64,000 nucleotides of DNA from Cyanobium sp. Cruz CV13-4-11 (lineage in GTDB: Bacteria; Cyanobacteriota; Cyanobacteriia; PCC-6307; Cyanobiaceae). The notes under the pieces were generated by a model. It was not told the DNA's origin. It worked only from the letters and a program-made list of their open reading frames with translations, and searched no databases. Every line of letters starts with the position of its first letter. Positions within the stretch are counted from its first letter, which is position 1. The translations under genes and the position numbers were made by a program. Location: positions 1 to 64,000 of the forward strand of contig NZ_JAGQCH010000011.1 in assembly GCF_024346055.1 (NCBI RefSeq), given 5' to 3'. Of the stretch, positions 1 to 64,000 are shown piece after piece.

Positions 1-339
1 CGAATACCACTGCTGCAGGAGATGAACCCGCAGCATGGTGGCCAGCGGATAGGGAGGCCTGCCGCCCTTCTTGCTGGTCTTGGGGTAAAAGGGCTCGATC
101 AGAGCGATCAAGGCGTCCCAGGGAACGGTGATGCACTGCGCACTCTCAAGGCTCTTCCTCAGAAGCTGGCCTACCAGGCCTTTCTTGCTGCCCACCAGAT
201 CGGGCCAAGAGAGGCTTCGCTCTACCTCCGTCTCTCTACGGCACCTGAAACGATCTATCGTGAAGGCCCTGCTGGTAGCAGCCTCAAAGACATCGCCAAC
301 CAGCTCAGCAGCGTCAATACGAAAAAAGCCGACGAGCAT
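1..339 (-). mobile_element. IS5-family transposase, N-terminal part, runs off the window start
   Basis: The minus strand is open from an ATG at 339 to the window edge. The last 45 or so visible residues read like the start of an IS5-type DDE transposase: VPWDALIALIEPFYPK, then a basic GGRPPYPL segment, then ATMLRVHLLQQWYS. This is the conserved N-terminal block that comes before the DDE catalytic core in this family. The catalytic core lies outside the window. The roughly 65 residues between the ATG and the conserved block look less typical, so the true start or the frame there is uncertain and a frameshift is possible. Terminal inverted repeats could not be identified. The element sits beside a tRNA fragment and a Fic gene, which fits an accessory region. 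Confidence 0.7.
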
Positions 340-946
340 TCAGCTTTCGTCCAACGTCTGGTCGGCACCCCAGCCAAGCCGGTCCAGCAACGTTCAACGG
401 CGGTCTACACCCGTGACGATGACGACGACCAGGTCGAGGCGATGCGTGAAAGGGCCAGATTTGGGTATCTGACCTGACTACCCAGCCCTTTCGGACGTGC
501 CGGATCCTGCCCCCCCAGTCCGCCGGTTGTCCGTTGGGCTGGCTTCTGCTCAGCTTCATCAGGTAAGGCGTGCTGCTTGTTGGGCCTGTCCTGCTTTGTC
601 TGGACGATCCCTGAAGCGGCAGTCGCCGGATGCTGGAAGACCTGGTCAGGGATGGAATCCCGATCAACTGCCGACCACACGCGAAACCCCGTGTGACGCA
701 GGGCTTGGAGCTGCCAAGCAGGGCCATGCCTTATCAGATCTGCGCTAGAAAGTGCGCTAGACCTGACCGGTCACCAGCCAGTTTGCTTGCACAGCAAGGG
801 AAGTGGGCTGCCTGACCTTTTGCCTTACAAGCAGGATGTCGCTGGTTCGAAATCGGCATCGGGCATTCCGAGACAGGCTTGCTAAAGGAAGTGCCGGTTC
901 GCTTGAATAGTCCTGGCGCTTATTCAAGGTTGGGGCGTCTCCAGCG
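340..946. other. Stretch without a convincing protein gene; holds a tRNA remnant
   Basis: About 600 bases lie between the transposase start and the Fic gene. Short open frames exist on both strands, but none has recognisable domain content, and they overlap each other. A near-direct repeat of GCGCTAGA occurs around 735-755. The only feature I can support is the 3' part of a tRNA-Val gene at 819-865. The stretch looks like junk left by insertion or recombination at an island edge. Confidence 0.5.
819..865 (+). pseudogene. 3' fragment of a tRNA-Val (anticodon TAC)
   Basis: The sequence folds as the second half of a tRNA. An anticodon stem (819-823 with 831-835) encloses the seven-base loop CTTACAA, giving anticodon TAC (valine). 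It is followed by a five-base variable loop, a T arm with stem GCTGG/TCGGC and loop TTCGAAA, and a seven-base acceptor strand at 858-864 with A at 865. The 5' acceptor strand and D arm are missing: nothing near 790-800 pairs with ATCGGGC, and no AGCTCAG-like D arm precedes it. Homology starting at the anticodon loop is typical of attachment sites used by tyrosine integrases. I infer a left-over att site or a duplication; the functional tRNA would be elsewhere. Confidence 0.6.
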
Positions 947-2107
947 ATGCAACGGGACACCACAGGCCACTACGAGATCACCAGCACCGCCGGAGAGGCC
1001 GTCAGAGCCTTCGTGCCGGAGCCGCTGCCACCCCATCCCCCGCTCGACCTTGGCCGGCTGGGGCTGGCCCTGAAGGATCGCGCCCTCCTCGCCTGTGGGC
1101 GTCTCGATGGCGTTTCAAGCCTCCTGCCCGATCCAGACCTCTTCCTGTATGCCTACGTCCGTCGGGAGGCCCTGCTCTCGTCCCAGATCGAGGGAACCCA
1201 GTCTTCCCTGTCAGATCTGCTGTTGTTCGAGCTTGAAGAGGCTCCCGGGATTCCCTTCGACGATGTGGTGGAGGTGTCGAGCTACGTGGCGGCCCTTGAT
1301 CACGGCCTGGCCCGGCTCGCCAGCGGTTTCCCCCTCTCGTCCCGCTTGCTGAAGGAGATCCACGCCGTGCTGCTGGCCCGCGGTCGGGGGGCCGATCGGC
1401 AGCCGGGGGAGTTCCGTCGCAGCCAGAACTGGATCGGCGGGACCCGGCCGGGCAATGCCCGCTTTGTGCCACCACCTCCGGGACAGGTGGAAGGCTGCAT
1501 GGCCGAGCTGGAGAGGTTCCTCCATGCCGAGGACGATCTGCCCCTCCTGGTGAAGGCAGCCCTTGCCCACGTGCAGTTCGAGACGATTCACCCCTTCCTG
1601 GATGGCAATGGCCGTCTGGGGCGCCTGCTGATCGTGCTGATGCTGGTGGATGGCGGCATCCTGCGCCAGCCGCTCCTCTACCTCAGCCTGTTCTTCAAGC
1701 AGCACCGCAGCCGCTACTACGAACTCCTCGATGCGGTGCGCCGCGATGGGGACTGGGAGGCGTGGGTCACCTTCGTCCTGGAAGGCGTCGACAGCACAGC
1801 TGCCGCCGCGGTGAACGCGGCCCAACGGCTGCTGGAGCTGTTCCGGGCCGACGAAGCCAAGCTCACGGGACTGGGGCGATCGGGCACCAGCGTGCGGCAG
1901 GTTTATGCAGCACTGAGACAACGCCCCTTGATCGGGATTCCCCAGCTCGCGGCCCGGGCCCAGTTGAGCTTCCCCACGGCAGCCAAGGCGCTGGAGAGCC
2001 TGGTGGCTCTGGGGATCGCCCGGGAAATCACCGGAGGTCGGCGCAACCGGGTGTTCGCCTACGACGCCTACCTGGCGATCCTCGGCGAAGGGGCCGATCC
2101 TCTCTGA
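947..2107 (+). CDS. Fic family protein with built-in inhibitory helix and C-terminal winged helix
   Basis: The 386-residue protein carries the canonical Fic signature HPFLDGNGRLGR at residues 215-226 (catalytic H215, anion-binding DGNGR). Fic proteins transfer AMP or other phosphate-linked groups from nucleotides to target hydroxyls. Residues 78-83 (SSQIEG) match the SxxxE(G/N) inhibitory motif, so this is a self-inhibited class II type with the inhibitory helix N-terminal to the Fic core. The last 70 or so residues resemble a winged-helix domain (IGIPQLAARAQLSFPTAAKA), common in the larger bacterial Fic proteins that may bind DNA. No separate antitoxin gene is adjacent. The next gene, a LuxR-type regulator, starts 61 bases downstream on the same strand. 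The target is unknown. Confidence 0.9.
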   Translation: MQRDTTGHYEITSTAGEAVRAFVPEPLPPHPPLDLGRLGLALKDRALLACGRLDGVSSLLPDPDLFLYAYVRREALLSSQIEGTQSSLSDLLLFELEEAPGIPFDDVVEVSSYVAALDHGLARLASGFPLSSRLLKEIHAVLLARGRGADRQPGEFRRSQNWIGGTRPGNARFVPPPPGQVEGCMAELERFLHAEDDLPLLVKAALAHVQFETIHPFLDGNGRLGRLLIVLMLVDGGILRQPLLYLSLFFKQHRSRYYELLDAVRRDGDWEAWVTFVLEGVDSTAAAAVNAAQRLLELFRADEAKLTGLGRSGTSVRQVYAALRQRPLIGIPQLAARAQLSFPTAAKALESLVALGIAREITGGRRNRVFAYDAYLAILGEGADPL

Positions 2108-2168
2108 GCCAGGCGGACCCAGACGCACCCGGACCAAGCGATCATGAACGCCGCTTGTTCCGCCAGCT

Positions 2169-2879
2169 GTGGACCTCACGGATCTCATCCCGGGGATCCC
2201 CGCCCTGCTGGAGGAGCTGGAGGGGATCCTCGCCGGGCTCACCACGGTCGCCTGCCTGGAGCACATGAAATGGCTGGGGGCCTTCATGTGCATCACCCCG
2301 GTCCAGAAGAGCCTGGTGGGGGCCGCCACGATCGAGGAGGAAGGTTTCCGGCTGGTGGAGCGGCAGCGGCCGTCCCTGCTGGTGGTCAGCCAGAAGCTGC
2401 AGGAGGGCACCGGGCTCTCCCTGGTTGAGCGCACGAAGGCGATGGACCCCGCCATCTGGACCCTGCTGGTCGCCGACGACGCCAACGAGACCCTGGTGCG
2501 GGAGGCCCTGGCCCGTGGCTGCAACGGCATCTGCTTCGAATCGGGCCTGTTCATGCCGGCGCTGCGGGTGGTGGCCGGCGGCGGCATCTACTACCCCGAA
2601 CCGGTGGCGGCGGTGCTGCGGCAGCAGCCGCCCGTGGCCCCGATCGAACCGCTGACCGATCGCGAGCGGGTGGTGCTGAACCACCTGATGCTGGGCCTGA
2701 CCGACCAGCGGATCAGCCAGGAGCTGGTGGTCAGCCCTGAGACGGTCAAAACCCACATCAAGCACATCTTCCAGAAGCTCCAGGTCGACAACCGCACCAA
2801 GGCCGTCGTCAAGTCGATCGCCGCCGGTCTGATCAGCCTGGAATCGGCGCTGGAGGGCCGCTCGGCGGTCACGGGCTGA
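2169..2879 (+). CDS. LuxR-family DNA-binding regulator with degenerate receiver-like domain
   Basis: This is a 236-residue protein with a GTG start at 2169. Residues about 160-222 form a clear LuxR/FixJ helix-turn-helix (PLTDRERVVLNHL, then SPETVKTHIKHIFQKL). Residues about 45-150 have the alternating pattern of a response-regulator receiver, but the position where the phospho-accepting aspartate should sit, at the end of the third strand, reads VVSQKLQEG and has no Asp. I therefore expect it not to be activated by classical phosphorylation. Similar atypical response regulators are common in cyanobacteria. It follows the Fic gene on the same strand and may share a transcript with it. Target genes cannot be inferred. 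Confidence 0.8.
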   Translation: MDLTDLIPGIPALLEELEGILAGLTTVACLEHMKWLGAFMCITPVQKSLVGAATIEEEGFRLVERQRPSLLVVSQKLQEGTGLSLVERTKAMDPAIWTLLVADDANETLVREALARGCNGICFESGLFMPALRVVAGGGIYYPEPVAAVLRQQPPVAPIEPLTDRERVVLNHLMLGLTDQRISQELVVSPETVKTHIKHIFQKLQVDNRTKAVVKSIAAGLISLESALEGRSAVTG

Positions 2880-3033
2880 ACCGTCTGGTCGGCAAGCAAT
2901 CCCCCGTTCTGGGGATGCGAGCCGAGGGTGCTTCGGGAGAGGGTGGTGGGGCGTGGGCGTGGCCCGAGCGGCCTCCCGATGCCAAGCCGGGACGCCCGCA
3001 CCCCGCAAGACCTCAGCAGCCGATCCGCCCACC

Positions 3034-3381
3034 ATGGCCGTCCAGCTCTGCTTCGCCGCGGCCGGGCACTCCCGCGTGTGCGAGGTCATCCTGGCCGGCC
3101 GCACCGGCTACTGGCTGTGCGACCCGGACCGGGTCCTGGCCCATGGCGTCGTCAAGCTGTACGTGCGTCACCCCGATGATGGCGACTTCGATCTCAACGA
3201 CAACGTCGTGGGCCCCTGGGTGGCGACCCTGAAGGTCACCGGCGCCGCCCGGGTGCAGTGGCTCGACCGGACCCGGACGATCATTGCCTTCGACCCCGCC
3301 ACCCTGACGACGGAGTACATCTCCACCGTGCCCACGTTCAACGCCTCCGGCGTCTACTACGACCCGGAGCCGATCGCCTGA
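3034..3381 (+). CDS. Hypothetical protein, 115 residues
   Basis: An open frame continues upstream, but the best start is the ATG at 3034 (MAVQLCFAAAG). The protein is acidic, has no transmembrane segment or signal peptide, and contains no motif I can name. Its regular beta-rich pattern (GYWLCDPDRVLAHG, then VKLYVRHPDDGDFDLND) suggests a small folded domain and not noise. It converges with the isochorismatase-like gene on the other strand and overlaps its 3' end by about 25 bases. Function unknown. Confidence 0.5.
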   Translation: MAVQLCFAAAGHSRVCEVILAGRTGYWLCDPDRVLAHGVVKLYVRHPDDGDFDLNDNVVGPWVATLKVTGAARVQWLDRTRTIIAFDPATLTTEYISTVPTFNASGVYYDPEPIA

Positions 3382-4019
3382 GAGCGGGGCGCTGCGTTCA
3401 GAGCCGCCACGAACTCCCCGCTGCTGATCTGCTCGCCATAGCCGGCGAAGCAGTCCAGGGCGGCGGCATGGCGCTCCGGGGTCACCGCCAGGCAGGCGTC
3501 GTGGATGCACACCACCCGGTAGCCGCGGTCGGCGGCGTCCTTCACGGTGTGGTCGATGCACTGGTCGGTGAGCAGCCCGATCACCACCAGGGTGCGGATG
3601 CCCAGGTTGCGCAGCAGGTCGTCGAGGCTGGTGGAGCTGAAGGGCGAGGAGGAGCTCTTGGGGAGCACCAGCTCATCGGCCAGGGGCGCCAGCTCGGCGA
3701 TCACCTCGGCGGCGCGGCTGCCGGGCGGGAAGCCCATGCCGCAGCGCTTGTCGTCAAAGCTGCGGTCGCGCCCGTCGGCGGTGAGGTTGGCGATCACGGT
3801 GTGGATCACCTCCAGAGCGCCGCGGCGGGCCGCCGCCAGCACCCGCTCGGCGTTCGGCAGGGTGGTGGCGCGGAAGCGGCGATCGAAGTCCGGATCCGGC
3901 CGGGGCTGGGCGTCACCGCAGGTGCCCTGCTGCAGGTCCACCAGCAGCAGCGCGGTGCCGCCCGGGTGGAGCCTCCGCGGGTGAGCACGACGGCATGCAG
4001 GCGGCGGCGATCCGTCCAA
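3357..4019 (-). CDS. Isochorismatase-like cysteine hydrolase
   Basis: The 220-residue protein has the catalytic Asp-Lys-Cys triad of the isochorismatase/nicotinamidase superfamily: D28 in LLLVDLQQG, K121 in LVLPKSSSS, and C154 in GLLTDQCIDHTVKDA. Members hydrolyse amides or enol ethers such as nicotinamide, N-carbamoyl compounds, ureidoacrylate or isochorismate; the substrate here cannot be told. The frame opens with TTG at 4019, and no ATG or GTG in the frame would give a full first beta strand, so the start is uncertain. It diverges from a broken glutamine-synthetase-like gene 48 bases away. The pair may once have worked together in amide or polyamine-type nitrogen metabolism; that link is inference. 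Confidence 0.82.
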   Translation of the reverse strand: MDGSPPPACRRAHPRRLHPGGTALLLVDLQQGTCGDAQPRPDPDFDRRFRATTLPNAERVLAAARRGALEVIHTVIANLTADGRDRSFDDKRCGMGFPPGSRAAEVIAELAPLADELVLPKSSSSPFSSTSLDDLLRNLGIRTLVVIGLLTDQCIDHTVKDAADRGYRVVCIHDACLAVTPERHAAALDCFAGYGEQISSGEFVAALNAAPRSQAIGSGS

Positions 4020-4067
4020 TCATGGCGGCAGATGCTTGCCGGGCCCGTGTCCTCTCCCCCCGCCCCC

Positions 4068-4677
4068 ATGGCCGCGGCGCTGGCCGCCCAGGGGATCCGC
4101 TGGGTGGCGATCACCTGGGTGAACCACGCCGGGGCGCCGCTGGTGAAGGTGGTCCCCCTGGCCGATGCCTTCGACGCCAACGGCGCCATCGCTGCCGCCC
4201 ATCGCCTGGCCCGGCCCGACGGCGACCTGCGCCTGCGGGCGGATGGGGCGGCCCTGGCGCCGCTGGAGCCCGGCAGCGGGTGGGCAACGGCGGCCACCTG
4301 CACCTGAGCCTGCGGCGCGACGGGGCGGCGCTGCTGGAGGGCGGCGACGGCGAGGCCGGTCTCAGCGACGCTGGCGCCGCGGTGCTGGCGGCCCTGCTGG
4401 CGGTGTCCTACCGGCGGCTGGCCCCGGGTTCCTGGTCGGCACCGTTCCAGGTGTGGGGGGTGGAGAACCGGGAAGCGGCCCTGCGGCTGGTACCCGCCGC
4501 AGCCGATGGCGCCCCGGCCCACCTGGAGCTGAAGGTGGCGGACCTGGCCGCCAATCCCTACCTGCTGCTGGGGGCGGCGATCCGGCCCGGTTGCCCGCCG
4601 GGACGGTGGCGGGCTGCAGTGAGGCGGAGCTGGTGGCGGCGGCGGCCTGGTGGCCGGTGGTGGGGGGGATCGGCTGA
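4068..4677 (+). pseudogene. Decayed glutamine-synthetase-like gene (internal deletion and frameshifts)
   Basis: Three frames must be joined to read this gene. From the ATG at 4068 to about 4290 the frame gives a GS-like N-terminal beta-grasp (GIRWVAITWVNHAGAPLVKV, then DGDLRLRADG). At about 4277 the similarity continues one frame over with the catalytic-core motif GNGGHLHLSL, followed by SYRRLAPGSW, VWGVENREAALRLV and LELKVADLAANPYLLLGA. After about 4610 a third frame runs to a stop at 4677. Roughly 150 residues normally found between the two parts are absent. Total length is about 200 codons against about 440 for the family. It was probably a GS-like gamma-glutamyl ligase paired with the divergent hydrolase, and is now non-functional. 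Confidence 0.78.
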
Positions 4678-4708
4678 GGGGGCAACAACCCCGTCGTGGT
4701 CGCGACGC

Positions 4709-5107
4709 TCAGGGGATGATCAGATCCAACCCCGGGAACGCCTGCCGGTAGCGGCGCTGATCCCTGGTGAGCAACGGCATGCGCTCCACCAGCGCATGGG
4801 CGCCGATCAGGAAATCCGGCAGGATCGAGCGCCGCTCTCCGCCCCGGCTGCGGTACTCCGCATGGGCCCGGGCGGCCAGGAAAGCCGCCTCCCGTGGCAG
4901 GGCCCGATAGTCGAACAGATGGGGAGGCAGCAGCGCATCCACCGACTCAATCGTCTCGCAGGCAAAGGCAATCTCTCCATACACGATGGCGTTGATCGCC
5001 ACCGGTCCGCGATCCAACCAGTGATGAAGCTGATGGGCGCTCCAGCCACTCCAGCGGGGATCGTCCGTGGCGACGTCCAGGATCACGTTGGAGTCGACCA
5101 GCACCAT
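4709..5107 (-). CDS. PIN-domain toxin, VapC type
   Basis: The 132-residue protein has the acidic residues of a PIN-domain ribonuclease: D5 in LVDSNVILDV, E45 in IVYGEIAF, D98 in LPDFLIGAHA and D116 in LLTRDQRRY. PIN toxins of the VapC family cut tRNA or rRNA when released from their antitoxin. The ATG shares one base with the stop codon of the upstream antitoxin gene (TGATG), the usual translational coupling of toxin-antitoxin pairs. Length and architecture are ordinary for the family, and no key residue is missing, so it is probably active. Confidence 0.9.
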   Translation of the reverse strand: MVLVDSNVILDVATDDPRWSGWSAHQLHHWLDRGPVAINAIVYGEIAFACETIESVDALLPPHLFDYRALPREAAFLAARAHAEYRSRGGERRSILPDFLIGAHALVERMPLLTRDQRRYRQAFPGLDLIIP

Positions 5108-5343
5108 CAGCCGGCATCTCCGCGGGTGAGGGCGAGCAATTCATCGGTGCTGAGGCGAGTGCGCAGCCGCGCCTGGCGCAGCCGCTGGATCGCCTCGGCC
5201 CCGGGCTCCTGCTGCTCAGGGGCCTTCTCCAGCAGCACGCGCCCCTCCTCGACACGGAAGACCACCTCGGTGTGGGGCAGAAGCCCGCACTGGCGCCGGA
5301 TGTCCAGAGGGATCGTCACCTGGCCCTTGGACGTGATCCGCAT
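5107..5343 (-). CDS. AbrB/SpoVT-type antitoxin paired with the PIN toxin
   Basis: The 78-residue protein begins with a swapped-hairpin AbrB/MazE-type DNA-binding domain (ITSKGQVTIP, then LDIRRQCGLLPHTEV), followed by a charged C-terminal tail that would wrap the toxin. Antitoxins of this type bind their own promoter and neutralise the PIN ribonuclease. It is the first gene of the pair and its stop overlaps the start of the toxin gene. The promoter and autoregulatory operator would lie in the roughly 45 bases between 5344 and the convergent diguanylate cyclase gene's stop near 5390. Confidence 0.9.
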   Translation of the reverse strand: MRITSKGQVTIPLDIRRQCGLLPHTEVVFRVEEGRVLLEKAPEQQEPGAEAIQRLRQARLRTRLSTDELLALTRGDAG

Positions 5344-5389
5344 GGACGTACCCGCGCGCAGAAGCAGGTAAGAATCTTACTGACACCCG

Positions 5390-6112
5390 TCAGCCCGCCA
5401 GCATCACCCGGTTCCGCCCGGCGGCCTTGGCGGCGTAGAGGGCGCCGTCGGCGCTGCGCAGGCCGTTCTCCAGCGCGGCCAGACCCAGCCCCTGCACCGG
5501 CGCCAGGCCGGCCGAAAGGGTGACGCGCCGCTCCGGCGCTCCGGGGTGGGGCACCATCGCCGCCACCGCCCGCAGCCGCTCGAGCAGATGTTGGGCCGCC
5601 TCGGTATCCACGCCGAGCAGCAGCAGCGCGAACTCCTCGCCGCCGACGCGGGCCAGCACGTCGCCTGGGCGCAGCACGCCACGCATGGCCGTGGCCACCT
5701 CCCGCAGCACCGCATCACCCGCCGCGTGGCCCCAGCCGTCGTTGATGGCCTTGAAGTGGTCGATGTCGAGCATGGCGCCCACCACCGGCCGGCCGACGCG
5801 CGCCACGGCGGCGAGCGCCGCGCTGGCCGCCTCGGTGAAGCCCGTGCGGTTGGGCAGGCCGGTCAGCGGGTCACGGTGGGCGGCGGCGACCAGCTCGGCC
5901 TCCAGCCGGTCGCGCTGACGCAGGGTGGCCAGCGCCGCGATGACCTGGGCGGGGATGGAGAGATCCAGCAGCACCCACAGCCAGCTGCGCCAGCCGATCG
6001 GTTCACCCGGCTGGCCCAGCGCCACAAGCAGCCCGTCCTCGAAGGCAAACACCCCCAGAGCCAGCATCACCGCCGCCGCAAGGCCGGCCCCCGGCCCTCC
6101 CAGCGCGCCCAT
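5390..6112 (-). CDS. Diguanylate cyclase (GGDEF) with short membrane anchor
   Basis: The C-terminal 160 residues are a GGDEF domain that should make cyclic di-GMP: DPLTGLPNR at 81-89, metal-binding DIDHFK at 116, and an active-type GGEEF at 157-161. RPGD at 148-151, five residues before it, is an RxxD inhibitory site for product feedback. The first 65 residues hold two hydrophobic stretches (LAAAVMLALGVFAF and a second around WLWVLLDL). The start is uncertain: ATG 6112 is preferred, GTG 6133 adds seven residues. The open frame continues to 6382 but there it lies antisense to the Nudix gene. The sensory part looks short, so it may be a truncated membrane cyclase. It diverges from the Nudix gene. 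Confidence 0.82.
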   Translation of the reverse strand: MGALGGPGAGLAAAVMLALGVFAFEDGLLVALGQPGEPIGWRSWLWVLLDLSIPAQVIAALATLRQRDRLEAELVAAAHRDPLTGLPNRTGFTEAASAALAAVARVGRPVVGAMLDIDHFKAINDGWGHAAGDAVLREVATAMRGVLRPGDVLARVGGEEFALLLLGVDTEAAQHLLERLRAVAAMVPHPGAPERRVTLSAGLAPVQGLGLAALENGLRSADGALYAAKAAGRNRVMLAG

Positions 6113-6166
6113 CCCCAGCCAGACTCCCCCCACCCAGGCCCTTCGCTCAATGGCGTCCCTCCGCCC

Positions 6167-6586
6167 ATGACCTTCGCGGTGGCGCTGGGGATGCTGGAGC
6201 GGGAGGGCCGCTGGCTGCTGCAGCTGCGGGACGACATCGAGGGGATCGTCCATCCGGGCTGCTGGGGCCTGTTCGGTGGCCACCTCGATCCGGGGGAGCG
6301 GCCGGAGCAGGCGGTCCTGCGGGAGCTGCAGGAGGAGATCGGCTGGGGGGCGCCGCCGCTGTCGCTCTGGTTCGAGCACCACGACGCCCAGCTCAGCGCC
6401 TACTACTTCCGCGGCCCGCTCACGGTGCCCCTGGAAGCGCTGCAGCTGAACGAAGGGCAGGACATGGTGCTGGCCGGCCTCGAGGCGCTGCGGAGCGGCC
6501 AGATCTGGAGCCCCCGACGGCGGGAGTGGCGCGGATTGGCACCTTCCCTGGAGCGGGCCGTGCGGCGGCTTGGGTCAAAGAACTAA
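6167..6586 (+). CDS. Nudix hydrolase
   Basis: The 139-residue protein contains a complete Nudix box at residues 38-60: G38, E44, then REL QEEIG with R52, E53, E56, E57 and G59. These residues bind the metal and diphosphate in enzymes that hydrolyse nucleoside diphosphates linked to another group. The ATG at 6167 begins MTFAVALGML, the first strand of the fold, which supports this start. The substrate cannot be read from sequence; the family includes house-cleaning and ADP-ribose or NADH-type hydrolases. The gene diverges from the diguanylate cyclase gene with about 55 bases between starts. Confidence 0.9.
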   Translation: MTFAVALGMLEREGRWLLQLRDDIEGIVHPGCWGLFGGHLDPGERPEQAVLRELQEEIGWGAPPLSLWFEHHDAQLSAYYFRGPLTVPLEALQLNEGQDMVLAGLEALRSGQIWSPRRREWRGLAPSLERAVRRLGSKN

Positions 6587-6807
6587 GAACTGGTGAGTGA
6601 TGCCTTAAGCTCCGAAGTATCAGAGGGCTCTCCTGCGTCTCATGGTGGATGCGGATGCACTTCCCGGCAAGATTCGCGACAATTGCCCGGAGCTCACGCT
6701 CAGAGGCTGTTATGGCAGCCGGCCCTCCATGGCCCCACCAGGGCTGCCCTCCCGACCCTCTTTCCTCCCATGAGCCGCGCCTGGCAGGGGCCCCCCGGGG
6801 TGCAGCA

Positions 6808-7473
6808 ATGACCAACGTCTGGTGCGTCCGCGCGGGCGGCGGAATGTATGCAGACAATTTCCTCAGGGGCGGCTTCGTCGGCATCGGCTGGAGGGAGATC
6901 CTGCTCTCCAATGACGTCAATGAGATCCACCGCTTTCTGATTGAGATCCAGCCCAACGATCACGTCATCATTCCGTCGGCGAATACCGACCTTCTGATCC
7001 ACGGCGTCGTGGACGAAGCCACGCCCTATTACGACCCCAGCGGAGACGACGGCTGCCCCCTTCGCCATCGGCGTCCCGTCACCTGGGCGACCGAACCCAT
7101 CCGGCTGGACCTGTTCTCCACCCTGTTCCGGGATTCCATCCGCACCCTCCTCACCGTCCCGGCCCACAACCGGATGCGGTCGCTGCTGACGGTGTTCATG
7201 GTGGAGCACGAGGCCGAATTCATCCGGGCGATCGGCCCGAACGACAGGGTGGCCTCTGCCCCGCCGGCGACCTGGAAGGAGTCCCACCGCATCGTGCTGG
7301 AACAGCTGATGCAGCTGACCCCGCCCGAATTCGAGCGGCTCGTGGTTCATCTGCTCGATGCCCTCGGGTTCGAGGACTGGGAGCGGGCCGACCTGATCTC
7401 CCGCCACTGGAGCCACCTGCCTGGTGAGCTCCGGGATCGTCTATCGCTCGAACAGGCGCTGGTGAGGAACTGA
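6808..7473 (+). pseudogene. Mrr-like restriction endonuclease, C-terminal catalytic part missing
   Basis: The N-terminal part (VWCVRAGGG MYADNFLRGGFVGIGW) matches the PUA/EVE-like N-terminal region of many Mrr-type restriction enzymes. Residues 166-189 (QLMQLTPPEFERLVVHLLDALGFE) match the first helix of the Mrr catalytic domain. Immediately afterwards the expected GGxGDGGVD and QxK nuclease motifs are missing in all three frames; instead the protein ends with about 35 unrelated residues (ADLISRHWSHLPGEL) at a stop at 7473. At 221 residues it is well short of the usual 300 or more. I read it as a nuclease remnant whose tail was replaced by a deletion or fusion, although a reading-only DNA-binding protein cannot be excluded. 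The start is ATG 6808. Confidence 0.65.
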
Positions 7474-7477
7474 GGCC

Positions 7478-7642
7478 ATGCCACCGCGATCCCGCCGCCA
7501 GCCCCCACAGCCCGGCAAGTCCAGGCTCACTGAGGAGAGCGGCGGCCTGCGCCAGCGCCTGCAGATCCTGGCGGGGTTCCTGCTGCCGCTGCTAGTGCTG
7601 AGCCTCTGGCTCAACTCCCGCGGCTTCTTCGGGAGCCCCTGA
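7478..7642 (+). CDS. Small single-pass membrane protein, 54 residues
   Basis: The ATG at 7478 opens a 54-codon frame four bases after the preceding stop. It encodes a basic N-terminus (MPPRSRRQPPQPGKSR), a short amphipathic part and one hydrophobic segment at about residues 28-46 (LQILAGFLLPLLVLSLWL), ending GFFGSP. A positive N-terminus before one transmembrane helix is the pattern of many small cyanobacterial membrane proteins. No family recognised. The tight spacing and membrane pattern argue it is real. Confidence 0.45.
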   Translation: MPPRSRRQPPQPGKSRLTEESGGLRQRLQILAGFLLPLLVLSLWLNSRGFFGSP

Positions 7643-7731
7643 GCTCAGGAACCCTGGGCGGACGGTAGGTCCTGCTACCGGAGCTGGCCCGCCCCGCCCC
7701 GCAGAGTGGCCGGCAACAACGGGTCTCGGGC

Positions 7732-8559
7732 GTGCAGGAGCTGGTGGGGACGGTGCAGACGCTGTGGCGTTACCCGGTCAAATCGATGCTCGGGGACTCG
7801 CCCCAGCAGCTGGACGTGGAAGCCCGCGGCATCCGGGGCGATCGGGCCTACGCCCTGTGGGACCACACCAGCGGCCGGGTGGCCAGCGCCAAGAACCCCC
7901 GCCTCTGGAGGGATCTGCTCGACTACCGCGCCCGCTTCCGGGAGGAACCCGGACCATCGGCGCCCCTGCCTCCGGTGCTGATCGGCCCGCGGCAGGGGGA
8001 TGGGTCCAACGAGCTCTGCAGCGATGACGCCGATGTCGGCGCCTTCTTCAGCGAAGTGTTCGGGCGCCGGGTGAGCCTGCTGGACACCCCTCCGGACGGC
8101 GCCAGCCTCGACCAGTACTGGCCCCCGGTGGAAGGCCGCGCCTTCCAGGACGAAACCAACGCGCTGGACTTACCCGCGGGCACCTTCTTCGATGCCTGCC
8201 CCATCCACGCCATCACCACCGCCACCCTGGAGCGGCTGCGGCAGCTCGAACCCCAGTGCGATTTCGCCGTGGAACGGTTCCGCCCCAACCTGCTGATCCG
8301 CACGCCGGAGGGGGCCGAAGGCTTCGTGGAAGGGGCCTGGAGCGGCCTCTGTCTGCAGATCGGCGGGCAGCTGGTGCTGCGGGTCGACGGCGGCTGCCCC
8401 CGCTGCGTGGTCACCACCCTGGCCCAGGGCGGCCTCAGCGAAGACCTGGAGATCCTGCGGGCCACCGCCCGCCACAACGGCGTGGTGGCCGGCCTCCGCC
8501 TCAGCGTGGTGACCCCCGGCCCGGTGGCCGTGGGCGATCCGGTGCGGCTGTTGCCTTGA
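7732..8559 (+). CDS. MOSC domain protein (molybdenum-cofactor-binding type)
   Basis: The 275-residue protein combines an N-terminal MOSC beta-barrel (LWRYPVKSML, then DVEARGIRGDRAYALWD) with a C-terminal MOSC domain containing the conserved cysteine at 225 in GGCPRCVVTT. FRPNLLI at about 183-189 is also typical. Proteins of this mARC/YcbX type bind the sulfurated molybdenum cofactor and reduce N-hydroxylated compounds with a ferredoxin or flavin partner. No 2Fe-2S domain is fused, so an outside electron donor is expected. The start is GTG 7732. A group of molybdopterin genes lies 3.4 kb downstream, which fits a need for cofactor, although the two groups are separated by an unrelated gene. Confidence 0.88.
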   Translation: MQELVGTVQTLWRYPVKSMLGDSPQQLDVEARGIRGDRAYALWDHTSGRVASAKNPRLWRDLLDYRARFREEPGPSAPLPPVLIGPRQGDGSNELCSDDADVGAFFSEVFGRRVSLLDTPPDGASLDQYWPPVEGRAFQDETNALDLPAGTFFDACPIHAITTATLERLRQLEPQCDFAVERFRPNLLIRTPEGAEGFVEGAWSGLCLQIGGQLVLRVDGGCPRCVVTTLAQGGLSEDLEILRATARHNGVVAGLRLSVVTPGPVAVGDPVRLLP

Positions 8560-8917
8560 GCGGCAGCGGCCCATGGGTCGACGCCGGCCAAGCCCTCCCC
8601 CAGCAGGGCCTCGGAGATGGCGAACGATCAAGCCATGCTGTGCCGGTAGAACCAATGACCTCCTGATGGATGCGGCGCCCTTGGGCTGAACAAGGGACGT
8701 ACGAAATGCTGGAGGATGGAAGCAATCCTGTGAACGTCAAAGTATCGGACAAAGGGAAGATGACGGGTGAAATCCAACCGGAACGGGTTTGGCCGATCCG
8801 ACAGCCACAACCCTCCCGCATCCCCGAATCACGGAAGAATCGGGACCTTGGCCGTTGAGTGAATCGCCCGTCGGGCCGCCCGGGACCGTTGAGTAAGGTG
8901 ATGACGGAGAAAGCAGC
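8560..8917. other. Intergenic stretch, no supported gene
   Basis: These 358 bases separate the MOSC gene from the EAL-GGDEF gene. A 50-codon frame from an ATG at 8706 exists but has no family resemblance and no hydrophobic pattern. No clear promoter, riboswitch or terminator could be assigned. The region presumably contains the promoter of the EAL-GGDEF gene. Confidence 0.4.
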
Positions 8918-11836
8918 ATGCGTACAAGCCGTCCATTCATGCTCATCAGTGGAGCGCTGCTTTCGGGCGCCTCATTTCTGATCGTCACGGCTGTGCTGGA
9001 ACAACGCAGCTCCCACGAACTCCATCGTCTCAGTGATCCAGTCGGCACCCGGCATTGTGGGGCCGCGGAGCCCAGTGTCGCTGGCTACCGGCCGGGTCCG
9101 GCCGCCGGCACACCCAGACCGCCCGGTCTCGCCTCCCTGAAGGATCCTGCACGCCCCTGCCCGCCAGCGACTCTGGCGGCGGTGCTTGCCGCCAGCACGG
9201 ATCGCGCGAAGCCGGCGACGCCATCGCAGAGGGATGGCGCCCACTCCCTTGCCCTGATCCTCGGGCTCGCAGGAGTCGGGCTGGGCACCCTCATCGTCTG
9301 CCGTGACAGCCGGAACAGAAGGAAGGGTCCCAACGTGGTCGCGGCCGGCCGCCAAGACGGCAAAACGTCGTTTCTGTCGCACTATGCCTTGCTGAAGGAT
9401 CTGGAGGATTCAGCGCAGAGCACACAGGCGGACCCCGGTGACGTTGGCTTCCTGGTCACAATTGACTTTCGCTATCTGGAGCGGCAACGGGGCTATCTCA
9501 GCGAAGTGGAGATCAATAACATTCTGATCAAGGCTTGTCGTGCCATTGAAAAAGGTTGGGCCTTGCAAGCTGGCTTCGACTTTTATCACATCTCAAAATC
9601 CAAGATCGCCCTGCTTGTTCGCGATTCGGGGGGAATCCCCATCGCCGACATCGACGACTGTGAAGCCATTGTGGCGCGACTTCTCGGCATTGTCTGCGGT
9701 TCAATTCAGATTTCTAGTCATTCCGTTCTGGCCTGGGATGATGTCATCATTACCGGCCAGCAGTTCCCGCTGGATGCGCCACCCAAATCCCTACTGGAGA
9801 TGCAAGCCTGCGGAGAGATGCTGGCGGCCGAAGACAGGCGATCCTACAGGCTGGTGAAGAGCGGCGATGACCTGCTGGTCAAGGACAGGGGCGAGATCAG
9901 AAGCCAACTCACCGGCTTGAAAGCCAGTGATCTCGAGTTGCGCTTTCAACCCATTCTTCAGCTGTCCAACCCTGGTCATTTCGGCCTCGAGTTGCTGATT
10001 CGGTTTCGTCCTCCAGCACTGAACAAGCTCGGCACGGGCAAGGTCATCCAGCTCGCCCACGACATCGGCATCACCCACAACATCGACGCCCTTGTCATTA
10101 GCAGGCTGGCAGAAGTTCAGCAGCAGCTCATTCAATCGGAGTTTCTTCGTCAGCGTATCGAATACATCGCGATCAATATCAGCTCCGATTCCGTGTCCAC
10201 CGACCAACGGCTGAATCAACTGATCAGTCTCTTCAAGCAGTATGCCATCGACAGCACCATCTTCTGTATTGAGATCACCGAGATGGCTGCGACTGACATC
10301 CTGGCGGGTTCGGAGGGCGTGACAACGGCGTCAGAACGGCTGATACGGGAATTAGGCTTCAGGATCTTCATCGATGACTTTGGATCTGGACTTTCAAATT
10401 ACAAACGCATCAGCGAAGCCTGGTATGACGCGATCAAACTTGATATTGATCTGATCAAGGGGATTGATCGTTCCTTCAGATTGCAGCGCTATGTTGGCTC
10501 CTTCATCGATACGGTCCATGCGCTCGGGAAAACCGTTGTCTGCGAAGGCGTCGAAAATCACAATGAACTGACCGCCGTCATCCGGCTGGGAGCCGATGCC
10601 TTGCAGGGCGTCCTCATCTCGCCTCCCATCACTCTGGCAGAGATGGAACCCTTCATCCGATCTTCGGAGTGGGCAGATCGCGACTCCCTGCTACAAACCC
10701 TGGACACGATCCACGCCACATCACGACTGCAGGCTTCCGTCCTCAGCGACGAGATCAAAGCCTCCGGGAAAAGAATTCCTCTGGAGCGCTATATTATCGA
10801 CAACTGGTCAAGACTGCGCAGTTTTGAGGAGTTCGTGCTTCTCTTCGTCAACGAACTGAAGTCCTGGGGCCTGGAGATCCACCGGTTTTCCCTGGCCTTT
10901 CTCCCCGATCAAGATGACGTTGATTGCAGTCAGTATGTCTGGCTCAACTCCAAGCCAGGCCTGGTCGACACCCTGCGGATGGAGCGTGACTTTCTGGAAC
11001 AGGAAGAGCACCTATGCAGTCCGCTGCATTTCATCGCCACGCGAAGCAAGCTATTTCGGCAACAACTGAACTCAACAAAGGACGTCGCCTTTCCGTTTCT
11101 GGAATCCTTGAAGGAAATGGGCTGCAGCGACTACTTGGGCATCCGGCTGGACTCCCGAGGCATTTCGATCCCGGTCCTCACGATTGCCCTTCGTGACGGC
11201 AATGTATTCAGTGACCACGAGTTGCAACGTATCGAGGCCATGAGCAGCCTTCTTAGCCTGCTGTTCTATGTCTTTGAGAGCGAGCGCTCGAAGCGTCTGG
11301 CGATGCTGGATCCCCTCACACACCTCGCCAATCGCCGCAGCTTCGACTCCTTCCTGAAAAGCAATGTCTCGGCGTCGAAAACCTCCCAGGCGCACCTGTC
11401 CCTGGCCATGATCGATATCGACCAGTTCAAAGTGGTCAATGATGTGCTGGGCCACGCCTATGGCGACCGATGCCTCAAGGAGATCGCCGATGCCCTCAGG
11501 ACCTGTCTGCGAAGGAAAAGCGACTTCGTGGCCCGGCTGGGCGGGGAGGAATTCGTGATCATCCTGCCCAATACAGATGCCGAGTCTTCCTTGCACCTGT
11601 GCGAGAAGCTACGTCAGTCGATCCTTGACAAGGGCATCTATCACCCTGAAGCCGCCACGGGCAACGTCGTCACCGTCAGCATCGGCATCGCCGTGTGGGA
11701 TCCCCTCTCCATGGCCGAGTGCGACGCCGACAGGCTTCTGCAGCTGGCTGACGACTGCCTTTACGAAGCCAAGAACCGCGGCCGTAATCGGGTGGTCTGC
11801 CAGTCCCTGCTCAGCGAGGTCGGCCACTCCCCCTGA
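8918..11836 (+). CDS. Membrane-anchored EAL-GGDEF cyclic di-GMP enzyme with reversed domain order
   Basis: This 972-residue protein has hydrophobic segments at about residues 8-27 and 109-128, enclosing a short extracytoplasmic loop. A region at about 150-300 looks like a degenerate GGDEF fold. The EAL domain spans about 335-590, with ELL at 358-360 in place of EAL, followed by NIS, EITE, IDDFGSG, LDIDLIK and CEGVEN motifs. A GAF-like linker of about 150 residues follows. A C-terminal GGDEF domain has GGEEF at 875-879 and an RKSD inhibitory site just before it. The usual order is GGDEF then EAL. The enzyme may both make and break cyclic di-GMP; the C-terminal cyclase looks intact, the EAL part slightly divergent. 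It stands alone on its strand. Confidence 0.88.
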   Translation: MRTSRPFMLISGALLSGASFLIVTAVLEQRSSHELHRLSDPVGTRHCGAAEPSVAGYRPGPAAGTPRPPGLASLKDPARPCPPATLAAVLAASTDRAKPATPSQRDGAHSLALILGLAGVGLGTLIVCRDSRNRRKGPNVVAAGRQDGKTSFLSHYALLKDLEDSAQSTQADPGDVGFLVTIDFRYLERQRGYLSEVEINNILIKACRAIEKGWALQAGFDFYHISKSKIALLVRDSGGIPIADIDDCEAIVARLLGIVCGSIQISSHSVLAWDDVIITGQQFPLDAPPKSLLEMQACGEMLAAEDRRSYRLVKSGDDLLVKDRGEIRSQLTGLKASDLELRFQPILQLSNPGHFGLELLIRFRPPALNKLGTGKVIQLAHDIGITHNIDALVISRLAEVQQQLIQSEFLRQRIEYIAINISSDSVSTDQRLNQLISLFKQYAIDSTIFCIEITEMAATDILAGSEGVTTASERLIRELGFRIFIDDFGSGLSNYKRISEAWYDAIKLDIDLIKGIDRSFRLQRYVGSFIDTVHALGKTVVCEGVENHNELTAVIRLGADALQGVLISPPITLAEMEPFIRSSEWADRDSLLQTLDTIHATSRLQASVLSDEIKASGKRIPLERYIIDNWSRLRSFEEFVLLFVNELKSWGLEIHRFSLAFLPDQDDVDCSQYVWLNSKPGLVDTLRMERDFLEQEEHLCSPLHFIATRSKLFRQQLNSTKDVAFPFLESLKEMGCSDYLGIRLDSRGISIPVLTIALRDGNVFSDHELQRIEAMSSLLSLLFYVFESERSKRLAMLDPLTHLANRRSFDSFLKSNVSASKTSQAHLSLAMIDIDQFKVVNDVLGHAYGDRCLKEIADALRTCLRRKSDFVARLGGEEFVIILPNTDAESSLHLCEKLRQSILDKGIYHPEAATGNVVTVSIGIAVWDPLSMAECDADRLLQLADDCLYEAKNRGRNRVVCQSLLSEVGHSP

Positions 11837-11929
11837 GGGGCAACGCCGTCGTTGCTGTCTCAGGGGGCTCCTGGCCGCCTTCACCGCTGCCCCCGCGGCC
11901 ATGCTGAAGAACCAGCGACGGGAGACCCC

Positions 11930-12217
11930 ATGGGCCACCAGGCCGCTCCCCCCGACAACCAGGTTCGCGTGCGTCTGTTCGCCGCCCTGCGGGAGCAGGC
12001 CGGCTGGGGCGAGCGGGAGATTCGCCTCGACACCGGCAGCGCCAGTGCGGCGGATCTCTGGCGGCAGCTGGCCCTGGAGGCCGCCCCTCCCGGCTCCACC
12101 GCCGTCGACCTCCCGCCGACCATCCGCGTCGCCATCAACCAGGCCTTCGCCACCGCCGACACCCCCCTGCGCCCCGGCGACGAGGTGGCCTTCCTGCCCC
12201 CGATCACCGGAGGCTGA
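11930..12217 (+). CDS. moaD: Molybdopterin synthase small subunit MoaD
   Basis: The 95-residue ubiquitin-fold protein ends in the diagnostic double glycine (PPITGG), which is thiocarboxylated and donates sulfur to make molybdopterin. The internal motifs VRLFAALRE and LRPGDEVAFLPP are typical. ATG 11930 is chosen because a GGGAG ribosome site lies just upstream; an open frame extends further but adds unrelated sequence. MoaD works in a heterotetramer with MoaE, whose gene follows after three bases, so the two are co-translated. The product cofactor serves nitrate reductase and other molybdoenzymes. Confidence 0.92.
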   Translation: MGHQAAPPDNQVRVRLFAALREQAGWGEREIRLDTGSASAADLWRQLALEAAPPGSTAVDLPPTIRVAINQAFATADTPLRPGDEVAFLPPITGG

Positions 12218-12220
12218 GCG

Positions 12221-12682
12221 ATGCCGACCCCCAGCCCGAAACACCCGATCGTGGTGCAGCTCCTGGAGGCACCCTTCGAGCCGCTGGAGCTGCTGGCCGC
12301 CTGGCAGCGGAGCCTTGGCGCAGCCGGTACGGCCGCCGAAAGCCACTTCATCGGCCGCGTGCGGCCCACCACCGCCAGCGGCGAGCCCCTGGAGGCCCTG
12401 GAACTGGAGCATTACCCCGGCATGAGCGAGGCCCAGCTGCGGGCCCTCGCCGGGGCCTGCGCGGCGCGCCATGGCGCGGGAGCGGTGCTTGTGGCGCATC
12501 GGGTGGGGCGGATCGCACCGGGGGAGGCGATCGTGCTGGTGGCCGTCCAGGCCGACCGCCGCGGCCCGGCGCTGCGCTGCGTGCAGGAGCTGCTGGAGGA
12601 TCTCAAGCACCACGCACCCTTCTGGAAACGGGAGTGGAGCGGCGGCAGCGGCACCTGGGTGGCCGGCAACACCCCCCTCTGA
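12221..12682 (+). CDS. moaE: Molybdopterin synthase large subunit MoaE
   Basis: The 153-residue protein has the MoaE features: the loop FIGRVRP, the LELEHYPGM strand and the active-site segment KHHAPFWKRE near residues 128-137, where lysines bind the precursor and the MoaD tail. It inserts sulfur into cyclic pyranopterin monophosphate. It follows moaD after three bases and precedes a gene for an FMN-binding-fold protein by about 20 bases, suggesting one operon. Confidence 0.93.
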   Translation: MPTPSPKHPIVVQLLEAPFEPLELLAAWQRSLGAAGTAAESHFIGRVRPTTASGEPLEALELEHYPGMSEAQLRALAGACAARHGAGAVLVAHRVGRIAPGEAIVLVAVQADRRGPALRCVQELLEDLKHHAPFWKREWSGGSGTWVAGNTPL

Positions 12683-12702
12683 ACCTCTCACCCCCCCATC
12701 CC

Positions 12703-13272
12703 ATGGGCCAGTCCTGCAGCGCCCTCACCGCCGACCAGATCGCCTTCATCGCCGCCCAGAAGCTGTTCTTTGTCGGCACCGCCACGGCGGACAGCACGGT
12801 GAACGTGTCCCCCAAGGGACGGGATGCCCTGCGGGTGCTCGATGGGCAGCGGGTGGTCTGGCTCAACCTCACCGGCAGCGGCAATGAAACCGCTGCCCAT
12901 GTGCAGCTGTGCCCGCGCATGACCCTGATGTTCTGCGCCTTCGAGGGCCCGCCCCAGATCCTGCGGCTCTACGGCACCGCCCGCACCATCCAGTGCGGCG
13001 AAGACGACTGGGAAGCGCTCTACGGCCTGTTCAAGCCCCTGGCCGGCGCCCGCCAGATCTTCGAACTGGCCATCGACAAGGTCCAGACCTCCTGCGGCAT
13101 GGCCGTGCCCAGATACGCCTATAAGGGCGACCGCACCGCCCTCGACAGCTGGGCCCGCCGCAAGGGGAGCGAAGGTCTGGAGCGCTACTGGCAGCGCAAG
13201 AACCGCCGCAGCATCGACGGCCTCCCCGCCCCGATCCCCGCCCCCCGGCCCAGCGGCGACGGGGCGGCCTGA
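12703..13272 (+). CDS. Pyridoxamine-phosphate-oxidase-family (FMN split-barrel) protein
   Basis: The 189-residue protein begins at ATG 12703 and has the split-barrel start of this family (ADQIAFIAAQKLFFVGTA) followed by VNVSPKGRD and VVWLNLTGSGNETAAHV. Such proteins bind FMN or F420 and range from true PNP oxidases to general flavin reductases and stress proteins. It lacks the long C-terminus of PdxH, so a PdxH role is unlikely. It comes right after moaE and converges with moeA, only one base separating the two stops. A role in cofactor or flavin handling for the neighbouring pathway is possible but not shown. Confidence 0.82.
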   Translation: MGQSCSALTADQIAFIAAQKLFFVGTATADSTVNVSPKGRDALRVLDGQRVVWLNLTGSGNETAAHVQLCPRMTLMFCAFEGPPQILRLYGTARTIQCGEDDWEALYGLFKPLAGARQIFELAIDKVQTSCGMAVPRYAYKGDRTALDSWARRKGSEGLERYWQRKNRRSIDGLPAPIPAPRPSGDGAA

Positions 13273-13273
13273 C

Positions 13274-14509
13274 TCAGAGCAGGGGCAGCCGCAGCAGCTG
13301 GGCCCACAGTTCCTCACCAGCCTCCAGGGCGCCCCTCTCGGCGGGGATCTCCAGCAGCAGGTCGGCCCCCTGCAGCGAGCCGATGCGGGAGGAGGCCTGG
13401 CTGCCCTCCACCAGCGCCAGCAGGGCGCCGTCGCCATCCACCTGCAACCGGGCCCGGGCCAGTTCGGGCCGGCCGGCGGCCCGTTTCAGCGGCGACCCCA
13501 GACGCACCTTGAGCCGCGGCAACAGCACCACCTCGCCCCCTTCCAGGCGTTGCAGGGCCGGCCAGAGCAGCTGCAGGGCCGTGATCGCCGCGGCCACCGG
13601 ATTGCCGGGCAGGCCGAAGAAGGGCCGCGTCCCCAGCCGGCCGAAGGCGAAGGGCCGGCCCGGCTTGAGGAACAGCTTCCAGAAGCCCACCGTCCCCAGC
13701 TCGGCCAGCAGGGGCCGGATCCAGTCGCTGTCGCCGGCCGACACCCCGCCGGTGCTGACCACCACGTCGCAGCCGCTGGCCAGCTCCAGCAGCGCCCGGC
13801 GCAGGGAGGCCGGATCATCGGCCACCACCCGCTGCTCGCTCACCCCGTAGCCCAGCCGCTCCAGCAGGGCCCGCAGCAGGGTGCCGTTGCTCTCCCAGAT
13901 CTGGCCCGGCCCCCGCGCCGCTCCGGCCGCCACCAGCTCATCGCCGCTGATCAGCAACCCCACCCGCGGCTGGGCGCTCACCAGCAGTGCCGCCACACCG
14001 CAGCTGGCCAGCCGCCCCAGGGCGGCCGGGCCCAGGCGCACACCGGCCGGCAGCAACTCGTCGCCGGCGGCGGCCTCCTCCTCGGGGGCGCGGATCCAGG
14101 GGTTGGCGCCCGCCTCGCCGGTGAGCAGCAGGCTGTCGGCCTCGGGACGCACCAGCTCCTGGGGCAGCACCCGCTGCGCCCCCTCAGGCAGGGGGGCGCC
14201 GGTGAGGACGCGGATCGCTTCCCCCTCCGCCAGCACCGTGCCGTAGGGGGCCCCGGGGGCGGAGCGTCCCACCAGGCGCCAGCGGCGCCCCGGGCCGGGG
14301 GCGCCGGCTTCGGCGATGGCGTAGCCATCCATGATCGACGCCCGGAAACCCGGCACCGCCTCGGCGGCCCGCACCGGCTCGGCACTCACCCGGCCCAGGC
14401 ACTGCCCCAGGGGCAGCCGCTCACGGCCCGTCAACGGGGTGATCGCCGCCAGCACCCGGCTCCGCGCCTCCTCCAGGGGCAGGCCTTCGCGGGGGAACGG
14501 TTCAGCCAT
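13274..14509 (-). CDS. moeA: Molybdopterin molybdenumtransferase MoeA
   Basis: The 411-residue protein carries MoeA landmarks: [11 protein letters not shown] in the N-terminal part, SGDELV and [13 protein letters not shown] in the MogA-like catalytic domain, and GLPGNPVAA. It inserts molybdate into adenylylated molybdopterin. The length is normal. Its start overlaps the end of moaC by eight bases, so the two are translationally coupled in a moaC-moeA unit. It converges with the moaD-moaE unit. Confidence 0.95.
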
Positions 14510-15017
14510 CGCTGTCCCCTGCCGGGCCTGGGACAGCGGGATGCACCCAGGGGCCCCGGCGCCCCCCTTCCTTGCGCAGCAGCCGCACCGGCCCGATGGT
14601 CATCGCCGGATCGGCCGACTTGACCATGTCGTAAAGGGTGAGCAGGCCCACCTGCACCGCCGTCAGCGCCTCCATCTCCACGCCGGTAGCGCCGTTGGTG
14701 CGGGCGCTGGCCTGCAGCCGCAGGCCGCTGCCGTCGGCGCTGGGCTCGATCCGCACCTCCAGGCCCGTGAGGGCGATCGGATGGCACAGGGGAATCAGCT
14801 CCCAGGTGCGCTTGGCGCCCTGGATCGCCGCCACCCGGGCCACCGCCAGCACGTCGCCCTTGGCCGCCCGACCCTCCAGCACCAGGGCCAGCACCTCGGG
14901 CGCCATGGTGATGTGGCCCTCGGCCACGGCACGGCGGTCGCTGGCGGGCCGGTCGCCCACCTCCACCATGTGCACCTGGCCGGCGGCGTTGAGGTGGGAG
15001 AGGCCGGGCTGGCTCAT
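14502..15017 (-). CDS. moaC: Cyclic pyranopterin monophosphate synthase MoaC
   Basis: The 171-residue protein has the family motifs [26 protein letters not shown] and the active-site [10 protein letters not shown] (Lys and Asp). MoaC with MoaA turns GTP into cyclic pyranopterin monophosphate, the first step of molybdenum cofactor synthesis. MoaA is not in the window. The gene precedes moeA with an eight-base overlap and follows cobA by about 20 bases, so cobA-moaC-moeA is probably one operon. Confidence 0.95.
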
Positions 15018-15038
15018 GCCGGAGCGGAATCGGCGGCC

Positions 15039-15848
15039 TCAGAAGGGTATCGGCATCGCCACATCGGCCGGCGAGGGCGCGCAGGAGGGCACCCGCTCCT
15101 CCACCACCGCCCCCACCACCACGATCGACGGTGAGGCGAACGCCTCGGCCTCCACCCGGTCGGCCAGCACCGCCAGGGTGGCCACCAGCTGCCGCTGGCC
15201 CCGCACGGTGCCCTGCTGGATGACGGCGGCGGGCGTGCTGGGGGCCAGGCCCCCCGCGATCAGCTCCGCGGCGATGTGGCGCAGGTTGTGCAGGCCCATG
15301 TAGATCACCAGGCCGTCGCTGCTGCGGGCCAGGCCGCGCCAGTCGACGCCGGGGCGGCGCTTGTCGATCTCCTCGTGGCCCGTCACGAAGGTGACGCTCG
15401 AACCCGCCCGCCGGTGGGTGACGGGAATGCCGGCGTAGGCGGGAGCGGCGATGCCGGCCGTGACCCCCGGCACCACCTGCACCGGAATGCCATGGGCGGC
15501 CAGGTGCGCCGCCTCTTCACCGCCGCGGCCGAACAGGAACGGATCGCCGCCCTTGAGGCGCACGATCAGGCGGCGGCGGCCGGCCAGTTCGCGCAGCACG
15601 GCGTTGGTGCTGGGCTGGGGCACCGAGTGGTGGCCGCGGCGCTTGCCCACGAAATGGCGCTCGCACCCCTGGGGCACCAGATCCAGCAGGGCGGTGGGCA
15701 CCAGGGAGTCGTAGACGAGGGCGTCGCACTGCTGCAGCAGCCGGTGGGCCCGCAGGGTGAGCAGTTCGGGATCTCCGGGGCCGGCCCCCACCAGATACAC
15801 CGTCCCGGGGCCGTCGTTCGCCGTGGGGGCCAGGGTCTCGTCCGTCAT
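15039..15848 (-). CDS. cobA: Uroporphyrinogen-III C-methyltransferase CobA
   Basis: The 269-residue enzyme has the SUMT signatures: VYLVGAGPGDPELLT at the N-terminus, LKGGDPFLFGRGGEEA, PGVTAG and THRRAGSSVTFVTGH. It methylates uroporphyrinogen III twice to precorrin-2, the branch point to siroheme (needed by nitrite and sulfite reductases) and cobalamin. It is the single-domain form, without the CysG oxidase or ferrochelatase parts. Its position next to molybdopterin genes matches cyanobacterial nitrate-assimilation neighbourhoods, where siroheme and molybdopterin are both needed. Confidence 0.95.
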   Translation of the reverse strand: MTDETLAPTANDGPGTVYLVGAGPGDPELLTLRAHRLLQQCDALVYDSLVPTALLDLVPQGCERHFVGKRRGHHSVPQPSTNAVLRELAGRRRLIVRLKGGDPFLFGRGGEEAAHLAAHGIPVQVVPGVTAGIAAPAYAGIPVTHRRAGSSVTFVTGHEEIDKRRPGVDWRGLARSSDGLVIYMGLHNLRHIAAELIAGGLAPSTPAAVIQQGTVRGQRQLVATLAVLADRVEAEAFASPSIVVVGAVVEERVPSCAPSPADVAMPIPF

Positions 15849-15855
15849 GGCTCCG

Positions 15856-16491
15856 TCATGGCAACGCCATCAAGGCCTCCAGCACCACGGCCCGGAACCG
15901 GGGCCGCTGCAGCAGCGGCACGCCGAGCGGCGACGGCAGGGCGTCGGTGAGCCGGTTGGCCGCCAGGGCCAGGGGCAGGGCAGGGCCAGGCAGGGGCAGC
16001 GGAGCGTCCTCGGCATTGGGGGCACTGTATGGAGTGGCGCGGCAACGGCCACCGGTGACGGCCTCCAGGTGGGCCAGGAAGGCCGCCCCCAGGGGCCCCT
16101 CCAGGGGGTGATGCAGCAGCCAGGGCCCCACCTCCGCCTGGCCCTTCAGGGCTGCCAGCTCGTCGGCCAGGGCGCCCTGCCAGGCGGGCCAGGAGCCCAG
16201 GAAGGGCAGGCGCCGCAGCGGCCCGCGACGACGGCATCGCGCCGCGATCTGCGGCACGTCCAGGCGAACATGGCTGCCGGGCAGAAGAAACAGGGGCACC
16301 AACAGGAGGGGGGCCGCGGCGCTGCCGGCCGGCAGGGCCGGGGGTTCCCCTGCGGTGAGGGCCTCCAGGGCCACGGGCGCCCCGCGGCCCCCTTCCAGCT
16401 CCCTGGCCAGGTCCTGCCATTCGGAGGGAATCACCCCACCGGCACGGCCATGCACCACCAGCAGGAGGGGGCTTGCGATGATCCGGCGCAT
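15856..16491 (-). CDS. CbiX/sirohydrochlorin-chelatase-like protein
   Basis: The start MRRIIASPLLLVVHGRAGG resembles the first strand of CbiX/SirB chelatases, and PLFLLPGSHVRLDVPQIAA matches their VPYFLxxGxHxxxDIP segment, including the histidine of the second metal site. These enzymes insert cobalt, nickel or ferrous iron into sirohydrochlorin. Here the second half is less typical. The ATG at 16491 is preferred, since the frame from 16533 would overlap the start of the divergent TrpD-like gene. It lies seven bases from cobA, so a role in siroheme synthesis after CobA is a good inference. The first motif has His but lacks the usual GS pair. Confidence 0.7.
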   Translation of the reverse strand: MRRIIASPLLLVVHGRAGGVIPSEWQDLARELEGGRGAPVALEALTAGEPPALPAGSAAAPLLLVPLFLLPGSHVRLDVPQIAARCRRRGPLRRLPFLGSWPAWQGALADELAALKGQAEVGPWLLHHPLEGPLGAAFLAHLEAVTGGRCRATPYSAPNAEDAPLPLPGPALPLALAANRLTDALPSPLGVPLLQRPRFRAVVLEALMALP

Positions 16492-16531
16492 GTCCCTCAC
16501 CCTAGGGATCACCCTATGGAGGCCGCCGCGC

Positions 16532-17707
16532 ATGTCGACGCCGAGCTCCCGTGAGGCCTGGACGCCGCAGCGGCGTCAGCAGCATGGCGACGCCCTGGGG
16601 GCCTACCGCCGCCGTTTCCGCGAGCTGATCGCCGCCCTGGGCAGCGGCGAACGCAGCGGCCGGGCCCTGAGCCGGACCGAGGCCGGCGAAGCCCTCGATC
16701 TGCTGCTCGACGGTCGCTGCAGCGACGCCCAGGCCGGCGCCTTCCTGATCGCCCATCGCCTGCGTCGCCCGGAGCCCCAGGAGCTGGCCGGCCTGCTGGA
16801 CAGCTACCGACGGCGGGGACCCCGGCTGGCGGCGACGCCGCGCCGGGTGCTCAGCTTCGGGGTGCCCTTCGACGGCCGCAGCCGTTCCGCCCCGCTGCTG
16901 CCCCTGGTGGCCCTGCTGCTGGTGACGGCGGGCGTCGGGGTGGTGCTGCACGGCGGCGGACCGATGCCGGTGAAGTACGGCTTCACCACGGCCGAAGCCC
17001 TGGCCGCCCTCGACCTCGACCGCCGCGACCTTCCCTGGGGCGCGGTGAACCGCCACTTCGCCCAGGAGGGGCTGGCCCTGCTGCACCAGCCGGCCCACTT
17101 CCCGGCGGCCGAGCGGCTGGTGCCGGTGCGGGAGCAGATCGGCAAGCGCCCGCCGATCGCCACCCTCGAACTGCTGTGGAGCTGCCACGACGGCCCCCAC
17201 CTACAGGTCAGCGGCTTCGTCCACGCCCCCACCGAGCGGCTGGCCCGCCTGGCCCTTGCCGCCACCGGCCAGGACGAGCTGCTGCTGATCAAGGGGATGG
17301 AGGGGGGCGCGGAGCTGCCCACCAACCGGGTGGCGATCGCCTCCCACCGGCAGGCGGAGGCAGGGGGAGAGTCGGAGCGGCTGATCCTGCGGGCCCGCGA
17401 CCACGGCCTGGGGGCGCCCGAGGTGCCGCTGGAGAGCGTGGCCCAGTGGCATGGCCAGGCCCGGGACGCCCTGGCCGCCTCGGGGCCCCTGGTGGCGGGG
17501 CTGATCTGGAACGGTGGCTTTCTGCTCTGGCGCGCCGGGATCAGCGAGAGCCTCCAGGCGGGGCTGACCCTGGCGGAGCGGCTGCTGGAGGATGGGGAGG
17601 TGGAGGACCGCCGCCGCCAGCTGGCCGGCGAGCTGGCTGACGGACTGGCCCTCACAGCAGGGGATACCCCCCCAGCAGGGCACTGGCCCGATCCAGCAGG
17701 TTGTTGA
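16532..17707 (+). CDS. Anthranilate-phosphoribosyltransferase-like protein (TrpD2 type)
   Basis: The 391-residue protein shows the nucleoside phosphorylase/TrpD fold: GEALDLLLDGRCSDAQAGAFLIAHRLR in the helical domain, VVLHGGGPMPVKYGFTTAEAL, LPVREQIGKRPPIATLELL, and KGMEGGAELPTNR. The usual PRPP-binding GTGGD motif is replaced (FGVPFDGRSRSAP), so it is probably not a true tryptophan enzyme. TrpD2 homologues of this kind bind nucleic acid in some bacteria, and in cyanobacteria the family occurs next to nitrate-assimilation genes. The start is ATG 16532. Its 3' end overlaps the convergent amidotransferase gene by 56 bases. Confidence 0.8.
   Translation: MSTPSSREAWTPQRRQQHGDALGAYRRRFRELIAALGSGERSGRALSRTEAGEALDLLLDGRCSDAQAGAFLIAHRLRRPEPQELAGLLDSYRRRGPRLAATPRRVLSFGVPFDGRSRSAPLLPLVALLLVTAGVGVVLHGGGPMPVKYGFTTAEALAALDLDRRDLPWGAVNRHFAQEGLALLHQPAHFPAAERLVPVREQIGKRPPIATLELLWSCHDGPHLQVSGFVHAPTERLARLALAATGQDELLLIKGMEGGAELPTNRVAIASHRQAEAGGESERLILRARDHGLGAPEVPLESVAQWHGQARDALAASGPLVAGLIWNGGFLLWRAGISESLQAGLTLAERLLEDGEVEDRRRQLAGELADGLALTAGDTPPAGHWPDPAGC
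17333..17340. repeat. HIP1 octamer (one of at least four)
   Basis: GCGATCGC, the highly iterated palindrome of many cyanobacterial genomes, occurs here and also at 20587-20594, 31114-31121 and 49311-49318. All are inside coding sequence. The octamer is a genome-wide signature and helps place the window in the cyanobacteria; it has no local meaning here. Confidence 0.7.
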
Positions 17708-18410
17708 TCAGCCGGCGCCCCTGGCGCTCCCCTTCCTCACCCCAGCGGGCCTGGCCGGCCCGCAACTGCTCCACCCCGTCGGGTCCGAGGGCCTGGCGCA
17801 CGTAGTCACCGTCCTCGTCGAGCCAGACCTCCAGGGCGGCGTCCGTCACCTCCGCGTGGAACTGGAGCCCGTGGGCGTGGTGGCCGATGCGGAACAGCTG
17901 CTCGGCGCAGAGGGGCGTGGACCCCAGCAGGGTGGCCGCGGCCGGCAGCTGGATCCTGTCCCCATGCCAGTGCAACGCCGGCAGGGCATCGTCGAGCCCG
18001 GCCAGCACCGGTTCCTGCCCCTGCGGCCGGGTCCAGGCCACCGGCCCCCAGCCCACTTCATAGGCGCGCACCGACGGGTCCCCCGTCGTCAGCGGCACCA
18101 CCTGGCCCCCGGCGGCGAAGGCCAGCAGCTGGGCCCCCAGGCACAGGCCGATCACCGGGCGCTCGCACTCCAGGCATTCCCGCAGCAGGGCCACCTCCGC
18201 CGCCAGCCAGGGGAAGGCCTGCGAGCCGATGTCGCCCACCCCCATCGGTCCGCCCAGCACCAGCAGGGCCTGGTCGGGGCCGAGCCGGGGCATCGGCTCC
18301 CCCCGGTCGGGCCGGCACACCGTCACCGTCCAGCCACGGCGGTGGGCCTCCTCGGCGAAGCGGCCCGGTCCTTCCCGCTCCAGGTGCTGGAGCACCACCA
18401 GGTGGGTCAT
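17652..18410 (-). CDS. Class I glutamine amidotransferase-like protein
   Basis: From ATG 18410 the protein has 252 residues with the class I triad: nucleophile C90 in GLCLGAQ, H185 and E187 in LQFHAEV. LVLGGPMGVGD at about 50-60 supplies the oxyanion strand. Free-standing members resemble the GuaA glutaminase domain or gamma-glutamyl hydrolases; the physiological acceptor is unknown. The open frame extends to 18566, but the extra sequence is unrelated and would overlap the divergent small membrane protein gene. Confidence 0.87.
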   Translation of the reverse strand: MTHLVVLQHLEREGPGRFAEEAHRRGWTVTVCRPDRGEPMPRLGPDQALLVLGGPMGVGDIGSQAFPWLAAEVALLRECLECERPVIGLCLGAQLLAFAAGGQVVPLTTGDPSVRAYEVGWGPVAWTRPQGQEPVLAGLDDALPALHWHGDRIQLPAAATLLGSTPLCAEQLFRIGHHAHGLQFHAEVTDAALEVWLDEDGDYVRQALGPDGVEQLRAGQARWGEEGERQGRRLINNLLDRASALLGGYPLL

Positions 18411-18473
18411 CGGTGGGCAGGACGGCGATGGGAGCCCCAGCATGGGGGCGTCCGCCGCTCCGGGCCAGGATCC

Positions 18474-18695
18474 ATGCGCAGCGATCCGAGCCTCGGCCAG
18501 GTGTTGGCGCTGGTGATCGGGTCGATCGGCCTGGGTTACGCCTTCTATGGGAAGAAACAGGCCCATGCGGTGGCCCTGGGCTGTGGGGTGCTGCTGATGG
18601 TGATCCCCTACGGCCTCAGCAACGTGACCGCGCTGCTGATCGTGGCGCTGACGCTGATGGTGCTTCCCTTTGTTCTGAACCGTTTCCTCGCCTGA
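18474..18695 (+). CDS. Small hydrophobic membrane protein, 73 residues
   Basis: ATG 18474 opens a frame for a protein that is almost wholly membrane-embedded: three hydrophobic stretches at about 8-24, 31-47 and 50-70, with the polar turn YGKKQAHA between the first two. Small proteins of this look (GLGYAFYGKKQ) occur widely as conserved hypothetical membrane proteins; I do not know a function. It ends three bases before the next gene, so it is probably co-transcribed with it. Confidence 0.65.
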   Translation: MRSDPSLGQVLALVIGSIGLGYAFYGKKQAHAVALGCGVLLMVIPYGLSNVTALLIVALTLMVLPFVLNRFLA

Positions 18696-18698
18696 CCC

Positions 18699-18998
18699 AT
18701 GCCGATCCCGGAGGAGGTGCTGCGCTTCTGGTTCGAGGAGACCCCCGCCGCCGCCTGGTTCAGGCCCGGAGCCGAGGGCGACAGGGCGGTGCGGGAGCGG
18801 TTCGCTGCGCTCACCGACCAGGCCCTGGCCGGCGGTCTGGAGGCCTGGGGCGGGAGCGCCCCGGAAGCCCTTGCCCTTGTTTTGGAGCTCGACCAGTTCC
18901 CCCGTCAGATCTGGCGCGACCAGGCCCGCGCCTTTGCCGGCGATGGCCAGGCCCAGGCCCTCACCCTGCGGGCCCTGGAGGCCGGCTCCCGCTTCTGA
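18699..18998 (+). pseudogene. DUF924 family protein, C-terminal half missing
   Basis: The 99-residue product begins like a DUF924 protein (PEEVLRFWFEE), then has the WF and RF spacing of the family and the signature LVLELDQFPRQIWRD, RAFAGDGQAQALTLRALEAG. Complete members run to about 180-200 residues, with helices of TPR-like form after this point. Here a stop at 18996 cuts the protein, and the next gene starts 8 bases later, so the second half is gone and not just shifted. It may still be expressed as a half-protein. Function of the family is unknown. Confidence 0.7.
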
Positions 18999-19006
18999 GT
19001 CCCCCG

Positions 19007-20071
19007 ATGCGCTCCCCCACCGACCCTGCCGACGCCGACGCCACCTTGCGGGCCGCCGAAGCCACCGCCCACCGGCTGGCGGGGGAGCTGTTCCCCTGGG
19101 ACCTCACCCGGGCCCTGGAGCTGGCCCTGCTCAAGACCTTCTGCGTGCCCTCCATCTCCGGGCTGCTGGCCCGCACCGGCGAGTTCGAGCACCGGCCCCG
19201 CAAGCGCTACGACGACACGGGCCTGATGGTGGCCGAACTGCTGCGCCATGGCCTGGATAGCCCGGCAGGAGCGGCGGTGATCGCGCGCATGAACCGGATC
19301 CACGGCCACTACGCGATCGGCAACGACGATTTCCTCTACGTGCTCTCCACCTTCGTGGCCGAGCCGATCCGCTGGCTGGCCCGCTACGGCTGGCGGCCCC
19401 TGACGCCCCTGGAGCAGGAGCACCTGTTCCTGTTCTGGCGCGGGGTGGGCGCGCGGATGGGGATCGCAACGCTGCCGGACACCCTGGCGGACCTGCTGGC
19501 CCTGAACGAGCGGGTGGAGCGGGAGGTCTTCGCACCGGCGGCCACCAACCGGCGCATCGCCGACGCCACCCTGGCCATGCTCCTGGCCGACTGGCCCGCC
19601 CCCCTGCACCCCGCCCTGCGCCGAGGGCTGCTGGGGCTGCTGGACCGCCAGACCTGCGACGCCCTGGGCTGGAGCACCCCGCCCGACTGGCTGCAGAGGC
19701 TGGTGCTGCAGGCCCTGCGGACCCGCAGCCGGGCCGCCGCCCTGGTGGCCAGCGGTCGACGCCGCCTGGGCCGGCCGGCCGCCGCACGCTTTTACTCCCA
19801 GCAGCCCACCCCCAGCTACGGCGCCACGTTCCGGCTCGAGCAGCTGGGCCCACCGCCGCTGCTGGCGGATCTGGCTAAGCAGGAGGTACCGCTCCATTCC
19901 CGCCAGCCCATGGTCGCCCCCTTCCAGTCCCCCCACTTCGCCGTCGCGCGTACGGAGGACGGCTGGATCATCGAGGCCCGCGTCACCAAGGATCAGCAGG
20001 GCGACTGGCTGCTGAGCCGCCACGAACTGGAGGAGCTCCAGGCCCTGCTGGAACGGGTGATCGCCTCCTGA
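19007..20071 (+). CDS. Oxygenase MpaB family protein (DUF2236)
   Basis: The 354-residue protein matches the MpaB/rubber-oxygenase-type domain: RKRYDDTGLMVAELLRHG with conserved Arg and Asp, ARMNRIHGHYAIGNDDFLYVLSTF containing the family histidine, and PIRWLARYGWRPLTPLE. Family members are membrane-associated b-type heme oxygenases or are uncharacterised; latex clearing protein Lcp is a distant relative. ATG 19007 is eight bases after the DUF924 fragment. The C-terminal 80 residues (after AARFYSQQ) are an unusual extension that I cannot assign. Confidence 0.8.
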   Translation: MRSPTDPADADATLRAAEATAHRLAGELFPWDLTRALELALLKTFCVPSISGLLARTGEFEHRPRKRYDDTGLMVAELLRHGLDSPAGAAVIARMNRIHGHYAIGNDDFLYVLSTFVAEPIRWLARYGWRPLTPLEQEHLFLFWRGVGARMGIATLPDTLADLLALNERVEREVFAPAATNRRIADATLAMLLADWPAPLHPALRRGLLGLLDRQTCDALGWSTPPDWLQRLVLQALRTRSRAAALVASGRRRLGRPAAARFYSQQPTPSYGATFRLEQLGPPPLLADLAKQEVPLHSRQPMVAPFQSPHFAVARTEDGWIIEARVTKDQQGDWLLSRHELEELQALLERVIAS

Positions 20072-20133
20072 CCCGCTCCGCTCCCCCCGATCCGGCGCCC
20101 CCGGAGCTGGCGTCGCCGGGCCGTCTGCTCAAC

Positions 20134-21459
20134 GTGCTGGGGGTGACCTTCGGCATCGCCGGCGCCGTGGGCGGCACCATCGGCGCCGGCATCCTGCGCA
20201 CCCCCGGCCTGGTGGCGGCCCAGCTGGGCAGCGGCCCCTGGGTGGTGGCGGCCTGGCTGGCCGGCGGCCTCTACGCCCTGCTCGGCGCCAACGCCGTAGC
20301 GGAACTGGGGGCCAGCCTGCCCCTGGCCGGCGGCTGGTACGTCTACGCCAGGCGCTGCTTCGGCGATGCCGCCGGCTTCACCGTGGGCTGGATGGATTGG
20401 ATCGGCCACTGCACCGGCATCGCCTGGGTGGCGGTCACCATCGGCGAGTACGTGGCCTTCCTGCTGCCGGGGCTGGAGCCGCACGGAAAGCTGGTGGGGC
20501 TGGCGGTGGTGGCCCTGTTCACCGGCATCCAGCTGCTGGGGGTGGAGGCCGGCAGCGGCAGCCAGAAGCTGCTCAGCCTGGCCAAGGCGATCGCCTTCCT
20601 GGCGGTGGTGGCGGCCTGCTTCCTGCTGGGCGGCCCCGACACCCGCGCCGCCGCCAGCGCGGCGATCCCCACCACCGCCACGGCCCTGGCCACCCCGGCG
20701 GGCTGGACGGGGATGGCGGTGGCGCTGGTGTTCTCCCTGCAAGCGATCGTCACCACCTACGACGGCTGGCACAGCCCCATCTATTTCTCCGAGGAGTTCA
20801 GCGAGCCCCAGGAGGACCTGCCCCGCTCCCTGATCGGCGGCGTGCTGGCGGTGATCGTCCTTTACACCCTGTTCAACCTGGCCCTGCTGCGGGTGCTGCC
20901 CCTGCAGGTGATCGCCGTCTCCACCCTGCCGGTGGCGGACGCGGCTGCCCTGCTGTTCGGCGCCTTCGGCGGCCAGGCGATCACCATCCTGGCGCTGGTG
21001 TCCCTGGCGGGCCTGATCAACGCCTCGATCATGGGCGCCCCCCGCATCCTCTACGGCCTCAGCCGGGACAAGCTGTTCAGCCCCCTGGTCGACCGGGTCA
21101 ACCGGGGCGGCACCCCCACCGTGGCCCTGGTGCTCACCAGCCTGGCCTCGGCCCTGCTGGTGCTCGCCGGCGACTTCACCATCCTGCTCGGGCTGGCGGC
21201 GTTCCTCTACGTGAGCCTCTATCTGATGGGGATCGTCTGCCTGTTCGTGCTGCGCCTACGGGAGCCGGAGCGGCCACGGCCATTCAAGGCCTGGGGCCAC
21301 CCGTGGAGCACCGCCATCGTGCTGGTGGGTTCGATCGCCTTTCTGGTGGGCGCCCTGCTCAACGACACCGCCAACAGCGGCTGGGCCCTGCTGCTGATCG
21401 GCGTCAGTGTGCCCCTGTTTCAGGCCACCCGGGCCCTGACACCGGCCGAAGCGCCATGA
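20134..21459 (+). CDS. APC-superfamily amino-acid permease
   Basis: The 441-residue protein has about 12 hydrophobic segments and the APC signature at the first helix (GAVGGTIGAGILRTPG), where the glycines bind the substrate carboxylate. SLQAIVTTYDGWHSP and EEFSEPQEDLPRSL in the middle are typical of basic or other amino-acid exchangers. The GTG at 20134 is the first usable start; NVLG before the first helix is coded without any start upstream. Its stop overlaps the start of the OpuB fusion gene (ATGA), so both are co-translated. The substrate is not known. Confidence 0.88.
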   Translation: MLGVTFGIAGAVGGTIGAGILRTPGLVAAQLGSGPWVVAAWLAGGLYALLGANAVAELGASLPLAGGWYVYARRCFGDAAGFTVGWMDWIGHCTGIAWVAVTIGEYVAFLLPGLEPHGKLVGLAVVALFTGIQLLGVEAGSGSQKLLSLAKAIAFLAVVAACFLLGGPDTRAAASAAIPTTATALATPAGWTGMAVALVFSLQAIVTTYDGWHSPIYFSEEFSEPQEDLPRSLIGGVLAVIVLYTLFNLALLRVLPLQVIAVSTLPVADAAALLFGAFGGQAITILALVSLAGLINASIMGAPRILYGLSRDKLFSPLVDRVNRGGTPTVALVLTSLASALLVLAGDFTILLGLAAFLYVSLYLMGIVCLFVLRLREPERPRPFKAWGHPWSTAIVLVGSIAFLVGALLNDTANSGWALLLIGVSVPLFQATRALTPAEAP

Positions 21460-23066
21460 GCGGCCCGTGGCCGCCGGCCTGGTGGGACGGCGCCCTGGCG
21501 GGGGAAATCCTGCAGCGCAGCGGCGAGCACCTGCTGCTGGTGGGCACCGCCATCGGCCTGGCCCTGGCGATCAGCCTGCCGCTGGGCCTGTGGATCAGCC
21601 GCCGGCCCCGCTGGGCCGGGCCCGTCCTGGCGGTGGCCAGCACCGTGCAGACGGTGCCGAGCCTGGCGATCTTCGGCCTGCTGCTCACCGTGCCGCTGCT
21701 GGGGGGCATCGGCACCAGCCCGGCGATCGTGGCCCTCACCCTTTATGCCCTGCTGCCCCTGCTGCGGGGCCTGGTCACCGGCCTGGCCCAGGTGCCCCCG
21801 GGGCTGAAGCAGGCCGGGCAGGCCCTCGGCCTCAGCGACCGCCAGGTGCTGCTGCACGTGGAGCTGCCCCTGGCCCTGCCCACCCTGATGGCCGGCCTCC
21901 GGGTGGCCACGGTGATCGGCGTGGGGGTGGCCACGATCGCCGCCGCCATCGGCGCCGGCGGCCTGGGGGTGTTCATCTTCCGGGGCATCGCCACGGTGAA
22001 CAACGGTCTGATCCTGGCCGGGGCCCTCCCGGCCGCCGCTATCGCCCTGCTCGCCGACGGCGGTCTGGGGTGGCTGGAACGGCGGCTGGCCCAGCCCCGT
22101 GCCAAGGGTCCGGGCGGCGGGCGGCGACGGCTGCTGCGGCTCGCCTGGGGTCTGGCGGGCCTGGCCCTGGGGGCCGTGCTGGCGCTGCGGCTGCTGCTGC
22201 TGCCGCCCGCCGGCGCCGGCACGGTGCGGATCGGCAGCAAGAGCTTCACCGAGCAGCTGATCCTGGGGGAACTGCTGGCCCAGCAGATCGAGGCCGCCAC
22301 CCCGTTGACCGTGAAGCGGGACTTCGGCCTGGGGGGCACCGGCCTGATCCACGCCGCCGTGCGCAGTGGCCGCATCGACGGCTATGTGGAGTACACCGGC
22401 ACCGCCTGGACCACGCTTCTTGACCAGTCCCCACCTCCGCCGGAGACTCCCGAGCCGGGGCGGCGGGTGTTTGAGGAGACGCGCCGGCTGTACGACGAGC
22501 GCTTCGGTCTGACGGTGTTCCCCTCGCTGGGGTTCGAGAACAGCTTCGCGATCCTGGTGCGCCGCGCGCAAGCGCGCCGGCTGGGAATCGCCACGATCAG
22601 CGAGGCGGCCCCCCACACCCCCGGCTGGCGGGCGGGCTTCGGCTACGAATTCCTCAACCGCCCCGATGGCTTCGCTGGCCTGGCCCGGCGCTACGGGCTG
22701 CGCTTCGCCCAGCCGCCGGAGGCCATGGATCTGGGCCTCACCTACCGGGCCCTGGCCGAAGCTCGGGTCGACCTGATCGCCGGCGACACCACCAACGGCC
22801 TGATCCCCGCCCTCGACCTGCAACAGCTGCAGGACGACCGCCACTACTTCCCGCCCTACGACGCGGTGCCCGTGTTCAACGCCGCAACCCTGCGGCGGCG
22901 CCCTGAGCTGGTGCCCGTGATCGAGGCGCTGGCCGGCCGCATCCCCGCCGCCACCATGCAGCGCCTCAATGCCCAGGTCGACCTCGACGGCCTGGCTGTG
23001 GCGGAGGTGGTGCGCCGCTGGCGCCTTCAGCAGGCCGGTGCGGCCGGCGCCGAGGCAGCCCCCTGA
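21456..23066 (+). CDS. Fused glycine-betaine/choline-type ABC permease and substrate-binding protein
   Basis: The 536-residue protein joins two ABC parts. Residues 1-210 are an OpuBB/ProW-type permease with the EAA loop at about 121-144 (GQALGLSDRQVLLHVELPL). A further hydrophobic helix at about 229-250 places the second part outside. Residues 256-530 are an OpuBC/OsmF-type binding protein, beginning VRIGSKSFTEQLIL, with GYVEYTGTAW and IAGDTTNGLIPALDL. Such fusions are known and take up quaternary ammonium solutes. No ATPase gene (OpuBA) lies nearby, so it must be encoded elsewhere. Its start overlaps the permease gene by four bases, an unusual coupling of an APC and an ABC transporter. Confidence 0.9.
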   Translation: MSGPWPPAWWDGALAGEILQRSGEHLLLVGTAIGLALAISLPLGLWISRRPRWAGPVLAVASTVQTVPSLAIFGLLLTVPLLGGIGTSPAIVALTLYALLPLLRGLVTGLAQVPPGLKQAGQALGLSDRQVLLHVELPLALPTLMAGLRVATVIGVGVATIAAAIGAGGLGVFIFRGIATVNNGLILAGALPAAAIALLADGGLGWLERRLAQPRAKGPGGGRRRLLRLAWGLAGLALGAVLALRLLLLPPAGAGTVRIGSKSFTEQLILGELLAQQIEAATPLTVKRDFGLGGTGLIHAAVRSGRIDGYVEYTGTAWTTLLDQSPPPPETPEPGRRVFEETRRLYDERFGLTVFPSLGFENSFAILVRRAQARRLGIATISEAAPHTPGWRAGFGYEFLNRPDGFAGLARRYGLRFAQPPEAMDLGLTYRALAEARVDLIAGDTTNGLIPALDLQQLQDDRHYFPPYDAVPVFNAATLRRRPELVPVIEALAGRIPAATMQRLNAQVDLDGLAVAEVVRRWRLQQAGAAGAEAAP

Positions 23067-23545
23067 TCGCTGCCGGCGGCGGGCTCGGGGCGCCGAAACA
23101 CCAGCACGGGCAGGTCGGTGTGGGTCAGCACCTGCTGGGTCTCGCTGCCCAGCAGCAGCCCGGCGAGGCCGCGGCGGCCGTGGGAGGCCATGAAGATCAG
23201 GTCGCAGCCGTGGCTGGTGGCGGCTTCGATGATCGCCTCGTAAACCACCGGGTGGTCGCCCACGGCCGTGTCGCAGGGGACGCCGGCCTTCTCGGCCAGG
23301 GCCCGGGCCCGCTCCAGCAGAGCGGCGGCATAGGACCGCTCCGCCTGGCTGAACTTCGCCACCACGGTCGGATCAAGCAGCACCGGATCGCCGTAGAGGG
23401 AGCCCTGGGGGGGCATCGCCAGGTTGGCGAGCACGTGCAGGAAAGTGATGGAGGCCCCCGCCTCGCGGGCGAAACTCACCGCCCGGCGGATCGTGCCGTC
23501 GGAGAGATCGGAGCCGTCGGTGGGCACCAGCAGGTGACGGAACAT
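23027..23545 (-). CDS. Universal stress protein (UspA family)
   Basis: From ATG 23545 the 172-residue protein has the Usp fold: MFRHLLVPTDGSDLSDGTIRRAVSFA, a middle VLANLAMPPQG segment, and the ATP-binding signature MASHGRRGLAGLLLGSETQQVLTHTDLPVLV. The GxxG(9)GS(T) pattern (here GRRGLAGLLLGSE) suggests nucleotide binding. The ORF runs further upstream to 23773, but that part overlaps the divergent phosphatase gene. Its 3' end overlaps the OpuB fusion's 3' end by 40 bases in convergent orientation. Such proteins are induced by stress; nothing in the DNA shows how this one is regulated. Confidence 0.9.
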   Translation of the reverse strand: MFRHLLVPTDGSDLSDGTIRRAVSFAREAGASITFLHVLANLAMPPQGSLYGDPVLLDPTVVAKFSQAERSYAAALLERARALAEKAGVPCDTAVGDHPVVYEAIIEAATSHGCDLIFMASHGRRGLAGLLLGSETQQVLTHTDLPVLVFRRPEPAAGSDQGAASAPAAPAC

Positions 23546-23683
23546 CGGCCTCGCCTCACGCGCGCTGGGGTGGATCCATGATCGCGCCCCTGCGAGGTGT
23601 CGAGGGCTGCCGTGCTGGCTCAGCTTGGTGACAAAGCCTCGTTGAACCCCAATCCTTGGGATCAGATCCGTGTCGACCAATCC

Positions 23684-24292
23684 ATGACGACGATCCAGAA
23701 CGCTCCCACCCCCGCCCGCGAGGTGGTCCTCATCCGCCACGGAGAAACGGCCTGGAGCCTCTCGGGCCAGCACACCGGCAGCACCGACATCCCCCTCACC
23801 GAGCGGGGGGAGGCGGCCGCCCGCGGGCTGGTGCCGCTCCTGGCGGCGAGCCCGTTTTCCCTGGTGCTGTGCAGCCCCCTGCAGCGGGCCCGGCGCACCT
23901 GCGAACTGGCGGGCCTGGCCGCCCAGGCCTGCCTCGAGCCCGATCTGGTCGAGTGGAACTACGGGGCCTACGAAGGTCTAACGAGCACGGAGATCGAGCG
24001 GGATCGGCCGGGCTGGCTGGTGTTCCGTGATGGCTGTCCCGACGGGGAGAGTCCCGCCCAGGTGGGGGAACGGGTCGACCGGGTGATCGGTCGGCTGCGG
24101 CAGGAGGGCGGCCGGGTGGCCCTGTTCGCCCACGGGCATCTGCTGCGGGTGTTCGTGGCGCGCTGGATCGGGCTGCCGCCCAGCCACGGCGCCCATTTCC
24201 TGCTCGACACCGCCACGCTCACGATCCTGTCCGACTACCGCGGCCTGCCGGCGGTGAAGTGCTGGAACGCCCCCCTGGCTCCGGGCATCTGA
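23684..24292 (+). CDS. Histidine phosphatase family protein (phosphoglycerate-mutase-like)
   Basis: The 202-residue protein has RHGET at 18-22 with the phospho-accepting H19, EWNYGAYEGLT with the catalytic acid E, and HGHLLRVFVARW with the second histidine. The fold is that of cofactor-dependent mutases and broad phosphatases such as CobC or sugar-phosphate phosphatases. At about 200 residues it is closer to phosphatases than to GpmA. The gene starts at ATG 23684 and ends 65 bases before pgi on the same strand, so a sugar-phosphate role is plausible but not proven. Confidence 0.88.
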   Translation: MTTIQNAPTPAREVVLIRHGETAWSLSGQHTGSTDIPLTERGEAAARGLVPLLAASPFSLVLCSPLQRARRTCELAGLAAQACLEPDLVEWNYGAYEGLTSTEIERDRPGWLVFRDGCPDGESPAQVGERVDRVIGRLRQEGGRVALFAHGHLLRVFVARWIGLPPSHGAHFLLDTATLTILSDYRGLPAVKCWNAPLAPGI

Positions 24293-24357
24293 TGGCTTCG
24301 CCGCCTTCCTTTACCTGCGCCGGGTAGGAACGTTTCAAGACATCGGCAGTCGAAACC

Positions 24358-25956
24358 ATGGGATCCCTCTGGAATCGTTTCCAGGAATGGCTGTACGTCC
24401 ACCCAGGCCTGCAGCTCCACCTGGATGTCAGCAGGATGGGCTTCGACGCTGGGCTGCCGGAACGGCTGGATTCCGCCTTCACCGCGGCCTTCGCGGCCAT
24501 GGAGGACCTTGAGGCGGGCGGCATCGCCAATCCAGACGAGGAGAGGATGGTGGGTCACTACTGGCTTCGCCAGCCCGACCTGGCCCCCAGCGAGGAGATC
24601 CGAACGGAAATCATCGCGGTGATCGAGCGGATCGAGGGCTTCGCCAGGAAGGTACACGCGGGCACGATCCATCCGCCGACGGCCCCCCGCTTCACCGATC
24701 TGCTGGCCATCGGCATCGGCGGCTCGGCCCTGGGACCCCAGTTCGTGGCCGCCGCCCTGGCCCCCGACCAGGCCCCCCTGGTCATCCACTTCATCGACAA
24801 CACCGACCCCGCCGGGATCGATCGGGTGCTGGCGGGGCTGCGGGACCGGCTGGGCAGCACCCTGGTGATCGACACCAGCAAGTCCGGAGGTACCCCCGAA
24901 CCGCGCAACGGCCTGCTGGAGGTGCAACAGGCCTTCGCCGCCCAGGGCCTGGACTTCCCCAGCCATGCCGTGGCGATCACCATGCCCGGCAGCCGGATGG
25001 ACCTCCTGGCCCACGATCAGCACTGGCTGGCCGAGTTCCCCATGCATGACTGGGTGGGTGGCCGCACCTCCGTGCTCTCGGCGGTGGGCCTCCTGCCTGC
25101 GGCCCTTCAGGGCATCGACATCCGGGCCCTGCTGGAGGGAGCCCGGGTGATGGACGAGGCCACCCGTGTGCCCCGGGTGCGTACCAACCCCGCCGCCCTG
25201 CTGGCCCTCAGCTGGTTCCACGCCGGAGAAGGCCGCGGCAGCAAGGACATGGTGGTGCTGCCCTACAAGGACAGCCTGCTGCTGTTCAGCCGCTACCTGC
25301 AGCAACTGGTGATGGAATCCCTCGGCAAGGAGAGGGACCTCGACGGCAAGGTCGTGCACCAGGGGATCGCGGTGTACGGCAACAAAGGCTCCACCGACCA
25401 GCATGCCTACGTTCAGCAGCTGCGCGAAGGCATCCCCAATTTCTTCGCCACCTTCATCGAAGTGCTCGAAGATCGCTGCGGCGATTCGATCGAGGTGGAG
25501 GAAGGAGTCACCTCAGGCGATTTCCTCTCCGGCTTCCTCATGGGGACCCGCCAGGCGCTGTACGACAACCAGCGCGATTCGATCACCATCACGATCCACC
25601 GCGTGGAGCCCCGCAGCGTCGGGGCTCTCATCGCGCTCTACGAGCGGGCCGTTGGACTGTATGCCTCGCTGGTGAACATCAACGCGTACCACCAGCCAGG
25701 CGTGGAAGCTGGCAAAAAGGCCGCCGCTGCCATTTTGGATCTGCAACGCCGGGTGGTCCGGGTGCTGCAGGCCGCCGACCACCCCCTCCCCCTGGAGGAC
25801 CTGGCCCGCCAGGCCGACGCCGGCGAAGCGGTGGAAACCGTCTACCAGATCGTGCGCCATCTGGCCGCCAATCCCCGCGGCATTGTCCTCGACGGCGATC
25901 CGGCCCAGCCCAACACCCTTACCGCGTCCCTCCGGCAGCTCGTTCTCCAGTCATGA
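24358..25956 (+). CDS. pgi: Glucose-6-phosphate isomerase
   Basis: The 532-residue protein has the phosphosugar-isomerase signatures: [15 protein letters not shown], the SIS substrate loop [14 protein letters not shown], the VGGRTSVLS segment, and [12 protein letters not shown] with the active-site histidine. It interconverts glucose-6-phosphate and fructose-6-phosphate. The length fits cyanobacterial enzymes. The stop overlaps the ATG of the transketolase-like gene (ATGA at 25953-25956), so Pgi and that protein are made from one message. Its product fructose-6-phosphate is a substrate of the phosphoketolase encoded 4.4 kb away. Confidence 0.96.
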
Positions 25957-27881
25957 CTCTCTCCCAGCCCGGTGTGACCAACGCCTTCCCGATCGATCTG
26001 GCGGCCTACCAGCCCCTGAGTCTCGATCCCACCCAGCCCAGGCTGAGCCCGTTGCAGAGGGACGCCCTGCGCTCCAACATCCAGCTCTGCAGGGACGCCA
26101 TTGTCTTCTTCACCGCGACTGGCGCCGCCCGGGGGGTGGGCGGCCACACCGGCGGCCCCTACGACACCGTGCCGGAGGTGATGATCCTTGATGGCTTCTT
26201 CCGCGGCGCGCCGGAGCGGTTCGTGCCGGTCTTCTTCGACGAGGCCGGCCACCGCGTCGCCACCCAGTACCTGATGGGGGTGCTGCGCGGCCATTTGCAG
26301 GCCAACGATCTGATGAACTACCGCGCCGCCCATTCGCGTCTCCCCGGCCACCCCGAGCTGGGCCTGACCCCCGGAGTGGAGTTCAGCTCCGGCCGACTGG
26401 GACATCTGTGGCCGTTCGTGAACGGGGTGGCCCTGGCCCATCCGGGTCGCATCCTCTTCTGCCTGGGCTCCGATGGTGCCCAGCAGGAGGGGGATGACGC
26501 CGAAGCGGCCCGCTTCGCGGTGGCCCACGGCCTCGATGTGAAGCTGGTGATCGACGACAACGACGTCACCATCGCCGGCCATCCTTCCCAGTACCAGAAG
26601 GGCTTTGACGTGGCCCGCACCCTGGCCGGCCAGGGCCTGGCCACCCTCAGCGGCGATGGCGAGGATCTCGACGACCTCTATGGCAGGCTCTGTGCCGCCG
26701 TGGCCACCGCAGGCCCAGTGGCCGTGGTCAACAAACGACCCATGGCGGTGGGGATCGAGGGGCTGGAGGGCTCCACCCACGGCCACGACGTGATTCCCGT
26801 CGACCTGGCGATCACCTACCTGGAGCAGCGAGGCCAGGTCGCCGCCGCCGCCTGCCTGAAGGCAATCGAGAAACCGGTCAATCCCACCATCTACCTGGGC
26901 TCCAGCCGCACCACCGCGGCCAACCGCAACGTCTTCGGTGACACAGTGGTGGAGGTACTCTCACGGCTGGAGCCCAGCGAGCGCAAGGACACGGTGCTCT
27001 GCGTCGACTCCGACCTGGAAGGCTCCTGCGGACTCAGCCAGATCCGCAAGGCCTATCCGGAGATCTTCATCAGCGGCGGGATCATGGAGCGGGCCAATTT
27101 CTCCGCCGCCGCCGGATTCGGCATGCAGAAGGGCCGCCAGGGCCTCTTCGCCACCTTCAGCGCTTTCCTGGAGATGTGCATCTCCGAGATCACCATGGCC
27201 CGGCTCAACGGTGCCAACGTGCTCTGCCATTTCTCCCACGCCGGTGTGGATGACATGGCCGACAACACCTGTCATTTCGGCCTCAACAACTGCTTCGCCG
27301 ACAACGGCCTCGACGATGACCACCACCCCACCCGGCTCTACTTCCCCGCCGATGCGGGGCAGATGAAGGCCTGTGTGGAGGCTGTGTTCCATGATCCCGG
27401 CCTGCGCTTCATCTTCTCGACCCGCTCCAAGGTGCCCAACCTGCTGGATGAACAGGGCCACGACCTGCATGGGGATGGCTATGTCTTCGAGCCCGGCCGC
27501 GATGAGGTGGTGCGCGAGGGTGATGCCGGCACGATCATCAGCTTCGGTGACTGCCTGTACCGGGCCCTCGATGCGGTGGAGCGCCTGCGCCAGGAGGGCA
27601 CCACCGTGCGGCTGATCAACAAGGCCAGCCTCAACGTCGTTGATGAAACGATGATGGAGACGATCGGCACATCCCCCTTCGTGCTGGTGGTGGAAGCCTT
27701 CAACCGCCGCACCGGCCTCGGCAGCCGCTTCGGCACCTGGTTGCTGGAGAGGGGCTACCACCCGAAGTATGCACACCTGGGCACCTGGCGTGAGGGCTGC
27801 GGCGGCCTCTGGGAGCAGGCTCCCCACCAGGGCATCGACAGCGAGGGCATCCTGGCCCACGTCCGCAATCTGCTGGGCTGA
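25953..27881 (+). CDS. Divergent single-chain transketolase-like enzyme
   Basis: The 642-residue protein follows transketolase architecture: a ThDP-binding first domain with GGHTGG at 63-68, [21 protein letters not shown] at about 130-150 and a cofactor motif GSDG at 172-175 with DDN at 201-203. The pyrimidine domain has [13 protein letters not shown], where E is the proton relay, then a C-terminal domain. It differs from housekeeping transketolase at HPGLPMG (TGGPYDT), TGPLGQG (SSGRLGH) and the H-D-S-I-G loop ([14 protein letters not shown]). Thiamine chemistry is likely kept, but sugar specificity may be altered. It is translationally coupled to pgi. The genome should carry a canonical tkt elsewhere. 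Confidence 0.85.
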
Positions 27882-27912
27882 GTGGAAGTGCCGTCGGCTT
27901 TCGGCCCACGTC

Positions 27913-29748
27913 CTATTGGCGGTCCCAGTCCAGATCCAGCTTCACCGAGCCACCCCTGGGGAGCAGGAAGGTGCGACAGACCAGATTCTCGAAGACGGGT
28001 TGCTGGCCCGAGGGGCGCAGCACCACGAATTTGAAGCGAATCGGCCGACCCGCCGATTCGTGGAACCCCACCTCGGCAAACCAGACGTCCCCATTGATGT
28101 ATTCCAGCTTGGGGCAGAAATCGACATCCCAGGCACCCAGTTCCGGGGCATCGCCGCAGACAGCCATGACCTCACCGGGGTGGGTGATGTAGTCGTTGAT
28201 CTGAAACTTGACCACCGTGGTGGCCTTCAGTGGCTCTCCCTGGACCGCCAGGACGCAGGCGCCCTTGCCCTGGATGGAGAGCTGCCGGATCGCCCCCTGC
28301 TCTACAACAACGTCCTGACCGGTGAGCAGGCAGGTGTGGGGCCCGTCAGGGAGGTCGGAATGCTCGATGTCGAGGGATGCGGAATCACCCTTGTTGACGA
28401 TGACGAAGACACGATTCTTGCGATAACGCCGGGTGAAGGCATAGAGGCCGTCGGAGATGTACTTCTGGCCGTGCCTGCCGTAGGAAAGGGCCCGGTTGCT
28501 CTTGCGCAGGGACGCCAGGGTGCGGATGATCCCCGAGAGTCTTGTTCCCGTCTCCCATGCGTCCATCATGGGCCGGTTGTAGGGGTCATGGCCACCGTCG
28601 GAATCGTTCACCAGGTACTGCTCAGTTCCATAGAACAGACAGGGAATGCCGCGAAGCGTCAGCAGCAGCACCGTGGCCAGCTCCAGATCCCCATGGCTGG
28701 GGCAGATGGAGAGGAAACGGGGCATATCGTGATTTTCGATGAACGTCACCAACGCGGTGGAACGCCGGTACACCGGATCCATCGCCAGCACCCTCTCGAT
28801 CAGGTGGAAGCCGCCAGGCTCATGGCCGCTGAAGGCGGAGCGGATGGCTCCCGCCAGCGCGAAGTCAAGCACCGAGACTCCCGTGTTGTTGGCATAGTTC
28901 AGATAGCGTCCATCCCAGGGCGAACCAAAGCCATACTCCCCGAAGAGAAACGTGTCAGGTTTGTGGGCCTGAATATCCGCGACAAACTCCTGCCAGAACC
29001 ACACCGGCATGTGCTTCAGGGTGTCGATGCGCAAGGCGTCAAAGCCGAGATCAAGCCAGGCCTTGATGGCACTTTTGATGTAGTTCCTGAAGTTAATGTT
29101 ACTCTCATTAAAAGTGGCCAGGCCGAGCATTTCATGATGAATAAGCTGAAACTCATCATCCCAGTCATTGATGTCCGGATAATGGTAATAAAAGCCATTG
29201 ATATCCTGATGGAAATCCGCCAGAGGTTCGCCGTCATCCGTTACAACTCCCTTACTGCCATTCAACTCGGGAGAACTATGATTGCAAACAATATCCAGAA
29301 CGATCTTGATGCCTCGTTCATGCAGGGCATCGACCATCCTTCGCAGGGTGTCGCATGATTTTACCGATGTCGCATCACCCAGCTTCACGAAATGGGGATT
29401 GACTCGCTTGAAATCCTTTGTCCAGTAGCCGTGCATGGGGCCATGGCCATGCTCGATGGCATCCACCTGCTCGAACAGCGGGGAAAGCCAAACTGCTGTG
29501 ATACCAAGTTGTTTGAGATAGTCTGCCTTCTCGATGATCCCTTCGAGATCGCCACCCCAATAGTGCCCCCATTGGCTCCTGCTCGGGTCATAAAGCCCCT
29601 TCTTGCTGACGCCGTCGTTGGCCCTGTCGCCATTGAAAAAGCGATCAATCACGATGAAGTAGATTGTCTCCTTGCGGAATTCCGCCTCCTGCTCGAACAA
29701 CTGATGGGCGGAGACGGGAGCGTACCCATCCGGGGTGCTGACAACCAT
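27913..29748 (-). CDS. Cytosolic GH13 alpha-amylase with C-terminal CBM20 starch-binding domain
   Basis: The 611-residue protein has the GH13 catalytic barrel, including DIVCNH (152-157), nucleophile D242 in LRIDTLKH, acid/base E271 in FLFGEYGFG and D341 in FIENHD. A C-terminal beta domain is followed from about residue 507 by a CBM20 module (VVKFQINDYITHPGEVMAVCGDAPELGAW read in two parts). Architecture resembles CGTase-type GH13_2 enzymes but with no signal peptide, so it should act inside the cell, most likely on glycogen. It converges with the transketolase-like gene and is divergent from the small ORF and phosphoketolase gene. Base composition is somewhat lower in G+C than its neighbours, which hints at transfer. 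Confidence 0.9.
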   Translation of the reverse strand: MVVSTPDGYAPVSAHQLFEQEAEFRKETIYFIVIDRFFNGDRANDGVSKKGLYDPSRSQWGHYWGGDLEGIIEKADYLKQLGITAVWLSPLFEQVDAIEHGHGPMHGYWTKDFKRVNPHFVKLGDATSVKSCDTLRRMVDALHERGIKIVLDIVCNHSSPELNGSKGVVTDDGEPLADFHQDINGFYYHYPDINDWDDEFQLIHHEMLGLATFNESNINFRNYIKSAIKAWLDLGFDALRIDTLKHMPVWFWQEFVADIQAHKPDTFLFGEYGFGSPWDGRYLNYANNTGVSVLDFALAGAIRSAFSGHEPGGFHLIERVLAMDPVYRRSTALVTFIENHDMPRFLSICPSHGDLELATVLLLTLRGIPCLFYGTEQYLVNDSDGGHDPYNRPMMDAWETGTRLSGIIRTLASLRKSNRALSYGRHGQKYISDGLYAFTRRYRKNRVFVIVNKGDSASLDIEHSDLPDGPHTCLLTGQDVVVEQGAIRQLSIQGKGACVLAVQGEPLKATTVVKFQINDYITHPGEVMAVCGDAPELGAWDVDFCPKLEYINGDVWFAEVGFHESAGRPIRFKFVVLRPSGQQPVFENLVCRTFLLPRGGSVKLDLDWDRQ

Positions 29749-30309
29749 GACGGGACCGCGCTCTCGGCGTAAGGGCTCCAGCTTGCTACGCGCGGGAGAT
29801 CAGGGGGTTAAGAGCGGCAGGGCAGCACCCCGATGCGGGGGGCGGATCCCGGCATCTGGCACCAACCATCACCAGGGCTGATGCTCCCGCCCACGGCCCT
29901 CGACATGACCCGAGCACCGTGGCGTCATGGGGCTGGCTCTCCAGATGATCCATGCCACTGTTTCTTCTGCGCGACGGTTCGATTCGCCGCTTCAGCGTCC
30001 TTCCTGAAGGAGTGAACACCTTCCTCTACAGAGATCGCCATCAACGCAAGGTTCACGCGCTGCTGGAGGCACGTCAGGAGGCAATCCTGCTGGCAGCTCA
30101 GCCGACGCCGACCAGGACGCATCGGCATCGAGCCCCCCAGGCGAGCTCCGCCAGGCCGCCGCTGGCCGCCTGAGGACGGCGCATGGTTGCACGACGCTTA
30201 AGGCCCCTGCACCGCGCATGTCGAATCCCTGACATCGGCACTGCAGGGTTGAGAACTTACCGCCCGTTTAACGCAGCCGGGCGAGAGTCTTTCCTACAAG
30301 CCTCTGCAG
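29749..30309. other. Divergent intergenic region between amylase and phosphoketolase genes
   Basis: About 560 bases separate the amylase and phosphoketolase starts. It should contain both promoters, but I could not assign -35/-10 pairs with confidence. No NtcA-type GTA-N8-TAC palindrome was found by eye. One small open frame (29952-30173, listed separately) lies inside. Nothing else is supported. Confidence 0.4.
29952..30173 (+). CDS. Possible small protein, 73 residues
   Basis: ATG 29952 opens a frame reading MPLFLLRDGSIRRFSVLPEG, then FLYRDRHQRKVHALLEARQEAILLA, before a proline- and arginine-rich tail. The first 50 residues look like a compact alpha/beta peptide; the tail looks like readthrough into non-coding DNA. 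No family known. It may be a short gene linked to the phosphoketolase operon 137 bases downstream, or a chance frame. Confidence 0.3.
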   Translation: MPLFLLRDGSIRRFSVLPEGVNTFLYRDRHQRKVHALLEARQEAILLAAQPTPTRTHRHRAPQASSARPPLAA

Positions 30310-32751
30310 GTGACGGTGATGTCCTCTTCGATGATGGCCCCCTTCGAGACCCACGCCTCGACACCCGATCCCTCCCAGGAACTGTCCCTGATCGATGCCT
30401 GGTGGCGCGCCGCCAACTACCTGGCCGTAGGGATGATCTACCTGCGCGCCAACCCGTTACTGGCCCAGCCGCTGCGTCATGAGCACGTCAAGGCGCGGCT
30501 GCTGGGGCACTGGGGCTCCTCTCCCGGCCAGGCCTTCCTCTGGGCCCATGCCAACCGGGTGATCCGCCGCCACGACCTCGACATGATCTACCTCTCCGGG
30601 CCCGGTCACGGCGCCCCCGGAGTGCTCGGCCCCACCTACCTCGACGGCAGCTACAGCGAGGTCTACCCCGACAAGAGCCAGGACGCCGAAGGGATGCGGC
30701 GCTTCTTCAAGCAGTTCTCCTTCCCCGGACACATCGGCAGCCACTGCACCCCGGAAACCCCCGGGTCGATCCACGAGGGGGGCGAGCTGGGCTACGTGCT
30801 CTCGCACGCCTGCGGAGCGGTGTTCGACAACCCCAACCTGATCGCCCTGGCCTGCGTGGGGGATGGCGAAGCCGAGACCGGCCCCCTGGCCACCTCCTGG
30901 CACATCAACAAGTTCCTCAATCCGATCGGCGACGGGGCGGTGCTGCCCGTCCTGCACCTCAACGGCTACAAGATCGCCAACCCCACCCTGCTGGCCCGCA
31001 TCCCCCGCGACGAGCTGGCCAGCCTGATGCGCGGCAACGGCTGGGAGCCGATCTTCGTCGAAGGCCATGAGCCGATGGCGATGCACCAGGCCATGGCCGC
31101 CGCCATGGACCAGGCGATCGCCCGCATCCTGGAGATCCGCGCCGAGGCTCGCGCCAGCGGCGAGGCCGTCCGCCCCGCCTGGCCGATGATCGTGCTGCGC
31201 TCGCCCAAGGGCTGGACCGGACCGGCCTCCCTGCACGGCAAGAAGCTGGAGGGCTTCTGGCGGGCCCACCAGGTGCCCCTGGCCGCGCCGAACACAGATC
31301 CCGAACAACTGCAGTTGCTTGAGGAGTGGCTCAGGAGCTACCGGCCCGAGGAGCTGTTCGATGCCAACGGCACCCTGCGGCCCGAACTGCAGGCGCTCTC
31401 GCCCCTGGGAAATCGGCGGATGGGCTCCAACCCCCACGCCAACGGCGGCCTGCTGCGCCGCAAGCTGCAGTTCCCGCCCCTCGAGGACTATGCGGTGGAC
31501 GTGCAGGCACCGGGGGCCACCGAGGAGGAGAACACCTACCCCCTGGGCGAACTGCTCCGCGACATCATCCAGGCAAATCCCTATTCCATGCGGGTGTTCG
31601 GCCCCGACGAAACCGCCTCCAACCGTCTGCAGGCCATCTATGAAGTGAGCAAGAAGGTGTGGATGGAGGAGTTCCTGCCGGAGGACCTCAACGGCAGCGA
31701 ACTGGCCCGCAGCGGACGAGTGGTGGAGATGCTCAGCGAGCACACCCTGGTGGGAATGATGGAGGGCTACCTGCTCACCGGGCGCTACGGCTTCTTCCAC
31801 ACCTATGAGGCCTTCGCCCATGTGATCGCCTCGATGTTCAACCAGCACGCCAAATGGCTGGAATCCTGCCTCCTGCACGCCCCCTGGCGGGCCCCGATCG
31901 GCGCCTGGAACTGCCTGATCTCCTCCACGGTGTGGCGGCAGGACCATAACGGCTTCACCCACCAGGATCCCGGCTTCATCGACCTGGCCGGCAACAAGAG
32001 TGGTGACGTGGTACGGGTGTATCTGCCGGCCGATGCCAACTGCCTGCTGGCGGTGGCGGAAGAGGCCCTGCAGGAAACCAACGTCTGCAACATCATCGTC
32101 TCCGACAAACAGAAGCACCTCCAGTACTTCACCCTGGAGCAGGCCAGGCGCCACGTGGCCAAGGGCATCAGCATCGTCGGCTGGGCCAGCAACGACGACT
32201 GCGGCACCGAGCCGGATGAACCGGATGTGGTGATGGCCTGTGCCGGTGACATCCCCACCAAGGAGACGCTGGCGGCGGTGGAGATCCTGCGCCGGGAGAT
32301 CCCGAATCTGCGGATCCGGGTGATCAATGTGGTGAAGCTGTTCGCCCTCACCGAGCCGAACGAGCATCCCCACGGCCTGAGCGACCGGGACTTCGACACC
32401 CTGTTCACCACCGACCGGCCGGTGATCTTCAACTTCCACGGCTATCCCTGGCTGATCCACCGGCTCACCTACCGCCGCACCAACCACGCCAACATCCACG
32501 TGCGTGGCTACAAGGAGAAGGGCAACATCAACACGCCGCTCGAACTGGCGATGAACAACCAGATCGATCGCTTCAACCTGGTGATCGATGTGGTCAACCG
32601 GGTCCCCTTCCTGCGCTCCCGCGCCGCCCACGTCAAGGAGCGGATGCAGGACGCGATCCTGTCCCACCGGGCCTACGCCCACACCCACGGCACCGATGCC
32701 CCGGAAGTGACCGATTGGCGCTGGACACTGCCGATCGCCGGGCAGGGATGA
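30310..32751 (+). CDS. xfp: Phosphoketolase (xylulose-5-phosphate/fructose-6-phosphate)
   Basis: The 813-residue product has the full phosphoketolase pattern: [65 protein letters not shown], the ThDP motif [19 protein letters not shown], and the C-terminal GYPWLIHRL and [16 protein letters not shown] blocks (each read in parts). It splits xylulose-5-P or fructose-6-P with phosphate into acetyl-phosphate and a shorter sugar phosphate. The start may be GTG 30310 or the in-frame ATG 30319. Its stop overlaps the acetate kinase ATG, so the two enzymes form a coupled pair giving acetate and ATP. Confidence 0.96.
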
Positions 32752-33833
32752 CATCACCGTCCACAGCGACGCCCCCGGAGGCGGGGGAAGTGCTGGTGCT
32801 GAATGCCGGCAGCTCCAGCCTCAAGGTTTCGGTGCACACCCGCTCAGGGGACTGCCTCTGGAGGGACCAGCGCAACTGGAGCATCGGCGCCGCCGAAGAC
32901 ACCGAGGCGGTGCTGGACGCCTGGCTGCCCGAGGCCCTTTCGGCCTGGGGGGAGGGTCTGATCCGCGCCGGCCATCGGGTGGTCCATGGTGGCGAGCGCT
33001 TCACGGCCCCCGTCCGGCTGGATGCGGAGGTGCTGGAGGGGCTGGAGGGGCTGGTGCCCCTGGCTCCGTTGCACAACGGTCCGGCCCTGCGGGTGATGCG
33101 CTGGCTGGCCCGCTGGAAGCCCGCGATCGAGCAATGGGCCTGCTTCGACACCGCCTTCCACGGCACCCTGCCTGCGGCGGCCCGTACGTATGCGGTCCCA
33201 GCCCGCTGGCGCGCCGAGGGCCTGCGCCGCTTCGGTTTCCACGGCCTCAACCATCAGCACGTGGCCGAAAGCGTGGCCCGCCGCCGCGCCGATCCCAAAG
33301 GCCGCGAGGAGCTGCGACTGATCAGCTGCCACCTCGGCGCCGGCTGTTCCCTCTGCGCCATCCGGGGCGGGCGCAGCATCGCCACCACGATGGGCTACAC
33401 CCCAATGGAGGGTCTGGTGATGGCCACCCGCAGCGGTTCGGTGGATCCGGGGCTGTTGCTGCACCAGCTGCGCCGGGGGGCCACCGTCGAAGAGCTCGCC
33501 CATGATCTGCAGCAGGAGAGCGGCCTGCTGGGTCTCTCCGAGCTGAGTCCGAGCATGAAGGACCTGCGCCTGGCCGCCACCGACGGCCATGGCGGCGCCC
33601 AGCTCGCCATCGCGGTGTTCCGCCACCAGCTGCTGCAGGGCATCGGCGCCATGGCCGCCTGCCTGGGGGGGGTCGACGTGGTGGCCCTCACCGGCGGCAT
33701 CGGCGAACACGATGGCGCGCTGAAGCAGGAGCTGGAGCAGGCGCTGGCCTGGCTGGGGCCCTTCGAGCTGCTGCAGGTCGTGGCCGATGAGGAGGGTGTG
33801 ATCGCCCGCCACTGCGCCGCTGCGGGCGCCTGA
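32748..33833 (+). CDS. ackA: Acetate kinase
   Basis: The 361-residue protein begins [10 protein letters not shown] and carries the ASKHA-fold motifs [63 protein letters not shown] and [11 protein letters not shown]. It makes ATP and acetate from acetyl-phosphate. ATG 32748 is chosen because it overlaps the xfp stop (ATGA); the open frame extends upstream to 32715. It is shorter than the usual 390-400 residues; a shortened C-terminal lobe is likely. No phosphotransacetylase gene is in the window. Confidence 0.94.
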
Positions 33834-33844
33834 AGCCTCAGGCT
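33829..33844. terminator. Possible stem-loop between convergent ackA and sdhB
   Basis: GCCTGA and TCAGGC are inverted around four bases and span the stop codon of ackA and the end of sdhB, whose stops are only a few bases apart. The stem is six pairs with no T-run, so it is weak as an intrinsic terminator; it may only slow the polymerases. Confidence 0.25.
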
Positions 33845-34581
33845 CGCCGCCAGGATTCGCGGTGCATCCAGCTGATCCAGTCGGCGGAGACCTGCTTGGG
33901 GCAGGTGGCCTCGCATTCCAGGTGGCTGCTGCAGCTGCCGAAGCCTTCGCTGACCATCTGCGCCTGCATCACCCGGGCCCGGTGGCGCCGCTCCGGCTGG
34001 CCCTGGGGCAGCTGGCCCAGGTGCGCCAGCTTGGCCGCCACGAACAGGCTGGCGGAGGCGTTACGGCAGCTGGCCACGCAGGCGCCGCAGCCGATGCAGG
34101 CCGCCGTGTCGAAGGCCTGGGCCGCCTGCTCGCGGCCGATCAGCAGGGCATTCGCCTCCGGTGCACTGCCGATGTTGGTCGAGCAATAGCCGCCGGCGGC
34201 GATGATCCGGTCGAAGGCGGAGCGCTCCACGGCCAGGTCCTGCAGCACGGGAAAGGCCCGGGCGCGGAAGGGCTCCAGCGTCAGCACGGCGCCGTCGCGG
34301 AACTGACGCAGGTAGAGCTGGCAGACGCTGGTGGCCCGCTGGGGCCCCTGGGCCTGGCCGTTGACGAGAAAGCCGCAGGACCCGCAGATGCCCTCGCGGC
34401 AGTCGTGCTCGAACCCGACGGGACGGTCCCCGGCGGCGATCAGCCGTTCGTTGAGCAGGTCGAGGGCCTCCAGGAGGGAGAGGTCGGTGGAGACCGCGTC
34501 CAGCCCAAAAACCTCGAAGCCGCCGGGCTCGCCAGGTCCGTCCTGGCGCCAGATCCTCAGGGTGAGCGAAAGGGTTCCCAT
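33838..34581 (-). CDS. sdhB: Succinate dehydrogenase/fumarate reductase iron-sulfur subunit
   Basis: The 247-residue protein has the plant-type 2Fe-2S site (CREGICGSCG), a 4Fe-4S ferredoxin motif (ACIGCGACVASCRNAS) and the third cluster site (CSSHLECEATCPK), the three centres of SdhB. It passes electrons from FAD in SdhA to quinone at SdhC in the thylakoid or plasma membrane. ATG 34581 (MGTLSLTLRIW) is preferred; an upstream ATG at 34632 would add 17 residues. SdhB normally follows sdhA directly; here a gene for a cyclic di-GMP enzyme lies between them on the other strand, so sdhB must have its own promoter. Confidence 0.94.
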   Translation of the reverse strand: MGTLSLTLRIWRQDGPGEPGGFEVFGLDAVSTDLSLLEALDLLNERLIAAGDRPVGFEHDCREGICGSCGFLVNGQAQGPQRATSVCQLYLRQFRDGAVLTLEPFRARAFPVLQDLAVERSAFDRIIAAGGYCSTNIGSAPEANALLIGREQAAQAFDTAACIGCGACVASCRNASASLFVAAKLAHLGQLPQGQPERRHRARVMQAQMVSEGFGSCSSHLECEATCPKQVSADWISWMHRESWRRA

Positions 34582-34663
34582 GGGGACCCATTGTGCTGCC
34601 GAAGCGTCGGTGATGGTGTCATTCCGCATCATCCGGGTGGCCTAATGCCAGGAAGCGAGGGAA

Positions 34664-34712
34664 AACATGCAAAAATAGATAAATTTTTTCAAATACAATC
34701 GTCTGATCCCAT
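34664..34712. promoter_or_regulatory. AT-rich divergent promoter region for sdhB and the PAS-GGDEF-EAL gene
   Basis: A run of A/T-rich sequence is unusual in this G+C-rich window. On the plus strand TACAAT at 34694-34699 is a good -10 element about 38 bases before the GTG of the PAS-GGDEF-EAL gene; no clear -35 was found 17 bases upstream. On the minus strand the same stretch reads TTGAAA and TATCTA, which could serve sdhB. Start points are unverified. Confidence 0.4.
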
Positions 34713-34740
34713 GACCGTTCCGGTCTTCGCCGCCGCGTGA
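34711..34740 (+). promoter_or_regulatory. Nine-codon leader frame overlapping the GGDEF-EAL start
   Basis: ATG 34711 opens a tiny frame MTVPVFAAA whose TGA (34738-34740) overlaps the GTG start at 34737 in the sequence GTGA. If translated, ribosomes finishing the leader could restart on the main gene, coupling its translation. This is a visible arrangement, but expression of the leader is inferred only. Confidence 0.3.
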
Positions 34741-36500
34741 ACGGCGAACGCAAGCTGGTAGAGGAGCTGCGCCGGTCGATGGGCAGGCTTGAGGCTGCCC
34801 TGGGCACCATCAGCGATGCCCTGGTGATCACCAGTTGCGACGGGCAGGTGCTCTGGTGTAACGCCAGCTATTCCCAGTTGGTGGAGCGGCCCCCTCCGGA
34901 TCTGCTGGGCGAATCGATCTACGACCAGCTCCCCCGTGACTGCGAGGGTGCCCCCCTGGTGAACACCGAACAGGTGCTCGCCGGCGGCGAGCTGGGGGGA
35001 CAGTTCACCAAGGTGCTGAACCGCAATAAACTGCGCGCCATCGAGGTTGAGTGGAAGCCCATCCGCAGCGAGTGGCTGCGCCCCCTGATCTTCTGCTTAC
35101 GGGACGTCAGCGCCCTGCTCTCCTACGAACAGCTGCGGGTCGAGGCCGAGCGGCTCGAGCGCCGCCGCCAGCAGACCGAGAACCTGAACCGGGCGCTGGA
35201 GCTGGAACGCCTCGCCCTGGCCACCAAGGTGATGGAGTGCCCGGTCACCGGCCTGCCCAACCGTCGGGGACTCCACGTCAGCATCCGTGCCGCCCTCAAT
35301 ACCCAGCGGGAGAACGGCGGCCGGATCAGCATCCTGTTCTGCGATCTCAACTCTTTCAAGGAAATCAACGACCTTCACGGCCACCAGATCGGCGACGACC
35401 TGCTGATCGAGATCGGTCGACGGCTGAAGCGCTCCCTGCGTTTCGGTGACATCCTCTCGCGCCTTGGCGGCGACGAGTTCGTGGTGCTCACGATGGGCAT
35501 TTTTGATGAGAACGATGCCTTCCAAATGGCGATGCGCCTCAATGACGCCGTAGGCCAGGCATGGTCGGTGGAAGACCATACGATCCGCCCATCGATGAGC
35601 ATTGGCATCACCATCTCAGACGATCCTGAGATCTCCGTCAATGAGTTGATCCGGAGGGCCGATCTTGCCATGTACGAAGCCAAGACAAACGGTGATCATC
35701 ACATCTCTTTCTACCACCCCTCCATTGACAAGAAGGTGAGAAAGAACATCCAACTGCGCCATCAACTGGAGGGAGCTCTCCAGAATGAGGCCATGTTCCT
35801 GGCCTATCAGCCGATCGTCGAGCTGGGCAATCACATGGTGGTGGGTATGGAGGCGTTGTTGCGGCTGGGAGCCATCGCCTCGCCGATTGCCGCCCCGTCG
35901 GAATTCATTCCCCTGGCGGAACGAACGGCCCTGATTCTGCCGATCGGCCGCTGGGTGATCAGTCAGGCCCTGAAGTGCCTATGCAAGCTTCGCTCCGAGG
36001 GATCGGATGTCACCATGGCGGTCAACGTGAGCCCCATGCAGCTGAAGGAGAGTGGCTTCAGCGACTTCTTCCTCAGCCAGGCGGAACGGGCCGGTATTGA
36101 TCCCTCCTGGACGGTGATCGAGGTCACTGAGAGCATCCTGATTGAACATCCGTACCTGGCCACATCCGAGCTGAGCCGATTACGGGACGCTGGCGTCAAA
36201 GTGCATCTCGATGACTTCGGCACCGGTTACTCCAGCATGTCCTGGCTGGCACGACTGCCGATCGACACCATCAAGGTGGATCGAAGTTTCATCTCCGATT
36301 TTCTCCACGATCACCGCAAGGCCGTGGTGCTTGAGGCCATGATTCGCCTCTCCCGCGACCTGGGCATGGGCCTGATCGCCGAAGGCATCGAGACCATCGA
36401 GCAGCATGCGGGTCTGCTCGCCATGGGTTGTGTCCGGGGTCAGGGCTATCTCTTCGGCCGTCCCGAACCTCTCAGCCATAGCTGCGCGGTCCCGGCGTGA
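34737..36500 (+). CDS. PAS-GGDEF-EAL cyclic di-GMP enzyme
   Basis: The 587-residue soluble protein has an N-terminal PAS-like domain ([21 protein letters not shown]) at about 28-135, a short coiled linker rich in Glu and Arg, a GGDEF domain with [11 protein letters not shown] and an intact [11 protein letters not shown], and a C-terminal EAL domain with [43 protein letters not shown] and AEGIET, all catalytic residues present. It can potentially both make and degrade cyclic di-GMP. It lies between sdhA and sdhB on the opposite strand, and its end overlaps the end of sdhA by 29 bases. The start is GTG 34737. Confidence 0.92.
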
Positions 36501-38397
36501 TGGATCGGAACACGAGCGGCTCGCTGTGCCGGATGGGAGTGGCTCCGGGCCGGTGCTCCCAGGCGGCGATGTGGGCGAAGCGTTCATCATCCCGCTGGGC
36601 TTCGCCGGCCGGGGTCTGATGGTCCTCGCGGAAATGGGCGCCGCAGGATTCCTCCCGGGCCAGGGCATCGCGCAGCATCAGATCCGCCAGTCCGAAGAAA
36701 TCCTCCAGCCGCAGGGCCTTGGTCAGCTCACCATCGAGGAGGCCGTCCTCCTGGGGAATGCCGACCTCTTGCAGGAATTTCTCCCGTAGCGCCTCCAGCT
36801 CATCGACCGCCGCCGTGAGGCGATCCGGCCGGCGGCTGATGCCGCAGGCGTCAATCATCAGGTGGCCGAGGCTCCGGTGGAAGACATCGACGGGTTGGGA
36901 GCCACCCACGCGGCGCAGGGCCTCAAGGCGTGCCCCCACCGCCGCCAGCGCCTCGCGGCAGGCCGGGTGGTCGGCCGGCAGGGGGCCGCCGCTGGCCCGC
37001 TCCGCCAGCCAGCCCGTCACCGTTGCCGGGGCGATGAAATAGCCATCAGCCAGCGCCTGCATCAGGGCACTGGCCCCCAGCCGGTTGGCGCCATGCTCCG
37101 AGAAATTGGCCTCGCCGAGCACGAAAAGCCCCGGCACCGTGCTCATCAGGTGGTAGTCCACCCACAGCCCGCCCATCGTGTAGTGGGGCGCGGGATAGAT
37201 CCGCATCGGCGTGGTCCTGGGGTCGTCGCCGGTGATTCGCTCGTACATCTCCAGCAGGTTGCCGTAGCGGGCCTCGATCGCTTCGGGACCGTCCCGGGCG
37301 ATGGCCTCGGCCAGGTCGAGATACACCGAACGTCCCCCGGGCCCAACGCCCCGGCCCTCCAGGCAGAGCTCACGGGCGCGGCGTGAGGCCAGATCCCGGG
37401 GCACCAGATTGCCGTAGCTGGGGTATTGCCGCTCGAGGAAGTAATCCCGCTCCGCTGCCGGGATCGCCGCCGGCGGCCGGTCGTCGCCGGGGCGCAGCGG
37501 CAACCAGATCCGACCGTCGTTGCGCAGGCTCTCGCTCATCAAGGTGAGCTTGCTCTGATGGAGATCACCGCTGGGAATGCAGGTGGGGTGGATCTGGGTG
37601 AAGCAGGGGTTGGCGAAGCAGGCCCCCCGCCGATGGGCCTGCCAGATCGCCGTGGCGTTCGACTTCAGGGCATTGGTGGAGAGGTAGAAGACGTTGGAAT
37701 AGCCACCGGTGGCCAGCAGCACGGCATCGGCGCTGAGCACCTCCAGCGCACCGGTGAGCTGGTGCCGGCAGACCACCCCCCTGGCGACTCCGTCGTGGAC
37801 GATCAGGTCAAGCATGTCGCGGCGGCAGAGCAGTTCCACCCGGCCGGCGGCCACCTGCCGCAGCATCGCCTGGTAGGCGCCGTAAAGCAGCTGCTGCCCC
37901 GTCTGGCCCCGGGCATAGAAGGTGCGGCTCACCAGGGCCCCGCCGAAGCTGCGGTTGGCGAGGGTGCCGCCGTACTCCCGCGCGAAAGGCACCCCCTGGG
38001 CCACGCACTGGTCGATGATCGAGCCACTGATCTCCGCCAGCCGGTGGCAGCCCGCTTCCCGGGCGCGGAAATCACCGCCCTTCACGGTGTCGCGGAAGAG
38101 GCGCTCGACGCTGTCGCCGTCGTTGGCGTAGTTGCGGGCGGCGTTGATGCCCCCCTGGGCCGCCACCGAGTGGGCCCGGCGCGGGCTGTCGTGGTACGTG
38201 AGCACCTGCACCCGGTAGCCCTGCTCGGCCAGGCAGGCGGCAGCCGAGGCCCCCGCCAGACCACTGCCCACCACCAGGATCCGCAGCCCCTGCTTGCGGT
38301 TGGGGCTGAGCAGCGGCAAGCTCTCCCGGCAGCGCTGCCAGGCGGTGGCGATGGGGCCTTCCGGCAGGCGCGGATCCAGACGCGGATTGGGGCTCAT
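36472..38397 (-). CDS. sdhA: Succinate dehydrogenase/fumarate reductase flavoprotein subunit
   Basis: The 641-residue protein from ATG 38397 has a dinucleotide-binding start ([24 protein letters not shown]), the flavin-linkage region [15 protein letters not shown] with the histidine that carries covalent FAD in this family, [36 protein letters not shown] and [23 protein letters not shown]. It oxidises succinate to fumarate. An apparent frame extension to 38613 is antisense-like and overlaps sdhC. Its start overlaps the sdhC stop by four bases, so sdhC-sdhA are coupled. Confidence 0.96.
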
Positions 38398-39041
38398 CCG
38401 CCTGCCAGCAGCGGGACGGCGGGCCGCAGCACCAGGGCGAGGGGAAGCAGCGTGAAGCCCGCGCCCAGCAGCAGGGCCAGCCCCCGACCACCCAGGCGCA
38501 GGGCCGCCGCATGGGCGGGATCGAGCAGACCCAGCCGGCGCACGGCGCTCTCGGCGCCATGCAGCAGGTGCAGACCCGCCGCCAAACCGGCAGCCCCATA
38601 GAGGGCCAGGCACCAGGGCGCCTGCAACACGGTCAGCACCGTGGCCAGTTCAGCGCCGGCTGGCGGCCGGTGCCAGCGCAGCTGGACCAGGTGGACGGCA
38701 AGGAACAGCAGCAGCAGCGATCCACTCCAGGGGATCAGCCGGGCCGCCAGGGCCGTCAGCGACTCCCATGGCCCCTGGCGGCGGCTGCGCAGGGGGCTGG
38801 CCGCCGGGCCGCGGGCCTGGCGGTTGACGCGGGCCCGGTGCAGCGAGAGCAGGGGATGGCCCAGGCCGGCCGCCAGCAGGCCCACCTCCAGCCAGGGAAG
38901 CCAGGCCTGCTGGTGCAGGGAGGTGGCGAAGCGTTCGAACCCCAACGGATCCAGCAGGGCCATCCCAACGCCACCCAGGTGAATAGCCAGAAAGAGCACC
39001 AGAGCCAGGCCGGTGACGGCGATCCAGAATCCGACGATCAT
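38394..39041 (-). CDS. sdhC: Succinate dehydrogenase cytochrome b subunit (one-subunit type)
   Basis: The 215-residue protein has five predicted transmembrane stretches and histidines placed in helices ([52 protein letters not shown]) that suit two b-type hemes. This is the Bacillus-type, single-membrane-subunit anchor found in cyanobacteria. It anchors SdhA-SdhB and reduces quinone. It is the first gene of the sdhCA unit. Confidence 0.9.
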
Positions 39042-39617
39042 TCAGCTGAAGGTGAGCCCCTTTGGAGGCAAGGTGACAGAAAGCATCCGGTGGGTCGGGT
39101 GATGGTCACCGGAAGGGCGGCCTCCATGCAGAGGTCTGACCCGTTCCCTCACCGGAATCGATCTTACTCACCTGAAACCATGACGCCTCGCCGGACGATG
39201 GCCTGACGGCAGTTCGGGAGCAGCTGAAGGTCTACCCCCACCAGCCTTCTGGGACGCGTCCTGCTCAGGTGAGGCAACGCGCTCATCACTTCCAGTGGTG
39301 GAGTGTGCAGCAAGTTTGATGACGCTCTTCTTCAAGCGCTGGGCCCACCGCCAGCCCTCCATCACGGCACCTGTGCCTGGTTCCTCTGAAGCCACGATCT
39401 GTTGCGACGAGTTAGACCAGAAAGCTTCGAGTCTGATTTTGGGAAACCATACGATCCGTCGTCCGCTCCTCCTCCGTCGCATCGCTTCTGCCGATCCTCA
39501 AGCCATGACCTCAAGTGGAGGCTTGCGTGACAACGGCCCAGCAGCGGAACCCATCACGTTGTCCGAAGGTAGGGTCCAGGTTCGCGGCTATCGTTCCAGT
39601 TCGAACACCACGGACGT
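39042..39617. other. Intergenic stretch with no supported gene
   Basis: About 575 bases between the sdhC start and the glycosyltransferase remnant. Short frames on both strands show no family resemblance. The sequence is less G+C-rich than its neighbours. It must hold the sdhC promoter near 39042-39110. The rest looks like the edge of the decayed glycosyltransferase locus. Confidence 0.4.
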
Positions 39618-40503
39618 GTGTTGAGAGTCGCCTTTGCCCATTACAGTCAGGCGCATGACATCAGCGGCGTCACCACCTGGGTTCTAGGCCTCGCCAGACG
39701 ATTGTCAGCAGGTGGCGTCCCCGTCGCCATCCATTTTGTTATCTCCCGGTGATCCACCCATCTTCGAAGAGTTACGCCAGCAGGGAATTGAGGTGTTCTC
39801 GGCACCAAGACGGTCTTGTTTGAAAGAAGATGTCCAGGAAACGCTCGCCTTTCTCAACGACTGGCAACCAACGGTATTCCTGCCCCAATGCAAACCGGCC
39901 CACTTTGCGGCGGCGGCCCAGGCGGGCTCGCGGGGTCTTCCCTGGGCGCTCACCCTGCATTCGGATGACCCGGATTACTGGGCCACGGTCGGGGCCTTTG
40001 GGGGACCCAGCCATGGGTGCTCCCTGGTCTGTGTGTCCCGCCACATCCGCGACGAACTGACTCCCCGAACGATCGGGGGGACGGCCAGCGTCATTCCCTG
40101 TGGCATTCCCGAGCTCGTGGATCACGAGCGCACCGGCCTGCTGGTGTCGGAGGATCCGGCCGAAGCGGCCCGAGCCCTGCGGCGACTGGCCGACGATCCC
40201 GACCTCTGGCGGCGTTGCTCAACGGCGGCCAGGGATCTCGTCGCCCAGCACTACAGCGCCGAAGGGAGTGACCGGCAGTGGCTCCAGCTGCTGGAGGGCC
40301 TGGACCGTCAGTTCAACAACGCCCCATCCGGCCCCTATCCAATCGACAGCCGCCGGATCGACAGCCTGCACCGGATCGATCCCAGCTTTCACAAGGACTA
40401 TGTCCAACCTGTGCCGCCGTCCATCCCGCTGCGTCAGACCCTGCGCACTGCCATCGCCCGGGCCAAGCATCGGATCAAGCGGTTGCTGAGCCGTCACCCC
40501 TGA
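39618..40503 (+). pseudogene. Family-4 glycosyltransferase, broken by a frameshift and an internal deletion
   Basis: A GTG at 39618 starts a good GT4 N-terminus (VAFAHYSQAHDISGVTTWVL, then GLARRLSAGGVPVAIHF) that stops at 39752. The same protein continues one frame over from about 39740 (LLSPGDPPIFEELRQQGIEVFS, then TVFLPQCKPAHFAAAA, LTLHSDDPDYWA, VCVSRHIRDEL). At about 40095-40112 VIPCGIP is joined straight to ELVDHERTGLLV, although about 130-150 residues (donor-sugar domain with the catalytic E-x7-E) normally lie between. The deletion probably went through the repeated GIPE. A C-terminal tail to 40503 remains. Two independent lesions make it non-functional. Confidence 0.78.
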
Positions 40504-40553
40504 GTCGCCACCCGGCATGGGAGGGTGCCCTGGATCCTCGGCTGCAGGCCGCC

Positions 40554-41813
40554 GTGCGCCTTTCGCGCCCCTCCACCCTCTTCTGCGCCTTCCTGACGCT
40601 GCTGAACGACCGGCTGGGGGAGAGCATCGTCTTCCCGCTGCTGCCGTTCCTGCTGGCGGGGTTCACCACCGACGGCCGCACCCTGGGCCTGCTGGCCGGC
40701 AGCTACGCCCTCGCCCAGTTCGCCTTCACCCCCCTGATCGGGGCCCTCAGCGACCGCTACGGCCGCAAGCCCGTGATCACCGCCTGCGTGGCCGGTTCGG
40801 TGCTGGGCCTGGGGATGTTCGCCGTCACCGTGATCCTGCCCTGGAGCCGCCTCTGGCCGGCGGCCGCCGCCAGCGGTCTGCCCCTGGCCCTCCTCTTCGC
40901 CGCCCGCCTGATCGACGGGGTGAGCGGCGGCACCGCCGCCACGGCGGCGGCCGTGCTGGCCGACATCTCAACCCCGGAGCGGCGGGCCCGGGCCTTCGGC
41001 CTGATCGGTGTGGCCTTCGGACTGGGATTCATCCTCGGTCCGGCCCTGGGCGGCCTGCTGGGCCGCATCGACGTGAGCCTGCCGCTGCTGCTCGCCGTGG
41101 GTTTCGCCGTGCTGAACCTGGTGGTGGTGGTGACCCTGCTGCCGGAAACCCATCCGCCCGAGGCTCGTCTGCCCCTGCCCAGGCAATGGGAGCTGCAGCC
41201 CTTCGGCCAGCTGCAGCGGGTGTTCGCCAATCCCCGGGTGCGGCGCCTCTGCGCCGCCTTCTTCCTCTTTTTCCTGGGGTTCAGCGGCTTCACTGCCCTG
41301 CTGGTGCTCTACTTCAAACAGGTGTTCGGCTGGGGTCCGGGCCTCTCGGCCGGCGCCTTCCTGGTGGTGGGTGTGGTGGCCACGGTGGTGCAGGGCGGTC
41401 TGATCGGTCCGCTGGTGCAGCGACTGGGGGAGTGGCGTCTCACCCAGATCGGCCTGGGCTGCGTCATGGCGGGCTTCCTGCTGGTGCCCCTGGCGGAGCG
41501 CCAGAACGCCGTGCCCGTGGTGTTCACGGCGGTGGCGATCCTGGCCCTGGGCACCGGTCTGGTGACCCCAAGCCTGCGCAGCCTGGTGTCTCGGCGGCTG
41601 GCCGACAGCGGCCAGGGCGCCGCCCTGGGCAGCCTGCAGGGTCTGCAGAGCCTGGCCAGCTTCCTGGGGCCGCCCCTGGCGGGGTTGGCCTACGAGACCA
41701 TCGGCCGCCGCAGCCCGTTCTGGCTGGGGATTCTCCTGATGGCGATCGTGGTCTGGCTTGTGGCGGCTGGATCCCACTCGGAATCCCAGCGTCAAGCAGA
41801 GGCGACACCCTGA
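40554..41813 (+). CDS. MFS multidrug/efflux transporter (TetA-like)
   Basis: The protein has 12 predicted helices and the MFS signature between helices 2 and 3 (GALSDRYGRKPV) plus RLIDGVSGGTAATAAAVLADIS and GLIGVAFGLGFILGPALGG in helices 4 and 5, features of drug-proton antiporters. NDRLGESIVFPLLP at the first helix is typical of cyanobacterial members. GTG 40554 gives a 419-residue protein; the open frame is longer upstream, but that part overlaps the broken glycosyltransferase. The substrate is unknown. Confidence 0.86.
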   Translation: MRLSRPSTLFCAFLTLLNDRLGESIVFPLLPFLLAGFTTDGRTLGLLAGSYALAQFAFTPLIGALSDRYGRKPVITACVAGSVLGLGMFAVTVILPWSRLWPAAAASGLPLALLFAARLIDGVSGGTAATAAAVLADISTPERRARAFGLIGVAFGLGFILGPALGGLLGRIDVSLPLLLAVGFAVLNLVVVVTLLPETHPPEARLPLPRQWELQPFGQLQRVFANPRVRRLCAAFFLFFLGFSGFTALLVLYFKQVFGWGPGLSAGAFLVVGVVATVVQGGLIGPLVQRLGEWRLTQIGLGCVMAGFLLVPLAERQNAVPVVFTAVAILALGTGLVTPSLRSLVSRRLADSGQGAALGSLQGLQSLASFLGPPLAGLAYETIGRRSPFWLGILLMAIVVWLVAAGSHSESQRQAEATP

Positions 41814-41869
41814 GGGCGGGATCGCCATTGCTACGTTGCGTTTCCCCTATGCCCGCGGAGCTCCGCCGT

Positions 41870-44011
41870 ATGTCGTCTCAGCCGGTCGTCGCGCCCGATC
41901 TCTACATCAATCGCGAGCAGAGTTGGATCGATTTCAACCATCGGGTGCTGGCGCTGGCACTCGACGAGCACACCCCCCTGCTGGAGCAGGCCAAATTCAG
42001 CGCCATCTTCAGCAACAACCTCGACGAGTTCTTCATGGTGCGGGTGGCTTCGCTGAAGTCCCAGGAGGAGGCAGGGGTCACCAGCCGCAGTGACGACGGC
42101 CTGACCCCCCAGGAACAGCTGGAAGCGATCCACACCAAGCTTCGTCCCCTGCTGGAGATGCAGCAGCAACACTACCGCCATTCCCTCAAGACCCACCTCG
42201 CCGAATACGGCGTCCAGCTGCTCGACTACCTGAGGCTCAACGAGGCCCAGAAAGCCTGGGCCGACGACTACTTCCGCAAGGCGATCTTTCCGGTGCTCAC
42301 GCCCCTGGCCGTCGACCCGGCCCACCCGTTCCCGTTCCTGAGCAACCTGAGCCTCAACGTGGCGGCCCTGATCCGCGACCCCGACACCGGCCGGCAGCAG
42401 TTCGCCCGGGTGAAGGTGCCCCAGAAGATCCTGCCCCGCTTCGTGCCGATCCCCACGGAGCTGAGTGGCATCGTGCCCACGCCGGGATTCACGGCGGTTC
42501 CCCTGGAGCAGCTGGTGGCCTTCAACCTGTGCTGGCTGTTCCCCGGCATGACCATCGAGGGGCACTACTTCTTCCGCATCACCCGCGACGCTGATCTGGA
42601 ACTGCGGGACCTGGAGGCCGACGACCTGATGGAGGCCCTGCAGGAGGGACTGCGCAAGCGCCGGGTCGGCGGCGAGGTGGTGCGTTTGGAGGTGGCCAAC
42701 GAGATGCCCGAGGAGGTGGTGCACCTGCTGATGGAGGGCACCGATGTGGAGCCGGAGGACGTCTACCGCACCAACGGGCCCCTCGGCCTCGACGATCTGA
42801 TGAGCCTGATGGCGATCCCCCTCAGCCAGTTGCGGGACGCCCCCCACCAGGGCCGCACCGTACCGGCCCTGGTGCGGGCCCAGCGCAGCCAGCTGGAGGA
42901 TGGGTCGATCAAGCAGGAGGAATTCGAGAGCATCTTCTCGGTGCTGCGCCGCGGCGATGTGCTGCTGCACCATCCCTTCGACCTCTTCTCCACCTCGGTG
43001 GAGGAGTTCCTCAGGCAGGCCGCCGACGATGCTTCGGTGCTGGCGATCAAGATGACCCTCTACCGCACGTCGAAGGACTCACCGGTGGTGGCCTCCCTGA
43101 TCCGGGCCGCCGAGAACGGCAAGCAGGTGATGGCCCTGGTGGAGCTCAAGGCCCGCTTCGACGAAGACAACAACATCCAGTGGGCACGCCAGCTGGAGCG
43201 CTCCGGAGTGCACGTGGTGTATGGGGTGCTGGGGCTCAAGACCCACACCAAAGTGCTGCTGGTGGTGCGGCGCGAGAAGGGAGCCCTGCGCAGTTACGCG
43301 CACATCGGCACCGGCAACTACAACTCCAAGACCTCCTCGCTCTACACCGACATCGGCTTGCTCACGGCCCGGGAGGATTTCGGCCAGGACCTGGTGGAGC
43401 TGTTCAACTACCTCACGGGGTTCTCCAAGCAACAGAGTTTCCGCAAGCTGCTGGTGGCGCCAGTCACCCTGCGCAAACGGATGGAGGGGTTGATCCGCCG
43501 GGAAATCGACCATGCGAGAGAAGGTCGCGGAGGACACATCCGGGCCAAGATGAATGCCCTGGTCGACCCCGCCATCATCGCCCTTCTCTATGAAGCGTCC
43601 GCTGCCGGTGTGCGGATCGAACTGATCATCCGCGGCATGTGCTGCCTGCGCCCAGGGGTCGAAGGGGTGAGCGAGGGCATCAGCGTGGTGAGCGTGATCG
43701 GTCGCTTCCTGGAGCATTCCCGGCTGTTCTGGTTCGCCAACGGCGGCCAGCCGGAGATGTTCTTCGGCAGCGCCGACTGGATGCCCCGCAACCTGGACCG
43801 GCGCGTCGAGGCGGTGGCACCGATCGAGGATCCGCGTCTGCAGAAGCAGATCGAGGCCTTGCTTGACCTTTACCTGACCGATACGGGTGCCTGGCACATG
43901 CACAGCGATGGACACTTTGCCCAGCGTCAGCACTCCGGTGAGGCAAAACTGACGCAGATGCTGCTCATGGAACGCTGGCGTGGCGGCCTCGGCGCCGGGG
44001 CCAAAGCGTAG
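41870..44011 (+). CDS. ppk: Polyphosphate kinase 1
   Basis: The 713-residue protein has the Ppk1 four-domain layout: YINREQSWIDFNHRVL at the start, SNNLDEFFMVRVA, the LHHPFDLFSTSVEEFLRQAA segment, the catalytic half with HIGTGNYNSKTSSLYTD (His autophosphorylated) and GQPEMFFGSADWMPRN. It makes polyphosphate from ATP reversibly. ATG 41870 is preferred; an ATG at 41849 would add seven residues. About 115 bases separate it from the sigma factor gene downstream on the same strand. Confidence 0.96.
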   Translation: MSSQPVVAPDLYINREQSWIDFNHRVLALALDEHTPLLEQAKFSAIFSNNLDEFFMVRVASLKSQEEAGVTSRSDDGLTPQEQLEAIHTKLRPLLEMQQQHYRHSLKTHLAEYGVQLLDYLRLNEAQKAWADDYFRKAIFPVLTPLAVDPAHPFPFLSNLSLNVAALIRDPDTGRQQFARVKVPQKILPRFVPIPTELSGIVPTPGFTAVPLEQLVAFNLCWLFPGMTIEGHYFFRITRDADLELRDLEADDLMEALQEGLRKRRVGGEVVRLEVANEMPEEVVHLLMEGTDVEPEDVYRTNGPLGLDDLMSLMAIPLSQLRDAPHQGRTVPALVRAQRSQLEDGSIKQEEFESIFSVLRRGDVLLHHPFDLFSTSVEEFLRQAADDASVLAIKMTLYRTSKDSPVVASLIRAAENGKQVMALVELKARFDEDNNIQWARQLERSGVHVVYGVLGLKTHTKVLLVVRREKGALRSYAHIGTGNYNSKTSSLYTDIGLLTAREDFGQDLVELFNYLTGFSKQQSFRKLLVAPVTLRKRMEGLIRREIDHAREGRGGHIRAKMNALVDPAIIALLYEASAAGVRIELIIRGMCCLRPGVEGVSEGISVVSVIGRFLEHSRLFWFANGGQPEMFFGSADWMPRNLDRRVEAVAPIEDPRLQKQIEALLDLYLTDTGAWHMHSDGHFAQRQHSGEAKLTQMLLMERWRGGLGAGAKA

Positions 44012-44128
44012 CCATCACGACATAAGCAACATTTTTCAGTCAAACTACATACAATCTACTGCTTGATCCTGGTTTCATCCATCCTGTGGTGCTAAATTCC
44101 GGCAAAATTCATTCGGGAGCCTGGGGTG

Positions 44129-45136
44129 ATGGGGACACCTCTGCATTCCGCCCTCTCGCTGCTGAAAAGCAGTGCAGATGGGGCTTCGCCTAGCAGGGCG
44201 AAATCCAGCGGCGGTTCAGTCAGTACCAAGACAACAGCCCGCCAGGGGGGGCGGCTCAGCGCCGATTCCATTGGTTGGTATCTCAGCACCATCGGCCGTG
44301 TGCCGCTTCTTACACCGGCTGAAGAAATCGAACTGGCCCACCACGTTCAGGCCGGCAAGAAATTGCAAGCCCTCGTCGACGGGGAACTCACGGCGCGGCA
44401 GAAGCGGCAGTTGCGCATGGGGCAGCGGGCCCGCGACCGCATGATGGCCGCCAATCTCAGGCTGGTCGTGAGCGTGGCCAAGAAATATCAGAATCAGGGC
44501 CTGGAATTGCTGGATCTGGTTCAGGAAGGGGCCATCGGTCTGGAGCGGGCCGTCGACAAGTTCGACCCCGCCATGGGCTACAAGTTCTCCACCTACGCCT
44601 ACTGGTGGATCCGCCAGGGCATGACCCGGGCCATCGACAACAGCGCCCGCACGATTCGTCTGCCGATTCACATCAGCGAGAAGCTCTCGAAGATGCGGCG
44701 CATCACCCGCGAGCTCTCCCACCGGCTCGGGCGCCAGCCCAACCGGCTCGAGCTGGCCCACGCCATGGGGATGCGGCCCGAGGAGCTGGAGGAACTGATG
44801 ACCCAGAGCGCCCCCTGCGCTTCCCTCGATGCCCATGCCCGGGGCGAAGAAGACCGCAGCACCCTGGGGGAACTGATTGCCGACCCGGCCAGCAACGAGC
44901 ACTTCGATTCGATGGATCGCCATCTTCAGAAGGAACACCTCGGTGCCTGGCTCTCCCAGCTCAACGAGCGGGAACAGAAGATCCTGCGGCTGCGCTTCGG
45001 ACTGGAAGGCGCCGAGCCGCTCACCCTCGCGGAGATCGGCCGCCAGATCAATGTCTCCCGGGAACGGGTGCGGCAGCTGGAAGCCAAGGCGATCATGAAG
45101 CTGCGCCTGATGAGCAATCTCCACCAGGCCGCCTGA
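44129..45136 (+). CDS. Group 2 RNA polymerase sigma factor (RpoD-like)
   Basis: The 335-residue protein lacks region 1.1 and has region 1.2 (SIGWYLSTIGRVPLLTPAEEIELAH), region 2 with NLRLVVSVAKKYQNQG and the -10-reading helix YAYWWIRQGMTRAIDNS, region 3 (LPIHISEKL), and region 4 with LAEIGRQINVSRERVRQLEAKA. This is a non-essential, RpoD-related sigma factor of the cyanobacterial group 2 kind, usually used in stress, dark or nutrient shifts. ATG 44129 is preferred over an adjacent GTG at 44126. A TACAAT element lies at 44050-44055 upstream. Confidence 0.93.
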   Translation: MGTPLHSALSLLKSSADGASPSRAKSSGGSVSTKTTARQGGRLSADSIGWYLSTIGRVPLLTPAEEIELAHHVQAGKKLQALVDGELTARQKRQLRMGQRARDRMMAANLRLVVSVAKKYQNQGLELLDLVQEGAIGLERAVDKFDPAMGYKFSTYAYWWIRQGMTRAIDNSARTIRLPIHISEKLSKMRRITRELSHRLGRQPNRLELAHAMGMRPEELEELMTQSAPCASLDAHARGEEDRSTLGELIADPASNEHFDSMDRHLQKEHLGAWLSQLNEREQKILRLRFGLEGAEPLTLAEIGRQINVSRERVRQLEAKAIMKLRLMSNLHQAA

Positions 45137-45156
45137 CCCCACCTTCCCCGCTGGCG

Positions 45157-45834
45157 ATGGTCCTTCCACCGCAACAGGGCGGGGTTGCCCAGCTCACCGG
45201 GGTGCTGGTGGTGGCAGGCTGGCTGGCCCTGCTCAGCGGTGCGGCCCTGCTGCTGCGCCACCGCTGGCCCGAGCAAAGGGAATGGAGCCGCAAGCTGGTG
45301 CACATCGGTGCCGGGCCGGTGGTGCTGATCGCCTGGGCCTTCGGGGTGGATCAGCTGATCGCGGTGCCCGCCGCTGGCGCCATCACCCTGCTGGCAGCCC
45401 TCAATCACCGGGTGCGGGTGCTGCCGGCCATCGAGGATGTGGAGCGGCGCAGTTACGGCACGATCGCCTACGGCGCCTCGATCACCCTGCTGCTCTGGCT
45501 CTGGTGGCCCGCCCATCCCGCCACGGTGGCGGCCGGTGTCCTGGTGATGGCGTTCGGTGACGGCCTGGCCGGTCTGCTGGGGCCCATGATCCCTTCGCCC
45601 TCCTGGACGGTGTTCGGGGAGCGGCGCTCCCTGGCGGGCACCGGTGCGATGGCCCTGGCCAGCCTTGCTGTCCTGCTGGCCCTGGGGCAGTTGGGCGGCG
45701 GAACCGCGCCCGCACCGGCGGAGATCGTCCTGATCGCCCTGGTCGCCACCGGGCTGGAGCAATGGGCCCAGTTGGGCATCGATAACTTCAGCGTGCCGAT
45801 GGCGGTGGCCGGGCTGTGGCGGGTGCTGAGCTGA
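45157..45834 (+). CDS. Phytol/polyprenol kinase-like membrane protein
   Basis: The 225-residue protein has six to seven hydrophobic stretches and the CTP-dependent kinase family motifs: REWSRKLVHIGAGPV, VERRSYGTIAYGASI and AFGDGLAGLLG with VFGERRSLAGTGAM. Plant and cyanobacterial relatives phosphorylate phytol released from chlorophyll for tocopherol or reuse; others use dolichol or diacylglycerol. The substrate here is inferred from the organism. It follows the sigma factor gene by 20 bases, and its stop shares one base with the ATG of the MscS gene. Confidence 0.82.
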   Translation: MVLPPQQGGVAQLTGVLVVAGWLALLSGAALLLRHRWPEQREWSRKLVHIGAGPVVLIAWAFGVDQLIAVPAAGAITLLAALNHRVRVLPAIEDVERRSYGTIAYGASITLLLWLWWPAHPATVAAGVLVMAFGDGLAGLLGPMIPSPSWTVFGERRSLAGTGAMALASLAVLLALGQLGGGTAPAPAEIVLIALVATGLEQWAQLGIDNFSVPMAVAGLWRVLS

Positions 45835-47297
45835 TGGGGCCGATCGAGCGGATCCTGATCGGTCTGGCCCTGGTGGGGGCCCTGCTGGCGTTGCGGCTGG
45901 GCACCCGCCGCCTTCAGCTGCCGGACTCGCCGCTGCGCCTGCCGCTGGTGGCGGTTTTGCTGTGGGGCGTCCTCGGCACGACCGCCCGACCGGCCGGGGT
46001 GCAGTGGCTTGGCGCCGTGGACGAGCTCGCCACCGCCTATGCCCTCATCGCCCTGCTGTCCTGGCTGACCCTGGAGTGTCCGGCGGCCCTGGGCTGGTGG
46101 CGGCCCACGGCCAAGATCCTGCGCGACCTGCTCAACCTGGGCCTGTCGGCCCTGGCCACCGTGCTGGTGCTGCAGCGCCTGGCCAACCTCAACCTGGTGG
46201 GCCTGGTGACCACCTCGGCCGTGCTCACCGCCGTCATCGGCCTGGCGGCCCAGGAAACACTCAAGGATCTCTTCGCCGGCATCGAACTGCAGCTGGACCC
46301 GCCCTTCCGCGAGGGGGACTGGATCAGCGTCGGCGACGACAACGGCACGGTGGAATCGTTGCACCTGATGAGCACCCGCCTGCGCCGCAAGGATGGCTCC
46401 ACCGTGAACCTGCCCAACAACACGGTGGCGGATCAACCAATGCGGCGAATCAGCCAGCACGAGCCGGTGGGCAACCGCTTCGAGATCGCCCTGGGCTACG
46501 AGATTCCGCCGGCCCGGGCCTGCCAGCTGCTGCTGCGGGTGATGAGCGACAACCCCCAGGTGCTCATCGAACCACCGCCGGAAGTGTTGATCCTCTCCTA
46601 CGAGGACTCCCTCATCCGCTACGAATTGCAGGGGTACCAACGGGGGGCCTCGGAGGGCGAGCGGCTGCGGTGGCGCAGCAAACTGCTGGAGCAGATCTGG
46701 TATGCCCTGGAGCGGCAGGGCTGGGAGCTGCCCTACCCGGTGCGGACGCTGAAGCGCCACCAGACCCATCGTGATTCGGCCCACCCCACCGGTGTGGATG
46801 CGTCGCTGACGGCGGAACTGCTGCGGCGCAGTTGGCTGTTCGCCCAGCTGGATCCCGAGCAGGTGAACCGGCTCGCTCCTGAGGTGCGCTGCCTGCGCTT
46901 CGGCTCCGGGGAAACGATCGTGGGAGAAGGGGAGGAGGGCGACGCCCTGTTCCAGGTGGTGGATGGCGAGGTGGAGGTGTTCAAGGCCGACGGCACCCCG
47001 TTGGGGAGATCCGTGGCGGTGCTGGGCCGGGATCAGATCTTCGGGGAGATGACCGTGTGTACAGGCGAACCCCGCACGGCCACGGTGCGTTCGCGGGGGG
47101 AATGCGTGCTGCTGGAGGTGGAGCGGGACGACTTCATGCCCCTGGTGGAGGACGACGCCGGTGTGCTGGAGGCCCTGGCGGCGATCGTGGGCCAACGGCG
47201 CTCGGAGCTGGAGAAGCTCTCCTCGCCGGATGCGGCCCGGCGCCAGACCTCGATCCTGGAGCGCATGCGGCACCTGTTCGGCATCCAGGTCGACTGA
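45834..47297 (+). CDS. MscS-family mechanosensitive channel with C-terminal cyclic-nucleotide-binding domain
   Basis: The 487-residue protein has four hydrophobic segments before the pore helix (TTSAVLTAVIGLAAQETLKDLFAG), then the beta domain (DPPFREGDWISVG, LPNNTVADQPMRRISQ). After an MscS C-domain a linker leads to a CNBD at about 330-470, with FGSGETIVGEGEEGDALFQVVDGEVEVF and GRDQIFGEMTVCTGEPRTATV containing the phosphate-binding arginine-like segment (GEMTVCTGEPRTAT). The fold suggests a channel gated or tuned by cAMP or cGMP; fusions like this occur in cyanobacteria. ATG 45834 overlaps the previous stop. Confidence 0.9.
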   Translation: MGPIERILIGLALVGALLALRLGTRRLQLPDSPLRLPLVAVLLWGVLGTTARPAGVQWLGAVDELATAYALIALLSWLTLECPAALGWWRPTAKILRDLLNLGLSALATVLVLQRLANLNLVGLVTTSAVLTAVIGLAAQETLKDLFAGIELQLDPPFREGDWISVGDDNGTVESLHLMSTRLRRKDGSTVNLPNNTVADQPMRRISQHEPVGNRFEIALGYEIPPARACQLLLRVMSDNPQVLIEPPPEVLILSYEDSLIRYELQGYQRGASEGERLRWRSKLLEQIWYALERQGWELPYPVRTLKRHQTHRDSAHPTGVDASLTAELLRRSWLFAQLDPEQVNRLAPEVRCLRFGSGETIVGEGEEGDALFQVVDGEVEVFKADGTPLGRSVAVLGRDQIFGEMTVCTGEPRTATVRSRGECVLLEVERDDFMPLVEDDAGVLEALAAIVGQRRSELEKLSSPDAARRQTSILERMRHLFGIQVD

Positions 47298-47300
47298 GCC

Positions 47301-47327
47301 GGCCGCAGGCCCAGGACAGCTGCGGCC
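47301..47327. terminator. Stem-loop between convergent genes
   Basis: GGCCGCAG and CTGCGGCC form a perfect eight-pair inverted repeat with an 11-base loop, lying just downstream of the MscS-CNBD gene and of the convergent hypothetical gene. There is no T-run. It is likely a shared, weak termination or mRNA end structure. Confidence 0.4.
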
Positions 47328-47337
47328 GAGCTGGAGC

Positions 47338-47691
47338 TCAGGCCCGCAGCAGCTGCTCGCAGCGGAACTCCCAGTCGCGCTGGGTGCCGATCCCCGCCAC
47401 CAGCATCCGCCCGGCCGGCTCCTCCCGCAGCCGCAGCTGCCACTGGCGGATCACATCGGCCCGCTCCATCCAGACTTCGAGCACCAGCCGCTGGATGGCC
47501 TCGCCGTCCCAGCAGCGGCCCGTGGCGGTGTCGAGGGCCCAGCCCAGCAGATCATCCAGCTGGAACGGGCGGAAGCCGCCGTAGATGGGGCCTGGTGCGG
47601 CGTTGCCGGAGGCGGGGGCAGCGGAATTCTGTTCGAGGTAAAACAGCTGCAAGGGATCAGACAACCCGCAGAACTGCAGGAGATAGGACAT
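47338..47691 (-). CDS. Hypothetical protein, 117 residues
   Basis: From ATG 47691 (MSYLLQFCGLSDPLQLFYLEQ) the protein has no membrane segment and no motif I can name. It is hydrophilic with a C-terminal alpha/beta part (WQLRLREEPAGRMLVAGIG). The GRCWDGEAIQRLVLEVWMERADVI middle looks conserved-like, and the short distance to the convergent gene suggests it is real. Function unknown. Confidence 0.55.
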   Translation of the reverse strand: MSYLLQFCGLSDPLQLFYLEQNSAAPASGNAAPGPIYGGFRPFQLDDLLGWALDTATGRCWDGEAIQRLVLEVWMERADVIRQWQLRLREEPAGRMLVAGIGTQRDWEFRCEQLLRA

Positions 47692-47816
47692 CAGCGAACC
47701 TCGTTGATCTTTCCGCCCCAAACGTACCCAGGGTGCGCCAGTCAGCTGTTCATCAAGAACAGTCTGTTGCAGACGATCGAATCAGCACTCGCAGCATCAG
47801 AGTGCTGATTCGCCCC

Positions 47817-48890
47817 TCAGGCCAGCGCAAGGCTTCGGGCCTGGGCCTGTTGGACGGCCTCGGCGAGTTCAACCAGCAGGCCCAGGGTGGTGTCCAGATC
47901 GATGCAGGCATCGGTGATGCTCTGGCCGTAGGTGAGGGAGGAAAGATCGGCGGAGATCTTCTGGTTTCCTTCCACCAGATGGCTCTCCACCATCACCCCC
48001 ATCACATGGACAGAACCCTGGCGCACCTGGTCGGCCACCTGGCGCAACACCTCCCCCTGGCGGCGGTAGTCCTTGTTGGAGTTGCCGTGGCTGCAGTCCA
48101 CCATCAGCCGGGCCGGCAGACCGTCCTTGGCTAGCAGGGCCGCCGCGGCCTCGACGGCTTCGGCGTGGTAGTTGGTGCCGCTCTTGCCGCCGCGCAGCAC
48201 CAGGTGGCCATCCGGGTTGCCTGTGGTGGAGACGATCGCGGCCTGGCCCTCCCTGTTGATGCCCAGGAAATGGTGCGGCCGGGCGGCCGCCTCCATGGCA
48301 TTGATGGCGGTGGCGGCACTGCCGTCGGTGCCGTTCTTGAAGCCGATCGGCATCGACAGGCCCGAGGCCATCTCCCGATGGGTCTGGCTTTCGGTGGTGC
48401 GGGCGCCGATGGCGGTCCAGCTGATCAGATCAGCGAGGTACTGGGGCACCACCGGATCAAGCACCTCGGTGGCCGCCGGCAGGCCCAGCTCCGCCAGGTG
48501 CAGCAGCAGCGAGCGGGCGCGGCGCAGGCCGGTGTTGATGTCGTAGCTGCCGTCGAGGTGGGGATCATTGATCATTCCCTTCCAGCCGACGGTGGTGCGG
48601 GGCTTCTCGAAGTAGACCCGCATCACGATCTCGAGCTCGCTGCGGTGCCGGCGCTGGGCCTGGGCGATGGCGCCGGCGTACTCACGGGCGGCGGCCACGT
48701 CATGGACCGAACAGGGGCCAACGATCACCAACACCCGCTGGTCGCCGGCGTGCAGGATGGCCTTGATGCGCTCGCGTGCCTGCTGCACCGTGCGGGCGGC
48801 CTGCTCCGAAAGGGGCAGCTCGGCGTGCAACACCGCCGGCGGCACCAGCGGCCGGGTTTCCACCACGTGGAGGTCGGAGGTGGGGATCAT
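47817..48890 (-). CDS. 3-deoxy-7-phosphoheptulonate (DAHP) synthase, class I
   Basis: The 357-residue protein has AroG/AroF-type signatures: [25 protein letters not shown] (with the PEP-binding Lys and Arg), [19 protein letters not shown], and [11 protein letters not shown] with metal ligands. It condenses erythrose-4-phosphate and PEP to begin the shikimate pathway. It is of the feedback-regulated E. coli type. Erythrose-4-P links this step to the transketolase and phosphoketolase reactions encoded in the same window. It diverges from acnB with about 190 bases between starts. Confidence 0.96.
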
Positions 48891-49082
48891 GCGCGGCGGC
48901 CGGCGGGGATTGGTCAGACCCTCCAGCCTACGAACTGGCGTTCCAAACTCCCTTCGCCACCCTGGCGCCAACGTTGCAGCACCGACTTCTGCAGCCGTCG
49001 TCACCAGAGGGCGGCCCCGCGGGGAAGAACAATGGGGGTCATGCCCATGCCAGCCGGGGGTACGACCCGGACCCACGCCCCC

Positions 49083-51704
49083 ATGTCCCTCTCGCCAGCC
49101 GACCTGCTCCCCTCCTACCGCGAGGCCGCCGCCGCCCGCGACGCCCTCGGCGTGCCGCCCCTGCCGCTCACGGCACCCGAGGCCCAGGCCCTCACCCAGC
49201 TGCTGGAGCAGCCACCCGCCGGCGAGGAGGCGTTTCTGCTGCACCTGCTGAGCGAACGCATCCCACCGGGGGTCGATGAGGCCGCCTACGTCAAGGCCAC
49301 CTGGCTGAGCGCGATCGCCCAGGGCAGCGCCACCAGCCCCCTGGTGAGCCCCCTGGAGGCCACCCGGCTGCTGGCCACCATGATCGGTGGCTACAACGTT
49401 GGCGCCCTGATCGCGCTGCTCTCCAGCCCGGAGCCCGCCATCGCCACCGAGGCCGCCCGGGGGCTGAGCCGCACCCTGCTGGTGTACGACGCCTTCCACG
49501 ACGTGCTGGAGCTGGCCGAGACCAACCCCCTGGCCCGCCAGGTGGTGGACAGCTGGGCAGCGGCCGAGTGGTTCCACGCCCGGCCGCCCCTGCCGGAGGC
49601 GATCACCGTCACCGTGTTCAAGGTGACTGGGGAAACCAACACCGACGACCTGTCGCCGGCCACCCACGCCACCACCCGCCCCGACATCCCCCTGCACGCG
49701 ATGGCGATGCTGGAGACGCGGATGCCCGAAGGGCTCGGCCTGATCGCCGAACTGAAGGCCAAGGGCCACCCGCTGGCCTACGTGGGCGATGTGGTGGGCA
49801 CGGGCAGCTCGCGCAAATCCGCCATCAATTCGGTGCTCTGGCACATCGGCACCGACATCCCCCACGTGCCCAACAAGCGCAGCGGCGGGGTGGTGCTGGG
49901 CAGCAAGATCGCGCCGATCTTCTTCAACACCGCCGAGGACTCCGGCGCCCTGCCGATCGAGTGCGACGTGAGCGCCCTCAACAGCGGCGACGTGATCACG
50001 ATCCGGCCCCACGCCGGCACGATCGAGCGGGCCGCCGGCGAGCCGGGCGCCGGGGAGGTGCTGGCCCGCTTCGAGCTCAAGCCCAGCACCATCGCCGACG
50101 AGGTGCGGGCCGGCGGCCGCATCCCCCTGCTGATCGGCCGCTCGCTCACCGACAAGGTGCGGCTGCAGCTGGGCCTGCCCGCCTCCGAGGCCTTCATCCG
50201 CCCGGTGGCCCCGGTCGACACGGGCAAGGGCTTCACCCTGGCCCAGAAGATGGTGGGCAAGGCCTGCGGCCTGGCGGGCGTGCGCCCCGGCACGAGCTGC
50301 GAACCGCTGATGACCAGCGTCGGCAGCCAGGACACCACCGGGCCGATGACCCGCGACGAGATGAAGGAGCTGGCCTGTCTGGGCTTCTCCGCCGACCTGG
50401 TGATGCAGAGCTTCTGCCACACCGCCGCCTACCCCAAGCCGGTCGACCTCAGGACCCACGCCGAACTGCCCGACTTCATCAGCTCCCGGGGCGGCGTCGC
50501 CCTGCGCCCGGGCGACGGCATCATCCACAGCTGGCTCAACCGCATGCTCCTGCCGGACACGGTGGGCACCGGCGGCGACAGCCACACCCGCTTCCCGCTC
50601 GGCATCTCGTTCCCGGCCGGCTCCGGTCTGGTGGCCTTCGCGGCCGCCATCGGCGCCATGCCCCTCGACATGCCGGAGTCGGTGCTGGTGCGCTTCTCCG
50701 GTTCGCTGCAGCCCGGCGTCACCCTGCGGGACGTGGTCAACGCCATCCCCTATGTGGCCATCCAGCAGGGCCTGCTGACGGTGGAGAAGGCCGGCAAGAA
50801 GAACATCTTCAGCGGCCGGATCATGGAGATCGAAGGGCTCCCCGACCTGAAGCTGGAGCAGGCGTTTGAGTTGACGGACGCGACCGCCGAGCGCTCCTGC
50901 GCCGGCAGCACGATCAAGCTGAGCGTCGAGACGGTGAGCGAATACCTGCGCAGCAACGTGGCGCTGCTCAAGAACATGATCGCCCGGGGCTACAGCGATG
51001 CCCGCACCATGGCGCGCCGGATCAAGGCGATGGAGGCCTGGCTGGCCGATCCGGTGCTGATGGAGGCCGATGCCGACGCCGCGTACGCGGCGGTGATCGA
51101 CATCAACCTGGACGAACTGAGCGAACCGATCCTGGCCTGCCCCAACGACCCGGACAACGTAAAGCTGCTCAGCGAGGTGGCGGGCGACCGAATCGACGAG
51201 GTGTTCATCGGCTCCTGCATGACCAACATCGGCCACTACCGCGCCGCCGCCACGGTGATGGACGGGGCCGGCACCAGCGCCACCCGGCTGTGGGTGTGTC
51301 CCCCCACCCGCATGGACGACGAGGTGCTGCGGGCCGAGGGCTACACCGCCAAGTTCGAGACCGCCGGCGCCCGCATGGAGCTGCCCGGCTGCTCCCTGTG
51401 CATGGGCAACCAGGCCCGGGTGGAGGACAACACCACCGTGTTCTCCACCAGCACCCGCAACTTCAACAACCGCCTCGGCAACGGCGCCCAGGTGTACCTG
51501 GGCAGCGCCGAACTGGCGGCGGTGTGTGCCCTGCTGGGCCGCATCCCCAGCCCGGCCGAGTACCTGGAGATCGCGGCGGCCAAGATCGATCCCCTCTCCG
51601 ACCAGCTCTACCGCTACCTCAACTTCGACCAGATCGATGGCTTCGAGGATGCCGGGCGGGTGGTGAGCGTGGCGGAGGAGGAGAAGGTGCTGGCGGAGGT
51701 GTAG
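49083..51704 (+). CDS. acnB: Aconitate hydratase B
   Basis: The 873-residue enzyme starts with the AcnB HEAT-like region ([22 protein letters not shown]), then the swivel domain with [20 protein letters not shown] and GTGSSRKSA, and the core with [13 protein letters not shown] and three Fe-S cysteines ([20 protein letters not shown]). It isomerises citrate to isocitrate in the TCA cycle. Cyanobacteria use this B-type enzyme. It is divergent from the DAHP synthase gene. Its start ATG 49083 is supported by the complete N-terminal domain. Confidence 0.97.
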
Positions 51705-51764
51705 GGGGCGAAAAGGATGTAGAACCGCGATTCACGGCTCGATCCCCCACCATGAACTGAGGCC

Positions 51765-52508
51765 TCAGCCCCCCACCACCAGGGCGTCGACGATCTCATA
51801 GCGCTCAAAGTTCTCCCCAAGCAGCAGCACCGACACATCGCCGCGCTGCTGCACGGAGAGCTTCTCGGGCTGATCGGAAGCAACAGCCTTGCCCTTCACG
51901 AACAGGAACTGACGCTTCTGGCCCTCGGGGTTCATCACCACCACCGTGGCGCTGTTGTTGGCCCGGCGGATCACGGACGCCTTGCAGCTGGTGCCCTTAC
52001 CGCTGCTCCCAGACCCACAGGGCACCTCCGCAGAGGCGTGGTACGGCGTGCCTGGGATCAACGCATCGCGGGACGCGGGCACGGGGGCGAGGGGAGCACC
52101 GCTGATCCCCACCTTGAGGCTGTAGGTGCTCGTTTCGTTGCGGCGCGCCGCCGGCCGCATCAGATACACCCTCACCCTGACATCGCCATCGCTGGGCAGG
52201 AGGCCCCGGAAGCGATTGCCGGAGCTGCTGCCGATGAACAGGGCCGTGTCGGTCCCGGCCGCCATCACGTTGAAGTAATTCTGCGGGTTGGAACCCTTGA
52301 GTTCCACGGTCAGGGTCTGACCGGCGCCGGCGCGCAGTTTGTAATCGACGGTCTGGTCGCCCTTGAGCTGGCCCTTCAGCAGGGTGGAATCAACTCCGGC
52401 TCGAAACGTGACCCTTTGACTCTCGATCGCGGTCTGGGCCAGTCCGACTCCAGCCGGGAGGCTTATGGCCAGAAGGCCAGCGACAGCCAAGGAGAGTGGG
52501 GCACGCAT
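51765..52508 (-). CDS. Secreted protein resembling g-type lysozyme inhibitors
   Basis: From ATG 52508 the 247-residue protein starts with a signal peptide (MRAPLSLAVAGLLAISLPAG ending at LAQ). The mature part has a domain with KGDQTVDYKLRAGAGQTLTVELKGSN, YFNVMAA, ALFIGSSSGN and VRVYLMRPAARRNETSTYSL, the pattern of the MliG-type inhibitor fold, then APVPASRDALIPGTPYHASAEVPCG and a C-terminal repeat-like domain. MliG proteins block goose-type lysozyme. Here it may protect the cell wall from grazers or rivals, but cyanobacterial members are uncharacterised. Confidence 0.75.
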   Translation of the reverse strand: MRAPLSLAVAGLLAISLPAGVGLAQTAIESQRVTFRAGVDSTLLKGQLKGDQTVDYKLRAGAGQTLTVELKGSNPQNYFNVMAAGTDTALFIGSSSGNRFRGLLPSDGDVRVRVYLMRPAARRNETSTYSLKVGISGAPLAPVPASRDALIPGTPYHASAEVPCGSGSSGKGTSCKASVIRRANNSATVVVMNPEGQKRQFLFVKGKAVASDQPEKLSVQQRGDVSVLLLGENFERYEIVDALVVGG

Positions 52509-52733
52509 CGGTAATTCGCTCAGGGCCAAGGAAAACCCTACCTGGCTTGCTCCCGGGGACATTTCTTACCGCCTACGCAATGGCTGGGTGGGCCGTTCCG
52601 GTCGGTTGAGAAATGTGAAGTGAACGCTTGAGCTAACGCTCCAGATCAGAAGCGGGCAAGGATCTCAGCATAGAAATCAGCATCAGCTACCGTCTTCTGA
52701 ATCTGGTTGTTGTACGGCTCGGTGCCAAACTGA

Positions 52734-54146
52734 TTACTTGTACTTCTCAACTTCTTGTCTACCCTTACTGGTAAGTTGCCACGCCGACTTTGCTGCGGCC
52801 AAGCCAGGTATCCGTTCCAGGATCCCTGCGTCCCGAAGCTTGTAAAACTCAATCTTGACAAGATTCTCAGACTTGATCCCAGTTATCTCACGAGCCTGCT
52901 TATTGGTAATCCGGTCGTGGCTTGCCAGAAAGCTCAAAATAGCTTCAGTTGGCTTTGCCAATGGTGTGTGGGGAAGAATAACCTTTACATAATTTCCATC
53001 TTCAGAAATAATTGGCTCTTTAAGCCCCCACTCTTTCATTTTTTGAAACGCAGTATTCAACCCTTCGCCCAAGTCCTTATTTGGCGCATCTTTGTAGCGA
53101 TTTAATGTCCGCACGATCTTGGGATTTCGGGAGAATCTTGCGTCCAGGATATTGTCAACTGTCACATAGCCCGGCAGGCGTCCGGGACTCAGAATCTCGA
53201 TACGATTGTCGAATATGAAAACTTGTATATCATCAGATATAGAATAATCCCTATGGATGACTGCGTTGACCAACACTTCCCATATCGACTCAGGGGGATA
53301 TTTGGCACTCTTTAGACCATCTGGGGTCCATATCTGCACTGATTCCATTAGCTTAACTACTCCCGCTGTTGCCTGATGAATTTGTTGATACAATGGCCCT
53401 TCGACGGTGATCTGTTCCGCCAAGTGATCTCTCTCTGGGTCATCTTCTTTTGTCTCATATCGAGTGATTTTGATCCCGCACTTCCGAGGGACTGAACCAC
53501 TTGGGGCTGGATGGAAGAGAAGAGTGCTCGCAACACGGGGTAGCCAGCTCTTAAAGTCAAGAAGATTTTGGTTAATACAGAATTCAAGAGGATCGATCTT
53601 GGGCGCATACTCGACAAGAAAGCTTTCCAGCTCCGAGGAGTCGACGATTAATTCGGCTGGAATCTCTTTGAGAATGACATCTTCATAGGACGAGGCTCCT
53701 TTAGCAAATGCAAGCTCAGCAATCTTTTGGGGATCCTTTATGGGCAGAGACTGTGCTCCATATCTTTGGTAGACTGTATTGTCTGCAGTGCTATGAACAT
53801 TGCCGGACTTCTCAATGCTTACAGCCAGAACATGACCAGGAAAGCCGCATGCAACCAGGATCTCGTATCTTAGTTCAAGGGATGGCTTGATTTCAAATAT
53901 TGCTTGTAGTGCGCTATTTATTTCTTCTATGGATCCATACCCATTCCATCTTTTGATGGGGTCAGGCTCCTCCTTGTCATCCGAAACTCCAATTACAAAC
54001 TCCCCTCCATCCGCATTTGCAAGCGCAACAGATATCTTTTGCACCTTTGCGCCCCGAATCCCGCATGCCTTCCTGTCAAAGAAATGAGATTCTTCCCGAG
54101 TGCAGATTGCATAGACTTCTTGCTCGGATATCTCTCGTACGCGCAT
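52734..54146 (-). CDS. Schlafen/AlbA_2-type ATP-binding regulator
   Basis: The 470-residue protein has an N-terminal AlbA_2 (Schlafen-like) domain (EESHFFDRKACGIRG, ALANADGGEFVIGVSDD), a GHKL-type ATPase domain with VLVNAVIHRDYS, IFDNRIEILSPGRLPG and DLGEGLNTAFQKM, and a C-terminal winged helix with LTSKGRQEVEKY. Members are thought to act as transcription regulators or as parts of defence islands. The gene is strikingly AT-rich (about 45 percent G+C by eye, against about two thirds for its neighbours), a strong sign of recent transfer. It stands alone, with no partner nearby. Confidence 0.85.
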   Translation of the reverse strand: MRVREISEQEVYAICTREESHFFDRKACGIRGAKVQKISVALANADGGEFVIGVSDDKEEPDPIKRWNGYGSIEEINSALQAIFEIKPSLELRYEILVACGFPGHVLAVSIEKSGNVHSTADNTVYQRYGAQSLPIKDPQKIAELAFAKGASSYEDVILKEIPAELIVDSSELESFLVEYAPKIDPLEFCINQNLLDFKSWLPRVASTLLFHPAPSGSVPRKCGIKITRYETKEDDPERDHLAEQITVEGPLYQQIHQATAGVVKLMESVQIWTPDGLKSAKYPPESIWEVLVNAVIHRDYSISDDIQVFIFDNRIEILSPGRLPGYVTVDNILDARFSRNPKIVRTLNRYKDAPNKDLGEGLNTAFQKMKEWGLKEPIISEDGNYVKVILPHTPLAKPTEAILSFLASHDRITNKQAREITGIKSENLVKIEFYKLRDAGILERIPGLAAAKSAWQLTSKGRQEVEKYK

Positions 54147-55125
54147 TGGATCGCAAGTTGGTTGAGAATTGCTTGATGAATTGTGCGATTGCTCGCGGCC
54201 GATCAGATGACTATTTTAGGCCACGAACTTCCAGCGCGCAAGCGAAGGGCTATGGGTTCGAGCATTGACGCTAAGTGGCTTCGCTGATGGTTTGCAGCTG
54301 CCTTGGGCCCGTACAACGCTAATTGGATGGTTTCCGAGAACCACGGCGGCGCTCCTGCTTTTGTCCGATAACCACCTCCGTGTTGCCAAGCTAACTCTAG
54401 CCACCGCAGTCAGTTCATGGCAGATGTGTTCGTCGTGAACAGTGGTTATCGGACCCGATATCTACATGTAGCAGTTGCTACAAACTGCCCTACGGGGCGA
54501 GATGATGGCCGGCCCTGAAAGGCAGGAAACGCAGAAGCCATAGATGTAACGCTACGGCAAATTAACCTTGGCCACTACTTCTATGCCGGACTTGAGAACG
54601 CTAGGATAAGCGAGATCTAGGGCTTATACTCACGAGCATAGTGTCAGCGTGCCGACAACATAGCCCGAATATCTACATATCGTCCAAATACCTTCGCCGA
54701 TTTGGGTAATCAATCAGAGAAATTCAAGATATGTCAATCAACACTTGAAAGAGTTTCTGGCGAATCTTCGCATGGCCTTGGCTTGGTTTTCCGATCCTTC
54801 GAACGCTTCTTAGGCGGAACCATCTAAGCCCCGAATCTTCCTCCGTCGGAAGCATAAGTTCGAGTTGCCCTGAGGCCAACGCCGCAAAACCCTTGACAAG
54901 GCCTGGGTTCACTTTCATCGCCACATAACCCCTTCGACTTAGGCAGACCAGGAGGAACATTTTGCTGCCGTAGCCCAACCTCGCGACCCGTCAGCGCTCC
55001 ATCCAGGGAGTGGTTGAACCCAATCTCGCCGGATTGGGGCCGGTTTGGACGGAAAAGCCTGGTCACGAAGCTCCTTTCAGCGTCACCCTTGAAGCGCTGA
55101 ACCCGGGTACCCGCGGGCTGGCCGA
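54147..55125. other. AT-rich stretch of about 1 kb with no supported gene
   Basis: Only short frames occur here (for instance 54724-54978 on the minus strand), with no recognisable domain. The region is lower in G+C than the genome, like the adjoining Schlafen gene, so it appears to belong to the same inserted block. A 13-base inverted repeat is noted separately. The rise in G+C near 55,080 is probably the right boundary. Confidence 0.5.
54363..54454. repeat. 13-base inverted repeat around a 66-base spacer
   Basis: GTCCGATAACCAC at 54363-54375 is perfectly inverted at 54442-54454 (GTGGTTATCGGAC). Inside the spacer GTTCA and TGAAC form a smaller inverted pair near 54413-54440. Such a structure could be a small MITE-like element or a stable RNA stem in the AT-rich island. 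It does not fit an attC site. Confidence 0.45.
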
Positions 55126-55497
55126 TCAGCCGATCCCCCCCACAGCCCGCTCGCAGCGTTCCAGTTCGGCCTCCAGCAGAGCCAACAGCTCCGATCGCTC
55201 GGCCGGCAGCGGGAAGGGACCTGCCTCGTAGCGGGCCTCCACAGCGAACTCCTGCAGCGCCGCCAGGCGCGGCTCCAGAACCTGTCCCGCCACAGAGGCC
55301 AGGTCGCTCAGTTCGTGCACCCTTGGAGGCCGGCGATCGCTCAGCACGATCCAGGCCTTGAGCAGCTCGTCCACCACCTGCTGGGCGGTGAAGCCCCAGT
55401 CCTCCTCCGGATACTCAGGATCGAGCCCGATGCGCAAGGTGCGCAGATGGCGGCGCACGATCGCCAGCAGCAGGACCGCGTCCTCAGCCGGCGACAT
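55126..55497 (-). CDS. HEPN-domain protein
   Basis: The 123-residue all-alpha protein (MSPAEDAVLLLAIVRRHLRTL, then FTAQQVVDELLKAWIVLSDRRPPRVHELSDLA) fits the HEPN fold; the family RX4-6H motif is represented by RRPPRVH. HEPN toxins cut RNA; here it is paired with an upstream nucleotidyltransferase gene by a 14-base overlap, giving a HEPN-MNT toxin-antitoxin system of the kind common in cyanobacteria and archaea. ATG 55497 is preferred. Confidence 0.83.
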   Translation of the reverse strand: MSPAEDAVLLLAIVRRHLRTLRIGLDPEYPEEDWGFTAQQVVDELLKAWIVLSDRRPPRVHELSDLASVAGQVLEPRLAALQEFAVEARYEAGPFPLPAERSELLALLEAELERCERAVGGIG

Positions 55498-55909
55498 AGA
55501 GCACCTTCCCCTCGCGGGCCACATCGCCGAACACATGCCAGCGCGAGCCACTCAACCGTTCGGCGTCGGCGGCCCCGGCCACCACCAGGTCGACCCGCAC
55601 ACCGAGGGGCCCGAGGGCCTCTCGAAAGCGCTGCCAGCAGGCAGCCTTCTCGGCGGGGGTGAGCTGGGCGCGACCCACGATCACCGCCAGGTCAAGGTCG
55701 GAATCGGGGCGCGCCTCGCCCCGGGCCCGCGAGCCGAACGCCAGCACCGCGATCACCTCGGCGTCGGCACAGAGGCGTGCAAGGGCCTGGGTACAGTCCT
55801 CCGGATCCAGGCCGGGGCCGAGCTTCGGCAGCGGCGACAGCGCTTGGGGATCACGCCAGGGAATCGCGGGCGGTACGAACGGCTGTGCGGAGGCGGAGAC
55901 CATGGCCAA
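55484..55909 (-). CDS. Minimal nucleotidyltransferase (MNT), antitoxin of a HEPN-MNT pair
   Basis: The 141-residue protein has the nucleotidyltransferase motif FGSRARGEARPDSDLDLAV (GSx10DxD) and a third acidic position later (VRVDLVVAGA). MNT antitoxins silence HEPN ribonucleases by adding AMP to the tyrosine or other site of the toxin. The gene precedes the HEPN gene on the minus strand and overlaps it, the usual order. ATG 55909 is the first start, with another Met two residues inside. Confidence 0.87.
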   Translation of the reverse strand: MAMVSASAQPFVPPAIPWRDPQALSPLPKLGPGLDPEDCTQALARLCADAEVIAVLAFGSRARGEARPDSDLDLAVIVGRAQLTPAEKAACWQRFREALGPLGVRVDLVVAGAADAERLSGSRWHVFGDVAREGKVLYVAG

Positions 55910-55972
55910 ACGCTACCGCCGCTGACCGCAAGGGCCCAGCGACGCGAGCACACGGCCCGAGCCTCCCCGTTC

Positions 55973-57064
55973 CTAGTCGCCCCCCTGAACGGCCAGGAGC
56001 TTGCGCTGCTGCTTCCAGCGCAGCACCTGCCAGACCAGGAACACCATCAGCAGGGGCAGCACCGCCACCAACACCACGAACCGGAAGGTGTTGTCGACGA
56101 TCTCACCGCCGGCGGTGGCCGCCAGGACCTGCTCCACCAGATAGAGCCCGTAAAGACCCAGCAGCAGCCAGCCCTCGAGGCGGCTGATCGTCCCGTTGCT
56201 CCAGAAGATCGGCAGGCAGGCCAGGGTGGTGGCCACCATGATCGGCAGGTCGCGGCTCACCATCACCGGGTCCACCGCCAGACCCTTGCCGCCGGAGAGC
56301 ACGGCGCAGAGCCCCAGGATCACGATCTGGTTGAGCAGGTTGCTGCCCACCACGTTGCCGATGGCCAGGTCGGCTTTGCCCCGGTAGGCGGCCACCACGG
56401 AGGTGACCAGTTCCGGCATCGAGGTGCCGGCCGCCACGATCGTCAGGCCGATCACCGTCTGGCTCACCCCCAGGGCCACGGCCGCGGTGGTGGCCCCCTT
56501 CACCAGCAGCTGGGAGCCGAGCACCAGCAAGACCAGGCCGGCGGCCAGCTTCAGGCCGGCCACCAGCGGGGTGGCCCGCTCCGCTTCGTTGTCCTCGTCG
56601 TCCTCGGAATCCTCCGAGGCGGTGCGGATCTCCCAGACGAGATTGGCCACCGTCGCGAACAGCAGCGCCACCCCCGCCTGCCAGGTGAGCCGGCCCCCCG
56701 AGGCCATGCCCCAGACGGCCATCGAGATCCCCAGCAGCAGGGGCACGTCCCGCCGCACCAGACGGCTCCTGACGCGCAGGGGAACGATGGCCGCGCTGGC
56801 GCCCAGCACCACCAGGATGTTGAAGATGTTGCTGCCCACCACATTGCTGACGGCCAGGTCGGCATCGCCATTGAATGTGGACAGCACGCTCACGAACAGT
56901 TCCGGGGTGCTGGTGCCCAGGGACACCACCGTCAGGCCGATCACCAGCTGGGGAATGCCCAGAAGCAGGGACAGGGCGACGGAACCGGCCACGAACAGTT
57001 CCCCACCGCCGAACAGCACCAGGATGCCGAGGAGGATCTCAACGGAACTCGGCAGCGTGGGCAT
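55973..57064 (-). CDS. Ca2+/Na+ (cation) antiporter, CaCA family
   Basis: The 363-residue protein contains two inverted repeats of five helices with the alpha-repeat motifs VIGLTVVSLGTSTPELFVSVL and VIGLTIVAAGTSMPELVTSVV, plus VVGSNIFNILV and VVGSNLLNQIV. The conserved glutamates in GTSTPEL and GTSMPEL bind the cation. A charged acidic loop (EDSEDDEDNEAE) separates the halves. ATG 57064 is preferred; ATG 57091 would add nine residues. Closest in type to YrbG-like exchangers; ion specificity is not determined from sequence. Its promoter faces the radical SAM gene. Confidence 0.92.
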   Translation of the reverse strand: MPTLPSSVEILLGILVLFGGGELFVAGSVALSLLLGIPQLVIGLTVVSLGTSTPELFVSVLSTFNGDADLAVSNVVGSNIFNILVVLGASAAIVPLRVRSRLVRRDVPLLLGISMAVWGMASGGRLTWQAGVALLFATVANLVWEIRTASEDSEDDEDNEAERATPLVAGLKLAAGLVLLVLGSQLLVKGATTAAVALGVSQTVIGLTIVAAGTSMPELVTSVVAAYRGKADLAIGNVVGSNLLNQIVILGLCAVLSGGKGLAVDPVMVSRDLPIMVATTLACLPIFWSNGTISRLEGWLLLGLYGLYLVEQVLAATAGGEIVDNTFRFVVLVAVLPLLMVFLVWQVLRWKQQRKLLAVQGGD

Positions 57065-57211
57065 GACGGCTGTCGTAAAGGGCCCGAGCATAGGGAGACG
57101 CCACCGCGTCGGCTGGAGTGACACGCTGGAACTCCCAGTGCCGCCGCCCCCCTGAACCAGGAAACCCTGCTGTTTGAGCCGGCCCAGCCTGTCGCCGATG
57201 CCCTGCGCACC

Positions 57212-58825
57212 GTGCTGGCCTTCCCGAGCAGCTATTCGGTGGGGATCACCAGCCTGGGGTATCAGGTGGTGTGGGCCAGCCTGGCGCGTCGCAGCGACCT
57301 GGACGTGCGCCGGCTGTTCACCGATCAGGGGGATCCGCCGCACCGCCACTGCGACCTGTTCGGCCTGTCGCTCAGCTGGGAGCTGGACGGACCGGTGCTG
57401 CTCGACCTGCTCGAGCGCCAGGGCATCCCCCTCTGGAGCCACCAGCGGGGGGAGGACGACCCGATCGTGTTCGGCGGCGGCCCGGTGCTCACCGCCAACC
57501 CCGAACCCCTGGCCCCCTTCTTCGACGTGGTGCTGCTCGGCGACGGCGAGCTGCTGCTGCCGGCCTTCATCGACGCGCTCCTGGCCGGCCGCGCCCTGCC
57601 CCGCCCCGAACGCCTGCGGCAACTGGCCCGGGTTCCCGGGGTCTACGTGCCGGCGCTCTACGCCCCCCGCTACGACGCCGATGGCGCCCTGCTGGCGGTG
57701 GAGCCCACTGCCGCCGACCTGCCGGCCACCATCGCCAAGCAGACCTGGCGCGGCAACACCCTGAGCCATTCCACGGTGATCACGCCGGAGGCGGCCTGGC
57801 CCTCGATCCACATGGTGGAGGTGGCCCGCAGCTGCCCGGAGCTCTGCCGCTTCTGTCTGGCCAGCTATCTCACCTTGCCCTTTCGCACCGCCTCCCTCGA
57901 CGACGGCCTGATCCCGGCGGTGGAAACGGGGCTGGCGGTGACCCAGCGGCTCGGCCTGCTGGGGGCTTCGGTGACCCAGCACCCCCAGTTCGGCGACCTG
58001 CTCACCTGGCTCGATCAGGACCGTTTCGAGGGCACCCGGGTCAGCGTCAGCTCGGTGCGTGCCGCCACCGTGACCCCCCAGCTGGGGCGGATCCTCGCCC
58101 GGCGGGGCAGCAAGTCACTCACGATCGCCATCGAAAGCGGCAGCGAACGCATGCGCCGGGTGGTCAACAAGAAACTGAGCGGCGAGGAGATCTTCGCCGC
58201 CGCCCGCTACGCCAGGGAGGGGGGCCTCAGCGGCCTGAAGCTCTATGGCATGGCCGGGCTGCCCAGCGAGGAGGACGCCGACATCGAAGCCACCGCCGAC
58301 CTGCTGCTGGCCCTGAAGAAGGCCACCCCGGGGCTGCGGCTCAGCCTCGGGGTGAGCAGCTTCGTGCCCAAGGCCCACACCCCCTTCCAGTGGCAGGGGG
58401 TGCGCCCGGAGGCCCAGAAGCGTCTGCAGCGGCTGGCGCGGCGCCTGCAGCCGAAGGGCATCGAGCTGCGACCGGAGAGCTATGGCTGGAGCGTCATCCA
58501 GGCCCTGCTCTCCCGCAGCGACCGCCGCCTGGCGCCGGTGATCGCCGCGGCGCGGGGCCAGCACGACAGCCAGGGCGGCTGGAAGACGGCCTACCGGGCG
58601 GCCCGGGCCGGGGAGGTGGCCGCCCCCGCGGATCTGCCGTTCCCTCTGCCGCTGCCGCCCCCCTGGGAGGAGGTGGTCCACGCCACCTGGGCTGAGGAGA
58701 GGGTGCTGCCCTGGACCCATCTGGAGGGGCCCCTACCGCCGGCCACCCTGCTCAGGCACCGGCAGGAGGCGCTGGCTGGCGATAGCAGCGCAGACCCGCC
58801 AGCAGCACCCAGCCCGCCACATTGA
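57212..58825 (+). CDS. Radical SAM protein with N-terminal B12-binding-like domain
   Basis: The 537-residue protein has the radical SAM cluster motif ARSCPELCRFC (C-x3-C-x2-C) at about residues 208-218, then FGDLLTWL, SVSSVRAATVTP and KSLTIAIESGSERMRRVVNKKL. The N-terminal 150 residues (VGITSLGYQVVWASLARR, FGGGPVLTANPEPLAPFFDV) resemble the Rossmann B12-binding part of methylthiotransferase-like SAM enzymes, but no clear B12 lower-ligand DxHxxG is seen. GTG 57212 is the first start in frame, yet coding-like sequence (LLFEPAQPVADALRTV) continues upstream to about 57152 without ATG, GTG or TTG. The 3' end overlaps the convergent ligase gene by 74 bases. Function unknown. Confidence 0.85.
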   Translation: MLAFPSSYSVGITSLGYQVVWASLARRSDLDVRRLFTDQGDPPHRHCDLFGLSLSWELDGPVLLDLLERQGIPLWSHQRGEDDPIVFGGGPVLTANPEPLAPFFDVVLLGDGELLLPAFIDALLAGRALPRPERLRQLARVPGVYVPALYAPRYDADGALLAVEPTAADLPATIAKQTWRGNTLSHSTVITPEAAWPSIHMVEVARSCPELCRFCLASYLTLPFRTASLDDGLIPAVETGLAVTQRLGLLGASVTQHPQFGDLLTWLDQDRFEGTRVSVSSVRAATVTPQLGRILARRGSKSLTIAIESGSERMRRVVNKKLSGEEIFAAARYAREGGLSGLKLYGMAGLPSEEDADIEATADLLLALKKATPGLRLSLGVSSFVPKAHTPFQWQGVRPEAQKRLQRLARRLQPKGIELRPESYGWSVIQALLSRSDRRLAPVIAAARGQHDSQGGWKTAYRAARAGEVAAPADLPFPLPLPPPWEEVVHATWAEERVLPWTHLEGPLPPATLLRHRQEALAGDSSADPPAAPSPPH

Positions 58826-60089
58826 CCCGGCTGTCGTAGAGGGGGATGTCGGTGGCGTGCAGGGCCACCAGCACCAGGGTCGCCGCCCACCAGGCCCGAT
58901 CGAACAGGCTGCCGCCGGCCATGCCCAGCCAGCCGGCCCGGCCCAGCAACCACAGCACCAGCCCCACCACAAGCACCGCGACCGGCACCCCGTGGCTCAA
59001 GGCCAGATCGATCGGCAGGTTGTGGGGATGGCCGTGCCAGAAGCCGGTGCGCATCGGGTAGATGATGCTGAAGGCGGCCGCCCCCCAGCCCAGCCAGGGC
59101 CGTTCGGCGATCAGCCCCACGGCCACCTGCCACTGGGCCAGGCGGGTGATCGCCAGCGGACGCTGGCCGCCGGAGTCCAGGTCGATCAGCCGGCCCCAGA
59201 TCGCCTCGGGCACCAACTGGCGGGCCAGCTCCTGCGGGGTGGCCGGCACCCAGGGCAGGGTGGCCAGGCCGATCACCGCCAGCACCACCAGCAGCACCGG
59301 CAGCAGCCACACCCAGCTGAGCGGCCCCGCCACCAGGGGCACCGCCAGCAGCAGGGCCCCCCAGGCATTGCGGGAATCAGTGAGGAACACCGCCGCCACC
59401 AAGCTGGCGGCGATCACCAGCACCACACCCCGGCGCCGCCAGCCCCGGCGGGCTTCGAGCAGGGCCGCCAGGGTGAAGGGCCAGGCCAGGACCATCCAGG
59501 CCCCGGCGATGTTGGCGTAATCGAACAGGCCCGCCAGCCGCTGCGGCGGATTGCCGCCGGCCTTGATGTGCCAGATGATCAGGCCCCCCAGCGCCTGGAA
59601 CGGTCCGCTCCAGCCCCACCAGAGCTGGCCCAGGCCGGTGAGGATCACCGGCACCGTGCCAGCGACCAGGGCCAGGGCCACCCGGCGGCGGGCGGCGGGG
59701 GTACCGAGATACACCTGGAAGCCCCAGAAGCCCCAGAAGAAGGGCAGCCAGTTGCCCATCCCCAGCCAGGCCAGCCCATTGCTCGCGGCCCGGAAGCAGC
59801 CCAGCACCATCAGCAGCGCCGCCACCAGAAGCACAGCATTGACCCGGTCGTCCAGGACCGGGCGGCGGCCGCGGCTGCCCAGGATCAGGGCCAGCAGCAG
59901 GGCCAGGCCACCCAGAAAGGCACTGCTGGCCAGCAGGAACATCCCCAGCTGGAAACAGCGCCAGCCCAACGGTGTGGCGGTGGCCGGCCGATGGGCCAGC
60001 AGGCGGTCGTCGAGGGCGGAAAAACGGATCACCGGGGCGGCGGCGGCAACGGGGGACCGACGGCGGGTCCCGGGGGAAGGCTCAATCAA
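58752..60089 (-). CDS. O-antigen ligase (WaaL/Wzy_C) family membrane protein
   Basis: The 445-residue protein has about 10-12 hydrophobic segments and a large loop at about 300-360 (RLIDLDSGGQRPLAITRLAQWQV, then GWGAAAFSIIYPMR, HPHNLPIDLALSHG) with the conserved Arg and His of the Wzy_C family. It may join polysaccharide to a lipid carrier or act as a related ligase; cyanobacterial IctB, once called a bicarbonate transporter, belongs to the same family. The start overlaps the purU stop by eight bases, coupling it to folate metabolism by position only. Confidence 0.84.
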   Translation of the reverse strand: MIEPSPGTRRRSPVAAAAPVIRFSALDDRLLAHRPATATPLGWRCFQLGMFLLASSAFLGGLALLLALILGSRGRRPVLDDRVNAVLLVAALLMVLGCFRAASNGLAWLGMGNWLPFFWGFWGFQVYLGTPAARRRVALALVAGTVPVILTGLGQLWWGWSGPFQALGGLIIWHIKAGGNPPQRLAGLFDYANIAGAWMVLAWPFTLAALLEARRGWRRRGVVLVIAASLVAAVFLTDSRNAWGALLLAVPLVAGPLSWVWLLPVLLVVLAVIGLATLPWVPATPQELARQLVPEAIWGRLIDLDSGGQRPLAITRLAQWQVAVGLIAERPWLGWGAAAFSIIYPMRTGFWHGHPHNLPIDLALSHGVPVAVLVVGLVLWLLGRAGWLGMAGGSLFDRAWWAATLVLVALHATDIPLYDSRVNVAGWVLLAGLRCYRQPAPPAGA

Positions 60090-60936
60090 ACACAGCGGTT
60101 CGGCCGCGGTAGACCATCACCTGTCGCCGCAGAAACAGGCGCACCGCCCGGGCCAGGGCCAGCCGTTCGGTGTCGCGGCCCTTGCGGATCAGGTCCTCCA
60201 CCTCGTCCCGGTGGCCCACGTGCATGGTGGCCTGCTCGATGATCGGGCCCCCGTCCAACTCCTCGGTGACGAAGTGGGCCGTGGCGCCGATCAGCTTGAC
60301 GCCGCGCTCCCAGGCGCGGTGGTACGGCTGGGCCCCCTGGAAGGCGGGCAGGAAGGAGTGGTGGATGTTGATCACCTGGGAGAAGCGGGCCAGGAACGCC
60401 GGGCTGAGCACCTGCATGTACTTGGCCAGCACCACCAGCTCGATCCCTTCCTCCTCAAGCAGGGCCAGCTGGGCCTGCTCCACCTCCGAGCGGGAGGCCG
60501 CCGTGATCGGCAGGTGCACGAAACGGGCACCGAAATCAGCCGCGAGCGCCGCCAGATCCGGGTGGTTGGAGACCACCAGGGGCACCAGCATCGGCAGTTC
60601 CCCGGAGCGGGTGCGCCAGAGAAGGTCCACCAGGCAGTGGTCCTGACGGCTGGCAAAGATCGCCACCCGGGGCAGGGCATCGGAGACATGCACCTGGCCC
60701 TCACCGCCGAGGCGCCCCGCCAGGGCCGCCACCGCCGGCACGATCGCCTCGCGGGGCAGGCCAAAGCCCTCCAGGGCCCATTCGATCCGGCTCAGGAACA
60801 GCCCCGCCCCCGCATCGGTGTGGTGATCGGCGTGGAGGATGTTGCCGCCGTTGGCGGCCACCCAGCCCGAGAGTTCGCTCACCAGCCCTGGCCGATCGGG
60901 ACAGATCAGCTGCAGGATCGCCGTGGGGGACCGCAT
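60082..60936 (-). CDS. purU: Formyltetrahydrofolate deformylase
   Basis: The 284-residue protein has an N-terminal ACT domain (ILQLICPDRPGLVSELSGWV), FASRQDHCLVDLLWR, HLPITAASRSEVEQ, and the formyltransferase-fold active site NIHHSFLPAFQGAQPYHRAWERGVKLIGATAHFVTEELDGGPII (read in parts), with the catalytic Asn-His and Asp in LDGG. PurU frees formate from 10-formyl-THF to balance folates. The ATG at 60936 starts MRSPTAIL. Divergent from psbQ with about 95 bases between starts. Confidence 0.95.
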   Translation of the reverse strand: MRSPTAILQLICPDRPGLVSELSGWVAANGGNILHADHHTDAGAGLFLSRIEWALEGFGLPREAIVPAVAALAGRLGGEGQVHVSDALPRVAIFASRQDHCLVDLLWRTRSGELPMLVPLVVSNHPDLAALAADFGARFVHLPITAASRSEVEQAQLALLEEEGIELVVLAKYMQVLSPAFLARFSQVINIHHSFLPAFQGAQPYHRAWERGVKLIGATAHFVTEELDGGPIIEQATMHVGHRDEVEDLIRKGRDTERLALARAVRLFLRRQVMVYRGRTAVFD

Positions 60937-61029
60937 CGATGATTCCGGAACGGAGCGAGGTCGGAACCGTCATGGTGGCGCAGGCGGGCCGGTAAAGTCA
61001 CGGCACCAGCCACGTCACAGCACCGTCCC

Positions 61030-61629
61030 ATGGCCGTCGCGTCGATCCCCGCCCCCATCGCCCTGATGGCTGGCCTGCGCCGCCTCGCCCTGCTCGCCGT
61101 GGCCCTGCTGCTCAGCGTGTCGCTGGTGGCCTGCTCGGGCGACCAGACCCGCAAGCCCCCGACGATCAGCCCCGCCGACATGACCCTGATCGCCCGTCAG
61201 GCCGAAGGGTTCCTGGCCTCGAAGGAGCGCCTGCCCGAACTGGCCGATCTGGTCAACGACCGCAACTGGGTCTTCACCCGCAACCTGATCCACGGTCCGA
61301 TGCAGGATCTGGGTCGCCAGATGCTCTACATCAGCCAGCGCCTGCTGCCGGCCGACCGGGCCGAGGCCGGCAAGCGGGCCACCAAACTGAAGACCTCTCT
61401 CGCCAAGCTGGATGAGGCCGCCCGGCTCCAGGACGGCGAGAACCTCCGCAAGGACTACATCAAGGTGGCCACCGGCTTCAGCGCCTACGCCGAGGTGATC
61501 CCGGCCGAGGCCGTTGCCATGGCGAAAGCCTTCGCCGCCGAAGACAAACTGTCCAACGCCGTGCCCCCGGCCCCCTCGCCGACCACCCCTGCTCCCCAGC
61601 CGGTCTCGGTGAGCAACGCCGACGCCTGA
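61030..61629 (+). CDS. psbQ: Photosystem II lipoprotein PsbQ (CyanoQ)
   Basis: The 199-residue protein has a lipoprotein signal (LRRLALLAVALLLSVSLVAC with lipobox LVAC, Cys-35) and a mature four-helix part (LPELADLVNDRNWVFTRNLIHGPMQDLGRQM) with the NDRNW and HGPMQDLG segments typical of CyanoQ. It binds the lumenal face of photosystem II and helps stabilise the oxygen-evolving complex. A Pro-rich tail (PPAPSPTTPAPQP) is unusual in length. This is a direct marker of oxygenic photosynthesis. Confidence 0.92.
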   Translation: MAVASIPAPIALMAGLRRLALLAVALLLSVSLVACSGDQTRKPPTISPADMTLIARQAEGFLASKERLPELADLVNDRNWVFTRNLIHGPMQDLGRQMLYISQRLLPADRAEAGKRATKLKTSLAKLDEAARLQDGENLRKDYIKVATGFSAYAEVIPAEAVAMAKAFAAEDKLSNAVPPAPSPTTPAPQPVSVSNADA

Positions 61630-61681
61630 AGCCAGCCCACCGCAAGGGCCGCCAACCGGCGCCGCCCCCAGCACGGTCATC

Positions 61682-62782
61682 GTGGTGGGGGCTGGGATTG
61701 TGGGCCTGGCCTGCGCCTGGTGGCTCCAGTGCCGGGGCCACCAGGTGCTGCTGCTGGATCCGGCCCTGGCCGGGGATCGACCGGGTGGCGACCCCGGGGG
61801 CGTGCAGCGCAGCGGCAGCCGGGCCGCCCTCGGCGTGCTGATGGCCGACAGCTTCCATCGCGACCGGGGCCGGGCCTGGGAGCTGCGACAGCGCAGCCTG
61901 GAGCTCTGGAGCCAGTGGCGCCGCGAGCTGGCGCAACGGGGACATCCGATCCCCTATCGGGCCGGGGTGCTGCTGCTGGCCGCCGATGGCGACGAGCAGG
62001 AACGACTGGCGGCGCTGGGAGCGCGCAAACGGGCCCTGGGCCTGCCCCTGGAACGGTGGGATCGACAACGGCTGGAGCCGCTCCAGCCCACCCTGCCCCA
62101 GCCCTGCCTGGAGGGGCTGCACTGCGGCCGGGATGGCCAGCTCGATCCCGCCGCCGCCCTGGCCGCCCTGGCGGCGGACGGCCGGCAGCGGGGACTTGCG
62201 CTGCGGGGAGACGCGGCCGTGGCCCTCCAGCCCGAGCGGGGTGGCTGGCGGGTGGAGCTGGCCGGTGGCGGCGCGGAGCAGGCGGCCTGGGTGGTGCTGG
62301 CGGCAGGGACCGGCGCAGGCGACCTGCTGGGGGCGGTCACCGGCGGCGACGGCAACCGCTGGGCGCTGGAGCCGGTGCTGGGCCAGGCCCTGGAGCTGGA
62401 ACTGGCGGCCCCCCTGCCCACCAGCTGGCCGGGGACGGTGGTGTGGCGCGGCGTCAATCTGGTGCCCCGCCCGGACCTGGAGGGCGGCCGGAGACTGTGG
62501 CTGGGGGCGACCCTGGAACCCGGCGGCACGGCCGACCCCGACCAGCTCAGCCAGCTGCGCCAGCTGGGCGGTGCGGCACCGGAGTGGTTGCGGGGGGCCA
62601 CGGTGGTGCGCCACTGGCAGGGCCTGCGGCCGAGACCGGTGGGCCGGCCGGCACCCCTGCTGGAGCAGCCGGCCGCGGGGCTGCTGCTGGCGGCCGGCCA
62701 CTACCGCAACGGCCTGCTGCTGGCGCCGGCCAGCGCCGCCTGGGTGGCCGAGCGGATCGAGGCCGGCCCCCTCGGCGCCTGA
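61682..62782 (+). CDS. FAD-dependent oxidoreductase, glycine-oxidase (ThiO)-like
   Basis: The 366-residue protein has an FAD-binding start MVGAGIVGLACAWWLQCRGH (GxGxxG), an RAALGVLM region, LDPAAALAALAADG, and a C-terminal HYRNGLLLAPASAAWVAE with the substrate-binding Arg segment of the DAAO/ThiO family. It probably oxidises glycine or another small amine, possibly supplying the thiazole of thiamine. The start is GTG 61682; TVIV just before is coded but has no start codon, so the N-terminus is uncertain. The gene ends 18 bases before a strong terminator. Confidence 0.83.
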   Translation: MVGAGIVGLACAWWLQCRGHQVLLLDPALAGDRPGGDPGGVQRSGSRAALGVLMADSFHRDRGRAWELRQRSLELWSQWRRELAQRGHPIPYRAGVLLLAADGDEQERLAALGARKRALGLPLERWDRQRLEPLQPTLPQPCLEGLHCGRDGQLDPAAALAALAADGRQRGLALRGDAAVALQPERGGWRVELAGGGAEQAAWVVLAAGTGAGDLLGAVTGGDGNRWALEPVLGQALELELAAPLPTSWPGTVVWRGVNLVPRPDLEGGRRLWLGATLEPGGTADPDQLSQLRQLGGAAPEWLRGATVVRHWQGLRPRPVGRPAPLLEQPAAGLLLAAGHYRNGLLLAPASAAWVAERIEAGPLGA

Positions 62783-62800
62783 ACGCCGCAACGACCCATG

Positions 62801-62824
62801 AAAAAAGCCCCCCGAGGGGGGCTT
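62801..62824. terminator. Strong intrinsic terminator between convergent thiO-like gene and dnaK
   Basis: An A6 run, GCCCCCC, a two-base turn, GGGGGGC and TT make a perfect hairpin. Read on the minus strand it ends in six T residues, a textbook terminator for dnaK; on the plus strand the T-run is shorter. It serves the two convergent genes. Confidence 0.9.
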
Positions 62825-62858
62825 GGTGCGGATGGATCCGGGCCGATCGGCCCAGAAC

Positions 62859-64000
<1,142 letters not shown>

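Follow-up and report, generated by a model that had tools for sequence, protein, structure and literature searches.

The window analyzed here, a 64,000-nucleotide stretch of DNA from the freshwater cyanobacterium Cyanobium sp. Cruz CV13-4-11, carries a glucose-6-phosphate isomerase gene (pgi) that runs directly into a gene for a divergent transketolase-like protein, termed TKL below. The genes of this region, by position in the window, are:

23597-24292, + strand: histidine phosphatase / phosphoglycerate-mutase-like gene, ending 65 nt upstream of pgi
24358-25956, + strand: pgi, glucose-6-phosphate isomerase, 532 aa (NCBIfam PRK14096)
25953-27881, + strand: TKL, divergent single-chain transketolase-like protein, 642 aa (ORF, Pfam, active-site alignment)
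27913-29748, - strand: GH13 alpha-amylase-family protein with CBM20, convergent with TKL
30310-32751, + strand: xfp, phosphoketolase, 813 aa (1416 bits, cut-off 1143)
32748-33833, + strand: ack, acetate kinase family (listed ORF begins at TTG 32715)

The pgi product scored 858 bits against NCBIfam PRK14096 (cut-off 671). The initial annotation had described pgi as coupled to a single-chain transketolase-like gene by overlapping stop and start codons, and reading across the junction (CAGTCATGACTCTC) bears this out to the base: the two genes share 4 bases, ATGA, with the ATG of TKL at 25953-25955 lying over the TGA of pgi at 25954-25956. The CATGAC at this junction is identical in all four genomes compared (window, L034, L129 and L042), and the histidine phosphatase / phosphoglycerate-mutase-like gene keeps its place before pgi in L034 and L042. 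The xfp-ack pair follows 2.4 kb downstream of TKL; because an ATG at 32748 forms a similar ATGA overlap with the xfp stop (32745-32756), ack more likely starts there than at TTG 32715. On the opposite strand after xfp-ack, positions 33838-38613 hold succinate dehydrogenase/fumarate reductase Fe-S and flavoprotein genes of the PRK07570/PRK07573 type. A scan of 23400-30500 for promoters and terminators returned one promoter-like site (0.9 expected) and no terminators (2.9 expected).

TKL within the transketolase family

TKL reached the Pfam gathering scores of Transketolase_N (PF00456; 51.1 bits, cut-off 22) and Transketolase_C (PF02780; 43.7 bits, cut-off 25.9). The pyrimidine-binding domain PF02779 gave no Pfam match at E 0.001, but the middle pyrimidine region does align in full-length NCBIfam models. 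All NCBIfam transketolase cut-offs were missed by far (best 222.6 of 575 bits), as was that of dxs (43.5 of 465.95 bits); the best NCBIfam phosphoketolase score was 19.6 of 777 bits, and XFP_N, XFP and XFP_C gave no Pfam match at E 0.001. In the joint alignment, TKL shares 20% identity with phosphoketolase and with DXS, 21% with both E. coli TktA and the canonical enzyme of its own genome, and 22-25% with the short and split transketolases; its best solved relative is human transketolase by phmmer, profile and Foldseek E-value. A tree of 22 rows recovered TKL as one clade with a support of 100/100, the placement of which is unsure owing to long branches. Among transketolases, TKL forms a conserved branch of its own.

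The same genome encodes a canonical transketolase of 672 aa elsewhere (G000:C7:17276-18277), which scored 519.6 bits to PF00456 vs. 47.9 bits for TKL in the same genome search. With this copy, TKL is neither the sole nor the main transketolase gene of the genome, and because the canonical gene is a separate one, TKL is not the housekeeping enzyme, a role for which it had already been deemed unlikely in the initial annotation. Weak matches elsewhere in this genome, named by eye, are presumably DXS (a DXS-like gene at C51) and a pyruvate dehydrogenase subunit. Canonical transketolase was present at >500 bits in 23 of 24 TKL genomes. The exception, G095, has TKL, no canonical tkt and a weak XFP_N match only; we considered that TKL had replaced canonical Tkt there, but judged the absence to be probably an assembly gap because the segment around tkt is missing as a whole. 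Of the 11,001 bases of a sister region (L150:3000-14000), only the first 891 and some scattered repeats had a counterpart in G095, and the neighbor of tkt, which by eye we take to be beta-ketoacyl-synthase-like, is 99% identical in two sisters and missing in G095 (best match 38%). Counting against this judgement, the G095 assembly has a completeness rating of 99% and comprises just 2 contigs, and the absence of tkt may be a real loss.

Twenty residues to which the TktA literature assigns a role in the E. coli enzyme, in binding TPP, metal or the donor phosphate or in catalysis, were compared among these enzymes. TKL matched at 20/20, phosphoketolase at 15, DXS at 12 and two short transketolases at 17 each; a chance figure of 1e-14 for the 20/20 match overstates its significance since the positions were chosen as conserved. 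The proposal that TKL keeps thiamine-binding and catalytic features is thus confirmed. The TktA phosphate set R358, S385, H461 and R520 corresponds to R325, S358, H429 and R491 of TKL, and these residues, together with D437, H441, E379 and others, are invariant in 23 of 23 aligned TKL members. The window phosphoketolase is without equivalents of R358, D469 and R520, whereas TKL has all three. Motifs around the active-site residues are unlike the canonical ones, with GEDGPTHQP replaced and GRLGH present. As to a supposed difference in the sugar-binding loops, it is the surroundings of the motifs that differ, while the substrate-contact residues of TktA are all kept. The suggestion of another donor or acceptor found no support, as the TPP, donor-phosphate and catalytic positions tested are all identical to those of E. 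coli TktA. With the phosphate set invariant and all 20 positions kept, a phosphorylated donor and ordinary chemistry would be likeliest, although the differing motifs around the active-site residues make an altered acceptor preference possible. TKL probably carries out ordinary ketol transfer in a catabolic setting.

Of 292 genomes sampled from the phylum, 24 had a full-length TKL match (at least 63% identity), G066 holding broken copies only; in the window's own family the figure was 2 of the 36 sampled genomes (hand count). The best 80 of 442 GTDB loci were all cyanobacterial by title and 71-97% identical to TKL; culture-collection strains with the gene include Leptolyngbya PCC 6406, Fischerella thermalis PCC 7521 and Chlorogloeopsis fritschii PCC 6912. 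Given a dN/dS of 0.09-0.32 (vs. 4 relatives) and full-length relatives in other cyanobacteria at 63-97% identity, TKL is a real gene; mean column identity of the family is 80% among 23 members aligned. Searches of plasmids and phages yielded one copy on a Nostoc plasmid (72%), recorded as a 'transketolase C-terminal domain-containing protein', with the other relatives below 60% and listed at 22-33%. At the end of an IMG/VR contig (L114:5001-6923) lies a TKL of 56% identity, next to a Mu-like prophage. Among the matches listed for the B-like protein of this prophage, at 26-29% identity, most were from phages of Proteobacteria and three from phages of Bacillus. This TKL is likely a host gene outside the cyanobacteria, and the family probably reaches beyond that phylum. 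Among the literature matches listed, we recognized no paper on the TKL family, and the excerpts of PMC7744508, PMC4609045, PMC9034593, PMC11257934, PMC7281370, PMC4632739, PMC4915528, PMC6358636, PMC7895386 and PMC10365998 held no characterization of it that we recognized.

Gene neighborhoods and a DeoR-type regulator

In the genomes sampled, pgi adjoins TKL only in four of the Cyanobium type (window, G175, L034 and L042), and a general pairing of pgi with TKL was therefore rejected; a pgi 3.8 kb from TKL in L091 was treated as chance. On what was sampled, the pgi coupling is a clade-specific arrangement. In G242, which belongs to the same phylum as the window but to another class, a different transketolase relative (27%) shares a span (L028, 1501-2973 / 4004-4465) with a pgi-like match of 32%, which is cut by the locus end and lies about 1 kb upstream of the relative on the same strand.

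The proposed link to phosphoketolase is weakly supported: proximity within 10 kb in four loci, all Cyanobium-type (window, G175, L042 and L044), speaks for it, but co-occurrence across genomes is uninformative. Outside the Cyanobium clade, xfp was near TKL only in L079 (Leptolyngbya), at 8.3 kb and on the other strand, the flanks scanned being at most 10 kb and many of them shorter. A full xfp is present in 23 of 24 TKL genomes by hand count. Outside family f1 these amount to 21 of 22, compared to 68 of the 81 remaining genomes of the class, and since 89 of 103 genomes there carry a full xfp anyway, we set co-occurrence aside as evidence. Within f1, the figures are 2/2 TKL genomes, which are congeners, vs. 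6/34 others. Between TKL and xfp in L042 (12256-15313) and L044 (10983-12877) lie Na+/Pi-cotransporter and DUF1576 genes, the cotransporter being full-length in L042 and a below-cut-off fragment match in L044.

An isoamylase/GlgX-like gene stands beside TKL in L035, and both L036 and L039 show amylase-family matches at a similar place. The TKL of L126-L128, a divergent one (63%), is clustered with GH13, sucrose-phosphate-phosphatase-like (S6PP) and HAD phosphatase genes (families scanned in L126, matching ORFs in L127 and L128), and with what we take by eye to be epimerase, YjbQ-like and aminotransferase genes. Most TKL copies are lone genes with no common neighbor, and no context is family-wide; neighbors were chosen by the length of their ORFs, an unreliable guide where loci are GC-rich, as in Cyanobium/Synechococcus.

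In Nostocales, the nearest upstream gene of TKL is a divergent DeoR-type regulator in 17 of 75 loci scanned (those with a usable neighbor among 91 loci given). All 19 DeoR-linked loci carry, between the DeoR gene and TKL, a block TTGAAA-N17-TATACT with an overlapping GAGTTTATACTY, which precedes TKL by 209-661 nt. Among 80 other TKL loci, the 720 nt upstream contained the promoter-like part once (L045) and the GAGTTTATACTY part never, in a comparison with 720 nt on both sides, six control loci dropped for short sequence and some genomes possibly counted twice. A control with 330 nt upstream, shorter than some of the DeoR-side regions, gave 0/75, and when the DeoR-side regions were Markov-resampled, 0.02 occurrences of the promoter-like part arose per 18 regions. 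The 19 loci are not independent because they come from related Nostocales, and shared descent may explain part of the block. The operator-like word GAGTTTATACTY was not found in the window at up to 1 mismatch. Taken as a set, the pgi, amylase/GlgX, GH13/S6PP, xfp-ack and DeoR contexts point to a role in sugar-phosphate breakdown.

Proposed role and rival readings

With moderate confidence, we propose that TKL is a true but divergent accessory transketolase isozyme that would act on phosphorylated sugars in sugar and glycogen breakdown. For activity, substrates, direction of flux and induction alike, what we infer is as follows: 1) TKL, as a deep and separate branch of the family, would bind TPP and move a two-carbon ketol unit between phosphorylated sugars, like the normal enzyme; 2) in the Cyanobium-type strain, TKL would be made together with Pgi, with storage glucan yielding glucose-6-phosphate, Pgi converting this to fructose-6-phosphate and TKL producing xylulose-5-phosphate plus erythrose-4-phosphate from it; 3) in Nostocales, TKL is probably induced by sugar phosphate via the divergent DeoR-type regulator.

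The strongest rival, which we take seriously while judging it unlikely, is that TKL uses a phosphorylated donor with a special acceptor (a free or modified aldose, or formaldehyde) to give an unusual ketose. An identity of only 21-25% to the transketolases aligned, strongly conserved family-specific motifs and the clustering of a divergent subgroup with GH13, S6PP and HAD phosphatase genes would fit such a reaction, but the sugar-phosphate-holding residues of TktA (R358, S385, H461, R520, H26, H100 and D469) are all kept in TKL. Alternatively, TKL might be a redundant spare transketolase that serves no separate pathway and has persisted through chance or drift. Its patchy distribution (24/292) would agree with this, as would signs of decay: remnants, decayed or fragmentary, in G268 (C1:136869-138081) and G278 (C3:3106-3243) suggest repeated loss, and in G066 (L140) two tandem copies at 7279 and 11295 are both broken; in either copy, codon 277 is an in-frame TAG and the surroundings of the catalytic His278 have been replaced. 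Nevertheless, we regard this reading as improbable in view of the low dN/dS against 4 relatives, the 80% mean column identity of the 23 members and the promoter-like block in every one of the 19 DeoR-linked loci.

That TKL is a second phosphoketolase, the 'pket2' of sll0529 and alr1850, appears very improbable to us. In excerpts of the papers concerned, sll0529 is called a phosphoketolase in four and a 'putative transketolase' in another, and alr1850 of Anabaena is labelled pket2 in one and 'Transketolase' in another. Against it are the lack of any Pfam XFP match in TKL and the equivalents of R358, D469 and R520, present in TKL but not in the window phosphoketolase; in addition, a separate TPP-enzyme family of 730 aa with weak XFP and Transket_pyr matches (L151:5444-7642 in G095; L152:6100-8292 in G014) would fit the label better, and we disfavored the assignment of TKL to sll0529/'pket2'. 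ORFs of similar length and XFP_N score to this family occur in many sampled cyanobacteria, and it is possibly sll0529/alr1850 'pket2' itself. Finally, we give hardly any credence to a non-catalytic or regulatory transketolase relative, for which the unmatched Pfam pyrimidine domain could be cited, as the listed catalytic residues are all kept in 23/23 aligned members.

Beyond the accessory isozyme that we favor, a more ambitious version can be put forward only tentatively and seems to us rather doubtful, namely that TKL is a dedicated inducible family with a distinct substrate preference, which in some cyanobacteria serves a glycogen phosphoketolase shunt separate from the transketolase of the Calvin cycle, and that it has spread from clade to clade and reached at least one bacterium with a Mu-like prophage. 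Models of cyanobacterial carbon flux usually take one transketolase for both the Calvin cycle and sugar breakdown. If a second, separately regulated isozyme does exist, breakdown could run without drawing on the Calvin-cycle enzyme, and the modelling of dark metabolism and phosphoketolase flux would be altered in strains having TKL. A word of caution also applies to databases, where the label 'transketolase C-terminal domain-containing protein' need not denote a fragment or a spare copy.

Comparison with known thiamine enzymes

Canonical transketolases (E. coli TktA and the C7 copy of the same genome) share with TKL the Transketolase_N and Transketolase_C domains and all of the 20 active-site positions. 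In contrast to these, TKL joins its two TPP domains by a shorter linker (47 vs. 97 residues) and has an N-terminal FPIDL segment and the motifs GRLGH and MADNTCHFG. Human-type or short transketolases (PDB 4kxx, NCBIfam PRK05899.2-2 and Streptomyces L146) are the best structure and profile matches and are similar in length to TKL, with 22.5-24.3% identity over the four aligned; at the position of E. coli H473, TKL has H whereas the two short transketolases checked residue by residue have Q. Split-chain transketolases (PDB 6yak/6yaj and Enterococcus L147), with their chains joined end to end, are 24.5% identical to TKL, and 6yaj superposes on the predicted TKL structure with a Z of 28.1 and an rmsd of 2.6 over 284 residues; they comprise two chains, TKL one.

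Among the more distant enzymes, Xfp (window 30310-32751) belongs to the same TPP superfamily and is encoded by a neighboring gene, but it differs from TKL in its 20% identity, its 15/20 positions and its other phosphate-binding residues. DXS has only 12/20 active-site positions vs. 20/20 in TKL. The domain packing of the AF2 model nonetheless appears DXS-like (TM 0.61-0.68, vs. 0.35-0.42 for transketolases); this single-chain model has a pLDDT of 77, with active-site loops 126-142 and 431-446 below 50, and the packing is perhaps an artefact because one chain of a domain-swapped dimer was folded. For two transketolase isoforms in one organism, Rhodopseudomonas palustris (PMC3234253) reportedly provides a precedent.
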